Notes: a model not told the origin generated them from the sequence alone. DNA of 64,000 nt from Bacteroidota bacterium (GCA_027484125.1 JAIXUI010000009.1:39738-103737); one strand, 5' to 3'. Positions 1 to 64,000 are shown, counted from the stretch's first letter. Program-made: numbers and translations.

Positions 1-432
1 ATGGGTTTCAAATCCGCGCTGTTGCAGCGTGCTAAGCACGGCAGCTTTCAATTTGAGCCCACTTTTTTTGCGCGCATGTTGCTTCCAAAGTGTTTCTATT
101 TGATTTTTCAAATCTGCTAAGTATTCTTCCTCATCTATTTCTTTCATGGCTTCCCGAATACAGGGTGCTGAAATCTGCCTTTGTAATAATCCATTCCTGA
201 TTTTTAATCTTCCCCAGCCGTTGATTCTTCGTTTTCCTCTAACATAAGCAGAAGCATAGCGTTGGTCGTCCACGAAACCCATTGAAATAAGCGTGACCAG
301 GATTTCATCCGCAACTTCTTCTTTAACTTCCCATTCTCTTAGTTTTTTCAGCACTTCAAACTGGCAGTGCTCCCTACTTGCACAATAATCCGCAGCTTTT
401 CTCAGGTACAGCGATTTGATTTCGGCTTCCAT
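1..432 (-). CDS. recX: Regulatory protein RecX (partial, C-terminus beyond window edge)
   Basis: RecX-family proteins bind RecA and modulate its filament activity in the cytoplasm. Reading the minus strand from the ATG at 432-430 gives 144 uninterrupted codons to the window edge. The small all-helical protein has the RecX pattern: an N-terminal stretch with C-x-x-R-E-H-C-x-F-E-V, then 'GFVDDQRYASAYVRGK' and a Trp-Gly-Arg-x-K-I motif, which are typical of RecX three-helix repeats. Family members are usually about 150-160 residues, so only a short tail is missing. It diverges from murF-alr with 20 bp between the two start codons. The call rests on motifs, not alignment. Confidence 0.85.
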   Translation of the reverse strand, partial: MEAEIKSLYLRKAADYCASREHCQFEVLKKLREWEVKEEVADEILVTLISMGFVDDQRYASAYVRGKRRINGWGRLKIRNGLLQRQISAPCIREAMKEIDEEEYLADLKNQIETLWKQHARKKSGLKLKAAVLSTLQQRGFETH

Positions 433-438
433 TCGGTC

Positions 439-446
439 TAAATTTA
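439..446. promoter_or_regulatory. Palindromic TAAATTTA, possible shared -7 element for recX and murF-alr
   Basis: The 20-bp divergent gap between recX and murF-alr contains a perfect 8-bp palindrome, TAAATTTA. On either strand it matches the Bacteroidota -7 consensus TAnnTTTG except for the last base. It lies exactly 6 nt from each ATG (433-438 on one side, 447-452 on the other). If used, both mRNAs would have almost no 5' leader. No clear -33 TTTG is visible because that region would lie inside the opposite coding sequence. Inference from position and motif only. Confidence 0.4.
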
Positions 447-452
447 CGCCCT

Positions 453-2939
453 ATGCAGGAAGGCATCAATCTTAATCCCGAAGAATTAACCCACGTGTTA
501 CAGGCAACCTTCCACGGAACTTGCCCTTCGGCTACTTTGCAACACATTGCCTATGACAGTCGAAAACTGGTTTTTCCTGCGGAAACGCTCTTCTTGGCAT
601 TAAAAGGAGACCAAAGAGACGGACATGGCTTTATACTCGATGCTTGGAAAAAAGGCGTACGCAGCTTTGTGGTGCAACATTGGGATGATTGTTTTCCGCC
701 GGCGGCCTATTGGGTGGTTTCGGATGTTTTGAAGGCGTTTCAACGACTAGCAGCCAACATTCGCACTCAATACAAAGGTTTAGTCATTGGCATCACCGGC
801 AGCAATGGAAAAACCACAGTCAAAGAATGGCTTTTTCAATTGCTTCATGCGGATGCGGAAATATACAGAAGTCCGAAAAGCTACAACAGCCAGCTTGGTG
901 TTCCTCTCTCTGTGATAGGGCTTCAGCCACACTCACAACTCGCCATCCTTGAAGCAGGCATTTCCCAACCGGGAGAAATGTCGATTCTTAAGTCCATCAT
1001 TCAGCCCGATTGGGGCGTCATGACTACACTTGGCGCTGCTCATGGTGAGCATTTCTCCAGTGATCAAGACAAGCTACTTGAAAAAGCCAACCTGTTTCAA
1101 GGTGTTAAAAAACTCTTTTATCCCCTTGATCACGAGCTCATTCACACCTTGTTTTCAAAGGGCAATAATCAAGTGGATAGTCCCGAGTTGCTTACTTGGA
1201 GTTTAAATGATACTTCAGCAACGTTAGCTTTATTAACCATTAAGCCATTTGGCTCTATTTGGAAACTTAAAGTTCGGTATAAAGCCCAGGAGTTTGATGT
1301 GCCTGTGCCATTTACAGACCGAGCTTCGCTTAGCAATGCGTTGTGTGCTGCCCTTGTAGCGGTTGAATGGACGAGGCAACCTGCCATCATTTTTGACCGA
1401 TTGGCTGCTTTAACGCCGGTTGCCATGCGTATGGAAATGAAAGAAGGCATCCATCAAACCCGCTTACTCAACGACGCTTGGAGCCTCGATCTTTCTTCTT
1501 TACAAATTGCCTTGGATCATTTATCCTCCCAACACGATAAAAAGCGAAAAACAGTTATTCTATCCGACTTTAAACAAGGGGAACTCCGAGGTGATGCGCT
1601 TTATCAAAAAGTTGCGGGCTTGCTTCAGAAGTTTCAAATCGATCGTTTGATTGGCATTGGCCCAGAAATCTCTTTTCATGCGGCGGCATTCCACGGCTTC
1701 GAAACTCATTTTTTTCAGAGTACTCGCAACTTTTTAAAAGTAGCACCGGAGTTGAGTTTTTCACAGGAATCAATTTTAATAAAAGGTGCAAGAGCCTTCG
1801 GTTTTGAAGAGATTGAAAAATTCTTCACTCGTCAGCGTCATCGTACGGTATTAGAGATAGACTTAGACGCTCTCATTCATAACTACAAGGTTTACAGAAG
1901 TTTACTAAAATCCTCTGTAAAACTGATGGTGATGGTAAAAGCATTTTCGTATGGTTCTGGGATTTCTGAGGTTGCGAAATTGATGCAATTTCATCAAGCC
2001 GATTACCTCACGGTTGCCTATCCGGATGAAGGGGTATTGCTTCGTCAGGCTGGAATTCACTTGCCCATCATGGTCATGAATACCGATGCAGATAGCTTTG
2101 ATAGTTGTTTTAACTGGCAACTAGAACCTGAAATCTATAGCATTGGTATTCTGAAAGCATTGATTGACCGCATTCAAGAACGGGAAGAAGAGAAGAAGGT
2201 GGGAATACATCTAAGCTTCGACACCGGTATGAATCGCTTAGGTTTGAATGAAGTAGAAGTCGATGATTTATTGATTCTATTAAAAATGGAACCCCGCCTC
2301 GAAGTGCGCTCGGTTTACACTCATTTGGTTGCTTCTGATGAAGCCTTGCACAGGGAATTTACGCTAAGTCAAATAAGTCGTTTTCAACATTGTGCCGATA
2401 AAATCTCCCGAGGCCTCGGTTATCATCCTTTGAGACATGTTTTAAACAGCGCAGGAATTCCGGCATTTCCAGAGGCACATTTAGACATGGTTCGCCTGGG
2501 AATTGGCTTATATGGATTTGAAGGTTCAGGAATCCTGGGTGATAAACTCAAGCCTGTTAGTTGCCTGAAAACGGTAGTTTCTCAGGTGAGAAAGGTGAAA
2601 AAAGGAGAAAGTGTTGGGTACAGTAGAAAAGGGGTGGTGCATTCGGATAGCGAAATTGCCACTCTTGCTGTGGGATATGCCGATGGTGTAAGCAGAAGCT
2701 TTGGCAATGGAGCTGTTTCGTTTTTCATAAAAGGACGTCAAGTTCCCACCATTGGCAATATCTGTATGGATATGTGCATGGTAGATGTTACCGATTTGGA
2801 AGTGAAGGAAGGAGATGAAGTAGAAATCTTTGGTCCTAACAATCCCATTGCACCTATCGCAGAAGCAATTGGAACGATACCTTATGAATTGCTTACCAAC
2901 GTTTCTCAACGAGTTAAACGGGTATATCTGAAAGATTAA
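453..2939 (+). CDS. murF-alr: Bifunctional MurF-alanine racemase fusion
   Basis: Single 828-residue polypeptide. The N-terminal half (about 1-455) is UDP-N-acetylmuramoyl-tripeptide--D-alanyl-D-alanine ligase, which adds D-Ala-D-Ala to the cytoplasmic peptidoglycan precursor; its ATP loop GITGSNGKTT is at 113-122. The C-terminal half (about 460-828) is a PLP-dependent alanine racemase, with the PLP lysine at K496 in V-K-A-F-S-Y-G and the catalytic tyrosine at Y723 in V-G-Y-S-R-K-G. It makes D-Ala from L-Ala. This fusion is common in Bacteroidota and joins the supply of D-Ala with its use. The ATG at 453 follows the putative -7 element by 6 nt. hmgA follows 50 bp downstream and has its own promoter-like element. 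Confidence 0.93.
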   Translation: MQEGINLNPEELTHVLQATFHGTCPSATLQHIAYDSRKLVFPAETLFLALKGDQRDGHGFILDAWKKGVRSFVVQHWDDCFPPAAYWVVSDVLKAFQRLAANIRTQYKGLVIGITGSNGKTTVKEWLFQLLHADAEIYRSPKSYNSQLGVPLSVIGLQPHSQLAILEAGISQPGEMSILKSIIQPDWGVMTTLGAAHGEHFSSDQDKLLEKANLFQGVKKLFYPLDHELIHTLFSKGNNQVDSPELLTWSLNDTSATLALLTIKPFGSIWKLKVRYKAQEFDVPVPFTDRASLSNALCAALVAVEWTRQPAIIFDRLAALTPVAMRMEMKEGIHQTRLLNDAWSLDLSSLQIALDHLSSQHDKKRKTVILSDFKQGELRGDALYQKVAGLLQKFQIDRLIGIGPEISFHAAAFHGFETHFFQSTRNFLKVAPELSFSQESILIKGARAFGFEEIEKFFTRQRHRTVLEIDLDALIHNYKVYRSLLKSSVKLMVMVKAFSYGSGISEVAKLMQFHQADYLTVAYPDEGVLLRQAGIHLPIMVMNTDADSFDSCFNWQLEPEIYSIGILKALIDRIQEREEEKKVGIHLSFDTGMNRLGLNEVEVDDLLILLKMEPRLEVRSVYTHLVASDEALHREFTLSQISRFQHCADKISRGLGYHPLRHVLNSAGIPAFPEAHLDMVRLGIGLYGFEGSGILGDKLKPVSCLKTVVSQVRKVKKGESVGYSRKGVVHSDSEIATLAVGYADGVSRSFGNGAVSFFIKGRQVPTIGNICMDMCMVDVTDLEVKEGDEVEIFGPNNPIAPIAEAIGTIPYELLTNVSQRVKRVYLKD

Positions 2940-2964
2940 GTCCATCATTGCGGACAATAATATC

Positions 2965-2972
2965 TATATTTG
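2965..2972 (+). promoter_or_regulatory. -7 element TATATTTG upstream of hmgA
   Basis: TATATTTG is an exact match to the Bacteroidota -7 consensus TAnnTTTG. It lies between the murF-alr stop and the hmgA ATG at 2990, leaving 17 nt to the start codon. No good -33 TTTG is seen at the expected spacing. It suggests that the tyrosine-degradation pair is transcribed separately from murF-alr. Confidence 0.5.
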
Positions 2973-2989
2973 AAACTCAGAACCATAAC

Positions 2990-4144
2990 ATGCCGATTTA
3001 CCACTCTGCAGGCGTATTTCCGCAAAAACGCCACACTGTTTACCGCAAACCCGATGGTGGTTTGTACGCGGAAGAGCTCGTTTCAACGGAAGGCTTTTCC
3101 AGTGTTTATTCCCTTGTTTATCATGCGCATCCACCCACGCTAGTTAAGGCTATTCAAGAAGCTTACTCTGTAGCGCCACAGGTGGTAGTGGAGAAACATT
3201 TGAAGCACAGAAGCTTGCTGGGCTTCAAGATTAAACCGGAAGCTGACTATCTCAAGAGCAGAAAAGCGGTCTTAGTTAACAACGACCTGCATGTAGTACT
3301 TGCTGCTCCTCAGCAATCAACGCCGTATTTCTATAAGAATGCCGATGCCGATGAACTGGTTTTTATTCATGAAGGTTCGGGAAAGCTTAAAACCATGTAT
3401 GGCAAACTTGATTTTGCCTATGGAGATTACCTGGTTATTCCTAGAGGTACTATTTATCAGATGGAGTTTGATACTCCCGACAATAGACTGCTCATCATCG
3501 AGTCTTTTAGCCCCATCATGACACCAAAGCGCTACCGCAATCACTTCGGTCAGCTGCTGGAACACTCTCCTTTCTGTGAACGTGACATTCGTCGTCCTGA
3601 AGGATTGGAGACTTTTGACGAAAAAGGAGAGTTCCTTATCAACATCAAAAAGCAAGGCATGATGTATCCTTACATTTATGCTACTCATCCGTTCGATGTT
3701 ATTGGTTGGGACGGATATCATTATCCCTGGGCATTTTCCATTCACAACTTCGAACCTATAACCGGAAGGGTACACCAACCACCACCGGTACATCAAACTT
3801 TTGAAGCACACAACTTTGTAGTCTGTTCGTTTGTACCAAGGTTGTATGATTATCATCCGGAAGCAGTTCCTGCTCCTTACAACCACAGCAACATCGACTC
3901 TGACGAAATTCTCTACTATGTGGACGGCGATTTCATGAGTCGTAAACATGTGGAAAGAGGCATGATTACCTTACATCCCGGCGGAATTCCGCATGGACCT
4001 CACCCCGGAACGGTTGAAAAATCAATCGGTGCTAAAGAAACCAAAGAGTTGGCGGTCATGATTGATCCTTTCCGCCCTCTTCAACTCACCCAATACGCGC
4101 TCGAAATCGAAGATGAGTCGTATTACCAATCCTGGCTAGGCTAA
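2990..4144 (+). CDS. hmgA: Homogentisate 1,2-dioxygenase
   Basis: Fe(II)-dependent ring-cleavage enzyme that converts homogentisate to maleylacetoacetate in tyrosine catabolism. The cupin-fold C-terminal part shows the metal-ligand region: H-S-N-I-D-S-D-E-I-L-Y-Y (glutamate ligand) followed by H-P-G-G-I-P-H-G-P-H-P-G (histidine ligand). Length is 384 residues from the ATG at 2990, in the range of the short bacterial form. The frame extends upstream to a TTG at 2948, but those 14 residues carry no homology signal and overlap the -7 element, so the ATG is preferred. hppD, which makes its substrate, begins 11 bp downstream. Fumarylacetoacetase is not in the window. Confidence 0.93.
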   Translation: MPIYHSAGVFPQKRHTVYRKPDGGLYAEELVSTEGFSSVYSLVYHAHPPTLVKAIQEAYSVAPQVVVEKHLKHRSLLGFKIKPEADYLKSRKAVLVNNDLHVVLAAPQQSTPYFYKNADADELVFIHEGSGKLKTMYGKLDFAYGDYLVIPRGTIYQMEFDTPDNRLLIIESFSPIMTPKRYRNHFGQLLEHSPFCERDIRRPEGLETFDEKGEFLINIKKQGMMYPYIYATHPFDVIGWDGYHYPWAFSIHNFEPITGRVHQPPPVHQTFEAHNFVVCSFVPRLYDYHPEAVPAPYNHSNIDSDEILYYVDGDFMSRKHVERGMITLHPGGIPHGPHPGTVEKSIGAKETKELAVMIDPFRPLQLTQYALEIEDESYYQSWLG

Positions 4145-4155
4145 ATCAATCAACC

Positions 4156-5280
4156 ATGAATACTTTAACCCAAGACGCAGTGGCTACAGAGGTGGATTTT
4201 CTACCACTCAATGGGACCGACTACATCGAGTTTTATGTCGGGAACGCCAAACAAAGTGCTTACTATTATCAAACAGCTTTTGGTTACGAACTAGTGGCTT
4301 ATGCCGGACCCGAAACCGGGGTCCGAGATCGCTCTTCTTATGTGCTTCAACAAAATAAAGTACGTCTGATGCTCACTACTTCCCTCTATCCTGATTCTGA
4401 AATTTCAGAGCATGTAAAAAAACATGGTGATGGTGTGAAGGTTCTCGCTATTTGGGTTGACGACGCTCGCAAGTCTTTCGAAGAAACCACCAAAAGAGGC
4501 GCTGTTGCAGTAGAAGCTCCTAAGGTATTGAAAGATGAACATGGAGAAGTTGTGGTAGCCTCCATCAAAACCTATGGTGATACCATCCACACTTTTGTTG
4601 AAAGAAAAAACTATCACGGTGCTTTTATGCCCGGCTTCCAACCGAGAAAAAGCTTAATTCCTATTACTCCGGTAGGCCTGAAGCATGTTGACCATTGCGT
4701 TGGCAATGTAGGTTGGGGAGAAATGAACACCTGGGTCGATTTCTATGAAAATGTAATGGGCTTTAAGCTGTTGGTGACTTTCGATGACAAAGACATTTCA
4801 ACAGAATATTCTGCTTTAATGAGTAAAGTGGTATCAAATGGAAATGGCTACATCAAGTTTCCAATCAACGAGCCTGCTGAAGGAAAGAAAAAATCTCAGA
4901 TCGAAGAATATATTGAGTTTTATCATGGGTCAGGTGTTCAGCACATCGCCATTGAAACCGATAACATTCTTCATACAGTAGGTGAGTTACGCAAACGAGG
5001 AGTTGAATTTCTCTATGTACCTGAAACCTATTACGACGATTTAAAGGAACGTGTAGGGATGATTGATGAAGATATTGAAGCACTGAAAGCGCTCAATATC
5101 CTGGTTGATCGGGATGAAGAAGGATATTTGCTTCAAATTTTTACCAAACCGGTAGAAGATCGTCCAACTTTGTTTTACGAAATCATTCAGCGTAAAGGAG
5201 CACGTTCATTCGGAAAAGGTAACTTCAAAGCGCTTTTTGAGTCTATCGAACGCGAACAAGAACTAAGAGGAAATCTATAA
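4156..5280 (+). CDS. hppD: 4-hydroxyphenylpyruvate dioxygenase
   Basis: Converts 4-hydroxyphenylpyruvate to homogentisate, the step before HmgA, using a non-haem Fe(II) bound by two His and one Glu. The 374-residue protein has two vicinal-oxygen-chelate halves. Metal ligands are recognisable in V-D-H-C-V-G-N-V, in V-Q-H-I-A-I-E-T, and in the C-terminal F-Y-E-I-I-Q-R-K-G-A-R-S-F-G-K-G-N-F signature, which also forms the gating helix. The typical HPPD ending F-K-A-L-F-E-S-I-E-R-E-Q is present. It is co-directional with hmgA (11-bp gap), so the two form a tyrosine-degradation operon. A strong terminator follows within 30 bp of the stop. Confidence 0.95.
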   Translation: MNTLTQDAVATEVDFLPLNGTDYIEFYVGNAKQSAYYYQTAFGYELVAYAGPETGVRDRSSYVLQQNKVRLMLTTSLYPDSEISEHVKKHGDGVKVLAIWVDDARKSFEETTKRGAVAVEAPKVLKDEHGEVVVASIKTYGDTIHTFVERKNYHGAFMPGFQPRKSLIPITPVGLKHVDHCVGNVGWGEMNTWVDFYENVMGFKLLVTFDDKDISTEYSALMSKVVSNGNGYIKFPINEPAEGKKKSQIEEYIEFYHGSGVQHIAIETDNILHTVGELRKRGVEFLYVPETYYDDLKERVGMIDEDIEALKALNILVDRDEEGYLLQIFTKPVEDRPTLFYEIIQRKGARSFGKGNFKALFESIEREQELRGNL

Positions 5281-5292
5281 TCTTTCTTTAAA

Positions 5293-5329
5293 AGCAAAAA
5301 AAAAGCCCGCAATTGCGGGCTTTTTTTTT
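5293..5329. terminator. Bidirectional intrinsic terminator between hppD and rpoD
   Basis: A perfect 6-bp GC-rich stem (gcccgc-aatt-gcgggc, 5305-5320) is flanked by an A-rich tract on the left and nine T on the right, so it can end transcription from either side. It lies between the convergent hppD and rpoD stops. Confidence 0.9.
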
Positions 5330-5346
5330 GGGAAATCTCTATTGAT

Positions 5347-6210
5347 TTAACCGAGGTATGCTTTCAGCATTTTGCTTCTTGAAGTGTGACGCAAGCGCTT
5401 CAACGCCTTGTCTTTAATCTGACGTACGCGCTCACGAGTAAGTTCAAATTTTTCACCGATATCTTCCAAAGACATGCTGTGATCCATTCCAATGCCGAAA
5501 TAAAGCTTCACCACTTCTCTTTGGCGCTCAGTAAGCGTAGCTAAAGAACGGTCAATTTCATTGGCTAAAGACTCCTGCATCAAAATCGCATCTGATTTAG
5601 GAGCATCTTCGTTTACAAGAACATCGAGGAGCGTGTTTTCTTCACCTTGAACGAATGGAGCATCCATGGAAACATGGCGACCGGAGATGTTCATGGTACT
5701 TTCTACTTCATCTACTGTAACTTCCAACAAATCAGCGAGTTCTTCAACCGAAGGGTCACGCTCGTATTCTTGTTCAAGCTTAGAGAATGCCTTGCTAATC
5801 TTATTCAAAGAGCCAACTCGGTTGAGCGGTAAACGAACAATTCTCGAATGTTCAGCTAAGGCTTGAAGGATAGATTGACGAATCCACCATACGGCGTAAG
5901 AGATAAATTTAAATCCTCGGGTTTCGTCGAAACGCTTAGCAGCTTTGATAAGACCTAGGTTACCTTCATTGATAAGGTCACTGAGGGTAAGACCTTGATT
6001 TTGATACTGCTTGGCTACCGAAACTACGAATCGAAGGTTGGCTTTGGTCAGTTTTTCAAGAGCTCGTTGATCGCCTTCCCTAATCTTTCTCGCAAGAATT
6101 ACTTCTTCTTCCGGAGTGATAAGGTCAACCTTGCCAATTTCCTGGAGGTATTTCTCCAAAGATTGACTTTCCCGGTTGGTAATGGATTTGGTTATCTTGA
6201 GTTGTCTCAT
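5347..6210 (-). CDS. rpoD: Housekeeping RNA polymerase sigma factor RpoD/SigA
   Basis: Primary sigma factor directing RNA polymerase to TAnnTTTG-type promoters. The 287 residues hold region 1.2 ([10 protein letters not shown]), the complete region 2 ([37 protein letters not shown]), region 3 (R-I-V-R-L-P-L-N-R) and the region 4 helix-turn-helix ([19 protein letters not shown]). There is no region 1.1, as is usual for the short Bacteroidota primary sigma factor. Basic N-terminus begins M-R-Q-L-K-I-T-K. Monocistronic, convergent with hppD, divergent from the DUF2452 gene. Confidence 0.95.
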
Positions 6211-6276
6211 GGGCGAAGCGTGTGGTTCCTTGTAGAATCACCATACTAATGAACATAGCATGGGCAAAGAAAGTTG

Positions 6277-6284
6277 CGAAGGTA
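6277..6284 (-). promoter_or_regulatory. -7 element TACCTTCG upstream of rpoD
   Basis: On the minus strand TACCTTCG precedes rpoD by 66 nt. It is the TTCG variant of the Bacteroidota -7 box, also seen here before gyrA (TATCTTCG) and fabH (TACATTCG). No convincing -33 TTTG at the usual spacing. Confidence 0.45.
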
Positions 6285-6364
6285 GTAAAAAAAATATCCA
6301 AGATTTAGGAGTACTTAGAATCCTTTCCTAACTTTTCACGTTCATCGCTGTTGTTCTTGTTGTC

Positions 6365-6820
6365 ATGCACCACGATTCCGAAGAAACTACTTTTACTTAT
6401 TGGTCAGGCAGAGACGCATTAGCGCCTGTTCCATTACATGTTGCTTCTGCAGCAATCAAGCCTGTTGATAAGGGTAAAATAAAATCAGTAGCCTTAGAAA
6501 CTGTTGAAAAACAGGCCAATCAGCAAATTAACATGCTAAAAAAACAGGCTGAGTTGATCATGCAACAGGTTCGTGAAATCGAAGAACGTGTTCGTATTGC
6601 AGCAGAAATCTATGCAGCCGATATTTCCTTCGAGCCTGTGATTGGCCATACTTACCACCTTTATGAAAGAAATGGAAAGCGTTCACTTTCCTTAGTTGGC
6701 CCCAAAGAATGGGGGAGAAGCAAAACCGCCGGACAGTTTATTGCAACGGTGAAACTCATGGCTGATCGTACTTGGGAGGTCTTGGACGTGGAAAAGCAGG
6801 AAAGTGGGGATGCCCTCTGA
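6365..6820 (+). CDS. DUF2452 family protein
   Basis: A 151-residue soluble protein of unknown function, typical of Bacteroidota. The central region (about 50-95) is strongly helical and probably coiled-coil (repeated Q-A-N-Q-Q, K-K-Q-A-E, I-M-Q-Q-V-R-E-I-E-E-R-V). The C-terminal half has the family signature F-x-P-V-I-G-H-T-Y-H-L-Y-E, E-W-G-R-S and T-V-K-L-M-A-D-R-T-W-E-V. No signal peptide or membrane span is seen. The stop lies inside the next gene, so translation may be coupled. First gene of a five-gene plus-strand run to 16180. Family recognition is from memory of the signature. Confidence 0.75.
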   Translation: MHHDSEETTFTYWSGRDALAPVPLHVASAAIKPVDKGKIKSVALETVEKQANQQINMLKKQAELIMQQVREIEERVRIAAEIYAADISFEPVIGHTYHLYERNGKRSLSLVGPKEWGRSKTAGQFIATVKLMADRTWEVLDVEKQESGDAL

Positions 6821-8042
6821 GGTAGTTGTAATTGGTGGTGGTGCTGCTGGTTTTTTCTCTGCCATTCAGATTGCAGAAAAGCTTCCTAGTGCGCAAGTCA
6901 CTTTGATTGAAAAGAGTCAGAAGCTTTTATCCAAGGTTTTAATCTCCGGTGGTGGGAGATGCAATTTAACCCATGATTGTAGAGACTTCAAACAGTTGAT
7001 TAAGAACTACCCACGCGGTCAGTCCTTTCTCAAGCCTTTATTCAAGAAGTTTGCAGTAAACGAAACCTTGGATTGGTTTCATCGAAATGGAGTAGCCACA
7101 AAATCTGAGGCCGATGGACGAATGTTCCCCCTCAGTAACTCCTCCCAGTCCGTAGCCGACTGCCTGTTAAAGGCAGCAAAAAGGCTCAATATTCAGGTTC
7201 AGTGTGGGGTTGCAGTTAAATCAGTTGTTAAAAACGCCAATGGTTTTGAACTTCACACCAATAAGGGTGTACTGAATGCATCTGAAGTAGTAGTGGCTGT
7301 AGGTGGTCAATCGGTTCGGCCTTGCCCTGATTTCTTAGAAGGGTTTGATTTACAAACTATAGACCCTGTACCATCACTTTTTACATTTAACTTACCGGAA
7401 AATCCACTCGTAGCATTAGCTGGTGTGAGTGTTCCGGAGGCGGAAATTTGGTTATCTGGTTTTTCAATACGTCGAACTGGCCCTGTTTTAATTACGCACT
7501 GGGGACTTAGCGGTCCAGCCACGCTCTGGTTATCAGCATTTGCTGCGCGCTGGTTAAAAGAAAAAAATTACGAAGCAGATGTTTATGTAAATTGGGTTAA
7601 TCCATTATCAGAGCATGATATAAGAGAAGATTTTTCTGAAATGGAGCATCGATTTGCGCAAAGACAAATGGACAACCTTCCCCACTGGAATTTGCCGAAA
7701 CGATTGTGGGAGTTTCTCCTAATTCAGTCGGAAATCAGTCCCCAGGCTAAATTGGGGGAGTTGAGTAAGAAGGCCAAAAACAAATTGATAGACCGTTTGG
7801 TAAGGTCTGAGTTGAAAATGAGTGGAAAAACCACTTTTAAAGAGGAATTTGTTACCGCAGGCGGTATCAGTGATGCTAACTTCGAGCCGGGTAGTTTGGA
7901 ATGTAAACATCATCCGGGACTCTATTTTGCAGGCGAAGTTCTCGACATAGATGGCGTAACGGGAGGGTTTAACTTTCAGGCTGCCTGGACTACAGGATGG
8001 TCTGTAGCAGAACAAATCTTGAATCGTTATCGTGGCTCATGA
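6810..8042 (+). CDS. NAD(P)/FAD-dependent oxidoreductase, HI0933/BaiN family
   Basis: Flavoprotein of the HI0933/YhiN/BaiN family, whose members are often annotated as aminoacetone oxidases or flavoprotein dehydrogenases; the true substrate is uncertain. Visible motifs: an N-terminal dinucleotide fold V-V-V-I-G-G-G-A-A-G-F-F, the family hallmark S-G-G-G-R-C-N-L-T-H, the central V-A-V-G-G-Q-S, and the C-terminal FAD contacts F-A-G-E-V-L-D-I-D-G-V-T-G-G-F-N-F-Q-A-A. The ATG at 6810 (M-P-S-E-V) is preferred to an upstream in-frame GTG at 6804. It overlaps the DUF2452 stop by 11 nt and the following MFS start by 11 nt, which points to one operon. Confidence 0.85.
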   Translation: MPSEVVVIGGGAAGFFSAIQIAEKLPSAQVTLIEKSQKLLSKVLISGGGRCNLTHDCRDFKQLIKNYPRGQSFLKPLFKKFAVNETLDWFHRNGVATKSEADGRMFPLSNSSQSVADCLLKAAKRLNIQVQCGVAVKSVVKNANGFELHTNKGVLNASEVVVAVGGQSVRPCPDFLEGFDLQTIDPVPSLFTFNLPENPLVALAGVSVPEAEIWLSGFSIRRTGPVLITHWGLSGPATLWLSAFAARWLKEKNYEADVYVNWVNPLSEHDIREDFSEMEHRFAQRQMDNLPHWNLPKRLWEFLLIQSEISPQAKLGELSKKAKNKLIDRLVRSELKMSGKTTFKEEFVTAGGISDANFEPGSLECKHHPGLYFAGEVLDIDGVTGGFNFQAAWTTGWSVAEQILNRYRGS

Positions 8043-9288
8043 TCCTTATTCATCCCTGAGATTCAGGGATTTTCGTTTTTATCTCTCCGCAAGAGTTTTT
8101 AGCACCATTGGTACGCAAATTCAAGCTACTGTAGTAGGTTGGCAACTTTATGAACTTACCAAAGACCCGCTTTCCCTTGGTTTAATCGGGCTTACAGAAG
8201 CTATCCCCGCCATCGGGTTGTCTTTATTTGGTGGCTTACTAGCAGATACGGTCAACAGGAGGCGAATCGCCCTTTTTTGCTACCTCGGCTTGTTTATTTC
8301 TGCTCTATTGTTGGCATGGTTCTCCCTTCAACCTACTTCTGTAATTGAACAAACCGGGGTTATGGTCATTTACCTTGCAGTTGCGGTAAATGGCATTGCC
8401 AGAGGGTTTCTTAGTCCTGCTATGTTCTCCTTACTGTCTCAAATGGTTCCTCGATCAGAGTACTTGAGCGCTTCCACTTGGAATAGTACCGGCTGGCAAA
8501 TGGGGGCAATTACTGGGCCTGCACTTGGTGGTTTAATTTATGCAGTGGGTGGTCCATTGCCTTGTTATTTAGCCGTATGTGCTCTTACTTTCCTAGGCAT
8601 GATGCTTCTGCTTCTGATTCGAAAAGTAGATAATCCAATCATGCAAAAAATAGAACCTATCAAAACCAGGCTTTTTTCAGGTATCCATTTTGTATTCAAA
8701 AATCCTATCATTTTAGGGGCTTTGTCCCTCGATTTGTTTGCGGTTTTGTTTGGTGGAGCCGTGGCTCTTTTGCCGGTGTTCGCTTCTGACATCTTAAAGG
8801 TAGGTCCAGAGGGTCTAGGGATTTTAAGGGCTGCTCCGGCACTGGGTTCTACACTCATGGCATTTGTAATGGCCTATCGAAAACCTATGAAAAATGCGGG
8901 AGTTAACCTCTTGTTGGCGGTTGCCGGTTTCGGAGTAACCTCTATTATTTTTGGTTTGTCAGAATCGTTTTGGCTCTCTGTGCTCATGCTTGGTATTGGT
9001 GGAGCACTCGATAATATTAGTGTTATCATTCGGTCGGTAATCTTACAAATGCTGACTCCCGACGATATGCGAGGAAGAGTATCTGCCGTTAATAGCATCT
9101 TCATCGGATCATCCAATGAAATTGGCGCGTTTGAATCAGGTTTGGCGGCTAGTCTGTTAGGAATAGTCCCCAGTGTGGTTTTTGGTGGAATGATGACCAT
9201 CGCAGTGGTGGCTGTCACATGGTGGAAAGCTCCAAGCCTCAGGCGTTTAGATTTGAGATCCCTTCAACAAAGAAACGAAAGCGCCTAG
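8032..9288 (+). CDS. MFS transporter, EntS/MFS_3-like exporter
   Basis: Inner-membrane major facilitator, 418 residues with about 12 hydrophobic spans. The N-terminus P-Y-S-S-L-R-F-R-D-F-R-F-Y and V-G-W-Q-L-Y-E-L-T, plus L-L-A-D-T-V-N-R-R-R after span 2 and T-P-D-D-M-R-G-R-V in the second half, match the MFS_3 group that includes the enterobactin exporter EntS; the substrate here is unknown. The start is GTG at 8032, inside the preceding gene; the ATG at 8039 is out of frame, and the conserved N-terminus begins just after the GTG. The sensor-kinase gene follows after 36 bp. Confidence 0.85.
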   Translation: MAHDPYSSLRFRDFRFYLSARVFSTIGTQIQATVVGWQLYELTKDPLSLGLIGLTEAIPAIGLSLFGGLLADTVNRRRIALFCYLGLFISALLLAWFSLQPTSVIEQTGVMVIYLAVAVNGIARGFLSPAMFSLLSQMVPRSEYLSASTWNSTGWQMGAITGPALGGLIYAVGGPLPCYLAVCALTFLGMMLLLLIRKVDNPIMQKIEPIKTRLFSGIHFVFKNPIILGALSLDLFAVLFGGAVALLPVFASDILKVGPEGLGILRAAPALGSTLMAFVMAYRKPMKNAGVNLLLAVAGFGVTSIIFGLSESFWLSVLMLGIGGALDNISVIIRSVILQMLTPDDMRGRVSAVNSIFIGSSNEIGAFESGLAASLLGIVPSVVFGGMMTIAVVAVTWWKAPSLRRLDLRSLQQRNESA

Positions 9289-9324
9289 CAGCCACGGAAA
9301 AATCCTTTACCTTACACGCAGGCT

Positions 9325-12300
9325 ATGGGTTACCGGAATATTTGGCGAAAACTCACTTGGCTTTGGCCGATTCTCTCTTTGTTTCTGTCGATTTACTTTT
9401 ATTTCGTCAGTCAAACACCAGCAGATAAATTCGTTCAAAACAAGGCAAGTGAACTCAATGCTTGGCTTCGTAATGCAGATCAGCGTTTTAAACTGGAAAT
9501 GGCTGAGCTTAAAAATCAGCCCGACGATTTCAAAACGTTCAATGCTCTTCGTTCGCTTTCAGGTGAAGGAGTTCCTTGGAATACGATTGCGGTCTTTCAT
9601 AAAAATAAATTGCTTTTTTGGACAAGCAACAACGTACCAGAATTAGCTGATAAACCCAAAGACAGCGTTGATTACGCTTATAAAGTACTTGCCAATGGTT
9701 ATTATCTCAAATCTTATTATCGATGGAGAAATTATACGGCAATTGCTTATCTGCCTATAAGAACTAGGTTTCCAGAAAACTCCAGGTTTCTAAAGAACCA
9801 CTTCGTTCCTCCAATTCAAGGCATTGAACAACTAAAAATTGTAACCTTAAATAGCGCGGGCGCAGTCGTAAGGGCTCCCGACAATCAATCTATTTTCAGG
9901 TTAAAACTAATCAATGCGCAATCAAAAGTATATGATTCCAGTTGGGCAGGATGGGCTTCAACTTTATTCATTCTCTCAGTAGTCCTTTTTCTTGCCAAAG
10001 TAAAAGAATACCTCGAAGCCCGTTGGATTCGGCAATATCCCATACAAGTCCTATTGGGCTGGACTTTCTTATTGGTGGTTTTTCGAATTATTGTTTTCAA
10101 TGGTCGGTTTGCTGCCGGTTTGCAAGAGTTTGACTTATTCAGACCGGAATTGTTGGCAATTTCGAGCATTATTCCTTCTCTCGGCGATTTGTTGCTGCAT
10201 AGCTTAATGGTCGTTGGGGTGCTTTCCATGTTGCTTTCCAGTCGGGATGTTTTTAGGGCTTTATTGAAAACTAAATTGCCACTTAATTGGTGGAGAATTG
10301 TAACTCCCCTAGCTTTTTTGTTAGTTAATCTAGGTGGTTTATTCTTGCTGGATTTAAGTTCATCTATTGTACTGAACTCAGAAATTGTAATTGATCTCAG
10401 CAAGATTCGGAATCTATCTTATTACAGTTTCCTCGTTTACGGACTCATCATTGTTTTATTGGTGGTTTGGGTGATTTTGGTGAAAGCCGTAGTCAGACAC
10501 CTCTCATCACGCGCTGATTTTTGGACATTTTTCTTAATCCAATTGTTTATTACCTGCGGAATAGGAACTTTTCAATGGTGGTCAGTTGGTGAAGCAGATG
10601 CTGCTATCCTTCTGATTTTTCTTTGCATGTTGGCGGCTTGGTCAATATCCATGCTCCTGAAAGAAGGTAGCGCACGATCTTATTACGTTAGTTTATTTGG
10701 ATTGTCCTCTGTTGTTTTTGGATATCAACTTAATGAAGCACAACAGGCAGTTACTTTGAATAATGCCATGCTCCAAACAGAGAAGTTGTTGTCTCCGGAT
10801 GATCCAACTGCGGGATATTTGCTGCTTAGCCAAGCCAGGCTCATTCAGGAAGATGACCTACTGCTTGAACAGCTGTCTCAAAAGTTTACGGTTGATCCTG
10901 CTATTCGTTTACGCATTCAACTTCAATATCTCAATGGTTATTTGGAAGGCTACAATCTTCAACAAGTAGCACTAATTCCCGGATTAGATACAGCCAAATT
11001 TATTGCGGATGCTCAACCCATTATTAAACGTTATTTTTCTGATGCCCGAATGGGTTTTGAATTGAAAATTCCTTTTTCTAATCAAGGGTTGACGGACACC
11101 CTTTTTTTAAAACTTCAGCAGAAAGTCAATCGAAACCAAAGCCCGTATCCGGTATTGCTAGAGGATAGAGATTGGAGAAGTAGAGAGCGTTTTAGTGATT
11201 TATCATTTGCAGTCTATCAAAAAGGAGCTCTGGTGCGCCAAGGTGGTGTTTTTCCTTATGCATTAAACGATAGAAAATGGCAGGCTAGCTTTGATGGAGA
11301 GGTTATTCACCAAAAGGGGACTACTCATTTAATCGCCAAACCTGATTATCATCTTACGATTGTAGTGAGTTTTAATGGTGGATATGTGCTGCGCTGGATG
11401 GTAACAGCTTCATTTTTGTTTATGTCAGGCATGCTCGTTTTCTTGCTTTTTGGACTTGGAAATGTGGCATTTGCAGACTTTAACTTGCGTCCTAGGATCA
11501 CTTATCAGCTTAAAATTGAACTGGCTTTTATGGGGTCTGCGGTGCTAATTCTGTTGGTGGTAGGGTACATCACCTTGCAATACACTTTGATTAAAGGAAG
11601 GCAGCGGCAACATGAACAAATCAGCATGCGCATTCAGAGCATTTCTTCTTCTATAGAAAATGAAATGGGTCCTTATTTTAGGCTGAATCAAGAATTTTTC
11701 TTCGCTCTTAGTCAAATGGCTCGCAATTATGGGGCTGATGTCAACGTCTTTGCTCTTAATGGCAAGTTGCTATATTCAACCCAACCGGGAATTTATCAAC
11801 GGAATCTCTTGGCTTCTTATATCGAGCCTCAAGCTATTTTCCAGATGAATGGGCTCCAAAAAACGGTTTTTGTGCAGCAAGAGGCTATTGGAAAGTTGAA
11901 ATACTTATCTGCTTACATTCCTTTAAACGGCCGTGATAATCAAAAGCTGGCAATTTTAAATTTACCAGGGTTTACAGATCCTTATTCCGAACGTGATTCA
12001 CTCAATGATTTAATCGGAAACTTGGTCAATCTTTATATTTTATTTCTCTTATTGGTATCCGTTTTAGCATTACGTTTCTCGGAGAAAATCACTGCTCCTT
12101 TAAGACAAATCACCCGAATTATTTCTGAAACTAGAAGAAGATCAGCTTCTTCTGATCAATTACTTCAACGTGAAGATGAATTAGGGCAAATTCTTAAGGA
12201 GTATTATCGGGTAGTAGAAGAGTTGGAAAAAAGTGCTGCTTTGCTTGCGAAAACACAACGCGAAGAAGCATGGCGAGACATGGCAAGACAGGTAGCTCAT

Positions 12301-12936
12301 GAAATAAAAAATCCACTTACTCCAATAAAGCTTAGTATTCAGTATTTACAGAAAGCCTGGAAAGATGAGGTTCCGGACTTTGACCGTCGCTTAGCTCGTA
12401 TTACGCAAACTGTTCTAGAACAAATTGAGTCTTTAAATCGAATAGCAGGCGAGTTTTCGGCTTTTGCTCAAATGCCGGTTTCTCAAAAAGAAAGATTAAA
12501 TCTTGATGCTTTAATTGAATCAGTGGTTGATTTGTTCAAGGAATCTGCAACCATTTATTATCATAATGAAACACAGGATGCAAGCGTTTACATTCATGGC
12601 GATGCCGATCAAATGCAAAGGGTACTCAACAACTTGATAAAAAATGGCATTCAAGCAGTTTCCAGCGCTCAGCCTGTCATCTTAGTTTTTCTTCAACGCA
12701 CAAAAAATCAATTGCTGGTCACCATTACTGACAACGGTCCCGGCATTCCTGATGATTTAGCGGATAAAATTTTTACTCCCAACTTTACTACCAAATCTTC
12801 CGGTATGGGACTCGGTTTGGCAATTGTTAGAAAAATAATTGAACAACACGATGGTAAAATTGGCTTTACCAACTTGCCGGATGGAGGAGCTTCGTTCTGG
12901 TTCAGTCTTCCGCTTTATGAAGAAAAGGATTCTTAG
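9325..12936 (+). CDS. Large NtrY-like membrane sensor histidine kinase
   Basis: A 1203-residue kinase. The N-terminal two thirds holds one span near residues 13-30, an extracytoplasmic stretch, a multi-span membrane block from about 205 to 480, another periplasmic region, and spans near 700 and 735. Further C-terminal are a last span near 905, a HAMP linker, and a DHp domain with the NtrY-like sequence D-M-A-R-Q-V-A-H-E-I-K-N-P-L-T-P-I (phospho-acceptor H992). The ATPase domain has the N box (N-N-L-I-K-N-G-I-Q-A-V), G1 (D-N-G-P-G-I-P) and G2 (G-M-G-L-G-L-A-I-V). No response regulator is adjacent. Its last 20 nt overlap the start of the outer-membrane protein gene, so the two are likely co-translated. 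Confidence 0.88.
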   Translation: MGYRNIWRKLTWLWPILSLFLSIYFYFVSQTPADKFVQNKASELNAWLRNADQRFKLEMAELKNQPDDFKTFNALRSLSGEGVPWNTIAVFHKNKLLFWTSNNVPELADKPKDSVDYAYKVLANGYYLKSYYRWRNYTAIAYLPIRTRFPENSRFLKNHFVPPIQGIEQLKIVTLNSAGAVVRAPDNQSIFRLKLINAQSKVYDSSWAGWASTLFILSVVLFLAKVKEYLEARWIRQYPIQVLLGWTFLLVVFRIIVFNGRFAAGLQEFDLFRPELLAISSIIPSLGDLLLHSLMVVGVLSMLLSSRDVFRALLKTKLPLNWWRIVTPLAFLLVNLGGLFLLDLSSSIVLNSEIVIDLSKIRNLSYYSFLVYGLIIVLLVVWVILVKAVVRHLSSRADFWTFFLIQLFITCGIGTFQWWSVGEADAAILLIFLCMLAAWSISMLLKEGSARSYYVSLFGLSSVVFGYQLNEAQQAVTLNNAMLQTEKLLSPDDPTAGYLLLSQARLIQEDDLLLEQLSQKFTVDPAIRLRIQLQYLNGYLEGYNLQQVALIPGLDTAKFIADAQPIIKRYFSDARMGFELKIPFSNQGLTDTLFLKLQQKVNRNQSPYPVLLEDRDWRSRERFSDLSFAVYQKGALVRQGGVFPYALNDRKWQASFDGEVIHQKGTTHLIAKPDYHLTIVVSFNGGYVLRWMVTASFLFMSGMLVFLLFGLGNVAFADFNLRPRITYQLKIELAFMGSAVLILLVVGYITLQYTLIKGRQRQHEQISMRIQSISSSIENEMGPYFRLNQEFFFALSQMARNYGADVNVFALNGKLLYSTQPGIYQRNLLASYIEPQAIFQMNGLQKTVFVQQEAIGKLKYLSAYIPLNGRDNQKLAILNLPGFTDPYSERDSLNDLIGNLVNLYILFLLLVSVLALRFSEKITAPLRQITRIISETRRRSASSDQLLQREDELGQILKEYYRVVEELEKSAALLAKTQREEAWRDMARQVAHEIKNPLTPIKLSIQYLQKAWKDEVPDFDRRLARITQTVLEQIESLNRIAGEFSAFAQMPVSQKERLNLDALIESVVDLFKESATIYYHNETQDASVYIHGDADQMQRVLNNLIKNGIQAVSSAQPVILVFLQRTKNQLLVTITDNGPGIPDDLADKIFTPNFTTKSSGMGLGLAIVRKIIEQHDGKIGFTNLPDGGASFWFSLPLYEEKDS

Positions 12937-15900
12937 GCTTTTACTGGCCTTGAATGCCCTGAGCTTCTTTGCTTCATTGGATGCCTTTTCTCAACCTGCC
13001 TTGCCTTCCTTTCTTCGAACTCCTCAACTCGGCAAACCATTATACTTTAAAGGGCCCCCTGACACTTCGAAAGTGTTTAAAGTAAATCCTTTATGGAAGG
13101 CAAGCAATTCGGAAGATGCGGTCTCACCTTTTCTTCAGTCGGTAGAATCACTCGATAAATCTGGAAGTTTTGCCCGTTCATTTTCCGCAGGTACCAATCA
13201 GAGTGCCGTCTTACAGTCGAATTTTAATTTGCAAGTTTCAGGACAATTAACACCGAAAGTCAGGTTGATGGCGAATCTTACGGATAATGTTCAACCTACT
13301 CCCACTAACGGAATTACCCAAAGTTTGCAGGATTTTGACCGCATATATGTAGCGCTACAAAGTGATCGTTTTGAGCTTGGACTTGGAGATCTTGATGTCA
13401 AAAACTATTCTGGTAATTTTCTCGCCTACAACAGAAATGTACGTGGTGCTCGATTGGCTTTTAAGCAGGAAAATGGCAAAAGAAAAAATAAGCAAGAATT
13501 CAGCTTTTCTTCTGCTCGTGGACGTTTTGCGAGGCAACTCGTGTCGGTTAAGGAAGGCAATCAGGGCCCATACCGTTTAAACGGTGCTCAAGGTGAAACC
13601 TTCATCGTGATTTTAGCCAATTCTGAAAGGGTCTTTTTAGATGGTCAGTTGTTAAAACGTGGTGAGCTTTATGATTATTTAATTGATTATAATACTTCTG
13701 TTATCACGTTTACACCCAATCGAATTATTACTGCTCAAAGTAGGGTGATTGTTGAGTTTGAATATGCTAATCAGGCTTATGTCAGAAGTTTAACTACCGC
13801 TCAGTTTTCTGAAGAGCAGCATAATTGGTTGGTTTCCGGTCGGTTTTTCCTCGAAAGGGATTTGCCTAATCAACCGCTACAACTCAATCTCGACAGTAAT
13901 AAACGTGCGTTGTTGAGCCGACAATATTCCGGCTTTGGGCAAGGATTGGTGGATGGTGCCACTCCAGCTACGTTTAATACCACTAATTTATTCTACAAGA
14001 AAACGGATAGCCTGGGTTTCAGTCCTGTTTGGGTGCATTCTCCTGTAGAGCAATCAGGACTTTTTCAAGTTCAATTTAGCTTTGTTGGGCAGGGGAGAGG
14101 AGATTATGTTCCCGGACCTTCCTTAACCAATGGGCGTATTTACGAGTGGGTGGCTCCTGAAATTAGAGGTAATGATACGATTAGAAAAGGTAGTTATTCA
14201 CCACTTGTTCAGTTGGTAGCTCCTGTTTCTCAGTTAGGAATGAGTTTAATTGCGGGTAAAAAATGGGCTAACCAATCCCTGATAAAGGTGGAATTGTTGA
14301 GCAGTAAAATAGATTCCAACGTTCTGGCTGAGCCCGGCATCGGACGTTGGGGTTCAGGTGTTATCGTGGAAGGCTCCTGGATAAATCCCTTTCGGTTAAA
14401 AGCCATTTCAGCCAATACCAGAATTGAGCGATTGAGCCAGGACGCACTAATTACTCAGCCCTATAGAAATCAAGAGTTCGCCAGAGAATGGCTGTTACCT
14501 CGTTTATTCACCGGCAGCAATGAATGGCTCACTGATTGGAATGTTAACTTTTCTCCTGATTCTACCCAATCGTGGAAAATTGGGTTGAAAACCCTAAATG
14601 CAGCAGACTATCTGGGTGTTAAACCCTATGCTGTTTTATCATTTCGTTATAAAAGACTGAATGCCAATGCCACTTTGGAAGGTTTACAAGTAAAATCGGA
14701 TACCACACAAGGCAACTATTGGCGCATACTTTCGAATGTCGCTTATCGGTTAAATAGCAGTAGTTGGTTTTTGAAGGTTCAACATGAGTCCAATCTCTCT
14801 AAGACTTCTGTTTTCTCTCCTGGGGCATTCCGTTTTACAGAAATAGAGTCGGGAATTCGTTCCCTAGATTCTTCTTCCGGAACAAAACAATGGGAATTCG
14901 CCTATAATTACCGCAATGACGAGCAAACTCGCAGTGGCGTCCTTTTGCCTTTTCAGGAAGGACATACAGTAAAAACTTCGCAATCCTGGAGTTTGGGTCC
15001 TACAAGTATTTTTAAAATCACTGCAAGCTTGCGAAGAAGTAAGTTCTACCTTCCTGATACAGCCTTTGGTGTTTCCGGGAATAACTTTTTACTTCAGTCG
15101 GATTTTAATTATCGATCAAAGGATGGCGTTTGGCAGGTTTCTACTTTTTACAATACCGGAGGTGGTCAAGAAATTAGAAGGGATTTTGTTTTCCTGGAAG
15201 TGCCGAAAGGGCAAGGAACTCACATTTGGGTGGATTATAACCAAAATGGAGTGAAAGAACTCAATGAGTTTGAATCTTCCTTTTTTGCTGATCAAGCCAA
15301 TTTTGTTCGTGTTTTAATGCCAACCACCGGGTTCATCCCTTCTTTAAAAAGCAGAGTAAATTATAGCATTGGCATTTATCCGGATCGAATCCGCTCTTCA
15401 TCGGGTTTGATGCGCCTTTTGAAGCCTTTTGCGTTGTTGCATTCCATCAACCTGGAACAAAATCTCAGCGCAAGTGCTGGTCAATGGTGGGAAGCCCCAT
15501 TGTTGAATCAAGTTTCAGATCGACTTATTAGTGGCTTATTCAACAGCCGTACTACCTTGTTCTTATTCAGAACTAAGCGCACCTTTTCCCTCGATTTGTC
15601 TTGGTTTCAGCAACAACAGCAAATACTGGGTACAAATGGATTGGAGCGAAACTTGAACGATGAAATAGTGCTTAAATCGAGGCTTTCCTTTTTAAGTGCT
15701 TGGCTTTTTGAAACTTCACTTTCCGCTAAAAATAGAAAGCGGAGTGCCGAATGGGCAGCTAACCGAAATTACTTTTTTCAAACTTTTGATTTTGAACCTC
15801 AACTATCTTGGCTGAGTGAATCGGGTTGGCAAGTACAAGGCAACATGGGCTGGAGAACTTCTAAGCCAATTCCGGCTGATGAGGTTCCCGGTTTAGAACA

Positions 15901-16180
15901 GTGGAAAACTAGTGCCGCTGTGCAATTCAATAGTCTCAAGAAAGGGATATTCAAGTTAACCTTCTCAAGAATTGTGATCAACTTTTCAGGAAATACCGCT
16001 ACTGCATTAGCATTTGAAATGTTACAAGGGTTGTTGCCCGGTAACAATCTGCTTTGGAATATGAATTGGACCCGCGAATTGGGAGAAGGTATTCAGCTAG
16101 CTATTCAATATGAGGGCCGAAGTTCTGATCAAAATGCTGCCATCCATACAGGTAGGGTTCAAATTAGGTTACTTTTATAA
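12917..16180 (+). CDS. Giant outer-membrane beta-barrel protein, function unknown
   Basis: A 1087-residue exported protein. The ATG at 12917 gives a signal peptide (K-K-R-I-L-R-L then a hydrophobic core ending F-S-Q); the open frame continues upstream into the kinase gene but without a signal peptide there. The rest is dominated by alternating polar/hydrophobic strands with many aromatic residues, as in large Bacteroidota barrels. Recognisable family stretches include V-S-G-Q-L-T-P-K-V, L-Q-D-F-D-R-I-Y-V, E-G-N-Q-G-P-Y-R-L and D-Y-L-I-D-Y-N-T-S. I recognise it as a conserved Bacteroidota hypothetical, not as SprA or a TonB receptor. It overlaps the upstream kinase by 20 nt; its stop abuts that of convergent trxA. 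Confidence 0.75.
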   Translation: MKKRILRLLLALNALSFFASLDAFSQPALPSFLRTPQLGKPLYFKGPPDTSKVFKVNPLWKASNSEDAVSPFLQSVESLDKSGSFARSFSAGTNQSAVLQSNFNLQVSGQLTPKVRLMANLTDNVQPTPTNGITQSLQDFDRIYVALQSDRFELGLGDLDVKNYSGNFLAYNRNVRGARLAFKQENGKRKNKQEFSFSSARGRFARQLVSVKEGNQGPYRLNGAQGETFIVILANSERVFLDGQLLKRGELYDYLIDYNTSVITFTPNRIITAQSRVIVEFEYANQAYVRSLTTAQFSEEQHNWLVSGRFFLERDLPNQPLQLNLDSNKRALLSRQYSGFGQGLVDGATPATFNTTNLFYKKTDSLGFSPVWVHSPVEQSGLFQVQFSFVGQGRGDYVPGPSLTNGRIYEWVAPEIRGNDTIRKGSYSPLVQLVAPVSQLGMSLIAGKKWANQSLIKVELLSSKIDSNVLAEPGIGRWGSGVIVEGSWINPFRLKAISANTRIERLSQDALITQPYRNQEFAREWLLPRLFTGSNEWLTDWNVNFSPDSTQSWKIGLKTLNAADYLGVKPYAVLSFRYKRLNANATLEGLQVKSDTTQGNYWRILSNVAYRLNSSSWFLKVQHESNLSKTSVFSPGAFRFTEIESGIRSLDSSSGTKQWEFAYNYRNDEQTRSGVLLPFQEGHTVKTSQSWSLGPTSIFKITASLRRSKFYLPDTAFGVSGNNFLLQSDFNYRSKDGVWQVSTFYNTGGGQEIRRDFVFLEVPKGQGTHIWVDYNQNGVKELNEFESSFFADQANFVRVLMPTTGFIPSLKSRVNYSIGIYPDRIRSSSGLMRLLKPFALLHSINLEQNLSASAGQWWEAPLLNQVSDRLISGLFNSRTTLFLFRTKRTFSLDLSWFQQQQQILGTNGLERNLNDEIVLKSRLSFLSAWLFETSLSAKNRKRSAEWAANRNYFFQTFDFEPQLSWLSESGWQVQGNMGWRTSKPIPADEVPGLEQWKTSAAVQFNSLKKGIFKLTFSRIVINFSGNTATALAFEMLQGLLPGNNLLWNMNWTRELGEGIQLAIQYEGRSSDQNAAIHTGRVQIRLLL

Positions 16181-16471
16181 CGAGAAGGATTTGATTTTAT
16201 CAATCAACACATGCCCAGGAACTACACCAGACTGTCTCCAAAGCTGTTGCCCTTTTCGATATAGGATCAGTGTCGGTACGCTTTGTATTTGGTATTGGCT
16301 GGCAACTTGAGGGTTTTTGTCAATATCAATTTTTAGAATTTTTACTCCTTCACCAAGTTTAGCTTTCACTTCGTGTAGAATTGGAGCAAGCGTTTGGCAT
16401 GGGCCGCACCAGGTTGCTGAAAAGTCGAGCAATACTGGGGTTTCTGATTGAATTATTTCTTGAAATTTCAT
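16175..16471 (-). CDS. trxA: Thioredoxin
   Basis: Small cytoplasmic dithiol-disulfide oxidoreductase, 98 residues, no signal peptide. The active site W-C-G-P-C is at 21-25, with the cis-proline region S-V-P-T-L-I-L-Y-R-K-G downstream. The N-terminus is slightly shorter than the classical 105-110-residue TrxA. It is the last gene of the minus-strand run from tRNA-Leu. Its TAA stop (16177-16175) sits directly against the TAA of the convergent outer-membrane gene (16178-16180), forming TTATAA; each gene reads through the other's stop region by one codon. Confidence 0.93.
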   Translation of the reverse strand: MKFQEIIQSETPVLLDFSATWCGPCQTLAPILHEVKAKLGEGVKILKIDIDKNPQVASQYQIQSVPTLILYRKGQQLWRQSGVVPGHVLIDKIKSFSL

Positions 16472-16506
16472 ATTGGATTAACGAAATACATGAGATAAAT
16501 GGTTCT

Positions 16507-16947
16507 TTATTGCCAACGAATCTGAAAAGAATTTACTTTCCATGTTTTAGGTGTTCTCACCCACAATCCCGGATAAGTTATCAACTCAGAGTAAAAGTGA
16601 CCGCTCTTCGGTTTCGTTTCCTTGATGGTCATCGTCATTTTACCTCCTCTCAACCGCAATGTCGGACAGTATAGTCCATACCCCGTATTTCCTTTTTGAC
16701 CAGTTGTTATATAGTATAATCGTCTTAGTTGAACATTGGGGTTTTGTTCTATAATCGAACGGAATAAATCAATTGGAATTCCTGTTCCAGAAGTATCGGA
16801 TAAGCGAATAACCAGTCTTTTCTCTAAAGGAAAAAGCTGATGATCGGTTAATCCTTGCGGAGGCATGTTAAGCACTCTGGTTCGTTGTCCAAAGGAGGAA
16901 TTAAAGAAGAAAAGTGTCCCTAGAACAAGCAAAGCTATCTTATTCAT
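16507..16947 (-). CDS. Small secreted protein, unknown function
   Basis: A 146-residue protein with a clear Sec signal peptide (M-N-K-I-A-L-L-V-L-G-T-L-F-F-F-N-S-S-F-G, cleavage probably before Q). The mature part is basic and beta-rich, with P-P-Q-G-L-T-D, R-L-V-I-R-L-S-D and a C-terminal block T-P-K-T-W-K-V-N-S. I do not recognise a domain. It lies 16 bp after the FMN reductase and 35 bp before trxA on the same strand, so it may belong to the same transcript. Probably periplasmic or surface-exposed. Confidence 0.6.
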   Translation of the reverse strand: MNKIALLVLGTLFFFNSSFGQRTRVLNMPPQGLTDHQLFPLEKRLVIRLSDTSGTGIPIDLFRSIIEQNPNVQLRRLYYITTGQKGNTGYGLYCPTLRLRGGKMTMTIKETKPKSGHFYSELITYPGLWVRTPKTWKVNSFQIRWQ

Positions 16948-16963
16948 AAGGGAAGATAAGCAA

Positions 16964-17491
16964 TTAAAAGGCGATTAGCTGATCCGCGTGAAGCTCGAGA
17001 AATTTCAGGTATTCTGCGTTAGTCAGCTTGCCTTCTTGTAGATGTTTTCCAATTTGAATGAATCTTGGTCTCAAGGCCAAGGTGTTCATTCCTAAATAGT
17101 TGAGGATATCTGCAAAGTGCCCCATAGCTAAGGCGCCCCCTTGTGTTCCATCTGAGATTCCAACTAAACCTCCTTTTTTTCCTTTGAAGGAACTAGGGAA
17201 CTGTAAGCCATCGACCCAAACTTTTAATATGCCGGGGAAGCTGCCGTTGTACTCAGGGATGATGAAGACAAATTTGTCTGATGCATTTACGATATCCTGC
17301 ATCGATTTCCATGAAGGATTTTCAGACTTGCCGTTGTATAGTCCTTGCCCGATAAAATCGGATGGAACATCAGCTAAATCAATGATTTGCGCCTGATGAC
17401 CTTTTGACTGAAGTATGGATAAGTAAGTGTCCGCTATTAAGCGAGTATTGGAAGAGCGTCGGCTAGTAGCCGAAACCACAGAAATGAACAT
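16964..17491 (-). CDS. NADPH-dependent FMN reductase (flavodoxin-fold)
   Basis: A 175-residue flavodoxin-fold protein of the NADPH-dependent FMN reductase family (azoreductase/ChrR-like), expected to reduce flavins, quinones or azo compounds in the cytosol. The phosphate loop is S-A-T-S-R-R-S-S-N-T-R near residue 7-17; the second FMN-binding loop is I-P-E-Y-N-G-S-F-P-G-I-L-K; G-I-S-D-G-T-Q-G-G contacts the isoalloxazine ring. It starts 30 bp after the clpX stop on the same strand. Substrate unknown. Confidence 0.85.
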   Translation of the reverse strand: MFISVVSATSRRSSNTRLIADTYLSILQSKGHQAQIIDLADVPSDFIGQGLYNGKSENPSWKSMQDIVNASDKFVFIIPEYNGSFPGILKVWVDGLQFPSSFKGKKGGLVGISDGTQGGALAMGHFADILNYLGMNTLALRPRFIQIGKHLQEGKLTNAEYLKFLELHADQLIAF

Positions 17492-17521
17492 ATTTTATTA
17501 ACAGAACAAGGAGTATATTGT

Positions 17522-18790
17522 TCAGGAGGCTGTTTTTAGCGCACCCAAACCTGAGCGCTTGAAACGCTCTTCTGCATACAACCGTGTTACCTTGAAATCT
17601 TTTTCTTGGTGCTCAGCCGAAGGCAATTCGTACATAGCATCCAATAAAATAGCTTCGCAAATTGAACGTAAACCTCGCGCGCCTAATTTCAACTCCATGG
17701 CTTTCTCCACAATGAAATCTCTCGCATCGTTTTCTAAAACGAAGTTCACTTGCTCCATTTTGAATAGTTTTTCATACTGTCGGAGCAAGGAGTTGCGTGG
17801 CTCAGTAAGAATTTTAACTAAACTTTCTTTGGTAAGTGGGTTCAAGTGACAAATCACAGGTAGTCGGCCAATCAATTCAGGTATAAGCCCAAAAGTTTTG
17901 ATATCGTTGGCACTTACCAAAGACAAAAGTTGTTCTTTCTGGACTTTGGCGACTTCCTGATTTTTGAGCCCATAACCAATGGCATTGATTTTTACCCTTT
18001 TAGAAATAATCTTATCAATACCATCGAATGCACCACCACAAATAAAGAGGATGTTTTTGGTGTCAATTTGAATGTACTTCTGTTCAGGATGCTTTCTTCC
18101 TCCTTGAGGTGGGACATTCACTACAGTACCCTCGAGCATCTTTAATAAGGCTTGTTGAACTCCCTCACCGGAAACATCTCGTGTGATGGAGGGATTGTCG
18201 CTTTTTCTAGCGATTTTATCAATCTCATCTAAATAAACTATCCCTCTTTCAGCAGCCGCAACGTCATAATCGGCTGCTTGCAATAACCTGGTTAAGATGC
18301 TTTCAACATCTTCACCCACATAACCAGCTTCCGTAAATACGGTCGCGTCTGCGATACAGAAAGGAACTTCCAACTGTTTGGCAATGGTTCTGGCAAGGAG
18401 CGTTTTGCCTGTACCGGTTTCTCCAATTAGGAGAATATTCGACTTTTCAATTTCAACCTCCGACTTTTTATCGTTTGGCTGATTGATTCGTTTAAAATGA
18501 TTGTAAACAGCAACAGAAAGCACTTTTTTCGCTTCTTCTTGACCAATGATGTATTCGTCTAAGTAAGACTTGATTTCCATTGGTTTAAGAACACGCGTTT
18601 TTTTCGAGTTAGAGCTGCTTTTGGGTCGACTATCCTCCGATTCTGAGGAACCTTTTGCATGATCGATGATACTTTTTGCTTGATCTACACAATTGTTGCA
18701 GATGTAAGCATCCATACCCGAAACAAGCATATTGACTTGCTCTTTTTCAAGCCCGCAGAACGAGCATCGTACTTTCTGTTGCTTAGCCAT
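17522..18790 (-). CDS. clpX: ATP-dependent Clp protease ATP-binding subunit ClpX
   Basis: AAA+ unfoldase that recognises and feeds substrates to ClpP. 422 residues: an N-terminal zinc-binding domain with C9, C12, C31 and C34, a linker rich in S and K, Walker A G-E-T-G-T-G-K-T at 123-130, Walker B Y-L-D-E-I-D-K-I, the I-G-Y loop that docks to ClpP (I-N-A-I-G-Y-G), and sensor 2 G-A-R-G-L-R. It follows clpP by only 6 bp, the usual arrangement after tig. Confidence 0.97.
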
Positions 18791-18796
18791 TAGGCC

Positions 18797-19477
18797 TTAT
18801 TTTCTACTTGATTTCACGAGAACATCATCAATCATACCGTAGGCTTTGGCCTCTTCTGAGGTCATCCAGTAATCACGATCCGAGTCTTCATGTACCCTTT
18901 CATACGATTGGCCACTGTGGCTGGCGATGATTTCGTAAAGTTCTTTTTTCAACTTTTCAATTTCACGATAGGTGATGGCGATGTCAGAAGCTTGTCCTTG
19001 AGCGCCACCCATAGGCTGATGAATCATCACTCTTGAGTGTCGTAAGGCTGTTCTTTTTCCTGCAGCGCCCGCGCACAACAACACCGCAGCCATAGAAGCT
19101 GCAATTCCTGTACAGATAGTGGCAACGTCAGGATTAATAAATTGCATGGTGTCGTAAATACCTAAACCAGCATAAACAGAACCTCCAGGACTGTTTAGGT
19201 AAATTTGGATATCACGTTGGTTGTCAACAGATTCAAGAAACAAAAGCTGAGCTTGAACGATGTTCGCTACTTCGTCATTGATGGGAACTCCAAGAAAAAT
19301 GATGCGGTCCATCATAAGACGAGAGAAAACGTCCATGGAGGCTACATTCATCGGGCGCTCTTCAATGATATAGGGGGTTAGGTTATAGATACCACTATCT
19401 ATTACACTATCCACTTTCAGGCTGCTGATTCCCTGATGTTTTACAGCAAATTTTTTGAATTCTTTTCCGAAGTCCAT
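18797..19477 (-). CDS. clpP: ATP-dependent Clp protease proteolytic subunit ClpP
   Basis: Serine peptidase that forms the double-heptameric degradation chamber. The 226-residue sequence carries the catalytic triad: S128 in I-A-A-S-M-A-A, H153 in V-M-I-H-Q-P, and D202 in R-D-Y-W-M. The N-terminal 30-35 residues before the family core are longer than the E. coli mature form and probably include a propeptide. Situated between tig (25 bp upstream) and clpX (6 bp downstream). Confidence 0.96.
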   Translation of the reverse strand: MDFGKEFKKFAVKHQGISSLKVDSVIDSGIYNLTPYIIEERPMNVASMDVFSRLMMDRIIFLGVPINDEVANIVQAQLLFLESVDNQRDIQIYLNSPGGSVYAGLGIYDTMQFINPDVATICTGIAASMAAVLLCAGAAGKRTALRHSRVMIHQPMGGAQGQASDIAITYREIEKLKKELYEIIASHSGQSYERVHEDSDRDYWMTSEEAKAYGMIDDVLVKSSRK

Positions 19478-19502
19478 TTTGGAAATTTATTACTAAACGG
19501 GA

Positions 19503-20840
19503 TTAGGCCTCGTTAAGTTTCCTGAATTCTGAAAAGGATATTTCTTGTGAAGGACTGCTTACCAAAGTGTCTAAATGTTCGAGCACTTTATTGAAGCGCA
19601 CTTCGCTGTAAAGTTCTTCTTGTCCGGTTCCATTCTCAAGCTGCTTCAAAGCATATCCTCGAGCTTCTTCATAGGAGAGGTTCAAGCCATACTGAGTGAA
19701 TTGTTCCATGAATTTGCGTGTTGCACGATCTACAATTTCATTGTAGTTCACGGTCAATTCATATTGCTTCATGATTTTATCCATCACTACATCCTGCTTG
19801 ATTTGAGCAGCGTAGTTGGGGAATTCCTGCTCCATCTCTTCTACTTTCACTTTCTTCTCAGCGTGTTTGGTAAAGAATGTCTTGAGGAAGTTCTCCGGAA
19901 TTGGAAAATCGTTGATTTGAAGGATTTCTTTCAAGATATCACTTCTAAAACGATTCAATGATTCATTAACCAGAATAGCATCAATATCTTCTTTAACAGC
20001 AGCTTTGAAACTCTCGTAATCGGTTAAGCCTTTGTCTGGGAAAATTTTAGCGAAAAATTCAGAATTAATTTCAGCTTCACCTTCACGCATGATATTGGTG
20101 AGTGTAAGCTGGAAGTCAGAAGCCAACAATTCATCGCTTGCACTTTCATTGCGAATCATTTTTTTCTGCTCATCTGGAGAGGTGAAGAATTGAGATAGTT
20201 TAACTACATGCTCATAATTCTTTTCTACTCCTGTAAGGGCTTGCTTAAGACTGTCGTCAAGAATTTCATCCAGCTTGAAAGTAGTCATCGAAGGTTGTAA
20301 TTCTTCGAAATCCTCGCCCAATGCTTTCAAACGAATGAAGAGCACGTCGCCAGATGCAGATTTTTCCGGATATGCATCTTCGTAGAAACGCTTACGAAGA
20401 TTGGAAATATGTTCTTCCAAGAATGCGTCATCAGCGAAAATGGCATAACGGGTGACTTGACCTTCAGCAGGCAAAGTAAGATCAAAATCCGGACGTTTAC
20501 CTATTTCGAAAACAAGCTCAACTTTGTCATTCTTCTCTAAATCAACTAGAGGGCTGTCCTCAGCTGGAACAGGATAAGCGAAAATCTGAATGTTGTTTTC
20601 TTTGAGGTAGTTGTCGAGGGATTCCTGAACGAGCTTGTTGACCTCTTCATAAAGAACAGACTGGCCATACATGCGTTTAATCATGCCTATTGGCGCTTGT
20701 CCTTTACGGAAACCAGGAATATTAGCCTGATTTCTATAGTTTTTAAGGGTTTTTTCGACTCTGGGGTTGTAAGTTTCTGGCCCGAAGCTCAAATGAATAC
20801 GGCTTTCGAGCAGACCAATGTTTTGTTCTGTGATGTTCAC
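19503..20840 (-). CDS. tig: Trigger factor (ribosome-associated chaperone/PPIase)
   Basis: Binds the ribosome exit tunnel and holds nascent chains. The ribosome-binding domain signature G-F-R-K-G is seen (I-P-G-F-R-K-G-Q-A-P), followed by a middle PPIase-like domain and a long helical C-terminal domain. I place the start at the GTG at 20840: the protein then begins M-N-I-T-E-Q-N-I, as trigger factors normally do, giving 445 residues. The frame can be extended to a TTG at 20858, but that codon lies only 4 nt from the 3' end of tRNA-Leu and adds six non-conserved residues. First protein gene of the tig-clpP-clpX group and directly behind the tRNA. Confidence 0.92.
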   Translation of the reverse strand: MNITEQNIGLLESRIHLSFGPETYNPRVEKTLKNYRNQANIPGFRKGQAPIGMIKRMYGQSVLYEEVNKLVQESLDNYLKENNIQIFAYPVPAEDSPLVDLEKNDKVELVFEIGKRPDFDLTLPAEGQVTRYAIFADDAFLEEHISNLRKRFYEDAYPEKSASGDVLFIRLKALGEDFEELQPSMTTFKLDEILDDSLKQALTGVEKNYEHVVKLSQFFTSPDEQKKMIRNESASDELLASDFQLTLTNIMREGEAEINSEFFAKIFPDKGLTDYESFKAAVKEDIDAILVNESLNRFRSDILKEILQINDFPIPENFLKTFFTKHAEKKVKVEEMEQEFPNYAAQIKQDVVMDKIMKQYELTVNYNEIVDRATRKFMEQFTQYGLNLSYEEARGYALKQLENGTGQEELYSEVRFNKVLEHLDTLVSSPSQEISFSEFRKLNEA

Positions 20841-20862
20841 GCTGAATCGTTTATCCAAAATG

Positions 20863-20944
20863 TGCGCATGGAGGGACTCGAACCCCCACGCCGTGAGGCA
20901 CCAGATCCTAAGTCTGGCGCGGCTACCAATTACGCCACATGCGC
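20863..20944 (-). tRNA. tRNA-Leu (anticodon UAG)
   Basis: 82 nt on the minus strand. The acceptor stem GCGCATG pairs with CATGCGC, with discriminator A. The anticodon stem-loop CAGACTTAGGATCTG gives anticodon TAG, the T arm contains GGTTCGAGTCC, and there is a long variable arm between them, as expected for class II leucine tRNAs. CCA is not encoded. A TATATTTG element lies 12 nt upstream. The trigger factor GTG begins 22 nt after the 3' end on the same strand. Confidence 0.97.
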
Positions 20945-20956
20945 ATTTTGAGGTTG

Positions 20957-20964
20957 CAAATATA
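20957..20964 (-). promoter_or_regulatory. -7 element TATATTTG for tRNA-Leu (and possibly tig-clpP-clpX)
   Basis: Minus-strand TATATTTG, an exact TAnnTTTG match, ends 12 nt before the first base of tRNA-Leu, so transcription would begin a few bases before the mature tRNA. I find no separate promoter in the 22 nt between the tRNA and tig, so this is the best candidate for the whole operon. -33 match poor. Confidence 0.6.
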
Positions 20965-20989
20965 GTAATTGCATCCTGTTTTTTTGGAA

Positions 20990-22597
20990 TTAAACTCCGT
21001 CTTTTAAAATATTCTGGATACTTTCAGCAGTGAGGGGTTTAGAGATAAAGTTTCGAACACAAGGGTATTGAGAAGCTTTAAGCCTATCGCTTGGATCGAT
21101 AGACGAAGATAGCATATATACTACACTTCGTAAATTTAGTTTCACAAAAGCATCCAAAAATTCCCAACCATTCATTACTGGCATGTTAATATCAAGCAAG
21201 ATAATGTCTGGGATGTTGTCAGGATTGTCTTTTAAATAAGTCAGCGCCTTAGCCGCTTCGTTAAAATCAATCAACTTAACATTGGAGTCAGTATTCTGGA
21301 TTATCTTCCTATTGATGAAGTTGACAATCTTGTCATCATCGATAAGAATGATAGAATCTGGTCGTTTAAATAATGAAGCTTCAGCCACAAAGTTGATTGA
21401 GGAGTTCTTGAGTTCCCTCAAAGATACTAGATTGTTCAATTCTTTAACAACACTATCTAATTCATTTGAAGCACTCTTCAGTTTTTCTACAATTCCTTCA
21501 CCACCATCGATGACATCATATTGTTTTTCAATAAGATTGATCAGTCCAAGTATGCTGGTAAGGGGTGCTCTTACTTTGTGTGAAGTTACAAATGCATACT
21601 CTTGTAATTGGGTATTCTTTGTTTCGAGTTCGTTTTGATAGGTTTTTCGATCGGTAATATCCGACTCTATCACTAAGAATTTTAGTTTCCCAAATCTGGC
21701 TTTTGTATCAGCTTTCAGTGGAATGATGGTTCTGTCAGTAAAGAAAACATTTCCATCAGAGGATGATCCCTTAACCTCTCCACGCCAAACATTTCCTTTC
21801 GCACAAGAGTACCATGCTTGATTAGTGTTTAAAGGATCATTGTTTTGTCTTTGGTTTTCCAGTAGATTAAACCCTCTGGATTGACCTTTGGTAAGCCCGT
21901 ATTTTTTAATAAAGTTATCATTGGCTTCCATGAGGCTTCCATCTTCTTCTGTGAATATGGTTAATGTGGCTACTGATACGGCTTCTTCAAACTCATTCAG
22001 TTTCTCATACTCAAATTTTAGCCTTCTTAAAGCTGGTCTTCCTATCGTAAGGACCAAAATCAACGAAAGTGCAATAGCGAAGATGTTGAAGGTTAAATCT
22101 AATTGGCTTATCAAATTGACGTCTTTACTCAATTGATTTCCAAATTGTATAAAGAGAATCTGGTTGTTGTTTAAAAAATCTTCACTTAACCGGTTGAGGG
22201 TAGTTACATTCAATTTCGCCTTGTTTCTCACTTTGTTGTAAGACTCAAGAAAGTCGAAAAGCTGTTGATAGCTTAACTTGGCGTTTTTAAAGTTGGATTT
22301 GAAATAATCTTGTTCTGTAGGATCTACAAATATCGTTCTACCTACCGCTTCTATTCGAAAATTGTTGAGTGTTAGTTCGGTTAAAACAGAGTCGGGTACC
22401 GCTTGAAAGCCCTTATTGGTATTGCCAAGAAGAAGATTGACCCGATGAAGAAGGGTTTTTTGATTATTGATGTGGAATAATACTGGTAAGTGGCGGTTGT
22501 AATCATCTGCCAGTTTCCACTGGATGATGTAGGAAGCACTGAGTACCGCGAAAAGGGCAATCAGCATCACAAAGTAAAACCGCCTAAATAAATTCAT
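20990..22597 (-). CDS. Membrane PAS-DHp-receiver protein lacking a histidine-kinase ATPase domain
   Basis: 535 residues. A membrane span at about 7-27 and another at 170-190 enclose a helical periplasmic sensor. A PAS domain (about 205-315, with T-I-F-T-E-E-D-G-S and F-L-V-I-E-S-D-I-T-D-R-K) leads to a DHp-like helix F-V-T-S-H-K-V-R-A-P-L-T-S-I with candidate phospho-acceptor H340. After about 55 more helical residues comes a receiver domain: acidic pocket D420-D421, phospho-acceptor D469 in I-L-L-D-I-N-M-P, T/S switch M-L-S-S-S, and K520 in F-I-S-K-P-L. No N, G1 or G2 ATPase box lies between DHp and receiver. The frame is intact, so this is a real architecture in this sequence, not a frameshift. 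Third gene after namZ and fmt. Confidence 0.85.
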   Translation of the reverse strand: MNLFRRFYFVMLIALFAVLSASYIIQWKLADDYNRHLPVLFHINNQKTLLHRVNLLLGNTNKGFQAVPDSVLTELTLNNFRIEAVGRTIFVDPTEQDYFKSNFKNAKLSYQQLFDFLESYNKVRNKAKLNVTTLNRLSEDFLNNNQILFIQFGNQLSKDVNLISQLDLTFNIFAIALSLILVLTIGRPALRRLKFEYEKLNEFEEAVSVATLTIFTEEDGSLMEANDNFIKKYGLTKGQSRGFNLLENQRQNNDPLNTNQAWYSCAKGNVWRGEVKGSSSDGNVFFTDRTIIPLKADTKARFGKLKFLVIESDITDRKTYQNELETKNTQLQEYAFVTSHKVRAPLTSILGLINLIEKQYDVIDGGEGIVEKLKSASNELDSVVKELNNLVSLRELKNSSINFVAEASLFKRPDSIILIDDDKIVNFINRKIIQNTDSNVKLIDFNEAAKALTYLKDNPDNIPDIILLDINMPVMNGWEFLDAFVKLNLRSVVYMLSSSIDPSDRLKASQYPCVRNFISKPLTAESIQNILKDGV

Positions 22598-22619
22598 AGT
22601 TCAATGCAAACTTACTGCC

Positions 22620-23558
22620 TCATGGCGCTTCATCAATCTGGGTTAACTTGTTTACATCGAATCCTCGAAGGAATGCGTCGATTGGAAGCCGTTTTTTCCC
22701 TTCTGCTTGTATTTCCAACACTTCAATCCACCCTGTTTTCATTTTTATAAACATTTGGTTTTTGGTGCTTTCGATAGTTCCGGCAGGCTGATGGTTGTTT
22801 TTGTTTTCTGCAATTCTAGCTTTGAAAAGCTTGAATGTAAGGTTATTGGCTTTAAACCATGCAGAAGGGTAAGGACTAAGTCCGCGTACGAGGTTGACCG
22901 CCTCTTCGTCAGTGAGGTTTGAAGGCATAATCCTGGTGTTCAGCTTAGTCAACTTTGGGGCATGACTCACCTTCGATTCATCTTGAGGGAATGGCTGGAG
23001 GTTATTAGAGGCTAACCCTTGAAGCGTTTTTAGCAGTAGTTCTGCACCTTGAAGACTCATTTTATCGTGCAAGGCGCCTGCGTCGTCTTCAGGAAGAATG
23101 TTAATTTCTTCCTGAAGCAATAAATCTCCCGTATCTATTTCATGTTGAAGAAAGAAGGTAGTAATTCCGGTTATTCTTTCCCCCCGGATGATGGCCCAAT
23201 TGATGGGTGCTGCCCCTCGGTAAGCTGGAAGCAAAGAACCATGTAAGTTGATGGAGCCTAAAGGTGGCATATTCCAAACTACTTCCGGCAACATCCTAAA
23301 GGCCACTATAACGAATAGGTCTGCTTGATAGAATTTTAGTTGTAATAGGAATTCAGGATCTTTAAGCCTGAAAGGTTCTAGTACTGGGATGTTATTGGCT
23401 ATTGCGAATTCCTTAACCGGACATTGATTAAGCTTTTGACCTCTTCCGGATGGTTTATCAGGGGTGGTTACAATCACCACAGGGGTAAAGCCATTTTTGC
23501 AAAGTAATTCAAGGCTGGGAACGGCAAAGGCCGGTGTACCCATGAAGGCTATTTTCAT
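22620..23558 (-). CDS. fmt: Methionyl-tRNA formyltransferase
   Basis: Formylates initiator Met-tRNA using 10-formyl-tetrahydrofolate. 312 residues with catalytic N104, H106 (S-I-N-L-H-G-S-L-L-P) and D142 (E-I-D-T-G-D-L-L), the start K-I-A-F-M-G-T-P-A-F-A-V-P, and the C-terminal OB-like tRNA-binding domain (Y-P-S-A-W-F). The gene begins 3 bp after the namZ stop and ends 22 bp before the PAS-DHp-REC start. def and other initiation genes are not adjacent. Confidence 0.96.
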   Translation of the reverse strand: MKIAFMGTPAFAVPSLELLCKNGFTPVVIVTTPDKPSGRGQKLNQCPVKEFAIANNIPVLEPFRLKDPEFLLQLKFYQADLFVIVAFRMLPEVVWNMPPLGSINLHGSLLPAYRGAAPINWAIIRGERITGITTFFLQHEIDTGDLLLQEEINILPEDDAGALHDKMSLQGAELLLKTLQGLASNNLQPFPQDESKVSHAPKLTKLNTRIMPSNLTDEEAVNLVRGLSPYPSAWFKANNLTFKLFKARIAENKNNHQPAGTIESTKNQMFIKMKTGWIEVLEIQAEGKKRLPIDAFLRGFDVNKLTQIDEAP

Positions 23559-23561
23559 TGC

Positions 23562-24767
23562 TTAGGGAAGGTCTGGGTAAAGCAGGTAGGTTTTACGTTG
23601 TTTTTTGAAATTGGTGACTCCAGCTTGCCATTTTTTCCGGATCTCTTTTTCGGATAATCCGGATAGGATATCTTTTCTAAGCGCTGACGTTCCTGCAAGT
23701 TTATCGAAGAAGTTGTTGAAAAAGTCTTTTTTACCAGTCTTACTATACTGTTTGTAGCATTGAATCAGGGGGATGAGATCAATTTTCTTTCTGGAAAAGA
23801 GGTTTTTTTCTGAAACATGTGCATAGCTAAACCCTCTACAATCCTGATTCAGCATTGGAGGATTCTCAGCTTTTCCCGGTATTCTTTGAGGCCTGAATTT
23901 AATATTACCACCACTAAACCAACTGGCACCGTAAAGTTGAAATGGCGTAGGAGTACCTCTTCCAATGCTTACGGGTGTTCCTTCCATGAAGCAAAGGCCA
24001 GGATAAAGTAGAATTGATTTTGGATTTGGAAGGTTAGGGGAGGGAGGAATCGGAAGTTGGTAAGGTTGCGTTCGAACCCAGTTTTGACAAGGAATGACAG
24101 TTAATTTGCACTTTACCTGCTTGCTAAGCCATTTTTCACCATTGATCATGCCAGCCAGTTCCCCCAAGGTCATACCGTGAACAATTGGGATAGGATGAAG
24201 GCCAACAAAAGAACGAAGTGAATCTTCTAAAATGGGGCCATCTACGTAATGTCCGTTGGGGTTAGGTCGATCAAGCAGTAGTAACGGAATACCTTTTTCT
24301 GCACATGCTTCCATCACGTAGTGGAGTGTAGATAAGTAGGTGTAAAATCGGCAACCTACATCTTGAATATCGAAGATGACTAGGTCAATTCCGGAGAGTT
24401 GTTCAGGTTTTGGTTTGTAATTTTTGCCGTACAAAGAGACTACTTCCAGTCCAGTGGAAGGGTCTTTTCCACTTTTTATCGCAGCTCCGGCTTCTGCTTC
24501 TCCCCGAAAGCCATGTTCTGGGGCGAAGATTCGCACTATATCGAATGACTTTCTTAAAGTATCCACCAAATGAGTGCTGCCAATGACCGAAGTTGGATTC
24601 ACAACCAGTCCTAGTTTCTTGCCTTTTAAAAGCGGGAAGTAGCGTTCCGTTTGTTGTGCGCCTGTTTTTTGAGCATTAGCTTGAGCACAAAAAAGCAAGA
24701 GCAACAGATAGTAGGTAACTTTGACAGGGATGTTGAAGTTGAAGAACCTAAACTGGTTGGTATTCAT
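23562..24767 (-). CDS. namZ: NamZ-type exo-beta-N-acetylmuramidase (DUF1343)
   Basis: The DUF1343 family includes NamZ, which releases terminal N-acetylmuramic acid from peptidoglycan fragments for cell-wall recycling. The conserved F-A-P-E-H-G-F-R-G (catalytic Glu/His in NamZ) is near residue 86, followed by F-D-I-Q-D-V-G-C-R-F-Y-T-Y, L-D-R-P-N-P-N-G and Y-P-G-L-C-F-M-E-G-T. The ATG at 24767 yields 401 residues with a signal peptide (basic/aromatic n-region, then Y-Y-L-L-L-L-L-F-C-A-Q-A-N-A). The frame stays open further upstream, but those residues lack signal-peptide or family character. The 5' end overlaps the divergent permease gene. Confidence 0.88.
   Translation of the reverse strand: MNTNQFRFFNFNIPVKVTYYLLLLLFCAQANAQKTGAQQTERYFPLLKGKKLGLVVNPTSVIGSTHLVDTLRKSFDIVRIFAPEHGFRGEAEAGAAIKSGKDPSTGLEVVSLYGKNYKPKPEQLSGIDLVIFDIQDVGCRFYTYLSTLHYVMEACAEKGIPLLLLDRPNPNGHYVDGPILEDSLRSFVGLHPIPIVHGMTLGELAGMINGEKWLSKQVKCKLTVIPCQNWVRTQPYQLPIPPSPNLPNPKSILLYPGLCFMEGTPVSIGRGTPTPFQLYGASWFSGGNIKFRPQRIPGKAENPPMLNQDCRGFSYAHVSEKNLFSRKKIDLIPLIQCYKQYSKTGKKDFFNNFFDKLAGTSALRKDILSGLSEKEIRKKWQAGVTNFKKQRKTYLLYPDLP
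24716..24723 (+). promoter_or_regulatory. -7 element TAACTTTG upstream of the FtsX-type permease
   Basis: TAACTTTG matches TAnnTTTG exactly and lies 6 nt before the ATG at 24730. It falls inside the 5' part of namZ on the other strand. It supports the start at 24730 over the ATG at 24766 and predicts a near-leaderless mRNA. Confidence 0.5.
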
Positions 24768-25971
24768 GACCGGTAGGATGGGAGTTTCTGGTAATCGGGG
24801 CTTCTCTTCCGGAATGGTAAGAATTGCTGGTGGAGCAATTGCGCTAGCGGTGGTAATTCTGGTTTTGACCAGGTCCATCATCAACGGTTTTCAGGAAGTG
24901 ATTCCCGACAAAATTAAGGTTCTATGGGGCGATGTTCAATGTGTGCGTTTAGATTTAGAAAATGGCCTAGAAAGTGCCGAAATCAGGGCTGATGAATTGA
25001 ATTTTGAAGCACTTCAAAAAATCCCTGGCATACGCTCTGTCAATCAGTTTGTTACAAAAGCAGCTATCGCTAAAACAGCGCAAGAATTTGAAGGAGTAGT
25101 TTGGATGGGAATGGACAAGCCGGAAGCTTTTTTCTACCAAGCTAACTTTTTAAAATCCGGACGCCTTCCTCGTTTTAGTGCATCAGGAGAAGCTTCCTCG
25201 GAAGTGATGATTTCAACCCGTTTAGCCAAACGACTAAGGTTAAAAATTGGGGATAAATTGCCTTTGTATGTGGTTCAAAACCCTCCTAGAGCTAGAGCAG
25301 TAGTCATTACCGGCTTCTATGCTTCCGGCTTAGAGTCGGAGTTGGGACGTGAAATTGTATATGGAGATATCAAGTCGGTTTTGAAATTGAATAAGTGGGG
25401 ACCTGGAAGTTTTGGGGGTATCAAGATTCAAGTTGACGAGAACACCAGCAGTTTGAAGGTGATGCAGTCGATTAAAAAATTGGCAGGTCCTGACATTGAA
25501 GTGTTGAACTACGAATCCAGATTTCCTAATCTGCTAAACTGGTTGAACCTATTTGAAGTTAACGAGCAGGTTTTGATGCTGGTTTTATTAGCAGTGGTGG
25601 GCATCAATATACTATCTGCTTTGCTGGTGTTGATAGTGGAGCGAACCAGGCTTGCTGCTTTATTGAATGTATTAGGAGCAGCACCATCTGAGGTTCGTAA
25701 ATTGTTTATCAGCTTTGGAATGCGTCTTGTGCTAACGGGATTGTTAATCGGCAATTTGGTAGCTGCTGCCCTCTATTTCATCCAAAAACAATACAGCCTC
25801 GTCCAATTGGACGAGGCTGTTTATTATGTTTCCGCTATTCCTTTGAAGATTTCTCTTCAAGAGTGGGCTTGGTTAAATTTTTGGATGACTTTGGTTTCGT
25901 TTTTAGTAATCCTAATACCAACCATTCTTATTCAACGTATCAAGCCTGCTGCTGCGCTTCGCTTCTCATAG
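24730..25971 (+). CDS. ABC transporter permease, FtsX/LolC-E family
   Basis: 413 residues from the ATG at 24730. One span near residues 33-53 ([14 protein letters not shown]), a large periplasmic MacB-like domain to about 265, and three C-terminal spans making an FtsX-like domain (about 275-410; [14 protein letters not shown] is the usual coupling-helix region). In Bacteroidota this family is usually annotated as LolC/LolE-like lipoprotein release or FtsX-like permease; no ATPase gene is adjacent. The N-terminal [11 protein letters not shown] segment matches the cytoplasmic tail seen in relatives, favouring the longer start. The stop TAG directly abuts the convergent scoB stop. Confidence 0.83.
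25793..25820. terminator. Perfect 28-bp palindrome inside the permease gene; possible terminator for scoAB
   Basis: Every base from 25793 to 25820 pairs across the centre (12-bp stem around aatt). On the minus strand, 146 nt past the scoB stop, the hairpin is followed by ATTGTTTTT, a reasonable U-tract. On the plus strand it is within translated sequence (encoding [10 protein letters not shown]). scoB and the permease gene overlap at their stops, so no intergenic terminator can exist. Function inferred. Confidence 0.5.
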
Positions 25972-26619
25972 TACCATTTCCTTCACCGTATCAGGAACCA
26001 CCAAACGTCCAGCGGTTTTCGCTACAATTTCTTCTACTGAAACTCCCGGAGCGCGTTCCAACAGTAAAAAGCCTTCATTGGTAACCTCTAATACGGCCAG
26101 TTCAGTGACTACTTTCCGAACACAGCGAATGCCGGTAAGTGGAAGGGTGCATGAAGGAAGCAGTTTGGATTCGCCTTTTGGGTTGGTGTGCATCATGGCT
26201 ACAATGATGTTTCTGGCAGAAGCGACTAAGTCCATGGCGCCTCCCATACCCTTCACCATTTTTCCTGGAATCTTCCAGTTGGCGATATCTCCTTGGTCAG
26301 AAACTTCCATAGCTCCCAAAATTGTAAGATCTACTTTCCCACTTCTAATCATGCCAAAACTCATGGCAGAGTCGAAGAAAGAAGAGCCTTTCACAGTGGT
26401 AATAGTCTGTTTGCCTGCATTAATAAGGTCAGCATCTTCAGTTCCTTCCAAAGGGAAAGGTCCGATTCCAAGCAAACCATTTTCACTTTGCAGGATTACT
26501 TCCATGCCTTCCGGGATGTAGTTGGCCACTAAGGTTGGGATTCCTATTCCCAGATTCACGTAGTAACCATCTTGGAGTTCTTGCGCAATTCGCTTAGCAA
26601 TTCCGTATTTATCTAACAT
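25966..26619 (-). CDS. scoB: 3-oxoacid CoA-transferase subunit B
   Basis: Beta subunit of a family I CoA-transferase, which moves CoA from succinyl-CoA to acetoacetate (ketone-body or branched-acid use). 217 residues. The catalytic glutamate is E46 in [17 protein letters not shown] and M-G-G-A-M-D-L-V are further family motifs. It starts 6 bp after scoA. The stop TGA (25968-25966) lies against the TAG of the convergent permease gene. Confidence 0.93.
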
Positions 26620-26625
26620 ATTGTC

Positions 26626-27321
26626 TTAGGCTTTTCTGGTGGTTCGTTGTTCGATGCGCTTTTCATATTGTTGCCCTTGGAAGATGCGGTGAACATAAAT
26701 TCCCGGAGTGTGAATCAAATCGGGATCTAAGCTGCCCGCGGGTACTAATTCTTCTACTTCAGCGATGGTGATTTTCCCTGCCATGGCCATAAGTGGATTG
26801 AAGTTTCTGGAAGTAGCACGGAAAACAAGATTACCGTGAGTGTCGCCCTTCCAAGCTTTAACAATGGCAAAATCTGCCTCGAAAGCCATCTCCAAAAGGT
26901 ACGTTTTGCCATCAAAGTCACGGGTTTCTTTTCCTTCTGCTACTTCAGTCCCTACACCAGCCGGGGTGAAGATGGCAGGCATGCCATATCCGGCTGCCAT
27001 ACAGCGTGTAGCAAGCGTTCCTTGAGGAATAAGTTCAACTTCTAGTTCACCGCTAAGTAGTTGTCGTTCAAATTCTGCGTTTTCTCCCACGTAAGAAGAA
27101 ATCATTTTCTTTACCTGCTTTTGTTGCAATAGCAACCCAATTCCGAAGTCATCAACTCCGGCGTTATTGGAAATGCAAGTAAGGTTTTTTGTTCCTTTTT
27201 GTACCAATGCCGCGATGCTATTCTCGGGAATTCCGCATAACCCAAAGCCTCCCAGCATGAGTGTAGCTCCGTCTTGGACGTCGTGTAGTGCCTCGAAGGC
27301 GTCTTTTACTACTTTCTTCAT
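26626..27321 (-). CDS. scoA: 3-oxoacid CoA-transferase subunit A
   Basis: Alpha subunit partner of ScoB, 231 residues. CoA-binding signature [11 protein letters not shown] near the N-terminus, then [20 protein letters not shown] and V-K-A-W-K-G-D-T. Homogentisate breakdown by HmgA/HppD, about 23 kb away, ultimately gives acetoacetate, which this enzyme can activate; the metabolic link is an inference. It begins 19 bp after the end of the glycogen-binding-domain gene on the same strand. Confidence 0.93.
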
Positions 27322-27340
27322 GGATGATATTTCGTACGTG

Positions 27341-28789
27341 CTATTGTTTTAAATGGTCGTTTTTTCCAATCCAAAGGACGGAATTTCCGGTCCCATATTC
27401 GTTGTTTTCCCAGTGAGGATTGTCAGGATCGGTGATCCATTCGCCGTCCACAATGAATTTGTAAGTGTGCTTTCCTGGTTTCAAAAATACCGGAATGCTC
27501 CAAACTCCAGCGCTATCTTTTATCAATGGAATTCCTTCTTTTGACCAGTCTATAAAGCTTCCACTAACCAATAGGTTTTTAGCATTTTGAAACTTTGTGG
27601 TTTTGAAAACATGATTGGGGTGAAAGGAAAATGCAGAGTTTAATTCTCCCTCATAACGCGCTTGCAAGGTATGAGTAGGATCAAAAATCCATTGTTTTCC
27701 ATCAATCAGAAATTTGTAAGTATAAAACCCTGGCGCAAGTGCGTAGTCCAAAACCCATCCACTGTCTGTCTTTGTCATGGGAGACTCTTCGGTTCTAAAA
27801 CGGTTAAAACTTCCGCATAAAAAGACTTTTTGGCTTTTAAGGTAGCCTGGCAAAAAGAATCGATGAGTTTCTCCAGAACTAACGAATGAGTTGATGTTTC
27901 CTTCCCCATCTGGTCTTTGGTCTGGATTGTCGGGATCAAGAAGCCAGTCGCCATCTGCCACGAATTTATAGGTATAACTGCCTTCTTTCAGATAAAGTGA
28001 AATTTCCCAGCCATTGGCTCTTGGAAACATTTCAAGTTCATTTTTCTGCCAATTGTTGAAGCTTCCCGTAAGGAAAACTTGTTTGTATCGATTAGTTGTT
28101 CGGAAGAAAAAACGTTTGTTATATGCGTAGAAAACTGAATTATTGTTGTAATGGCCGTCATTTTCTGTAAGTCTGTTGAAAGGATCTATAAGCCATTTCC
28201 CATCGACGATATACTTATAAAAGTATTTTCCCGGTTGAAGTTGCTTTTTTATAACCCAACCGCTGTCTGTTTTGGTCATGGTGTCTCTAGAGACCGACCA
28301 GTCATTGAAGCTTCCTGAAAGCCACACCTTATGTGACTTCAGGTAGCCTGGCAGAAAAAACTGATACAAATTCTTACCAATCGATTTTACGTTGACTTGT
28401 TCAAAATTGTTTTGCCCTACTATCACATGGTCTGAAGTGGAAGGTGGATTGACTTCATTTCCGGGAAGTACTTTTTCTATGATTAAATGGTCGTCTTCTG
28501 AATAAGCTTCTAATGATTTTACTAAGATGATTTCCTTGCTGGTGTTTTTCTCAACTTTCCAATTTTCATTTTTGTAAGGGCCTAATGAACCAAACAGACG
28601 TAGGCTATCTACATTCAGCAACGATAAATCTGCCATTTCCAACACCGTTTGCAACTGTTTGATATGGCCTTGAGGCGCTAGGGTGACTACCAGTTTATTG
28701 TCCTTTATTTCAAAGGAGGATTTTTTCTGTGCATGGCCTAGGATGGAGAAAAGCAAGACCAAGAGTATAGTACCAATCGCTTTCATCAT
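27341..28789 (-). CDS. Secreted protein with four tandem glycogen-binding-like (AMPK-GBD/CBM48) modules
   Basis: 482 residues with a Sec signal peptide ([13 protein letters not shown]). After an N-terminal region of about 120 residues, four modules of about 82 residues follow (about 144-225, 227-308, 311-393, 394-477). Each has V-x-L-x-G-S-F-N-x-W, a G-W-x-hydrophobic turn, P-G-x-Y-x-Y-K-F-x-x-D-G-x-W and D-P. Modules 1 and 3 share F-F-L-P-G-Y-L-K-S and M-T-K-T-D-S-G-W-V; 2 and 4 share D-P-D-N-P. No catalytic domain is seen, so it is probably a periplasmic or surface glucan-binding protein. The ATG at 28789 overlaps the upstream TGA as TGATG. A secreted pullulanase is encoded 3 kb away. Confidence 0.82.
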
Positions 28790-29778
28790 CAATTTCTGTT
28801 ATAAAGGTACATCGAGAAAAGGCCTTTGCGTGTGTTGATTACGGCGATACCTCTTGAGAATAAATCGTAACCAATAATGCCTGATATGGGTAAATCAAAA
28901 GCTTGACCGAGGTCGGCAATCATGGCCGGTATGTATTTCATCTCAACTCCCGCCAATTTTATTTCTTTGAGCGTTCCAGTAATCACCTCTCTTCTTCTTC
29001 CATCGGAGCCTATGAGTTTAGACCTTCCTCTTGGAACAAAAGCTTCCATGCATTTACTAGGCAACCGGCTATCGAGTATGGTCATTTCTGCGCCTGTATC
29101 TAGCAAAAAAGGGACTTTTCGTCCACCAATTTCTGTTTCTATTACCATGTGCTGTTTCGAATAGCGGAGAGGTATTTCGAAATCGGGACTGTTTGTAACA
29201 GAGGGTGCCTGAAGTGGATTTCCATCTCGATCAAGCTTGGTGAGGTACATCACCTCATTGGCCAAATCAATTTCTACTTGAAGCCTTGAAAAAATACTGG
29301 CACCAATTAGGCCTAGAATTTTCACCTCTCTGCTGTTCTCCAGGTGGCCAAGTGGCGCTACGTCTGCTCTTAAATTTTCGTAGTATAAGTCAGACAAGGA
29401 GAATCTTTTGACGTTGGTTCTCATCACTGGACCTTCTAACATGCCATTTACACCACTCGCAGAAGCTAAGTCGTCGGCTGGCCAAGAATTCCTAAAGTAA
29501 GTTTGGTTGAGGACCAAAGTTGAGGCACCGGTATCAAAAATTAAACTTCCCTCTATGGAATCAATTTTAGCATCAATTAGAATAAGATTTCCTGCTCTCT
29601 TAAGTGGAATGGATAGTTTAGAGAATTCACCAAGTGGGGTGGGGTCTATTAGTTTAGATTTGACATCCAATGACTTGGTTGCTGAAATTGCCGGAGACGC
29701 TCCACTTTTTGAAGGAACTTCATTCGGCGGAGTCGTGAGCAGGCTCGCAATCGCAAGTAAAGAATACAAACTTGTCAT
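28789..29778 (-). CDS. Retropepsin-like aspartic protease with two D-T-G motifs
   Basis: 329 residues, with a weak N-terminal hydrophobic segment suggesting export. Two homologous halves each carry a catalytic signature: F-D-T-G-A-S at 81-86 and L-D-T-G-A-E at 226-231. A matching hydrophobic-hydrophobic-G motif follows each (I-L-G-L-I-G-A and I-S-G-I-I-G-Y-D-L). This is the single-chain, pepsin-like arrangement of a retropepsin-type (PF13650/PF13975-like) fold. Substrate unknown. The ATG overlaps the holA stop by 4 nt (ATGA) and the stop overlaps the next start, so it is translationally embedded in an amn-holA-protease-GBD operon. Confidence 0.85.
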   Translation of the reverse strand: MTSLYSLLAIASLLTTPPNEVPSKSGASPAISATKSLDVKSKLIDPTPLGEFSKLSIPLKRAGNLILIDAKIDSIEGSLIFDTGASTLVLNQTYFRNSWPADDLASASGVNGMLEGPVMRTNVKRFSLSDLYYENLRADVAPLGHLENSREVKILGLIGASIFSRLQVEIDLANEVMYLTKLDRDGNPLQAPSVTNSPDFEIPLRYSKQHMVIETEIGGRKVPFLLDTGAEMTILDSRLPSKCMEAFVPRGRSKLIGSDGRRREVITGTLKEIKLAGVEMKYIPAMIADLGQAFDLPISGIIGYDLFSRGIAVINTRKGLFSMYLYNRN

Positions 29779-30794
29779 TGGGTGAGTTTATAAATCAACT
29801 CCTGACTTAGCTCTTCTTCGGTGGTATAAGCTGTACCAATGCCGTTGATTTTTAGGTTGAATTCCAACAAAGTTCTGATGGCTCGTTTTAACCTCGGTAC
29901 GTTGAAATGGCGTGCAGCTTGCTGATAATCTTTGAGGAAATAGGGATTAACTCCCATGGATGAGCCAATTTCCTGGTCGCTTAAGCCTTTTAATGAATGA
30001 TAAATCAACAACTTATTGAAATATCCATAAAGCAATCCGATAAGCCCATGAACGGAATAATCGTTGCCTTTGGGGTACTCATTGAAATAGCGTATGATTT
30101 GGTAAGCTTTCAACAAATCTTTCCGGCCAATGGCATTCTGCAATTCGAAGAGGTTAAAGTCTTTGTTGATGCCGATGAAGGTTTCAATCTGTTGCCTCGT
30201 GATGTCGCTACCGGGCTTTAAATTAATGGCCAGCTTGCTGAGTTCATTCACCACTCTTTCGAGGTTATTGCCTAAGCATTCTTTTAGGAAAAAGCAGGTT
30301 TCGTCATTAATCTTGAATCCTTGGTCTTTTACGTATTGACCTATCCAAGCGGGCATTTTATCATCCCTGATTTTTTCTGATTGAAAGATTACTCCATTGG
30401 TGGCAAATGACTTATAAAGCTTTTTTCTTTTGTCTAAGGATTTGTTTTTTAGGGCCATCACGAAGATTGTTGACCCTGAAGGAGCATCAGTGTAAGTGGT
30501 TAACTCATCAATTTTGGTGTGGTGAATCCCCTGTGCTTCACGTAGAATCACCACTTGAAATTCCGACATCATGGGATATCGCCGTGCAGATGCGATTACC
30601 TCTTCTACGGTAACGTCTTTACCATAAAGAACGGTCTGATTGAAACTGCGCTCGGATTCGGTAAGGACGGATTTCTCCAGTAAATCAGTGAGTTGATCAA
30701 TAAAATAAGGCTCTTCGCCCTGCAACAGGTACAACGGAGAAAACCGTCTCCTTTGAATATCAGCTTTGATATCAGCAAGGCTTTTTGCGGCCAT
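29775..30794 (-). CDS. holA: DNA polymerase III delta subunit
   Basis: Clamp-loader subunit that opens the sliding clamp. 339 residues with the HolA layout: L-Y-L-L-Q-G-E-E-P-Y-F near residue 22, F-V-M-A-L-K-N-K-S-L-D-K-R, then the conserved K-D-Q-G-F-K-I and L-x-N-E-L-S-K-L-A segment in the second domain, and the helical C-terminus with L-K-D-Y-Q-Q-A-A-R. It starts 1 bp after amn and its last bases overlap the protease start. Confidence 0.92.
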   Translation of the reverse strand: MAAKSLADIKADIQRRRFSPLYLLQGEEPYFIDQLTDLLEKSVLTESERSFNQTVLYGKDVTVEEVIASARRYPMMSEFQVVILREAQGIHHTKIDELTTYTDAPSGSTIFVMALKNKSLDKRKKLYKSFATNGVIFQSEKIRDDKMPAWIGQYVKDQGFKINDETCFFLKECLGNNLERVVNELSKLAINLKPGSDITRQQIETFIGINKDFNLFELQNAIGRKDLLKAYQIIRYFNEYPKGNDYSVHGLIGLLYGYFNKLLIYHSLKGLSDQEIGSSMGVNPYFLKDYQQAARHFNVPRLKRAIRTLLEFNLKINGIGTAYTTEEELSQELIYKLTQ

Positions 30795-30795
30795 G

Positions 30796-31566
30796 TTAGA
30801 ATCTTAAGTGTTTTACAGTAAGCCCATTGTTGATTAACAATCGTAAAGATTCCACGCCAATTTTCAAGTGCATCTGCACATAACTTTCGGTCACTAAAGA
30901 ATCAGATTCAGAGGTTTTTACCCCTTCTGGAATCATGGGTTGGTCAGAAACCAATAGCAGCGCACCGGTCGGGATTTGGTTGGCAAATCCTGTGATGAAG
31001 ATGGTAGCGGTTTCCATGTCGATGCCCATGGCTCGCATGTCCCTCAATCTTTTTTTAAACGCTTTATCATGTTCCCAAACCCTTCGGTTGGTGGTGTAAA
31101 CCGTTCCGGTCCAATAGTCGCGGTTGTTATCACGGATGGTGGTAGAAATGGCTTTCTGCAGGGCAAAAGAGGGAAGTGCTGGTACTTCCGGTGGAAAATA
31201 ATCCGAAGAAGTTCCTTCACCTCTAATCGCTGCTATGGGAAGAATTAGGTCTCCAAGTGCATTTTTTTTCTTCAGACCTCCGCATTTACCCAAAAACAAT
31301 ACTGCTTGAGGTGAGATAGCAGAAAGTAAGTCCATCATGGTTGCGGCTAATGGGCTTCCCATTCCAAAGTTTATCAAGGTAATTCCACCCGCAGAAACAC
31401 TTTGCATGGGTTTACCCTGTCCGATGATAGGCGCGCCGTACCATTCGGAGAAAAGGTCTAAGTATTTGCTGAAGTTGGTCAGCAGGATGTATGGAGTAAA
31501 ATCTTCCAGCTCCCGGCCTGTGTAGCGGGGAAGCCAGTTTCCGACAATTTCGTCTTTGGTCTTCAT
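30796..31566 (-). CDS. amn: AMP nucleosidase
   Basis: Hydrolyses AMP to adenine and ribose 5-phosphate. 256 residues of the purine-phosphorylase-like fold: I-N-F-G-M-G-S-P-L-A-A-T (phosphosite), L-G-K-C-G-G-L-K, I-R-G-E-G-T-S-S-D-Y-F-P-P-E-V-P, M-G-I-D-M-E-T-A-T (active-site Glu region) and L-V-S-D-Q-P. It is the short Bacteroidota form lacking the N-terminal regulatory domain of E. coli Amn. The gene is divergent from the HsdR_N-like gene and preceded by TATATTTG. Confidence 0.9.
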   Translation of the reverse strand: MKTKDEIVGNWLPRYTGRELEDFTPYILLTNFSKYLDLFSEWYGAPIIGQGKPMQSVSAGGITLINFGMGSPLAATMMDLLSAISPQAVLFLGKCGGLKKKNALGDLILPIAAIRGEGTSSDYFPPEVPALPSFALQKAISTTIRDNNRDYWTGTVYTTNRRVWEHDKAFKKRLRDMRAMGIDMETATIFITGFANQIPTGALLLVSDQPMIPEGVKTSESDSLVTESYVQMHLKIGVESLRLLINNGLTVKHLRF

Positions 31567-31574
31567 GAGACTGT

Positions 31575-31582
31575 CAAATATA
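31575..31582 (-). promoter_or_regulatory. -7 element TATATTTG upstream of amn
   Basis: Exact TAnnTTTG match on the minus strand, 8 nt before the amn ATG at 31566. It predicts a very short leader for the amn-holA-protease-GBD operon. It sits in the 29-bp gap shared with the divergent HsdR_N-like gene. Confidence 0.5.
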
Positions 31583-31595
31583 GCATCTTTGAGGC

Positions 31596-32033
31596 ATGCT
31601 TGGATTAATCGAGGAATATGCCTCCCGACTTAAAACAAGAAAGTCAGGAAGTTTTTCAGAAGTCTGGGATCCTTATCGGAAAAAATGGGTGGCTTTAGGT
31701 CCGGAAGAATTCGTCCGTCAGGTGATGCTGGCCCTTTGGGAAGGGGAGGGAAGGTTTAAACAACTCACCCCAATAGTAGAAAAAGGGCTTTTATTGGAAG
31801 GCAAGCTGCTTAGGTTCGATGCAGTTTTGATGAAAGGGACAGAGGTATATGTGATTTTGGAATTTAAATCGCCTTCTGAAGCGCTGAGCGAAGCCCATAT
31901 GCTTCAGCTTTCGCGATATAATATGGTGTTAAATGCGCCTTACCTGATTTTATCTAATGGCATAGAGAGCCGTTACTTTCAACGGCTCTCCGCAGGCTAT
32001 CAGCAGCTTTCCGGCTGGGAAGATATTATTTGA
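31596..32033 (+). CDS. Stand-alone HsdR_N-like (PD-(D/E)XK) protein
   Basis: 145 residues resembling the N-terminal nuclease domain of type I restriction HsdR subunits (HSDR_N_2, PF13588). The nuclease-fold signature is R-F-D-A-V-L then Y-V-I-L-E-F-K-S-P, the D...E-x-K arrangement, with A-H-M-L-Q-L-S-R-Y-N and Y-L-I-L-S-N-G completing the fold. No helicase, HsdM or HsdS gene is nearby. In Bacteroidota this small protein is commonly found beside holA, so a replication- or repair-linked role is possible but unproven. Divergent from amn; ends 6 bp from the convergent pulA stop. Confidence 0.75.
   Translation: MLGLIEEYASRLKTRKSGSFSEVWDPYRKKWVALGPEEFVRQVMLALWEGEGRFKQLTPIVEKGLLLEGKLLRFDAVLMKGTEVYVILEFKSPSEALSEAHMLQLSRYNMVLNAPYLILSNGIESRYFQRLSAGYQQLSGWEDII
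31965..31990. repeat. 10-bp stem-loop inside the HsdR_N-like gene
   Basis: Inverted repeat gagagccgtt - acttt c - aacggctctc, perfect 10-bp arms with a 6-nt loop, beginning 50 nt past the pulA stop on the minus strand. Neither side has a T-tract, so it is not a standard intrinsic terminator. It could block exonucleases or slow RNA polymerase at the end of the pulA transcript. Confidence 0.4.
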
Positions 32034-32039
32034 GATTGT

Positions 32040-34724
32040 CTATTTGATTTTCAACCAAACAAGCCCACTTGCTGGTGGACACTTAATGGTCACTTTTTTG
32101 CCACCAACCAAGTTTTGGTTAGCTCCTCTGACGCCTTTTTCATGGTTGAATTCCCTGCCGTTTCCAATAAGTTTCCAAGTTCCTGCTGGTAATTCAATAG
32201 CATCAAATATTTGCTCTTGGTCGGAAGTATTGATTAAGGTAAGCACCTGTTTATTGACCACATAACCGAGCATTTGCTCATTTTTCGGTAGGATAAATCG
32301 ATAATAGTCAGTTGGAACAGCTAACTCCTGACGGAAGATTTTGCCGATGCTGCTAGTCCTGAATTTGTTGAGTGCTCTCCAATAGGCATGCATGCCTTTG
32401 TAATCGCAGAAGATGTCTTTTTCACCTGTAGTGGTACCTACTTGATTCCAAACAAACTGATTAGGCTTCCGCACGTTGTAGGTATCTCTTTTTCCATGGA
32501 AATAAAGTTTTCCGGTGCCATTTTCCTTGATAATTTCCATAAGTGGTGAGCTTCCCTTGCTTCTCATTATTTCAGAACCTCCATGGGTGACTATGGGGCC
32601 TAAGGAAGTGTAAAGCAATAAAGCTGCGATTTTATATCGACTCTCATCTACTCCAAATCTTCCATCCCAGTCTTTGGTGGCAAATTGATCAGCTAGCGCC
32701 CAATTATCATGTATGTCGAGGTAGTTGATGCCAGATAAAGGCGATTTTTCTTCAGGAAAGGTGCAAGTAAGGCCTTTCATCACCTTCTCTCTTTGGCTAC
32801 CATCGCCACCCGCGTAACCCCTGTCTTTTGCTTTATCCTGTGGATTAGAAACAGGCCCTTTGAAGGCATTTCGAGCGTCATCTTGGAAGAAAGTAATGGG
32901 CGAATCTTCTTTGTACCAATCCCAATCCGGATTGGCTTCGTAATCTGGGTCGTTTGAGCCAATCCACGGTTCTCCATAAATGATGACATCCGGTCCGAGT
33001 GCTTCTCTGAGTTTCCGTAAGGTTTGTTGGTCGGTTTGTCCTGCCAGGTCGATTCGAAATCCATCTACTCCGAATTCTTCAATAAAATGTTTGCACTGAT
33101 CAATGATCCACCTTTGAACCATTGGTCTGTTTTCACTTTTGGTTTCATTGCCATATTCTCCGATGTGTTCAAGGTTTTTCGTCCTGTAATAGTATTGTTT
33201 ATCAAAGGCATTGAAAGCGAAATAGTAGGAGCGGCCGTCCATGTTTTCAGCGGTATGGTTAAAAACGAAATCAACAATTACTGCAATTCCTTTATCATGA
33301 AAGGCTTGTACAAGGTCACGGAATTGATCCCTTTGCGCACCGTGCTCTGTCCCTTTTTTTCTAAACCTGGTTTCTACTGCAAAAGCATGTGAAGTGCGAT
33401 ATCCCCAATCGTAGTTTTCCATGTTTACACCCTGTGAAATCATGTATGGGTCGTCTTTGAAGTGCTTCTGCCAATCTTCGTCCGGGAAATGAAGAAATTC
33501 TTGAACAGGCATCAGGTGAACGGTGTTGATTCCCAACTCTGTTAGGTAGTCGAAACCGATTTTTTGACCTTTTTTGTTTTTCAAACCGGGCATAATCATG
33601 GCTGGAATAGTTCCCTGGAGAGAAGGGTCAATCGGGAGCTGGTCTGTGAAATCTTGCACATGAACCTCGTAGGCAATCACATCTTGCATAGGAGGGCGCC
33701 CGTTTTTCAATGGAGTAGCAGCTTTCGTCTTTCTCCAAACCCTCGACTTTCCGAAAGTGTCATCGATGACTCTTGCATAAGGGTCGCTCACGTGCTGACC
33801 AGTAGTTTCGAAGAAATGATTACCAGGATCGTTAAATCCATGTACGGTAAAATCGTACCAAGTGCCATGTAAATCGCCTGGAAGGGTGATTTCCCAAACA
33901 CCTTGAGGGTCGATGGTGAGTTCGTGAACGGATGTTTCTTTTGAGGAGGTTCTATCTGCATAGAGGTACAACTTTACGCCGGTTGCTCTTGGAGAAAACA
34001 CCCGAAAGGTAGTTTGCTTGCCGTCTGCAGAAACATTGGCTCCTAATTCTTTTTCAGAATACAAGGTTTTAAACCATCCATCAAAGCTGCACAACGTTTT
34101 AATTTTCAATGGGGTAAACTCCAGATAGTAAATCCTTCGTTTATCGATAGATTGGCTTGGTTTTAACAATGCCTCACCTGCGTTGTAGGGAAGAACTTCA
34201 GCAACTGGAATGAGCTCCCCTTGACTGTTGGTGAGTTTCCAATGGTCAGGGTTCCAGCTTAGTTGTTTGCCAAGGCCTTCTGTTTTAATCCAAATGGCAT
34301 CATTGGCAACCAACTCCGGACGAACTCGCGGAGGCTTGATGCCTTTCATGAAAATCAGATTCCCACCTTCCGTGTCTAAACTCCCTGACGGAGGATCCAG
34401 CCATTTACCTTCGTTGATTCTGTATTTGAATCCCGAAGAAACCTGAATAACCTTAAACTCCGGGTTGGCTACTTTCAGTATCCATTGAGACTTTCCAAAC
34501 TTTTTTAGTTCCCATGGTCCAGCCTGGATTTGACTGTCCCAGTTTCGAAAACTTCCGGTGACCCAAACTCTAATGGGTTTAACTTGGTAGAAGTCTTCGT
34601 CGAAGACAAAAGTTGTGCTATCGTTCTGATGTAGGTAACCGCGTTTAACTACCTCTTCACCAAATGGTTGTCCGCTCACAGTGAGACTTACTAATGATAA
34701 AATAATGCCGATGAACTTTTTCAC
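32040..34724 (-). CDS. pulA: Secreted type I pullulanase
   Basis: Debranching glycoside hydrolase family 13 enzyme that cleaves alpha-1,6 bonds in pullulan or branched glucans. 894 residues; GTG start (34724) and a signal peptide (F-I-G-I-I-L-S-L-V-S-L-T-V-S-G) predict export. The order is an N-terminal glycogen-binding-like module (V-W-V-T-G-S-F-R-N-W), a CBM48 module (about 225-315), then the catalytic barrel with F-V-F-N-H-T, G-F-R-I-D-L-A (nucleophile Asp), Y-G-E-P-W (acid Glu) and D-I-H-D-N (transition-state Asp), and a C-terminal beta domain. The type I hallmark Y-N-W-G-Y-D-P reads Y-D-W-G-Y-R-T here. Monocistronic; divergent from an MFS gene. Confidence 0.9.
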   Translation of the reverse strand: MKKFIGIILSLVSLTVSGQPFGEEVVKRGYLHQNDSTTFVFDEDFYQVKPIRVWVTGSFRNWDSQIQAGPWELKKFGKSQWILKVANPEFKVIQVSSGFKYRINEGKWLDPPSGSLDTEGGNLIFMKGIKPPRVRPELVANDAIWIKTEGLGKQLSWNPDHWKLTNSQGELIPVAEVLPYNAGEALLKPSQSIDKRRIYYLEFTPLKIKTLCSFDGWFKTLYSEKELGANVSADGKQTTFRVFSPRATGVKLYLYADRTSSKETSVHELTIDPQGVWEITLPGDLHGTWYDFTVHGFNDPGNHFFETTGQHVSDPYARVIDDTFGKSRVWRKTKAATPLKNGRPPMQDVIAYEVHVQDFTDQLPIDPSLQGTIPAMIMPGLKNKKGQKIGFDYLTELGINTVHLMPVQEFLHFPDEDWQKHFKDDPYMISQGVNMENYDWGYRTSHAFAVETRFRKKGTEHGAQRDQFRDLVQAFHDKGIAVIVDFVFNHTAENMDGRSYYFAFNAFDKQYYYRTKNLEHIGEYGNETKSENRPMVQRWIIDQCKHFIEEFGVDGFRIDLAGQTDQQTLRKLREALGPDVIIYGEPWIGSNDPDYEANPDWDWYKEDSPITFFQDDARNAFKGPVSNPQDKAKDRGYAGGDGSQREKVMKGLTCTFPEEKSPLSGINYLDIHDNWALADQFATKDWDGRFGVDESRYKIAALLLYTSLGPIVTHGGSEIMRSKGSSPLMEIIKENGTGKLYFHGKRDTYNVRKPNQFVWNQVGTTTGEKDIFCDYKGMHAYWRALNKFRTSSIGKIFRQELAVPTDYYRFILPKNEQMLGYVVNKQVLTLINTSDQEQIFDAIELPAGTWKLIGNGREFNHEKGVRGANQNLVGGKKVTIKCPPASGLVWLKIK

Positions 34725-34777
34725 TTAAAAAAACCGTTTTCCTTTACAGCAAATTAATTCCTTTCTCAAGTTTTTTC

Positions 34778-35995
34778 ATGAGTTCTAAAAAAGAAAACTG
34801 GCTTCTTCTTACCCTCGCCCTTTTACAATTTACCAACATCGTTGACTTCATGATCATCATGCCCTTAGGGAAGATGCTCATGCGTACACTACAGATTAAT
34901 ACCCAAGAATTCGGACTTATTGTTTCGAGTTACACTTTTTCGGCAGGCATTTCTGGATTTTTAGCCATGTTTTATATAGACTGGTTCGATAGGAAGGCAG
35001 TGCTAAGAAACATTTACACCGGATTTTTAATCGGTACCCTATTATGTGGACTTGCCAACAACTATGAAATGTTGCTTGCTGCTCGCATACTTACAGGGGC
35101 ATTTGGTGGCGTGCTGGGCGCATTAAGTTTGTCGATTGTAAGCGATGTAATTCCTTTAGAGCGGAGGGCATCCGCAATGGGTAAGGTGATGGCAGCTTTT
35201 TCAGCAGCATCGGTGCTTGGCGTTCCGATGGGTATTTTTCTGGCCAATTACTGGGACTGGCACTTTCCATTTTTCTTTCTTGCCGCTTTAGGGCTTCCGG
35301 TTTGGATTTTAATTGTGAAAAATATCCCCAATCTTACTGGTCACTTAACCGAACGAAAAAATAAACCCCTTCAAACACTGCGAGGAATATTTGAGGTAAG
35401 GAATCATTGGAAAGCGCTTTTCTTTGGATTTATCCTCATGTTAGGACATTTTTCTATTATTCCATTTATCAGTCCTTACATGGTTTCCAATGTGGGATTT
35501 TCTGAAAAACAGCTCACTTGGATTTACTTCGTTGGTGGACTGCTCACTTTGTTCACCTCGCCTTTAGTAGGCAAATTAGCGGATAAGTATGGCCGTTTTC
35601 AGATGTATGCGGTGTTTGCGGCGATATGTTGTTTGCCTATTTTCTTGATTACTAATCTTGGCCCAACGCCCATTTGGCAAGCATTAATCGTGAGTGGACT
35701 CTTTTTTATTGCAACCGGAGGGAGAATGGTGCCCATGCAGGCCATGGTTTCAGCTGCGGTAAATCCGAAAATTAGGGGAAGTTTTATGACCTTGAACGCT
35801 TCTGTACAGCAGTTAACAGCAGGCTTAGCCTCACTTATCGCCAGTCAGGTGATATCAGAAAAAGTAGTAGATGGGCATGTTTATCTTGTTCATTATGATT
35901 GGGTTGGCTATGGAGCTATAATCTTTAGCTTATTGGGAATTGGAGTAGCAAGTCAATTGAAAACAGTTCCTCAAACTATCGTGCAAGTAGAATAA
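34778..35995 (+). CDS. MFS transporter (drug/sugar efflux-like)
   Basis: 405-residue inner-membrane carrier with 12 hydrophobic spans. Features of DHA1-type exporters: F-T-N-I-V-D-F-M-I-I-M-P-L-G in span 1, Y-I-D-W-F-D-R-K between spans 2 and 3, R-I-L-T-G-A-F-G-G-V-L-G in span 4, and G-K-L-A-D-K-Y-G-R-F between spans 8 and 9. Substrate unknown. Only 53 bp separate it from divergent pulA, and a terminator lies 4 bp after its stop. The pulA neighbourhood hints at a sugar, but this is weak. Confidence 0.83.
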   Translation: MSSKKENWLLLTLALLQFTNIVDFMIIMPLGKMLMRTLQINTQEFGLIVSSYTFSAGISGFLAMFYIDWFDRKAVLRNIYTGFLIGTLLCGLANNYEMLLAARILTGAFGGVLGALSLSIVSDVIPLERRASAMGKVMAAFSAASVLGVPMGIFLANYWDWHFPFFFLAALGLPVWILIVKNIPNLTGHLTERKNKPLQTLRGIFEVRNHWKALFFGFILMLGHFSIIPFISPYMVSNVGFSEKQLTWIYFVGGLLTLFTSPLVGKLADKYGRFQMYAVFAAICCLPIFLITNLGPTPIWQALIVSGLFFIATGGRMVPMQAMVSAAVNPKIRGSFMTLNASVQQLTAGLASLIASQVISEKVVDGHVYLVHYDWVGYGAIIFSLLGIGVASQLKTVPQTIVQVE

Positions 35996-35999
35996 AAAA

Positions 36000-36020
36000 G
36001 GCCCGCATTCGCGAGCCTTT
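36000..36020. terminator. Intrinsic terminator after the MFS gene
   Basis: Stem GGC-C-CGC / GCG-A-GCC with one C-A mismatch and loop ATTC (36000-36017), with an A-run before and TTT after. It lies between the convergent MFS and secreted-protein stops, so it can serve both. Confidence 0.75.
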
Positions 36021-36023
36021 CAG

Positions 36024-36815
36024 TTAGTCGTTGGTAGTATTTCCTCGACTTATTTTTTTTACTAAGCTCCGGCCATTGGCTGAAACTACAAGGAACACCG
36101 TTCCCTTGATTCTCCTTCCTAAATCAATTGCATTGTTGAACAATCCGATGTAGCGAGTGTGAGATTGTGAATAAATTTCTTTTCCTTCTTGACTTAACAC
36201 TTTCACTACGAGGTTTACAGGTTCGAAAACTTCAAACGTAAGTTTCAGTTTGTTTTTCGAACTTGAGCCACTTACCATTAAGTCTTCTAGGTATTCTTCA
36301 GCATTCCCGGGTTTAACTCCAAGCTTATTCAGTTCTTCTTTGTCTGCATCAGTAACTTGAATGCTAAAGTTTCGGTTTCCATTCATCGCCCAACCGTGAT
36401 GGAATACCTTCATTTCAGGAAGGTCGAATTGAAATTCTTCTAAACTTCTTAAAGCTTTTGTAACCTCATCAGCGCTTTGATCTGGACCTAAAAACATGAT
36501 TTTTTTCTTTTTCTTAAGGCTTCCACCTTCTTCGTCACAATCTTGATTAAGGAATAATTCAATCATTTGATCACCTTGAACAACTTGCTCTGGTTGTTTT
36601 TTCTTCTTGGTGTAAAGCTTAACTGCTGCTTGAGCTTCATCTAGGTTATTGAAACTGGTATCAAGCACACTACTTAAACCATTTTCCTCATGAATAATAT
36701 TCATCTGGATTTTAGTTTCATTTCGAGGACTTACTCTTGAGTCAGAAGATTGCCCGAAAGCCAGCACCGGTGCAAACATGCACCCGACCGCCATCAATTT
36801 TAGACATGTACGCAT
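36024..36815 (-). CDS. Secreted protein with T9SS-like C-terminal tail, unknown function
   Basis: 263 residues with a Sec signal peptide (L-K-L-M-A-V-G-C-M-F-A-P-V-L-A-F-G). The middle is charged and includes two lysine runs, D-E-A-Q-A-A-V-K-L-Y and D-A-D-K-E-E-L-N-K-L-G. The last 65 residues (V-V-K-V-L-S-Q-E-G-K-E-I, then N-N-A-I-D-L-G-R-R-I-K-G-T-V-F-L-V-V) follow the pattern of a type IX secretion sorting domain, though the usual terminal K-K-I-V-K is replaced by V-K-K-I-S-R-G-N. No enzyme motif is visible. Divergent from a histidine kinase gene with a direct-repeat operator between them, so it is a likely target of that system. Confidence 0.65.
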   Translation of the reverse strand: MRTCLKLMAVGCMFAPVLAFGQSSDSRVSPRNETKIQMNIIHEENGLSSVLDTSFNNLDEAQAAVKLYTKKKKQPEQVVQGDQMIELFLNQDCDEEGGSLKKKKKIMFLGPDQSADEVTKALRSLEEFQFDLPEMKVFHHGWAMNGNRNFSIQVTDADKEELNKLGVKPGNAEEYLEDLMVSGSSSKNKLKLTFEVFEPVNLVVKVLSQEGKEIYSQSHTRYIGLFNNAIDLGRRIKGTVFLVVSANGRSLVKKISRGNTTND

Positions 36816-36834
36816 TGTTTTGATTTTGTAAAGC

Positions 36835-36842
36835 CAAAACTA
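36835..36842 (-). promoter_or_regulatory. -7 element TAGTTTTG for the secreted-protein gene
   Basis: Minus-strand TAGTTTTG matches TAnnTTTG exactly, 19 nt before the ATG at 36815. No -33 TTTG is visible at a usable distance. Instead the GTTAA repeats begin 22 bp upstream, as expected for an activator-dependent promoter. Confidence 0.55.
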
Positions 36843-36864
36843 CCGTAGCATTGAAAATCAGAGA

Positions 36865-36902
36865 GTTAACGGTCGGTTAAAGGGCGTTAACGAAAGGTTA
36901 AT
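36865..36902. promoter_or_regulatory. Tandem operator: two GTTAAC-N5-GTTAA boxes, 21 bp apart
   Basis: GTTAA occurs four times in one direction, at 36865, 36876, 36886 and 36897 (steps of 11, 10 and 11 bp, one helical turn each). They group as GTTAAC-ggtcg-GTTAA and GTTAAC-gaaag-GTTAA, exactly 21 bp apart. Direct repeats with this spacing are how OmpR-family regulators bind (compare the CpxR GTAAA-N5-GTAAA box). They sit between a secreted-protein gene and an OmpR-type regulator operon, so autoregulation by the encoded regulator is the natural reading. Arrangement seen; binding inferred. Confidence 0.7.
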
Positions 36903-36928
36903 CGGTTTTCTAACATTTCATTTATGAA

Positions 36929-36936
36929 TAATTTTG
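36929..36936 (+). promoter_or_regulatory. -7 element TAATTTTG for the histidine kinase gene
   Basis: Exact TAnnTTTG match, 4 nt before the ATG at 36941, predicting transcription starting at or next to the start codon. The GTTAA array ends 26 bp upstream, where an activator would contact the polymerase; no TTTG -33 is present. Confidence 0.5.
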
Positions 36937-36940
36937 AAGC

Positions 36941-38998
36941 ATGAACAAAAGGCTGTTGTACGGAATTATCACGCTGTTGGCCATAACCATGGTTGGAATA
37001 TTGGGATTCCAGTATTTCTGGTTGAAGAATACCATCAGGTTGGAAACAGAATCCTTTGACAGAAAAGTTTATGACATCGCACAGCGGGTGAATCAGCAAT
37101 TGGAGGAAAAAGAAGCCCGTGATATGGTGAAAAAGGATATAACCAGGCTTATTGCTACTTCTGAGCCCGGTAGCCATTCAATTCCGGTTGAAGCTAAACC
37201 CTTGACTCCAAAAAAACTTGTGCCTAAAAGCGAGGTTCAGCCAGCTCCAAAAAACACTGCGACGGTTAGCCAAGAAAAGCCTTCCAGGCCAGGCAAAAAG
37301 GTTGAAATTATGTTGCCTTTTTCCGGTACAAACGCTCAAAAGCATATCAATCAAGCTGACTACTTTACGTTTCCGGAATTTCAAGATTTTGAGAGTTTTG
37401 AAAGACTAAAAGAATTTGAGCCATTATTGCAACTTGGTTTGGCTAATCAATTTGAAATCAATCAGTTATTAAGAGATTTTTTTCCTGAAATTATGATTGA
37501 AGACAGTCAAATTGTGGTTATGAAGAACAAAGGCAACTGGCCTCAAATGATACCATCGCCTCTTTATAAACGGCTTGATTCTTTGAAGACAAAAAGAATT
37601 AAAGCAGTCAACCAACAGGTAGCAAGATTTTTAAAGCCTGATTTTATTCAAGATTGCACAGCGCGTTGCGTTGATCAGGAAGTTAAAGGCCAGGAACAAT
37701 CTGGCTACAGAATGACTTTTGCAGGTCCTGTTAAAGCTCCTCAACCGAGTAAATCAACTAATCTAGTTGTTGCTGATAAAGCGGAAGAGCAAGAGGAGTT
37801 TGTTCAGAGAAAACTGAGCATAAAACAGTCAGAAATTGAAAGAAAAGCAGCTGAAAAAGCAATGATTAAAGCCAAAACGCTTGATCTCGAAATGAAAAAA
37901 GTGATGGTCAATTATTTCTCAGGTCAAAAAAACATCAAGGAAAGAATTGATTCAGCTGAAATTCAAATGATGTTGGCAAGCGAACTAAAAAAGTCAGGGA
38001 TTAATTTGCCGTTCGATTTTGCGGTTTTTCGCGGACATCAACCTGTTTACAGAACTGCCGGCCTGCTGAATAAAGGCCAAACAGAGAAAGAATTTACTGC
38101 TAAAGTTTACACTGCGGGCTTGTTTACCAATGATGTGGTAGATTCTAAACTCAGGCTTTCATTGGTATTTCCAGGGAAAGATGAATACATCATACAAAAT
38201 TTGTATGCCTTGGTTTTAGTTTCTGGAGCCTTAAGCTTGCTAATATTGACAGCATTTTTTGCTTCAGCTTGGGCTTTATTACGTCAAAAGAAAGTGTCTG
38301 ACATCAAGTCTGATTTCATTAACAACATGACGCATGAGTTTAAAACACCCATTGCTACCATTTCACTCGCAACAGATGCGCTGAAAAATCCGAAAGTTTA
38401 TCAAGATCAAAATCGAATACAGTACTATTCCGGCATTATCCGCGAAGAAAATAAACGCATGAATAAGCAAGTGGAAAAAGTCTTGCAAATGGCTCAATTA
38501 GAGCGAAAAGATTTGCAATTGAATAAAGAGCCGCTTTGCATTCACGATGTGATCCAACAAGCAGTTTCCATGCTAAGTCTTCAAGTAGAAGACCGTGGCG
38601 GAAAAATAGAAACCTACTTTTCAGCGGAAGACTGCGTTACCTCAGCTGATGAGGTTCATATGGCCAACGTATTTTTTAATTTAATAGATAATGCAAATAA
38701 ATACACCGATACCCAACCTGAGATAAAGCTCTATACGTATAACCATCAAGACCGAATTATCATTGAAGTTACGGACAACGGAAAAGGCATGAAACCAGAA
38801 ACCATTCGCCACTGTTTCGATAAATTCTACAGGGAATCTACCGGAAACAGGCATGATGTAAAAGGCTTCGGACTTGGACTTAGTTATGTCAAAGAAATTG
38901 TTGACATGCACTTGGGTGATATTAAGGTTAAAAGTGAACTCAACAAAGGAACAACGTTCGAAATAAGTCTACCGTTATGCAAAGCAAACAAGAATTAA
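36941..38998 (+). CDS. Sensor histidine kinase with enlarged periplasmic domain
   Basis: 685 residues. Spans at about 6-28 and 422-446 enclose an unusually large sensor. Its first part is Pro/Lys-rich (about 80-125), the middle has F-T-F-P-E-F-Q-D-F-E-S-F, then D-C-T-A-R-C and an alanine/lysine-rich helix (about 280-330) likely to be coiled-coil. The segment before span 2 (L-K-K-S-G-I-N-L-P-F-D-F-A-V, L-S-L-V-F-P-G-K-D-E-Y-I) is the common Bacteroidota sensor module. The DHp box is N-N-M-T-H-E-F-K-T-P-I-A-T (H465), followed by N box F-F-N-L-I-D-N-A-N-K-Y, G1 D-N-G-K-G-M and G2 G-F-G-L-G-L-S-Y-V. RprX-like. The stop overlaps the regulator ATG as TAATG. Confidence 0.9.
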   Translation: MNKRLLYGIITLLAITMVGILGFQYFWLKNTIRLETESFDRKVYDIAQRVNQQLEEKEARDMVKKDITRLIATSEPGSHSIPVEAKPLTPKKLVPKSEVQPAPKNTATVSQEKPSRPGKKVEIMLPFSGTNAQKHINQADYFTFPEFQDFESFERLKEFEPLLQLGLANQFEINQLLRDFFPEIMIEDSQIVVMKNKGNWPQMIPSPLYKRLDSLKTKRIKAVNQQVARFLKPDFIQDCTARCVDQEVKGQEQSGYRMTFAGPVKAPQPSKSTNLVVADKAEEQEEFVQRKLSIKQSEIERKAAEKAMIKAKTLDLEMKKVMVNYFSGQKNIKERIDSAEIQMMLASELKKSGINLPFDFAVFRGHQPVYRTAGLLNKGQTEKEFTAKVYTAGLFTNDVVDSKLRLSLVFPGKDEYIIQNLYALVLVSGALSLLILTAFFASAWALLRQKKVSDIKSDFINNMTHEFKTPIATISLATDALKNPKVYQDQNRIQYYSGIIREENKRMNKQVEKVLQMAQLERKDLQLNKEPLCIHDVIQQAVSMLSLQVEDRGGKIETYFSAEDCVTSADEVHMANVFFNLIDNANKYTDTQPEIKLYTYNHQDRIIIEVTDNGKGMKPETIRHCFDKFYRESTGNRHDVKGFGLGLSYVKEIVDMHLGDIKVKSELNKGTTFEISLPLCKANKN

Positions 38999-39720
38999 TG
39001 GAAACCGAGGTGCGCAGTAAAGTGCTGTCTGTACTCTTGGTAGAGGATGATCAGAATTTTGGTCGGGTCCTCAGAGACTACCTCGAATTGAATGACTTTA
39101 CCGTTACTCTTGCTCGTGATGGCATTGAAGGCCTCGCTTGGTTTCGGAAAGCTTCATTCGATTTGTGCTTGTTAGATGTGATGATGCCTAAGCTTGATGG
39201 TTTTGCATTAGCTAGAGAAATTCGAAAGGTAAATCCTGAAATGCCGATGCTTTTCCTGACTGCAAAAAATCAGAAAGCGGATATTTTGGAGGGTTTCCGC
39301 CTCGGAGCTGACGATTACATCACCAAACCGTTCGACTCGGAAGTGTTGCTGGCTAAAGTTAGAGCGATTGTTAATCGTAAACTATCGCTTGAAAGCCAGG
39401 AAGAAAATGAGTTTGTAGTGGGTAAGTTGAAGTTCAATTTCAAACTGCGAACCATTGTGAACACTGAAAATGGAAATGCACAGAAGTTGTCTCCCAAAGA
39501 AGCGGAACTGCTGAAAATGCTTTGTCAGCATAAAAATGACGTGCTAACTAGAGAAAAAGCACTCAAAACCATCTGGAAAGAGGACTCTTATTTTACCGCG
39601 AGAAGTATGGATGTTTTCATAGTTAAACTTAGAAAGTATTTAAAAGAGGACCCAAGCTTAACCATCCAAAACCTTCACCGTCATGGCTTTCAACTTAGTG
39701 AGCATGCGGTAGTCGCTTAA
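38998..39720 (+). CDS. OmpR-family response regulator
   Basis: 240 residues from the ATG at 38998, which shares its A with the kinase stop (TAATG). An upstream in-frame ATG at 38977 would add seven residues inside the kinase gene; the shorter form gives a normal N-terminus (M-E-T-E-V-R-S-K-V-L-S-V-L-L-V-E-D-D). Receiver: acidic pair E-D-D, phospho-acceptor D60 in L-C-L-L-D-V-M-M-P-K, T in F-L-T-A-K, and K in I-T-K-P-F. The C-terminal winged helix has L-S-P-K-E-A-E-L-L, L-T-R-E-K-A-L and V-F-I-V-K-L-R-K-Y-L. RprY-like partner of the kinase, and the probable binder of the GTTAA repeats. Confidence 0.93.
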   Translation: METEVRSKVLSVLLVEDDQNFGRVLRDYLELNDFTVTLARDGIEGLAWFRKASFDLCLLDVMMPKLDGFALAREIRKVNPEMPMLFLTAKNQKADILEGFRLGADDYITKPFDSEVLLAKVRAIVNRKLSLESQEENEFVVGKLKFNFKLRTIVNTENGNAQKLSPKEAELLKMLCQHKNDVLTREKALKTIWKEDSYFTARSMDVFIVKLRKYLKEDPSLTIQNLHRHGFQLSEHAVVA

Positions 39721-39737
39721 AGTTTATTTCTACTCTT

Positions 39738-39772
39738 AAACAAAAAAGGCCGGATTTCCGGCCTTTTTTGTT
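39738..39772. terminator. Strong bidirectional intrinsic terminator after the response regulator
   Basis: ggccgg-attt-ccggcc stem (39748-39763), preceded by aaacaaaaaa and followed by ttttttgttt, so the hairpin extends by A-T pairs. It ends the kinase/regulator operon. From here to 39934 (about 160 bp) I see no gene or other signal. Confidence 0.9.
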
Positions 39773-39934
39773 TACTGCATCCTTAACATCAATGATAGAA
39801 TGTGTGAGAAACCTTGTTAAAGGCTATTGATTTCCAACCGTAAATCATTGGTTTGTTTCACTGTTTGAAGCAAGTTGGACTTACTTAGCATATGAAGAAT
39901 AGAAGCATGGTGGTTGAAAGCCTCAAACCTAGTG

Positions 39935-41026
39935 TCACCAAGTCATTAAAGTTTTCATTTTATGGAAAATAGCAGTATTCTCATATATGCCACCAAACAG
40001 TTCTGAACCAGGCCCGAAACTGTAAACTGGGATTAAAATGCCGGTGTGTTTTTTTGTTGTGAAAGCAGCATCGATGGTCCGTTTTTCTTTGCTTCCGCCA
40101 TTAATGGCAAGTCCTCCGGTTTCGTGATCGGCCGTTACTACTACCAAGGTTTCCCCGTCTTTTTCGGCAAATTGTAGTACTGTTTTAATGGTTTCGTCAA
40201 AGTCAATGGTTTCTCTGATGATGTAGTCAGGGTCATTGTTATGGCCACCCCAGTCAATTTGAGAACCTTCTACCATTAGAAAAAAGCCATTCTTGCTTAT
40301 ACTTAGCTTTTTTAATGCCAATTCAGTTGCTTTTGGAAGGTATGAGTTTCTGCCCTCTGACATTTTGGGTAATTCATCTTGTGCGATCAAGGCCAGCAAT
40401 TTAGTGCCTTTGCTTTTTTCAACTTCAGCTAATTGATCTGTGAAGAAGTAGCCCATTTTCTGCATTTCTTGAGTCAGGTTTCGTCCGTCCTCGCGCTTGG
40501 TAAAATACTGTCGGCCACCGCCAATGATGCAATCAGCCGATCCTGATAAGAAATCTAGAGCGATGGCTTCATTCATGGCCCTGCTAGGCTGGTGGGCCAC
40601 AAACGAGGCAGGTGTAGCATGGGTCACTGCGCAAGTAACCACCATGCCGGTTGCCAAACCGCGACGATGAGCTTCTTCTAAAATTGTTTCCTTGGCAGCA
40701 CCTGAGGAGTCGACCCCTATGGCACCATTGAAAGTTTTTTTACCGATTGAAAAGGCTGTTGCACCTGCTGCAGAATCGGTGATGAGATTGTCAGAGGAAT
40801 AACTTTTATGCAGCCCAATAACTGGTAATTTCTCCAGATGCAACCACATGCCATTGGCAACCATAGCAGCATACACTTGGGCCAATCCCATTCCATCACC
40901 AATCATCAGGATGATGTTTTTAGGTTTTTTCCTTTCGGTTTTAGAAGCAGAATGAGGCTGGTTTGATTTGCAGGAAATAAGGAGTATGCCCGCAGATAAA
41001 ATAAAGAGGCTGAGGTGTTTTTTCAT
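39935..41026 (-). CDS. Alkaline phosphatase, predicted lipoprotein
   Basis: 363 residues from the ATG at 41026. The signal peptide ends in a lipobox (L-I-S-C, C19), predicting a lipid-anchored envelope enzyme that releases phosphate from monoesters. Alkaline phosphatase motifs: metal-binding M-I-G-D-G-M-G (about 41-47), nucleophile S85 in I-T-D-S-A-A-G-A-T-A-F, D-W-G-G-H-N-N-D, and V-V-T-A-D-H-E-T-G-G-L. The frame stays open for 34 codons upstream, but that part lies inside the preceding gene and would hide the lipobox. The start overlaps that gene's stop as ATGA. No Pho-like regulator is adjacent. Confidence 0.92.
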   Translation of the reverse strand: MKKHLSLFILSAGILLISCKSNQPHSASKTERKKPKNIILMIGDGMGLAQVYAAMVANGMWLHLEKLPVIGLHKSYSSDNLITDSAAGATAFSIGKKTFNGAIGVDSSGAAKETILEEAHRRGLATGMVVTCAVTHATPASFVAHQPSRAMNEAIALDFLSGSADCIIGGGRQYFTKREDGRNLTQEMQKMGYFFTDQLAEVEKSKGTKLLALIAQDELPKMSEGRNSYLPKATELALKKLSISKNGFFLMVEGSQIDWGGHNNDPDYIIRETIDFDETIKTVLQFAEKDGETLVVVTADHETGGLAINGGSKEKRTIDAAFTTKKHTGILIPVYSFGPGSELFGGIYENTAIFHKMKTLMTW

Positions 41027-41904
41027 TTTTTGATTACTGGGGGTTGTTCTGGGGCTAGGTAGGTTTTGCCATCTGGGTCGTTTCTGAGGTTTACATTCGA
41101 CTGAAAAACCCACTTGTTCTTCTTCCAAACATAGGCATCATAAGAGAGGTCAGGTACGTAATCGAAGCGCATGTCTTTGTTTTTTGGATTTGATGGAATC
41201 AAATGGTCCATCACAATCATTTTTTTATCCTTCACAAATCGCAACATCATCACAGCCTGCTTACTGTATTCCAATATTTTACGCTTCATAAGTTTACCTG
41301 TTGGTTTATCTTCAAACAAAGGCAAACCAAAAATGGCGCGTCCTTGTGCATTAAAGGTGAGGGTTTCAATAATTTTCCTCTGAGAAAAAGGCTCAAAGGT
41401 GTCGTGTCCAATTAAAGTATAGATGGCTTTATCGCCTTTTCCTGTTTGGATGATGTCATAATACTGGCAGCCTAGCCAGTTCATGATGCCAAGAGCAGTG
41501 TCTTCATTTGCGCCAAGCTGGTCTGAATTGTCAAAAAGAGGTACAATAGGTCGGGCTTTATTCGACTTCCGAATGATGCACCCATAATGTCTTACAGTTC
41601 CTTCTTCCATCTTTACCTGCCAGGTCAAAATTCTAAAGAGTTTATCAGGACTCTGTAGAACCGACATGGGACGTAACGTATCTAAATAATAGAGTGTATC
41701 ACCCTCTTCCTTAAGGGTTTGTACCAATAAACGGATAAAGTTAGCATTCGCTTCTGCCCGTTGATTGACGTTCTGTGATTCAGTTAATGTTTTCATTAAT
41801 CCTGACAGAGAATCCAGTTGAGCTGGAAGGCGTTTTTGTCCAGATACTGACTTTCCCAATAATCCCAATAGGAGCATGAGCCCACATGCAATTCGTGCAT
41901 TCAT
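41023..41904 (-). CDS. Conserved secreted Bacteroidota protein, unknown function
   Basis: 293 residues with a signal peptide ([16 protein letters not shown]). The mature protein includes [35 protein letters not shown]-like [10 protein letters not shown] and a final [11 protein letters not shown] recognise the pattern from Bacteroidota hypotheticals but know no function. Translationally coupled to the phosphatase (4-nt overlap), so the two may act together in the envelope. Divergent from gyrA. Confidence 0.65.
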
Positions 41905-41931
41905 GCCGCAAAAATACCCCTCATTTTTGCC

Positions 41932-41939
41932 TATCTTCG
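41932..41939 (+). promoter_or_regulatory. -7 element TATCTTCG upstream of gyrA
   Basis: TTCG-type variant of the -7 box, 19 nt before the gyrA ATG, followed by a G/C-rich initial sequence (ggccgc). Same class as before rpoD and fabH. -33 match poor. Confidence 0.45.
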
Positions 41940-41958
41940 GGCCGCATTAAAAAATAAC

Positions 41959-44478
41959 ATGTCGGAAGGGACAAAAATCATCCCCATCAATATCGAGGAT
42001 GAGATGAAAACCGCTTACATCGACTATTCGATGTCAGTGATTGTAGCGAGAGCATTACCAGATGTACGTGATGGTTTAAAACCAGTTCACAGAAGGGTTT
42101 TGTTTGGGATGCATGAATTAGGGGTAGGATGGAATAAACCTTACAAGAAATCGGCTCGTATCGTCGGTGAAGTGCTCGGTAAGTATCACCCTCACGGAGA
42201 TACTTCTGTTTACGACGCTATGGTGCGTTTAGCCCAAGATTGGAGCATGCGTTATACATTGGTGGACGGCCAAGGTAACTACGGCTCCATCGACGGTGAT
42301 AGTCCGGCAGCTATGCGTTATACCGAAGCCAGATTAACCAAGATGGCTGAAGAAATGATCGGTGAAATTGATCAGGAAACAGTTGATTTCCAGAACAACT
42401 TCGACGATTCTCTCCAAGAACCTAAGGTGCTTCCGGCTAAGATTCCTAATCTTCTGGTCAATGGTGCCTCAGGTATTGCGGTAGGTATGGCCACCAACAT
42501 GGCTCCACACAACCTCAGAGAGATCTGCCAAGCCATCATTGCTTACATCAACAACAAAGAAATTACGGTTGAAGAACTGCTTCCTATCGTTAAAGGGCCA
42601 GATTTTCCGACAGGTGCCATTATCTATGGATATGAAGGCGTAAAACAAGCGCTTCTTACCGGTCGTGGAAGGGTGGTCATGCGTGCAAAGTCCAACATTG
42701 AAACCTTGGATAATGGCCGCGAACGCATCGTATTTACTGAAATTCCTTACCAAGTTAACAAAGCGGATATGCTCTCCAAAATTGGAGACCTCATCAACGA
42801 CAAAAAACTGGAAGGAATCTCTGACCTACGGGATGAATCTAACCGAGAAGGTATTCGCATCGTCTTCGATATCAAACGTGACGCGATGGCCTCGGTGGTA
42901 CTCAACCATCTTTACAAATATTCAGCGTTACAGAGCAGTTTTTCAGTTAACAACATCGCGCTTGTTAATGGAAAGCCCGAGACCCTGAATACCCTCGACA
43001 TGATTCGCCACTATGTAGATCACCGTCACGAAGTGGTAATCAGAAGAACCAAGTATTTATTGAGAGAAGCCGAAAAGCGTGCTCATATATTACGTGGGTT
43101 AATCATCGCAGTTGACAACATCGACGAGGTGGTTCGAATTATTCGGGAGTCCTCAACGCCTCAGGCTGCGATGGATAACTTGATGGCTCGATTCGACTTA
43201 GACGAAATTCAGACTCGCGCCATTCTGGATATGCCGCTACGCAGGCTTACAGGACTGGAAATTGAAAAACTGAAAGCGGAATACGATGAACTGATGATTA
43301 AGATCGCGGATTATCAGGACATTCTTTCAAATGAAGAACGCCGCATGGGCATTATTCGTGATGAGGTAGCTGAAATCAATCAGAAGTACGGCGATGAGCG
43401 TCGTTCCATCATCGAGTATGCGGCGGAGGAATTTAGAATGGAGGATATGATAGCCGATGAGGACGTGGTAATTACCATTTCTCATATGGGCTACATCAAA
43501 CGTACTCCTTTAACGGAGTATCGTAAGCAAAATAGGGGAGGGCGCGGTTTTACTGGTTCTTCTACCAGAAATGAGGATTTCATTGAGCATATTTTTATTG
43601 CTTCCACCCACAACTACATGCTGTTCTTTACTGAAACAGGCAAATGTTTCTGGGCGAAAGTGTATGAAATTCCGGAAGCTGGAAAGAATTCTCGCGGACG
43701 TGCGGTTCAAAACATGCTGAACATTGCGGCTGAAGATAAAATCAGGGCATATCTGAATGTTAAAAATCTTTCAGATGAAACTTATCTCAATGAGACGTAC
43801 ATCATGTTTGCAACTCGTCAGGGTGTAATCAAGAAAACCCAACTCGAAGCGTTCTCTCGTCCTCGCGCAAACGGAATTACGGCTTTGAATATCAATGAGG
43901 GAGACCGTTTGATTGAAGCAAAACTTACCACCGGAAACAGTGAGGTGCTCTTAGCCGTTCGCTCTGGTCGTGCTATCAGATTCCATGAGTCTAAAGTGAG
44001 AGCTATGGGCAGATCGGCCACCGGGGTAAGAGGCATTGAACTAGATGATGAACAGGATGAAGTGATTGGCATGGTCTGTGTCGATGACCTCGAAAGATCT
44101 GTACTCGTGCTTTCAGAAAATGGATATGGAAAACGTTCAGCCTTGGAAGATTATCGAATCACTAACCGTGGCGGTAAAGGGGTGAAAACACTTAACATCA
44201 CAGACAAAACTGGGGTATTGGTGGCCATTACTGATGTTTCTGATGCAGACGATTTAATGATTATCAATAAATCTGGAGTAACCATTCGAATTGGGGTGAA
44301 AGATCTTCGCATTATGGGAAGAAATACCCAAGGGGTTCGACTCATTAAATTGGATGACGATGACAGCATCGCCTCTATTGCAAGAGTTGCCAGGGATGAA
44401 GAGGAAGAAGCAACGGACGGTGAAACAAATACTGAAGAAAACAACCCTTCAACAGACGATACTCAAGTAACCGAATAA
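41959..44478 (+). CDS. gyrA: DNA gyrase subunit A
   Basis: Breakage-rejoining subunit of gyrase. 839 residues. The catalytic tyrosine is Y121 in A-M-R-Y-T-E-A-R-L. The quinolone-resistance region reads [10 protein letters not shown], so the position equivalent to E. coli Ser83 is Thr82 and the Asp87 equivalent is D86. The C-terminal domain has six blade-like repeats with a gyrase-box form (Q-N-R-G-G-R-G, 7 residues), which distinguishes gyrase from topoisomerase IV, and an acidic tail rich in E, D and T. The TPR gene begins 1 nt after the stop. Confidence 0.96.
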
Positions 44479-44479
44479 C

Positions 44480-45631
44480 ATGAGAAAATTCTTACTGGTT
44501 CTGTTATTAACCGGAACCACTTCACTCGCTTTCGCACAAAAGTTTAAAGTACAGAGTGCGATCATCCATTACCGAAATGGTGAATTAAAAGAAGCCATGA
44601 CAGTGATTGATGAAGCAGTCCAAAGTTCCTCAACCGCTCAAGATGCCAAAGCTTGGTATTGGAGAGGAACCGTTTACTGGGATCTTTACGGTAAGGACAC
44701 TACTAGAAAAATACATCCTGATCCTCTTCCAGTCGCCATAGAAAGTTTTACCAAATGCCTGGAGTTTGATAAAAAGGACGACTTTAAAGAAGATCCGGAA
44801 AATGCCGATAGAATGTTGAAGTATGCAAAAGCCTATCAGCTTAATGAATACTACAACAAAGGCATAAATAAATACAATAAAGGCGATTATGCCGGTGCGC
44901 TTGCAGATTTCGAAGTACTCATTGCCTCCAATCCAATAGATAGCAATATCTTTTTAAACGCAGGAGTTTTTGCAGAAAAAGCAGGTCAAAGGTCAAAAGC
45001 CATAAAGTACTATCAAGAAGCACTTAATCGCAAACTTCAGAAGCCACAGATTTACACCAGCATGGCTAATCTGTACAAAGCTGAAAAAGATACTGCTGCT
45101 GCTTTAGCTACTTTGGCCATAGGTCGTCAGCAATTCCCAGGAGAGAAAGCGTTGGTGGTTGAAGAAGTCAACATTTACCTTGCTTCCAACAAGTCTGACA
45201 AAGCACTTGAAATGCTCTCTAAAGCCATTGAACTCGATCCTAAAAACTCTTCCTTGTATTTTGCTAAAGGTAAATGCTATGATGATTTAAAAGACAGAGC
45301 CAATGCTGAGATTTTCTACAAAAAGAGCTTTGAAGTAGATCCTACTTACTTTGATGGATACTACAACCTTGGCATCATGTACTTCAATGATGGCGCCGAC
45401 ATTACCAATGCTGCCAATAAAGTGCCTGCAAAGGATGTAAAGAAGTATAACGAGTTAAAGAAAAAAGCTCAGGATGCTTTCAAAGCAGCGCAACCTTACC
45501 TTGAAAAAGGGCTTGAACTACAGCCTAAAGACTTCAACACGTTGCTAGCACTTCAGCAGCTTTATGCCAATATCAATATGCTGGAGAAGTCCAAAGAAAT
45601 GAAAGACAGAAAAGAAGCGTTACGTAAATAA
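44480..45631 (+). CDS. Secreted TPR-repeat protein
   Basis: 383 residues with a Sec signal peptide (L-L-V-L-L-L-T-G-T-T-S-L-A-F-A). At least six helical TPR-like units follow: Y-R-N-G-E-L-K-E-A-M, Y-N-K-G-D-Y-A-G-A-L-A-D-F-E, A-G-Q-R-S-K-A-I-K-Y-Y, A-N-L-Y-K-A-E-K-D-T-A-A-A-L, S-N-K-S-D-K-A-L-E-M-L and C-Y-D-D-L-K-D-R-A-N-A-E-I-F-Y. Probably a periplasmic scaffold for protein-protein contact; partner unknown. It is 1 nt downstream of gyrA, so probably co-transcribed, and followed by a strong terminator. Confidence 0.8.
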   Translation: MRKFLLVLLLTGTTSLAFAQKFKVQSAIIHYRNGELKEAMTVIDEAVQSSSTAQDAKAWYWRGTVYWDLYGKDTTRKIHPDPLPVAIESFTKCLEFDKKDDFKEDPENADRMLKYAKAYQLNEYYNKGINKYNKGDYAGALADFEVLIASNPIDSNIFLNAGVFAEKAGQRSKAIKYYQEALNRKLQKPQIYTSMANLYKAEKDTAAALATLAIGRQQFPGEKALVVEEVNIYLASNKSDKALEMLSKAIELDPKNSSLYFAKGKCYDDLKDRANAEIFYKKSFEVDPTYFDGYYNLGIMYFNDGADITNAANKVPAKDVKKYNELKKKAQDAFKAAQPYLEKGLELQPKDFNTLLALQQLYANINMLEKSKEMKDRKEALRK

Positions 45632-45660
45632 CCGCGCTGAATTTCCTTAGCAATTATGAA

Positions 45661-45687
45661 AGAGGCTCAATTGAGCCTCTTTTTTTT
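45661..45687 (+). terminator. Intrinsic terminator after the gyrA-TPR operon
   Basis: agaggctcaa/ttgagcctct is a perfect 20-bp inverted repeat (45661-45680) followed by T-run, 30 bp after the TPR stop. Confidence 0.9.
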
Positions 45688-45712
45688 GCCCTTTTTTCAT
45701 CATTTTTGCCCT

Positions 45713-46255
45713 ATGATGAACCAACTACAAAGTCGTCAATGGGCTATGTTCGTATTGCTAATTGGCATAGCCGCAATTTCCAGAGCTCTTCCACATCCAC
45801 CCAACTTTACACCTATAGGAGGAATGGCCTTATTCGCTGGCGCAGTTATGCCTCATTTAGCTGTGGCTTTACTGCTCCCGCTCGCTTCTTTGATTATTGG
45901 AGATTATCTTTTCTTAGGGGGCGGGTACGAAGGCTCTTGGGTGGTTTATTTATCATTTGCTATGATTACACTTTTCGGTAGGCTTGGACTTAAGCATTTT
46001 AACCAGCCACTGAGAATTTTTGGTAGCGCACTTCTAGCCTCACTCTTTTTCTTCATTACTACCAATTTAGCAGTTTGGTATGGCAGCAACTTCTACACCC
46101 AAGATTTTGCCGGCTTAACTACTTGTTACACCATGGCGCTTCCATTTTTTGGAAACTCTATCGCAGGGGATGTCTTTTTCTCCGCTTTCTTTTTTGCATC
46201 TTGGAAGTGGATTGCACGTCCCAACAATCAGTCTGTTACCAATCAAGTTGTGTAA
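45713..46255 (+). CDS. DUF6580-like integral membrane protein
   Basis: 180 residues with about five hydrophobic spans. N-terminal A-I-S-R-A-L-P-H-P-P-N-F-T-P-I-G-G-M-A-L-F-A-G and L-I-I-G-D-Y, then a central T-N-L-A-V-W-Y and a C-terminal A-L-P-F-F-G-N-S-I-A-G-D-V-F-F-S, match the DUF6580 family of putative transport proteins related to ECF-type S components; substrate unknown. An upstream in-frame start at 45656 would lie across the terminator hairpin, so the ATG at 45713 is chosen (a second ATG follows immediately). Monocistronic, ended by the terminator at 46289. Confidence 0.78.
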   Translation: MMNQLQSRQWAMFVLLIGIAAISRALPHPPNFTPIGGMALFAGAVMPHLAVALLLPLASLIIGDYLFLGGGYEGSWVVYLSFAMITLFGRLGLKHFNQPLRIFGSALLASLFFFITTNLAVWYGSNFYTQDFAGLTTCYTMALPFFGNSIAGDVFFSAFFFASWKWIARPNNQSVTNQVV

Positions 46256-46280
46256 GTCGTTAAACCTGATTTTTCACAAC

Positions 46281-46319
46281 AAAAAATGCCTGAGCTCTAC
46301 GCTCAGGCTTTTTTGTTGT
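46281..46319. terminator. Bidirectional intrinsic terminator after the DUF6580-like gene
   Basis: Stem gcctgagc / gctcaggc with 5-nt loop (46289-46309); flanking acaacaaaaaa and ttttttgttgt extend the pairing. Confidence 0.9.
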
Positions 46320-46698
46320 AATGTAGTCCGCTGTAATCTATTGCTTGTGGGAATCTCCATTTTTATATCCAAAACTTTTAACATGGGAGTGTTTTAAAGA
46401 ATGAAGTTTGAGCTTAAGAGGTAACTAAGTTCTTCCTTACCATGGAAACTACATTTACTTAAATCCAAAACATCTTCTTTGACTTGAGTGGATAATTAAA
46501 GATGGATGGGTAGTAGAGACAAAGACCTCTATGATTGCTTAATAAAAGTTTAGAAAATGAAGTGGTTAGTTTGGAAATAGCTAAAAGAAATATTTGCTAT
46601 GCATTGTAAAAGTTGCTGAAAGCTAATCCCAATCACTTTTGATTTTAATCTTAAATGCCGATAGCCTAACAAAATCTAATGAGAACATTGAAGTTAAA
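46320..46698. other. Gene-free interval of about 380 bp
   Basis: A+T-rich sequence between two terminators. All ATGs on either strand open frames of only a few codons. I find no TAnnTTTG box, no tRNA shape and no repeat longer than chance. It may be simple spacer or hold an unrecognised small RNA. Confidence 0.5.
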
Positions 46699-46741
46699 GT
46701 GTAAAAAAAGCCACATGATTTTCATGTGGCTTTTTTTACAC
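46699..46741. terminator. 43-bp perfect inverted repeat, terminator of the TonB receptor gene
   Basis: Two 20-bp arms (gtgtaaaaaaagccacatga and its exact complement) around a 3-nt loop, with seven-A and seven-T tracts built into the stem. It begins 16 bp after the receptor stop on the minus strand and would also work on the plus strand. Confidence 0.92.
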
Positions 46742-46756
46742 TTGGGACGGTCAGGC

Positions 46757-49588
46757 TTAAAACTTAAAGTTTAGTCCGAACATCACTTGTCGTGGAGCAC
46801 GGAATCTGGATGGATCGTCTGGTGGCGTACCATAGGAGCGAGCATCTCGTGGATCTAAGTAAAGAGGATCTCTTTGGGTGGAAGGTAATGGATCACCAAC
46901 TCGATAGGCTCTACCTGTAACAGGGTTAGGTACAATACCGTTAAGCGTATTAAACATGTTGGTGATTTGAACGGAGAACTCAAAGCGCACTTTTCTTACA
47001 CTAAACCACTTTCTGAAATTCATATCTACCCACCAATTTGATTCACCTAGCCCAGACCAAAGATTGGCTGGATTAGGATCCCGTTCGTAAATCGGGCGGT
47101 TCGTAATGGGTTCGATTCCTCTAAAGATGAATGGGGTGTACCTACGGCCAGTTCTGTAAATTCCTTCAAAGTAGAAGGAAAAGTTATTGAGCCATTTTTT
47201 CCCAAACAATCCTGTTTTAGTAGCCACCGTAAAAATTGCAACACCTTTTAAATCAAGCGGACTATCCCAGGCAAGTGGCGTTTCTCTTGTGTCTTCCCTG
47301 TTCCCAGTATTCAATAATTGGTTCAGAGCTTCGTTAGCAGAGGAACTTTGTCCACGAACGGTTGAATAAGAAAAAGCTGCTTGACCGTTAAACCATTTTC
47401 CAATACGTTTTAAGTAGCTTAACTCGATCCCTCTTGCACGTGCATAATCAGAGTTAATACGGATAGTTCTTGTAAGCTCACGTCCGTTCGCATCTTTTAT
47501 TTGTATGCTTGCAGCGGTGATAAAATCGTATTTATCTTTCCAATAGGTGGTAACTGTGAATGCGTCGTTGTTGGTAATCTGTGTTTTAAGTCCCAATTCG
47601 TAAGAAATATCCACTTCCGGATTCAAGTTAGGGTTACCCACCCGAGATACTACGGATCGATCTTGATAAAGTGGGTTTAAACCTTGATAAATGAATGAAG
47701 GATGTGGTAAAACCATGGAATGATTATAATTAAAAAACATTACCTGGTTTTCACGAATAGGGAAGGAGGCCGAAATTTTGGGGAGGAAGCGCATCTTAAA
47801 GCGATTTCCCATGAAAGAAGGATTATTCAGGTAGTCTTGTCTAATTTCATCACGAATTGGTGAACGACTATCAACCACAGCCTGATCTACGAATGCACCC
47901 GGAAACCAATATTCCAATCGTCCTCCAAATTCTGCATTCAAACCTTTGTATTTTAGTTTGTTAGAAGCATAGAATGCCCCTCTTGTAGGAGTTACTTTCC
48001 AAACATCGCTATAGTCTCCAAGACGGAAACTTTGAGTGGTTTGTCCATTCGGAAGAACGATGGGAGCGCCAATCCACGGGCGAATGATGTCAATCCATTG
48101 CATATCCTGGCGTTTGATTTCAGCTCCGAATAAAATTCGGTTTCCACTTGAGCTATAATAATAAGTTCCGTTGAAGCGGGTAGTTAGCTCTTCAACATAG
48201 TGGTCATGCCATAAGGTACCAATTCCACCGTTGTTGAATAATCCAGGGCCCGGATTTACGAATACTGCGCTGTCCGCAGGATTAAATAGGGTGGAAGGGA
48301 AAGTGATAATAGCGTCTGGATCAAACTCACTATCTACATTTCCTGGTCTCCAATAACGACCGTTCGCATCAGCTCGTAATCTTACGAACATTCTGCTGGC
48401 CAGAATTTTATACGAAAATTTCTTGTTTACGTTGTGAGCCCAGTTCAGAATCAACATATTGTTGTCTGAAGTGTAAGTGTTCGCTCTGTCAGGTTGTAAG
48501 CTAAATTCATACTGAAATCCCGGAAGGAAGGGAACATCGTTTCCGGTAACACGAAGCATGTTAATATCTTGGTTGATAGTAACGGATTTCAGATAAGTAA
48601 CAGAGAGCTTAATTTTAGGGTTGATTTCATAGTCCAATTTAAACATTCCCGCCCAACGGTTATCTTGGTAAGGCGACCAATTGGTGTTAGGATAGAGTGA
48701 TGATACGACCTGATTGGCAGGTCTTCTATAAAACTGGTCATCAAAAATTGATTTGACCGATGTAAAGAACTTGAGCTTTTTAGAGATGAAATCTAAAGGT
48801 CCACCCAACGTTAATTCATAAGTAGAGTTATTCCAAACGGAAGCCCAATTTCGGTTGAAGCCTAAATTATCGCGTTTTATACCGCCCCCAACTTCGAGGC
48901 GCTTACCACCAGACTTGGTACTTGTGTTAACAATACCCGCGGTTCCATCTCCATATTGAACATCTCCACCGCCGGTGGTAACAGAGATGTTATCGATAGA
49001 GTTCGTGCCAAGATCAATTCCAAAACCAGTTCCAGCTAACGGGTCAGATGCAGAAACACCATCAATCATGTAGGCAGTTTCATAAGTTCTGCCCCCGCGA
49101 ATCGAAATTCCTTCCGGATTTAAAACCACTCCTGCTTGAGTATTTAACAGTCCTTGAACTTGTCTGACCGGAGCTGCTTCGATACTCTCCATCGAAATAC
49201 TTCTTTCGGTTTTGGATTGCTCGATATCTACCAATGGCTTTTCTCCAACAACGGTTACTTCTTCACTGAAGGTGAGTACACTAGTAGTTAGTGCGATGTC
49301 AATAACCTTCTTTTCGTCTTTCTCGAAGCGAACGTTGGTGAAAATCTTTTTCGCATAACCGATGTAGGAAACTTCAATCGTATAAGAGCCAGGAGAGATA
49401 TTCTTAATCAGGTATTTTCCTTGAGCGTCTGTGCTAGCTCCAAACGCCGTTCCCTTGATAGAAACAGTTACGCCGATCAGTTCAGATTTGTCTTTCTGGT
49501 CAATAACTTTCCCGCTGAGTGAAGCCTTTTGAGCCAAAGCTCCAACGCTGAAAATCAAACAGGTAAGCAGAAGTAAAGGTGTCTTCAA
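46757..49588 (-). CDS. TonB-dependent outer-membrane receptor
   Basis: 943 residues. Signal peptide (L-L-L-L-T-C-L-I-F-S-V-G-A-L-A), a CarboxypepD_reg-like beta domain at about 20-105 (L-S-G-K-V-I-D, T-D-A-Q-G-K-Y-L-I-K, Y-T-I-E-V-S-Y-I-G-Y), a plug domain (V-V-G-E-K-P, G-V-V-L-N-P-E-G-I-S-I-R-G-G-R, M-I-D-G-V-S), then a 22-strand-type barrel ending in Phe. No SusD partner is adjacent, so it is not a standard polysaccharide locus; the ligand is unknown. The only plausible start near the signal peptide is TTG at 49588, since no in-frame ATG occurs just upstream. Monocistronic. Confidence 0.92.
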   Translation of the reverse strand: MKTPLLLLTCLIFSVGALAQKASLSGKVIDQKDKSELIGVTVSIKGTAFGASTDAQGKYLIKNISPGSYTIEVSYIGYAKKIFTNVRFEKDEKKVIDIALTTSVLTFSEEVTVVGEKPLVDIEQSKTERSISMESIEAAPVRQVQGLLNTQAGVVLNPEGISIRGGRTYETAYMIDGVSASDPLAGTGFGIDLGTNSIDNISVTTGGGDVQYGDGTAGIVNTSTKSGGKRLEVGGGIKRDNLGFNRNWASVWNNSTYELTLGGPLDFISKKLKFFTSVKSIFDDQFYRRPANQVVSSLYPNTNWSPYQDNRWAGMFKLDYEINPKIKLSVTYLKSVTINQDINMLRVTGNDVPFLPGFQYEFSLQPDRANTYTSDNNMLILNWAHNVNKKFSYKILASRMFVRLRADANGRYWRPGNVDSEFDPDAIITFPSTLFNPADSAVFVNPGPGLFNNGGIGTLWHDHYVEELTTRFNGTYYYSSSGNRILFGAEIKRQDMQWIDIIRPWIGAPIVLPNGQTTQSFRLGDYSDVWKVTPTRGAFYASNKLKYKGLNAEFGGRLEYWFPGAFVDQAVVDSRSPIRDEIRQDYLNNPSFMGNRFKMRFLPKISASFPIRENQVMFFNYNHSMVLPHPSFIYQGLNPLYQDRSVVSRVGNPNLNPEVDISYELGLKTQITNNDAFTVTTYWKDKYDFITAASIQIKDANGRELTRTIRINSDYARARGIELSYLKRIGKWFNGQAAFSYSTVRGQSSSANEALNQLLNTGNREDTRETPLAWDSPLDLKGVAIFTVATKTGLFGKKWLNNFSFYFEGIYRTGRRYTPFIFRGIEPITNRPIYERDPNPANLWSGLGESNWWVDMNFRKWFSVRKVRFEFSVQITNMFNTLNGIVPNPVTGRAYRVGDPLPSTQRDPLYLDPRDARSYGTPPDDPSRFRAPRQVMFGLNFKF

Positions 49589-49683
49589 ACTAACAATTTT
49601 GAGAATGTAAAACTAAGATTCAATGGCCGAATCTGTACTTTAAGTGATGATTAAATGCGAAACAATTATGCTTAAAATCAAGC

Positions 49684-49720
49684 AAAAAAAAAGCGGTCAT
49701 TCTATGAATGACCGCTTTTT
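49684..49720. terminator. Intrinsic terminator after atpC
   Basis: gcggtcatt / aatgaccgc stem with 5-nt loop (49693-49715), flanked by A-run on the left and T-run on the right. Ends the atpD-atpC transcript on the minus strand, 18 bp after the atpC stop. Confidence 0.9.
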
Positions 49721-49733
49721 AGCAAGGATAAGT

Positions 49734-49976
49734 TTAAGCTTCTGTTAAGATACTCACTTTATCGTTTAGCACTTCAACAACTCCACCGTTACAGGGGAAC
49801 ATCAGTGTTTGATTGTCTGCGGTAATCACCCTGATTTGAGCATTTTGCTCAAGTGAAGAGATGATGGGAGCGTGTTGACGGAGTATTTCAAAAGAACCTT
49901 TAGAGCCTGGCACTTTCACGGAAACAACATCACCGGAAAACAGACTTTTTTCAGGAGTGAGGATATCGAGCTTCAT
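49734..49976 (-). CDS. atpC: ATP synthase F1 epsilon subunit (short form)
   Basis: 80 residues covering only the N-terminal beta-sandwich domain (L-D-I-L-T-P-E-K-S-L-F-S-G-D-V, G-S-F-E-I-L-R-Q-H-A-P-I-I-S, G-G-V-V-E-V). The C-terminal helical hairpin that acts as an inhibitory arm in E. coli (about 135 residues) is absent, as in many Bacteroidota. It begins 13 bp after atpD. Confidence 0.92.
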   Translation of the reverse strand: MKLDILTPEKSLFSGDVVSVKVPGSKGSFEILRQHAPIISSLEQNAQIRVITADNQTLMFPCNGGVVEVLNDKVSILTEA

Positions 49977-49989
49977 TGATTATTAGCAA

Positions 49990-51549
<1,560 letters not shown>

Positions 51550-51650
51550 TTAGTATTTGGAGATAAAAGATGAATCGGTAGTAATTATTTTCAGCCAACG
51601 TGAAGAGATATGGGTTTTGTCCATTTCAAACACAATGAAACTCTAATTAC

Positions 51651-51809
51651 TTAGAAGATAGCTCTGTACAACATCACCAACACACAAAACAAAAAGAGGA
51701 TGATGGATACTTTGTTGATGCCATGCATCACTTTCAAGTTAAAATTTGGCGCTTGGTGAGGCCCATTCTTTTTGAATACTTGAATGAAGTAGCTAAAGAC
51801 TTGTTTCAT
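51651..51809 (-). CDS. Small DUF6728-like membrane protein (52 aa)
   Basis: A 52-residue protein: basic N-terminal part (F-S-Y-F-I-Q-V-F-K-K-N), the segment F-N-L-K-V-M-H-G-I-N-K-V-S-I, then one membrane span (I-I-L-F-L-F-C-V-L-V-M-L-Y). This matches my memory of the DUF6728 family, small single-span Bacteroidota proteins of unknown role. It starts 14 bp after the rodA stop on the same strand, so it is probably the last gene of the shape operon. Length is at the lower limit for confident calling. Confidence 0.65.
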   Translation of the reverse strand: MKQVFSYFIQVFKKNGPHQAPNFNLKVMHGINKVSIILFLFCVLVMLYRAIF

Positions 51810-51823
51810 GAAGGATAAACAAA

Positions 51824-53095
51824 TTATTGCAGCACGAGTTTTCTGGTATTGTCCAATCGTAGAAATATCGAAACTAGTAAAGTGAAAGCAAACATACTGG
51901 ATCCTCCGTATGAAATAAAAGGAAGTGGAATACCAATGACTGGTAGCAATCCGATAGTCATTCCGATATTGATAAAAACGTGAAAAAAAATAATAGATGC
52001 GACTCCATATCCATAGATTCGGGCGAATCTCCACTTCTGAAGCTCCGCAAGTTTGATTATTCTAATGATCAGAATGCTGTATAAGGAGAGTAAAACTAGG
52101 CTTCCAGCAAATCCCCACTCTTCCCCTATGGTACAGAAAATAAAGTCAGTACTCTGTTCAGGTACAAAGTTTAGCTTGGTTTGAGTGCCTTCTAAGAATC
52201 CTTTTCCCCACAATCCCCCGGATCCAATCGCGATTTTACTTTGATGAACGTTGTATCCCACTCCTTTAATGTCGGTTTCCTTACCTAACAACACGTTTAT
52301 CCTATCTTGTTGGTGAGGCTCTAGTACGTTATTAAAGATAAAATCGATAGTAATAACTAGAAATAATCCAATGAGTAAAATCGGCAAATAGCTTAAAAAC
52401 GCTCTTAGTTTAAAACGAGAAAACAAAACATAAACTGCTCCAAAGCCCGATAGTATAGCAATCAGTAGTACTTTATCGAATAGGAGCGCAAGAACAGAGA
52501 CTAGTCCTATAAAAGCAATCAAAAGAAGATAGTTAATTGAGAGTCCTTCTCTGTACATCACAAAGATAAAGCTGAAGTAAACCAAGGCACTTCCTGTATC
52601 GGGTTGCAGCATGATAAGAAAAAGGGGGACTGCAATCAAGATAACCGGAACAAGGGTGTGTTTGAGCTGATTAAACTTAAGTCCAGAGTTGCCAATGTAA
52701 TTGGCTATACTCAAGCAGGTGGCTACTTTGGCAAATTCAGCGGGTTGAAGCCTGAATCCTCCAATTTCAAACCAAGCTTTTGCTCCATTTACTTCTCTTC
52801 CAAATACAAGTACTAACCCTAATAAAAGCAAGGTTAGGGCATAAAAAAAGTAGGAAGCTGGTTCAAAAATGCGGTAATCGGTTCCAAGTACTATCACCAA
52901 AATAAGGAATGCGCCACTTATCCAGAGTATTTGCTTGCCATAACTTTGTGAGAGATCGAAAATAGATTGATGTTCATTGTTGTAAACAGCTGCATAAATG
53001 GATAATAATCCAATTAACATTAAGCCCATCACCGTAAGCAGTATGGGTAGATCAACATATTGAAAGACCGTTCTTTGTTCTCTTGTATCTTTCAT
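51824..53095 (-). CDS. rodA: Rod-shape glycosyltransferase RodA (SEDS)
   Basis: Membrane-embedded peptidoglycan polymerase that works with PBP2 in lateral wall growth. 423 residues, about 10 spans. SEDS motifs: L-Q-P-A-E-F-A-K-V-A, M-L-Q-P-D-T-G-S-A-L-V-Y (catalytic Asp region), G-S-G-G-L-W-G-K-G, F-V-P-E-Q-S-T-D-F-I-F, and I-P-L-P-F-I-S-Y-G-G-S-S. The ATG shares a base with the PBP2 stop (TAATG), which indicates translational coupling. Confidence 0.96.
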   Translation of the reverse strand: MKDTREQRTVFQYVDLPILLTVMGLMLIGLLSIYAAVYNNEHQSIFDLSQSYGKQILWISGAFLILVIVLGTDYRIFEPASYFFYALTLLLLGLVLVFGREVNGAKAWFEIGGFRLQPAEFAKVATCLSIANYIGNSGLKFNQLKHTLVPVILIAVPLFLIMLQPDTGSALVYFSFIFVMYREGLSINYLLLIAFIGLVSVLALLFDKVLLIAILSGFGAVYVLFSRFKLRAFLSYLPILLIGLFLVITIDFIFNNVLEPHQQDRINVLLGKETDIKGVGYNVHQSKIAIGSGGLWGKGFLEGTQTKLNFVPEQSTDFIFCTIGEEWGFAGSLVLLSLYSILIIRIIKLAELQKWRFARIYGYGVASIIFFHVFINIGMTIGLLPVIGIPLPFISYGGSSMFAFTLLVSIFLRLDNTRKLVLQ

Positions 53096-54924
53096 TAGTT
53101 GTTCAATAAATCAGCTTCAAGAAGACGTTGTTCTACCCAAGGTCGTTTGATGGTATCGGTCATGTATTTTTCTATCATCAAACTGGCTATTGGTGCAGCG
53201 TATAATGAACCATATCCTGCATTTTCTACATAAACCGCAATCGCAATTTTGGGTTGTTCTCTGGGGGCAAAGCATACGAAAATTGAATGTGCCTTGCCAT
53301 GCGGATTTTGGGAGGTGCCTGTTTTTCCCAAAATGGGAATATTTGGAAGGTAGGCTGAGCGAGCAGTACCATGCTCAACCACCGCCTGCATACCGTCTAA
53401 TATGTTTTCAAAGTATTTACTGTCGGCTACTTCATGTTTTGCTAAAAATCGCTTGGGTAATTCTTTGTTTTTTCCCAGATATCGAATCAGGTGAGGGGTG
53501 TAATAAAATCCTCTATTGGCAAAAATGGCTATGTAATTAGCCATCTGGATAGGAGTAGTCCCTAATTCTCCTTGCCCAATGGACATGGAGATCATATTCG
53601 TCCATTTCCAACGCTTGGTGCCATATCGCCTATCGAAAAACTCTGGAGTAGGTACTAGTCCTTTTAACTCATTAGGCATGTCTATTTCTAACTTTTTCCC
53701 TAATCCAAAGCTCATGATATCATCTCTCCATAACTGATAGTTTTGACGATTGTTGCCGAGGTTTTTATTTAACATATAGTTTTTGAAGGTATGACAGAAA
53801 TAGGCGTTACAGGATTCTGAGATGGCATGATTCAAATCAGGAACGCCATGATTTTCACCGTTGTTACAATTAACACGAAGAGAACCAATGCTAAATCCGG
53901 AGTTACAAACGAAAGTTGAGCTTGGATGTAAAATGCCCCGTTTTTGCCCTACTACTGCCATCGCTAGTTTAAAGATTGAACCCGGCGGATAGGAAGCCAT
54001 CAATGGCCTGTTAAATAGGGGTTTGGTAGGATCTCTGTATAGTTTTGAAAAGGTTTTGGAACGTTTTAAGCCTACCATGTCATTGGGATTGTAAGTAGGG
54101 GAACTTACAAATGTCAATATCTCACCTGAAGTGGGCTCTATGGCAACTACTGATCCTCGTTTGTTGGCCATTAACTTTTCAGCATAAAGTTGAAGATCGC
54201 GATCAATACTCAGATGTAAATCGTCGCCGGTAACTGCAGCAGAATCATACTCTCCATTTTTAAAACTGCCCTGAACACGGTTATAAACATCCACATATTG
54301 GTATTTAACCCCCTTGATTCCTCTTAGCCAAGGTTCATAGTATTTTTCAATACCTGCCATTCCAATATAGTCACCCATTTGATAATAGCCGTTTGATTTT
54401 ACTATATGCCTTTCATTCACTTCTCCAATATATCCGAGAACGTGTCCTGCAATGGGAATTGGATAGTCTCGCACCGTTCTGCTTTCACCATAAAAACCTG
54501 TAAACTCATAAAGTCTTTCTTGAATCTTGGCAAATTCATCAATGCTTACTTGTGATAAAAAGGTTGACGGTAAATAGGGGGAATAGTTTTTTGCCTTAAT
54601 GATTTTCTCTATAAATTCATCCTTACTGATGTTCAATAGGTCGCAAAAAGCCAATGTATCCATGGCTACATTGATCTTACGGGGAATTACTTTTATTTCA
54701 TAAATCTGCTTGTTTACCACTAGCAGTTTTCCATTTCTATCATAGATTAAGCCTCTATCCGGATAAACAGTAGTTTTTCTTATTGCATTTTTTTCTGCCA
54801 ATGTGGCATATGACTTATCTATGATTTGCAGATAAATCAGCCTTATCAAAAAAACCAAAAACACCGCCATCATAAGAATGATAACAGTATTCTTTCTGCT
54901 TAGGTTACTTATACTTCCTTCCAC
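53095..54924 (-). CDS. mrdA: Penicillin-binding protein 2 (transpeptidase)
   Basis: Class B PBP that cross-links the new lateral wall, partner of RodA. 609 residues. One N-terminal span (about 14-33), a pedestal domain with R-G-L-I-Y-D-R-N-G, and the transpeptidase domain with S316-I-F-K319, S-C-N at 371-373 and K-T-G at 534-536. The start is GTG at 54924, within the 3' end of mreD (20-nt overlap). Confidence 0.95.
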   Translation of the reverse strand: MEGSISNLSRKNTVIILMMAVFLVFLIRLIYLQIIDKSYATLAEKNAIRKTTVYPDRGLIYDRNGKLLVVNKQIYEIKVIPRKINVAMDTLAFCDLLNISKDEFIEKIIKAKNYSPYLPSTFLSQVSIDEFAKIQERLYEFTGFYGESRTVRDYPIPIAGHVLGYIGEVNERHIVKSNGYYQMGDYIGMAGIEKYYEPWLRGIKGVKYQYVDVYNRVQGSFKNGEYDSAAVTGDDLHLSIDRDLQLYAEKLMANKRGSVVAIEPTSGEILTFVSSPTYNPNDMVGLKRSKTFSKLYRDPTKPLFNRPLMASYPPGSIFKLAMAVVGQKRGILHPSSTFVCNSGFSIGSLRVNCNNGENHGVPDLNHAISESCNAYFCHTFKNYMLNKNLGNNRQNYQLWRDDIMSFGLGKKLEIDMPNELKGLVPTPEFFDRRYGTKRWKWTNMISMSIGQGELGTTPIQMANYIAIFANRGFYYTPHLIRYLGKNKELPKRFLAKHEVADSKYFENILDGMQAVVEHGTARSAYLPNIPILGKTGTSQNPHGKAHSIFVCFAPREQPKIAIAVYVENAGYGSLYAAPIASLMIEKYMTDTIKRPWVEQRLLEADLLNN

Positions 54925-55426
54925 TTTTTATTAGTAAAAGCCTGAATATCAATACGAAAACCAAAGACATCAGTGCAGCAGGAACTGCTTTGAAGATAAC
55001 AACGGGTAGCTTACTGAATTGAAAAATCTCTAAAGTGAAAAGCCAAATGTGGTGAAGAAGAATAAGTATTCCCGAATAAGTAGCAAATCTTGGAATTTCA
55101 ATTTCTTCAATATCAAAAGTTGAATCACCCTCATAGGAAGATTGAGGGACAGAAAATGATAATACATATCCACGCATGGTCATCATCCAAACACAGGCTG
55201 AGGCATGCATCCCACCGGTATTGAGAAATAAGTCAACAATTAATCCGGTTACAAAGCCAAAAAGGAGGGACGTCCAGCGTGGAAATTGATAAGGATACAA
55301 AAGCAAAACCCATAGGTATGGATAGGGACTTAGCCATCCTAGAAATGATATCTTACTAAATAGTGTAACCTGCAAAAACAGACCTAACCCTAAGCGCCAA
55401 AGCAGCGAAAAAAGCTCACTGGACAT
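54905..55426 (-). CDS. mreD: Rod-shape protein MreD
   Basis: Small inner-membrane protein of the elongasome, 173 residues with about five spans. The sequence diverges widely between species, but L-P-L-like Y-P-Y-L-W-V-L-L-L-Y-P, G-F-V-T-G-L-I-V-D-L-F and the position between mreC and mrdA fix the call. A charged loop near residues 100-115 (D-S-T-F-D-I-E-E-I-E) is unusual. Overlaps mreC by 11 nt. Confidence 0.88.
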   Translation of the reverse strand: MSSELFSLLWRLGLGLFLQVTLFSKISFLGWLSPYPYLWVLLLYPYQFPRWTSLLFGFVTGLIVDLFLNTGGMHASACVWMMTMRGYVLSFSVPQSSYEGDSTFDIEEIEIPRFATYSGILILLHHIWLFTLEIFQFSKLPVVIFKAVPAALMSLVFVLIFRLLLIKSGRKYK

Positions 55427-56252
55427 CTTCTGTTATTTGTTTTTCTAAAACATTGCGTTCCTCTTTCAAAAGGTCATCAACTACATAAACATAATCGAGT
55501 TTTCGCATATCAGAGTTAAGTTTTACAGTGATTTTGTAGGTGTTTGAGCCAGAGGGTAATTCAAAATCACTGATGTAACCTACCGGAATACCGCTTGGAA
55601 ATAGATTAGAATAAGGTGAGGTAACGATCTTCATGCCTTTTTTAACCGGTAAATGCCTGGGTATATCATTCAAAGTTCCTGTCTGGTAATCACTACCATC
55701 CCAAAAGATAACTCCAGTATAGTTTAGCGGTTCAATAATACAGGAAAGTCTGAATTTGGGATTCAATACAGAGATGACCGATGAAAAGTGAGGACTAACC
55801 TGATGAACTATTCCAGCTATGCCATTAGAAGTCATAACCCCAGACCTTGGTTTTATTCCTTGATTACTACCTTTATCAATAATAAGATAATTGGCTGAGA
55901 GGTGAGCAGTTGAATTAACAACCTTAGCCCAAGTGTAGGTAAATTGCTGTTGAAGTGCTGTGTCTATGACACTGGTTTTGGTAGTGCTATCATACCGCAA
56001 GGACGTTACAAGAAGCGTTTTCAATCTCGCATTTTCTGCAGAAAGACTATCGTTGATGGTACTCAGCCGTACGAATGAAACGGCATCATTGAGAAACTTA
56101 TAATAGGTACCTATCCAATAGTTAGACGATGAAATGTAACCAGCTTTTTGAAAGGCATTCTGTTGAGCAGATAAATACAGCGCCAAACTCTGTAATATCA
56201 GGAAAAGCACTACAATGTGCCTTTTGATTAAAAAGGCTAAAAACCTACGCAT
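55416..56252 (-). CDS. mreC: Rod-shape protein MreC
   Basis: Bitopic elongasome protein, 278 residues: a short cytoplasmic tail, one span (about 11-28), a coiled-coil (S-L-S-A-E-N-A-R-L-K-T-L-L) and a double beta-barrel periplasmic part with L-I-I-D-K-G-S-N-Q-G-I-K, G-V-M-T-S-N-G-I-A-G-I-V and G-I-P-V-G-Y-I-S. Lies 5 bp after mreB and overlaps mreD. Confidence 0.93.
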   Translation of the reverse strand: MRRFLAFLIKRHIVVLFLILQSLALYLSAQQNAFQKAGYISSSNYWIGTYYKFLNDAVSFVRLSTINDSLSAENARLKTLLVTSLRYDSTTKTSVIDTALQQQFTYTWAKVVNSTAHLSANYLIIDKGSNQGIKPRSGVMTSNGIAGIVHQVSPHFSSVISVLNPKFRLSCIIEPLNYTGVIFWDGSDYQTGTLNDIPRHLPVKKGMKIVTSPYSNLFPSGIPVGYISDFELPSGSNTYKITVKLNSDMRKLDYVYVVDDLLKEERNVLEKQITEDVQ

Positions 56253-56257
56253 GACAC

Positions 56258-57280
56258 TTAGGTCATCAGGAAGTTAAATCGATTGATGTTCTTTAAAGCG
56301 ATACCTGTTCCTCTTACAACCGCACGCAGCGGATCTTCTGCAATCTGAACTTTTAGCTTTGTTTTTTGGCTAATGCGTTTGTCAAGGCCACGAATAAGCG
56401 CGCCTCCACCAGTTAACCAGATGCCATTTTCTTCAATATCAGCAGAAAGCTCTGGAGGAGTGATTTCAAGTGCACTTAAAATAGCTGACTCTACTTTGGA
56501 GATGGACTTATCTAAAGCATGAGCGATTTCCGAATAAGATACTGTAACTTTTTTGGGCACGCCGGTTAACAAGTCTCTACCAGATACTTGGTAATCTTCA
56601 GGAGGATTAGGAAGTTCGGTAAGTGCAGAACCGATGTTTATTTTAATATTCTCGGCAGTACGTTCTCCAATGAGGATGTTATGTTGGCGACGAATATGGT
56701 CCAAGATATCATTGGTAAATTCATCACCAGCAACCCTAATAGATTGATCGCAAACAATTCCGGCCAGAGCAATTACAGCAATTTCAGAAGTTCCACCACC
56801 AATATCGATGATCATATTCCCTTTGGGCTCTTCTACGTCAATGCCTATACCTATTGCAGCTGCCATAGGTTCATGAATCATATAAACTTCCTTAGCACCT
56901 GCATGTTGTGCGGAGTCTCTAACCGCCCTTTTTTCTACCTCTGTGATACCAGAGGGGATACAAATTACCATTTTCAAGGAAGGAGAGAAAAAACGACTTC
57001 GTTGAGGGATCATGTTGATCATCCCACGAATCATATATTCTGCAGCATGAAAATCAGCGATTACTCCATCTCTCAGAGGTCTTACCGTTTTAATGTTCTC
57101 ATGGGTTTTACCATGCATTTGCTGTGCCTGCTTGCCAATAGCAATTACTTTATTGGTCTGCCTGTTGATGGCCACAATGGAGGGCTCATCCACTACGATT
57201 TTATCCTTGAAAATGATCAGGGTATTGGCTGTACCTAAATCGATGGCGATTTCTTGTTGTATGACGTCGAAAAGACCCAT
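56258..57280 (-). CDS. mreB: Rod-shape actin homologue MreB
   Basis: Membrane-associated actin-like filament that positions the lateral wall machine. 340 residues. Phosphate 1 D-L-G-T-A-N-T-L-I near residue 15, phosphate 2 I-D-I-G-G-G-T-S-E-I-A-V, adenosine motif W-L-T-G-G-G-A-L-I-R-G, and I-G-I-D-V-E-E-P interface. It is preceded by purH (18-bp gap), an arrangement I recall from other Bacteroidota. Confidence 0.97.
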   Translation of the reverse strand: MGLFDVIQQEIAIDLGTANTLIIFKDKIVVDEPSIVAINRQTNKVIAIGKQAQQMHGKTHENIKTVRPLRDGVIADFHAAEYMIRGMINMIPQRSRFFSPSLKMVICIPSGITEVEKRAVRDSAQHAGAKEVYMIHEPMAAAIGIGIDVEEPKGNMIIDIGGGTSEIAVIALAGIVCDQSIRVAGDEFTNDILDHIRRQHNILIGERTAENIKINIGSALTELPNPPEDYQVSGRDLLTGVPKKVTVSYSEIAHALDKSISKVESAILSALEITPPELSADIEENGIWLTGGGALIRGLDKRISQKTKLKVQIAEDPLRAVVRGTGIALKNINRFNFLMT

Positions 57281-57298
57281 GGTATGGTCTGGGGTTGT

Positions 57299-58822
57299 TT
57301 AATGTTTGAAGTGTCTGTAACCGGTAAACACCATGGAAAGGCCATGGGTATTGCAAAAATCGATGGAGTCTTGGTCCTTGATTGACCCACCGGGTTGAAT
57401 GATTGTTCTAATACCTTCCCGATAGGCCATTTCCACAGAATCTGCAAACGGGAAAAATGCATCGGATGCCAAAACACAATCATGAACTTCATGATTGAAC
57501 TGTTTGGCACGCTGTACCGCATGATGAAGGGCTTCGATACGTGAGGTTTGACCAGTGCCAGATCCGATTAGCTGTTTATTTTTGACCAACACTATGGCAT
57601 TACTCTTAGTATGCTTCACTAGTTTATTGGCAAAAATCATGTCCTCCATTTTGGATTGATCGGGTTGATGTGTTGTCACAACATTCATTTCGTTGTTACT
57701 TTCAGTTACAGCATCGCGATCTTGTTCGAGTACTCCTCCTAGAAGGCTCCGGAATTGTTTGGTAGGTATTTCGAATGGTCTGCTTTTAAGGACAATTCTG
57801 TTTTTCTTTTTACAAAGGAGTTCTAAGGCATCCTCAGTGAATTCGGGTGCGATAAGAACTTCATAGAAGATTTTGTCAATATCCTCCGCTATAGTTCTGT
57901 CTATCGTGCAGTTGGATGCGATGATTCCCCCAAATGCTGCCACAGGATCTCCGGCTAAAGCGGCACGCCATGCATCGAAAACATTTGTCCGAGAGGCCAT
58001 TCCACAAGCATTGTTGTGTTTAATAACACAAAAACTTGGCTCTGTAAAATCTGAAATAAGATGGATGGCAGAATCTACGTCCAGTAAGTTATTATAGGAG
58101 AGTTCCTTGCCATTTAACTTCTCGAATACTTGATCCAAGTTGCCGTAGAACACTCCTTGTTGGTGGGGATTTTCGCCATATCGAAGAACATGACCATTGG
58201 CATGGCTGGTTTTGAAAGCTGAAATTGAAGGCTCTCGGTTTAAATAGTGGAATATGGCCGTGTCGTAGTGTGATACCGTGTTGAAAGCTTGCGCCGCTAA
58301 AAAGCTGCGCTGTTCCAAGGTGGTTGAACAATTTTGTTTGGATAATATTTCAAGCAACAAGTGATAGTCATTCGGGCGGGATACTACTGTTGAATATTGA
58401 AAGTTTTTAGCTGCCGCTCGTATCAGGGAAACGCCACCAATGTCAATTTTCTCAATAACCTCCTCATGGCTTGCACCTGATTCAAGCGTCCTCTCAAATG
58501 GATACAAGTCAACCATGACTAGGTCGATAGGAGGGATATTGAAACCTGCCATATCGTTCAAGTCATCCATCAAGTCTTTCCTAGAAAGAATTCCTCCGAA
58601 GACAACAGGATGAAGTGTTTTGACTCGGCCACCTAAAATGGACGGGAAGCCGGTTATGGACTCAACGGATATGACTTCAATGCCTAGTCCTTTGATAAAA
58701 GTTTCTGTTCCTCCTGTAGAGTAGATAGTTACCCCATGTTGGGCCAATACGCTAACAATCGGCTCTAATTGGCTTTTGTCGTAAACAGAAATTAGAGCAG
58801 ACTTTATGGGTAGGAAACTCAT
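57299..58822 (-). CDS. purH: Bifunctional AICAR transformylase / IMP cyclohydrolase
   Basis: Last two steps of purine synthesis. 507 residues. The N-terminal MGS-like cyclohydrolase (about 1-195) has S-V-Y-D-K-S, Y-S-T-G-G-T and G-G-R-V-K-T-L-H-P; the transformylase (about 196-507) has R-Y-G-E-N-P-H-Q-Q, the catalytic K-H-N-N-A-C-G, and G-S-G-T-G-Q-T-S-R at the folate/AICAR site. First gene of the purH-mreBCD-mrdA-rodA run, with a TATTTTTG box 23 nt upstream. Confidence 0.96.
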   Translation of the reverse strand: MSFLPIKSALISVYDKSQLEPIVSVLAQHGVTIYSTGGTETFIKGLGIEVISVESITGFPSILGGRVKTLHPVVFGGILSRKDLMDDLNDMAGFNIPPIDLVMVDLYPFERTLESGASHEEVIEKIDIGGVSLIRAAAKNFQYSTVVSRPNDYHLLLEILSKQNCSTTLEQRSFLAAQAFNTVSHYDTAIFHYLNREPSISAFKTSHANGHVLRYGENPHQQGVFYGNLDQVFEKLNGKELSYNNLLDVDSAIHLISDFTEPSFCVIKHNNACGMASRTNVFDAWRAALAGDPVAAFGGIIASNCTIDRTIAEDIDKIFYEVLIAPEFTEDALELLCKKKNRIVLKSRPFEIPTKQFRSLLGGVLEQDRDAVTESNNEMNVVTTHQPDQSKMEDMIFANKLVKHTKSNAIVLVKNKQLIGSGTGQTSRIEALHHAVQRAKQFNHEVHDCVLASDAFFPFADSVEMAYREGIRTIIQPGGSIKDQDSIDFCNTHGLSMVFTGYRHFKH

Positions 58823-58845
58823 GGAAGGAGAGGATTTTGGTGACG

Positions 58846-58853
58846 CAAAAATA
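58846..58853 (-). promoter_or_regulatory. -7 element TATTTTTG for the purH-mre-rodA operon
   Basis: Exact TAnnTTTG match on the minus strand, 23 nt before the purH ATG and followed by gcgtcacc. No TTTG at the -33 distance. Confidence 0.55.
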
Positions 58854-58884
58854 GAAAATCTATTGGCAGTAATTTTCTACTTTG

Positions 58885-59898
58885 TTACCATTTAATTAAT
58901 GCCGAAGCCCAAGTGAATCCGCTGCCGAAAGCGGCAAGACATACCAAATCGCCAGGCTTGATTCTGCCTGCTTCCCAAGCTTCGCTCAATGCAATGGGTA
59001 TGGACGCAGCAGTTGTGTTTCCGTATTTATGGATATTGGAAACCACCCGCTCTTCAGGAAGATTCATAGACTCCCTGATGTAGGTTGTTATCCGCAGATT
59101 AGCTTGGTGAGGTACTAACAAATCGAGGTCCGAGGCACTTAAGCCATTTGAAGCCAATGCTTCATTGATAACCTCTGGAAACCTAGTAACTGCATGTTTA
59201 AAAACATAATTTCCATTCATATAGGGGTAAATTCCTGTAGCTTCATCAATCATTTCTTTTGAAAGCCGTACCTCACGACTGCTACCAGGGTCTAATACAG
59301 CCAACTCTTCTGCATACTGGCCTTCACTATGCAAGTGGGTAGAAAGAATACCTCGTCCTTCATCTTCGCATCTGCTTACAATCGCGGCTCCTGCGCCATC
59401 TCCGAATATAACGGACACTCCTCTTCCTCTTGTGGTCATATCTAAACCGGTGCTATGAATCTCTGAACCGATTACTAAAACATGCTTGTACATGCCGGTT
59501 TTTACGAATTGATCAGCTACAGAGAGAGCATATACAAAGCCGGAACATTGATCACGAACATCTAAAGCGCCAACTGTTTTGTCGCCCATTAGTTCTTTTT
59601 GAACCAATACTCCTGAGCCTGGAAAAAAATAATCAGGACTTAAGGTTGCAAAAACGATAAACTCAATATCATCGGGGGATAAACCGGCGCGTTCTAATGC
59701 CACTCTTGCAGCCTTAACGCCCATGTTGGCACAGGTGTCCACACCGGGTGTAAAATGTCGACGTTCTTTAATCCCAGTTCTCAATTGAATCCATTCGTCG
59801 GAAGTTTCCATGATTTTGGATAAATCTTCATTTGTGACAATCTTCTCAGGGACGTAGTGCCCAACTCCTGATAGAATTGAGCGGAACATTTTGGCCAT
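58885..59898 (-). CDS. fabH: Beta-ketoacyl-ACP synthase III (FabH)
   Basis: Starts fatty-acid synthesis by condensing acyl-CoA with malonyl-ACP. 337 residues with catalytic C118 (R-D-Q-C-S-G-F), His in V-P-H-Q-A-N and Asn in K-Y-G-N-T-T-A-A, plus the substrate loop W-I-Q-L-R-T-G-I-K-E-R. A second in-frame ATG at 59889 could also serve. It stands alone, not beside plsX or rpmF; Bacteroidota often hold more than one fabH. Divergent from the Hpt gene. Confidence 0.94.
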   Translation of the reverse strand: MAKMFRSILSGVGHYVPEKIVTNEDLSKIMETSDEWIQLRTGIKERRHFTPGVDTCANMGVKAARVALERAGLSPDDIEFIVFATLSPDYFFPGSGVLVQKELMGDKTVGALDVRDQCSGFVYALSVADQFVKTGMYKHVLVIGSEIHSTGLDMTTRGRGVSVIFGDGAGAAIVSRCEDEGRGILSTHLHSEGQYAEELAVLDPGSSREVRLSKEMIDEATGIYPYMNGNYVFKHAVTRFPEVINEALASNGLSASDLDLLVPHQANLRITTYIRESMNLPEERVVSNIHKYGNTTAASIPIALSEAWEAGRIKPGDLVCLAAFGSGFTWASALIKW

Positions 59899-59924
59899 TT
59901 TGGTGTTTTTTTCGTTTAATTACG

Positions 59925-59932
59925 CGAATGTA
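59925..59932 (-). promoter_or_regulatory. -7 element TACATTCG upstream of fabH
   Basis: TTCG-class -7 box on the minus strand, 26 nt before the fabH ATG. Same class as rpoD and gyrA. Confidence 0.45.
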
Positions 59933-59946
59933 AAGTGTTTGAACGT

Positions 59947-59954
59947 TAGATTTG
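59947..59954 (+). promoter_or_regulatory. -7 element TAGATTTG upstream of the Hpt gene
   Basis: Exact TAnnTTTG match, 39 nt before the ATG at 59994. It lies 14 bp from the divergent fabH box, so the two promoters are back to back. Confidence 0.5.
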
Positions 59955-59993
59955 TGTCTTACTGAATGCAATCATTATAATCAGGTCACAAAA

Positions 59994-60335
59994 ATGAGTC
60001 TAGTTTCCTTTGCTTATCTTGAAGAAATCTCCGGTGGTGATAAAGACTTTCAGAAAGAAATCGTTAACACCTTCTTAGAGGAAATAAACCCTGATTTATC
60101 AGCACTTCAACAACATGCTGATGCAGGAAACTGGATTGAAATGGGAAAAATGGCCCATAAAGTGAAAGCACCCATCGGAATGCTTTGTGGGGAAGAAATG
60201 AAAGACAAGGTGCTCTTCCTTGAAAAAAATGCAAAAGCCATGACTTCTACTGACCAGCTTCCGGCTAAAGTCACTGAATTTCTTTCTATGATGCAACAGG
60301 TAATTGCTGAGCTAAAGGCCGCTTTCCCTGCATAA
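59994..60335 (+). CDS. Orphan histidine phosphotransfer (Hpt) protein
   Basis: 113-residue all-helical protein. The phospho-acceptor motif is M-A-H-K-V-K-A-P-I-G (H55), matching the Hpt H-x-x-K pattern, with the preceding helix F-Q-K-E-I-V-N-T-F-L-E-E and the following G-E-E-M-K-D-K-V-L-F-L-E. There is no kinase or receiver domain. The frame could extend to 59952, but the ATG at 59994 begins the folded domain. No two-component gene is adjacent; the nearest partner with a receiver but no ATPase domain is the PAS-DHp-REC protein at 20990-22597. Confidence 0.85.
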   Translation: MSLVSFAYLEEISGGDKDFQKEIVNTFLEEINPDLSALQQHADAGNWIEMGKMAHKVKAPIGMLCGEEMKDKVLFLEKNAKAMTSTDQLPAKVTEFLSMMQQVIAELKAAFPA

Positions 60336-60366
60336 CGTATCATATTTGCGCCGCTAATCTCTTTTC

Positions 60367-61443
60367 ATGAAAAAACTGAATGAAGAAGCGGTAATCCAAG
60401 CACTTTCACGTGTTATTGAACCGGATCTAAAAAAAGATTTGATAACACTTAAAATGGTCCGTGATGTAAAAATTACAAGTGCCACAGGTGTTTATTTCGA
60501 AATTTGTCTTACTACTCCAGCCTGTCCTCTAAAAGAGGAAATGAAAGCTTCTTGTGAAAAAGAACTTTTAACTGACTTCCCCGAACTTACAAACATAGAT
60601 ATACACTTCTCTGCGGAAGTAATTACCCGTAAATCAGATCCTTTGATTCCGGGTGTCCGAAATATCATCGCTGTTTCGTCTGGAAAAGGAGGGGTTGGCA
60701 AATCAACAGTGGCCGCTAACCTCGCCCTTGCGCTAGCTTCAAAAGGTGCCAAAACTGGTTTGCTTGATGCAGACATATATGGGCCTTCGGTGCCTATTTT
60801 GATGGGTGTGCAAGGTCAAAAGCCTGAAATGGTGGATATCGAAGGTAAAAACAAGATTCTGCCGCTTCAAAAGTATGGATTGAGCATCATGTCAATAGGA
60901 TTATTGATTGATGAGAGACAGGCAATTGTTTGGAGAGGCCCGATGGTTAGTTCTGCCCTCAGACAGTTCTTTAGCGATGTGAATTGGGGTGAACTCGATT
61001 ACCTGGTAGTTGACTTGCCTCCTGGAACCGGCGATATACACCTTACTTTTGCTCAGCTTGTGCCAATTGCTGCTACGATTGTAGTTACAACTCCTCAAAA
61101 AGTAGCCACTGCCGATGCTCGCAAAGGTGCAGCCATGTTTCAAATCCCGCAAATCAACGTACCGCTTACAGGTGTAGTAGAAAATATGGCTTGGTTTACG
61201 CCTAAAGAACATCCTGATGAAAAATACTTCTTATTTGGACAAGGAGGTGGTGCTGACTTGGCAAAACAACTTAACATAGATTTGTTGTCTCAAATACCTT
61301 TGGATCAGTCCTTTAGCGAAGGTGGCGCAAGCGGTTTAGTGGTAATTGACCATCCAGAATCCAATACTGCCATGGCGTTTCAAGATTTAGCTGCCGAAAT
61401 AGCACGTAGGCTTGCTGTTCAATCTCATTTAACACAACGATAA
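60367..61443 (+). CDS. mrp: Mrp/ApbC family P-loop ATPase (Fe-S carrier)
   Basis: Carries or assembles Fe-S clusters. 358 residues: an N-terminal MIP18/DUF59 domain (about 5-85; T-T-P-A-C-P) and a ParA-like ATPase with the deviant Walker A S-S-G-K-G-G-V-G-K-S-T (104-114) and D-Y-L-V-V-D-L-P-P-G-T-G-D. The C-x-x-C that binds the cluster in E. coli Mrp is missing; the matching segment reads V-E-N-M-A-W-F-T-P-K-E-H, a form I recall from other Bacteroidota. It begins 31 bp after the Hpt stop and precedes usp, nfu and pyrF. Confidence 0.92.
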   Translation: MKKLNEEAVIQALSRVIEPDLKKDLITLKMVRDVKITSATGVYFEICLTTPACPLKEEMKASCEKELLTDFPELTNIDIHFSAEVITRKSDPLIPGVRNIIAVSSGKGGVGKSTVAANLALALASKGAKTGLLDADIYGPSVPILMGVQGQKPEMVDIEGKNKILPLQKYGLSIMSIGLLIDERQAIVWRGPMVSSALRQFFSDVNWGELDYLVVDLPPGTGDIHLTFAQLVPIAATIVVTTPQKVATADARKGAAMFQIPQINVPLTGVVENMAWFTPKEHPDEKYFLFGQGGGADLAKQLNIDLLSQIPLDQSFSEGGASGLVVIDHPESNTAMAFQDLAAEIARRLAVQSHLTQR

Positions 61444-61465
61444 AGGAGTTTATACTCCAATTTGT

Positions 61466-61473
61466 TATCTTTG
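61466..61473 (+). promoter_or_regulatory. -7 element TATCTTTG upstream of the universal stress protein gene
   Basis: Exact TAnnTTTG match in the 42-bp gap after mrp, 12 nt before the ATG at 61486. It suggests that usp-nfu-pyrF can be expressed without mrp. Confidence 0.5.
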
Positions 61474-61485
61474 TTCATCAGCCCT

Positions 61486-62346
61486 ATGAAAACCATTCTT
61501 GTACCCACCGATTTTTCACATGATTCAATACAAGCTTTTGAGAGTGCTATCTCATTAGCCAAGTCAAATGGTGCCCAAATTATCCTTCTTCACGTACATA
61601 AGGTAGTTTCTATCGCAAGTGTTGATTCAGTTGCCGGAATTCCCGTTTCTTACAACATTTCTCCGGAAGCTGAGGAAGCAGCCATGCGGGCTGAAACTAA
61701 AAAGCTTGAGGCATTTGCTGAAAAATTTGTGGATAGAGGCGTTTCAATCTCTACTAAAATCATCAAGGATTATAGCCCAGGAAGCCTCGACCCAGATCTA
61801 ATTCTTGAGATTCCCTCAGATTTAATCATCATGGGAACCAAAGGACATTCTGTCTTGGAAAATGTTATTGTAGGCTCTAACACACTCAACTTGGTAAGAG
61901 AATCAGATAGACCGGTTTTGGTGGTTAAGAAAAATCCACTTGCTGTACAGGTTACAAACATGCTGATTCCAACAGATTTTGAACCTTGGAGTAACAATTT
62001 GTCTAAAGAAATTTTGGGTTTCGCGAACGCATTCGGAGCGAAAATCCATTTTTGCTATGTTCACTTACCAGGTGCTGTAGGATTTATGACTACCCAAGAT
62101 GTGTTGAAAAAGGCAGAAACCTTCGCAAAGAAGCATCACATTACCGATTACACGGTGGATTTGGTCAATGAACTTACCGAGGAACAAGGAATTCTATTTT
62201 GTGCTGAAAAAAGGAAGGCAGATCTCATCGTCATGCCTACTCATGGAAGAAGTGGATTAGAGCGCTTTTTTAAAGGCTCAGTGACTGAAAATGTCTTGAA
62301 TGACAGCCATTTTCCGGTACTTACTTTGAGCATGAAAACCCGATAA
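61486..62346 (+). CDS. Tandem-domain universal stress protein
   Basis: 286 residues from the ATG at 61486 (M-K-T-I-L-V-P-T-D-F-S), two Usp domains. Domain 1 (about 1-145) has a complete ATP-binding signature G-T-K-G-x9-G-S (beginning in I-I-M-G-T-K-G-H). In domain 2 (about 155-286) the equivalent reads P-T-H-G-x9-G-S, so its first Gly is replaced by Pro and nucleotide binding is less certain. Eight residues upstream in frame look non-coding and overlap the -7 element. Role under stress is inferred from the family. Confidence 0.9.
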   Translation: MKTILVPTDFSHDSIQAFESAISLAKSNGAQIILLHVHKVVSIASVDSVAGIPVSYNISPEAEEAAMRAETKKLEAFAEKFVDRGVSISTKIIKDYSPGSLDPDLILEIPSDLIIMGTKGHSVLENVIVGSNTLNLVRESDRPVLVVKKNPLAVQVTNMLIPTDFEPWSNNLSKEILGFANAFGAKIHFCYVHLPGAVGFMTTQDVLKKAETFAKKHHITDYTVDLVNELTEEQGILFCAEKRKADLIVMPTHGRSGLERFFKGSVTENVLNDSHFPVLTLSMKTR

Positions 62347-62370
62347 CTAACATTATCCCTATTTTTGTGC

Positions 62371-62625
62371 ATGGTTCAGGAAAAAGCTGACTTGCTGCGC
62401 AAAATAGACTCAAGTTTAAATACACTACGCCCTTATTTACAAGCTGATGGGGGAGATGTAGAAGTAGTAGATTTTACCGATGAGGGCGTAGTGAAAATTA
62501 AACTCAAAGGAAGCTGCGAATCTTGCTCTATGAGTTCAATGACCATGAAAGCGGGAATCGAAAAGACGATAAGAAGAGACTTTCCCAACGTTATAAGGGT
62601 TGAAGCTGTAGAATCTATACCATAA
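62371..62625 (+). CDS. NifU C-terminal domain (Nfu-type) Fe-S scaffold
   Basis: 84 residues consisting only of the Nfu domain: L-R-P-Y-L-Q-A-D-G-G-D-V-E-V-V, then G-S-C-E-S-C-S-M-S-S with cluster ligands C49 and C52, then M-K-A-G-I-E-K-T-I. The in-frame TTG at 62365 is rejected in favour of the ATG at 62371. Expected to receive and pass on [4Fe-4S] clusters; the nearby mrp gene fits that work. The stop shares its A with the pyrF ATG (TAATG). Confidence 0.92.
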   Translation: MVQEKADLLRKIDSSLNTLRPYLQADGGDVEVVDFTDEGVVKIKLKGSCESCSMSSMTMKAGIEKTIRRDFPNVIRVEAVESIP

Positions 62626-63434
62626 TGAATAGGTCGGCTCTCCTCCATCAAATAAAGAGAAAGCAATCTGTTCTCTGTTTAGGTTTAGACCCATCTCTAG
62701 ATAAAATTCCGACCCACCTTCTTCATAAAAATAGCATTGAAGAAGCTGTTTATGAGTTTTGTATGAGCATTGTGCTTGAATGTCAACCTCATATTGTAGC
62801 TGTTAAACCTAATTTTGCCTTCTTTGAGTCTATAGGGTCGAGGGGTATTGAATTGCTTCAAAAAATAATCGCTCATTTACCTGACGATTTGTTCATTATC
62901 GGAGACGGCAAGCGTGGAGATATTGGCAACACCTCATCCGCTTATGCCAAAGCTGGATTTGACATTCTAGGATGTCATGCGCTCACTATCAATCCTTTCA
63001 TGGGCGAAGATAGCGTGGTGCCATTTTTGCAACATCCAGATAAATGGGGTGTAGTGCTTGGGCTAACGTCAAACCACGGTGCCAATGATTTTCAAATGCT
63101 AGAGGTTGAAGGACGTCCGCTTTATCTTCATGTCATGACCAAAGTTGCATCGTGGGGAACTCCTGAAAACTTGATGTTTGTAGTCGGAGCTACTCGTCCA
63201 GCCCTACTTAAAACTATTAGAACACTATTTCCTGATCACTTTTTTTTGGTTCCAGGAATCGGAGCCCAAGGTGGAGATTTAGAGGAAGTGATGCAAGCAG
63301 GGTTGAATAAAGATGCAGGTCTTCTTATTAATGCCTCAAGGGCTATTCTTTATGCAGGCTCAGATTCAGATTATGCGAAAAAGTCTAAGATAGAAGCTCA
63401 AAATCTTCATCAAATCATGCGTAACTTCCTTTAA
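62625..63434 (+). CDS. pyrF: Orotidine 5'-phosphate decarboxylase
   Basis: Makes UMP from OMP. 269 residues, the longer (type 2) form. Motifs: L-G-L-D-P-S-L-D-K near the N-terminus, V-A-V-K-P-N-F-A-F-F-E, the catalytic D-x-K-x-x-D as I-I-G-D-G-K-R-G-D-I-G-N-T, and V-P-G-I-G-A-Q-G-G-D for phosphate. Starts on the last base of the nfu stop and ends on the first base of the DUF2851 ATG, so three genes are chained. Confidence 0.95.
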   Translation: MNRSALLHQIKRKQSVLCLGLDPSLDKIPTHLLHKNSIEEAVYEFCMSIVLECQPHIVAVKPNFAFFESIGSRGIELLQKIIAHLPDDLFIIGDGKRGDIGNTSSAYAKAGFDILGCHALTINPFMGEDSVVPFLQHPDKWGVVLGLTSNHGANDFQMLEVEGRPLYLHVMTKVASWGTPENLMFVVGATRPALLKTIRTLFPDHFFLVPGIGAQGGDLEEVMQAGLNKDAGLLINASRAILYAGSDSDYAKKSKIEAQNLHQIMRNFL

Positions 63435-64000
63435 TGAAGGAAGTGGTACTTCAGTATATCTGGGAAAAGCAGCTATTCAAGAAGCACAATTTACAAACTA
63501 CTGCCGGGGCATCCCTCCAAGTGATTGCCTCAGGTAAGCTCAACAACGGTCAAGGTCCTGACTTTAGTGAAGCGGTTCTGCAAATAGGCGGTATCATATT
63601 CTCTGGTTCTGTTGAAATTCATCTAAGATCTTCTGATTGGATTCGTCATCAACACCGATATACCAATGTAATCTTGCATGTGGTGCTCATTCATGACCAA
63701 GATTTGCTTGATGAAAGCGGCTATCTTCTTCCAGTATTAGCACTTTCTGAACGACTTCTCAATCGCTACATTCCCAATTTTCAGCAGCTAATTGCAGATT
63801 GGGCTGAAATAAATTGCAAAGGGTATTTTCAAAAAGAGCATGAATCAGTAGCCGTTGAAGTCCTAAGAGTTGCCGGAATTCAACGGCTAAATGACATGAA
63901 ATCTCAATTGTGTCATCAACTCAATAGGTTAGATGGAGACATCGAACTACTCGCCAAGTGGATATTCTTTAAAACTATCGGGCCGCCTTACAAGGCAGTT
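63434..64000 (+). CDS. DUF2851 family protein (partial, C-terminus beyond window edge)
   Basis: 189 codons from the ATG at 63434 to the window end without a stop. The N-terminus (L-Q-Y-I-W-E-K-Q-L-F) and G-Q-G-P-D-F-S-E-A-V-L-Q-I-G-G, G-S-V-E-I-H-L-R-S-S-D-W, H-x-H-x-x-Y-x-N-V-I-L-H-V-V are the DUF2851 pattern. Function unknown; the E-I-H...D-W and H...N-V-I-L-H-V segments look like a nuclease-type core, but I cannot establish that. Start overlaps the pyrF stop (TAATG). Confidence 0.8.
   Translation, partial: MKEVVLQYIWEKQLFKKHNLQTTAGASLQVIASGKLNNGQGPDFSEAVLQIGGIIFSGSVEIHLRSSDWIRHQHRYTNVILHVVLIHDQDLLDESGYLLPVLALSERLLNRYIPNFQQLIADWAEINCKGYFQKEHESVAVEVLRVAGIQRLNDMKSQLCHQLNRLDGDIELLAKWIFFKTIGPPYKAV

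Follow-up and report, generated by a model that had tools for sequence, protein, structure and literature searches.

A four-site GTTAA array recurs at the same spacing ahead of RprXY-like sensor genes in many Bacteroidota families and suggests a Cpx-like envelope-stress circuit

A short array of four direct GTTAA sites lies between a secreted-protein gene and a divergent RprXY-like two-component operon, and recurs at the same spacing ahead of related sensor genes in many Bacteroidota families, suggesting a Cpx-like envelope-stress circuit. Very probably the array is the site of the adjacent RprY-like regulator, and would act as a bidirectional autoregulatory activator operator within such a circuit. 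The features concerned are collected in Table 1, with positions in the window, by which we mean the whole 64-kb stretch of DNA that was analysed; the genome from which it comes is called the window genome.

Table 1. Features of the module, in window coordinates
Feature	Position	Strand	Basis or remark
Divergent secreted protein, 263 aa	36024..36815	-	ORF; homologues at other array loci
-7 box TAGTTTTG, secreted-protein promoter	36835..36842	-	Sequence; 22 nt from array
Putative regulator operator, four-site GTTAA array	36865..36901	+	Sequence; conserved class-wide
GTTAA sites of the array	36865-36869, 36876-36880, 36886-36890, 36897-36901	+	Steps 11, 10, 11
-7 box TAATTTTG, kinase promoter	36929..36936	+	Sequence; 27 nt past array, 4 nt ahead of ATG
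RprX-like sensor histidine kinase, 685 aa, HisKA + HATPase_c	36941..38998	+	ORF, profile matches
RprY-like OmpR-family response regulator, 247 aa, recognition region YFTARSMDVFIVKLRK	38977..39720	+	ORF, profile matches

The array and its two promoters

The array occupies an intergenic gap (36816-36940) with the secreted-protein gene on one side and the RprXY-like kinase/regulator operon on the other. An initial annotation of this region had described a gap of 125 bp holding four GTTAA sites at steps of 11, 10 and 11 bp, arranged as two exact GTTAAC-N5-GTTAA boxes 21 bp apart, all of which proved correct to the base. No further exact GTTAAC-N5-GTTAA occurs in the 64-kb window beyond these two boxes, and with one mismatch allowed 4 were observed in the window vs 1.45 expected; a single box is weak evidence and not significant alone. 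The four-site array is not due to chance. It arose in none of 300 simulated Markov windows of 64 kb, and at up to three mismatches it is found in the window genome only here (both strands) and at a paralogous kinase/regulator promoter on contig C148, the reversed control giving 3 matches under the same settings. A large regulon in the window genome was rejected, as that search returned nothing other than these two promoters. Pairs of the form GTTAA-N6-GTTAA are rarer there than their reversed control (12 vs 18), so that a two-site regulon, a further candidate that we rejected, is unreadable from the sequence of this genome.

The paralogous locus on C148 (L073, genome G000) is a second RprY-like pair, with a short kinase and a divergent secreted DUF1573 protein, an assignment that was confirmed, and its promoter array follows the 11/10/11 pattern with two mismatches. 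Cross-talk between this pair and that of the window is possible. An MFS exporter gene also adjoins the module (34778-35995), scoring 300 bits with the myxochelin exporter model MxcK, below the cut-off of 525.

Inspection of the two window promoters bore out the annotated combination of an exact -7 box with no -33 box, TTG being absent at -33 spacing from both; the distance of the array from each promoter, annotated as about 25 bp, was roughly right, the actual values being 27 nt on the kinase side and 22 nt on the secreted-protein side. This geometry is widely shared. Of 63 array promoters, 44 have a TAnnTTTG box on the kinase side, 26-29 nt past the array, and 46 have one on the opposite strand, 21-23 nt ahead of the array (exactly 22 nt in 42). 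The TA of the divergent box is kept in all 17 exact arrays that come with a kinase. At -33 spacing, TTG occurs in 5/44 of the kinase-side and 6/46 of the divergent-side promoters, approximately the chance level. The kinase ATG follows the -7 box by 4 nt in the window and by 2-7 nt in most relatives with an exact kinase-side box, from which a leaderless kinase-regulator mRNA, conserved across families, is predicted. At four loci (L199, L061, L074, L277) the divergent -7 box is kept at 21-23 nt, although the adjoining 450 nt contain no divergent protein gene of at least 90 aa; the box may drive a small RNA or a short gene at these loci.

Conservation across the class and the regulator tree

A search of related genomes for the array beside orthologues of the regulator, which the initial annotation had named as one means of refuting its proposal, instead found the array conserved class-wide, with fixed -7 spacing on both sides. 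Among 395 genomes of the class, the 11/10/11 array with at most one mismatch was found 47 times (24 exact), vs 5 for the reversed pattern. We examined 41 arrays: 30 sit immediately ahead of an RprX-like kinase gene, and in 29 of these cases an RprY-like regulator comes after the kinase. At one more array locus (L204) the kinase start is called inside the array. Most array-bearing genomes have a single exact copy, beside the kinase/regulator pair. The sites are fixed while the spacers between them vary freely, in arrays that had been selected as exact.

Selection by protein gave a similar picture. We assembled 107 RprY-like pairs, including that of the window, keeping pairs in which the regulator carries RSMDV, or a sequence close to it, as its recognition motif; all but the window's were picked without regard to the array. 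Paired sites, defined as GTTAA at 10- or 11-bp steps upstream of the pair, are present in 76/107, vs 1/107 for the reversed pattern, in one of 17 other OmpR-type two-component loci, and in 12 of 1076 other genes, several of these 12 being regulator or kinase genes in their own right. Of the 107 pairs, 35 reached a four-site score of at least 18/20, vs 0 reversed and 1/17 of the negative loci, meaning that a strong four-site array is kept in only about one third of the protein-chosen pairs; many retain two sites. Fisher values for these comparisons are extreme, but related genomes are not independent, so we put weight on the effect sizes and controls. Some array-bearing pairs have no adjoining secreted-protein gene.

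By its domains the window regulator is an OmpR/PhoB-type response regulator (receiver plus winged helix), with Pfam Response_reg at 106 bits and Trans_reg_C at 60.8 bits, both above cut-off, and its gene overlaps that of the kinase by 22 nt. The annotation of an RprXY-like pair stands for an RprX-like kinase and an RprY-like regulator, but RprY proper was rejected: the regulator scores 276 bits with the RprY equivalog model (NCBIfam NF051850), short of the 370 required, and groups in a sister clade. The sensor part of the kinase is covered by a partial model only, its best structural match being the LuxQ periplasmic domain at an unusably weak E of 0.5.

In a FastTree tree of 145 regulators, the window regulator belongs to a clade of 69 (support 99) in which strong arrays are nearly all 11/10/11, whereas a separate group of about 60, including proteins above the RprY cut-off (L266-L268, L056), has strong arrays that are mostly 11/10/10. 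A basal set, which includes the paralogue from the window genome, combines short kinases (~420 aa) with arrays beside divergent DUF1573 genes. Array spacing follows the clade of the adjacent regulator, and the operator thus probably predates the split of these groups.

In the genome_contigs set (L083-L162), approximately half of the best-matching RprY-like regulators have neither an adjoining kinase gene nor a GTTAA array, as with the orphan RprY of P. gingivalis, and no array was found near the regulator gene for the orphan RprY-like regulators of that set, many of them from Chitinophagaceae. Four flavobacterial loci (L385, L378, L396, L382) have three-site GTTAA arrays with 10-bp steps ahead of other kinase genes (462-487 aa), and three of the four have a divergent secreted protein resembling the GLPGLI family by eye.

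The secreted protein and the degP promoters

The window protein comprises a signal peptide, an N-terminal '...HEENGLSSVLDTSF' motif, a low-confidence middle and a degenerate C-terminal domain similar to the T9SS type A tail. It is homologous to divergent secreted proteins encoded at other array loci, the nearest of them matching at phmmer E 1.8e-11 to 8.5e-11. The family is characterised by a signal peptide, an 'NG...DTTF'-type N-terminal motif, a charged middle of low conservation and, for most members, a T9SS tail. The annotation of a T9SS-tailed protein holds for the family and less well for the window protein itself: a tail model matches 24 of 25 members scanned, the window's included, at E up to 1 (best E 1.8e-15), and relatives pass the Pfam tail model (34 vs a cut-off of 27 bits), while the window tail is degenerate and scores 12.3 bits with Por_Secre_tail, below the cut-off of 23. 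The tail is absent from L201, L202 and L059, which retain the N-terminal part. The window genome encodes the T9SS sortase PorU (1324 bits vs a cut-off of 420). In structure prediction only the C-terminal domain, about residues 150-259, is confident, and a Foldseek search with the model returned nothing below E 1e-3, a DUF3244 protein (4g5a) being among the weak matches. The window protein sequence has no LTxxQ motif, as found in CpxP, and no Pfam family over cut-off.

This secreted-protein family diverges rapidly and accompanies the array. The annotated link between operator and secreted-protein gene gains support from loci at which that gene is apart from the kinase and the array goes with it: in genome G002 the secreted-protein gene and the kinase gene are separated by a hybrid-kinase gene, with a separate array retained at each of the two, and in G235 a family member apart from the kinase still has an exact array.

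Exact arrays also occur in two genomes ahead of a DegP/HtrA-type protease with Trypsin_2 and PDZ domains. In the one bacterial family concerned, each of the 13 genomes searched has a GTTAA pair no more than 200 nt upstream of its degP gene, with 0 reversed, and class-wide such pairs are present at 9/30 degP promoters, plus 4 on the other strand, again with 0 reversed. The degP gene of the window genome was rejected as a target, its promoter being without a 10/11-bp site pair, so that a degP-linked stress regulon is suggested for relatives rather than for this organism.

A proposed activator circuit and its alternatives

Direct GTTAA sites at 10-11 bp steps would bring consecutive regulator subunits onto one face of the helix, which is how OmpR-family dimers bind. 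From its conservation, the array is most likely the regulator's own binding site, which supports the annotated proposal of an operator for the adjacent OmpR-family regulator, in an activator position with respect to both the operon and the secreted protein. In the model, which is inferred as regards DNA binding, promoter activation, the stress that is sensed and what the secreted protein does, phosphorylated regulator dimers would bind head-to-tail on the four direct sites, along one face of the DNA, and activate the two divergent promoters that have a -7 box and no -33 box. The leaderless kinase-regulator operon would be positively autoregulated, and the divergent secreted protein would be the output of the circuit and the likeliest feedback or protective component, in an envelope-stress circuit working like CpxP-CpxRA. 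The envelope-stress reading is suggested by the layout and by the same sites at degP/HtrA promoters. As neither promoter has a -33 box, the simplest reading would be that a single array activates both, activation being preferred to repression from the position of the array.

The likeness to Cpx is one of architecture. In Enterobacteria and Pseudomonas the CpxRA/CpxP system also has an OmpR-family regulator, direct repeats and a secreted-protein promoter adjoining the regulator gene; as there, the boxes found here are common to a secreted-protein gene and a two-component operon, and in relatives occur also at degP, a known Cpx target. The CpxR site at cpxP consists of GTAAA-N4-8-GTAAA direct repeats (PMC5063474), whereas the array here has four sites rather than two and another half-site, and the secreted protein beside it is no relative of CpxP (LTxxQ is absent) and in most members has a T9SS tail. 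Membership of Cpx itself was rejected, with the CpxR model at 111.6 bits (cut-off 341), the CpxA model at 93.6 (cut-off 486) and no CpxP motif.

The Bacteroides fragilis RprXY system and the RprY of Porphyromonas gingivalis, an orphan with no linked kinase, belong to the same regulator superfamily as the window regulator. Published work connects RprY with oxidative and sodium stress (PMC3646045). Among known operators, the nearest in sequence and site number are probably the PhoP/WalR boxes of Bacillus subtilis, those of PhoP being TTAACA-like, at about 11-bp steps and often in four sites; that system and its promoters are unrelated, and here the array serves two divergent promoters in fixed placement. 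PorXY-SigP, which controls type IX secretion, is a two-component route tied to T9SS in Bacteroidota, and no GTTAA arrays are described for it in the literature found; PorX is not known to be an OmpR-type DNA-binding regulator.

A bolder and unlikely version is a Bacteroidota-specific secretion-surveillance or envelope-stress circuit, in which the divergent T9SS-tailed protein would be a dedicated reporter, exported if the type IX route works and otherwise accumulating in the periplasm to act on the kinase, closing a CpxP-like loop via the GTTAA operator with degP as effector. Also unlikely is a bidirectional repressor site, at which the regulator, perhaps unphosphorylated, would hold both promoters down; the edges of the array come close to the -33 region, a location used for repression by some OmpR-family regulators, yet the lack of a -33 box at both promoters in nearly all relatives is expected of activator-dependent promoters, and spacings of 22 and 27 nt leave the -7 box free. 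It is more doubtful still that the array is bound by another regulator, either a paralogous RprY-like protein or an unrelated factor, with the adjacent pair merely one target: the second array-bearing locus in the window genome, the recognition motif common to regulators of this family (making cross-binding plausible) and the exact arrays far from kinase genes would all fit, but the spacing of an array agrees with the clade of the regulator beside it and the single exact copy of most array genomes is beside the pair. Finally, phased A/T-rich repeats upstream of promoters can be UP-like elements, but an element of promoter architecture (curvature or alpha-subunit contact) that is no regulator site is scarcely credible for sites that accompany RprY-like pairs and degP yet occur in ~1% of other genes, are strictly directional (reversed controls 0-1) and are fixed between freely varying spacers in arrays selected as exact.

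The initial annotation knew of no description of this operator, and the literature searched, which mostly lacked subscription papers, contains no published RprY-type binding site nor one for its relatives; the P. gingivalis RprY papers in it report neither a consensus or motif nor a direct repeat, and a CpxRA-like envelope-stress pathway worked out in Bacteroidota did not come up in it either. What appears to be new is the unusual shared, spacing-locked layout of a putative OmpR-type autoregulatory operator, together with a new family of partner proteins. An operator present across the class at set distances from its promoters offers a handle by which the regulons of a large regulator family can be read from sequence alone. 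So far it leads to degP and to a secreted-protein family that diverges rapidly, and laboratory strains can now serve to test what the stress signal is and what the T9SS-tailed partner does.
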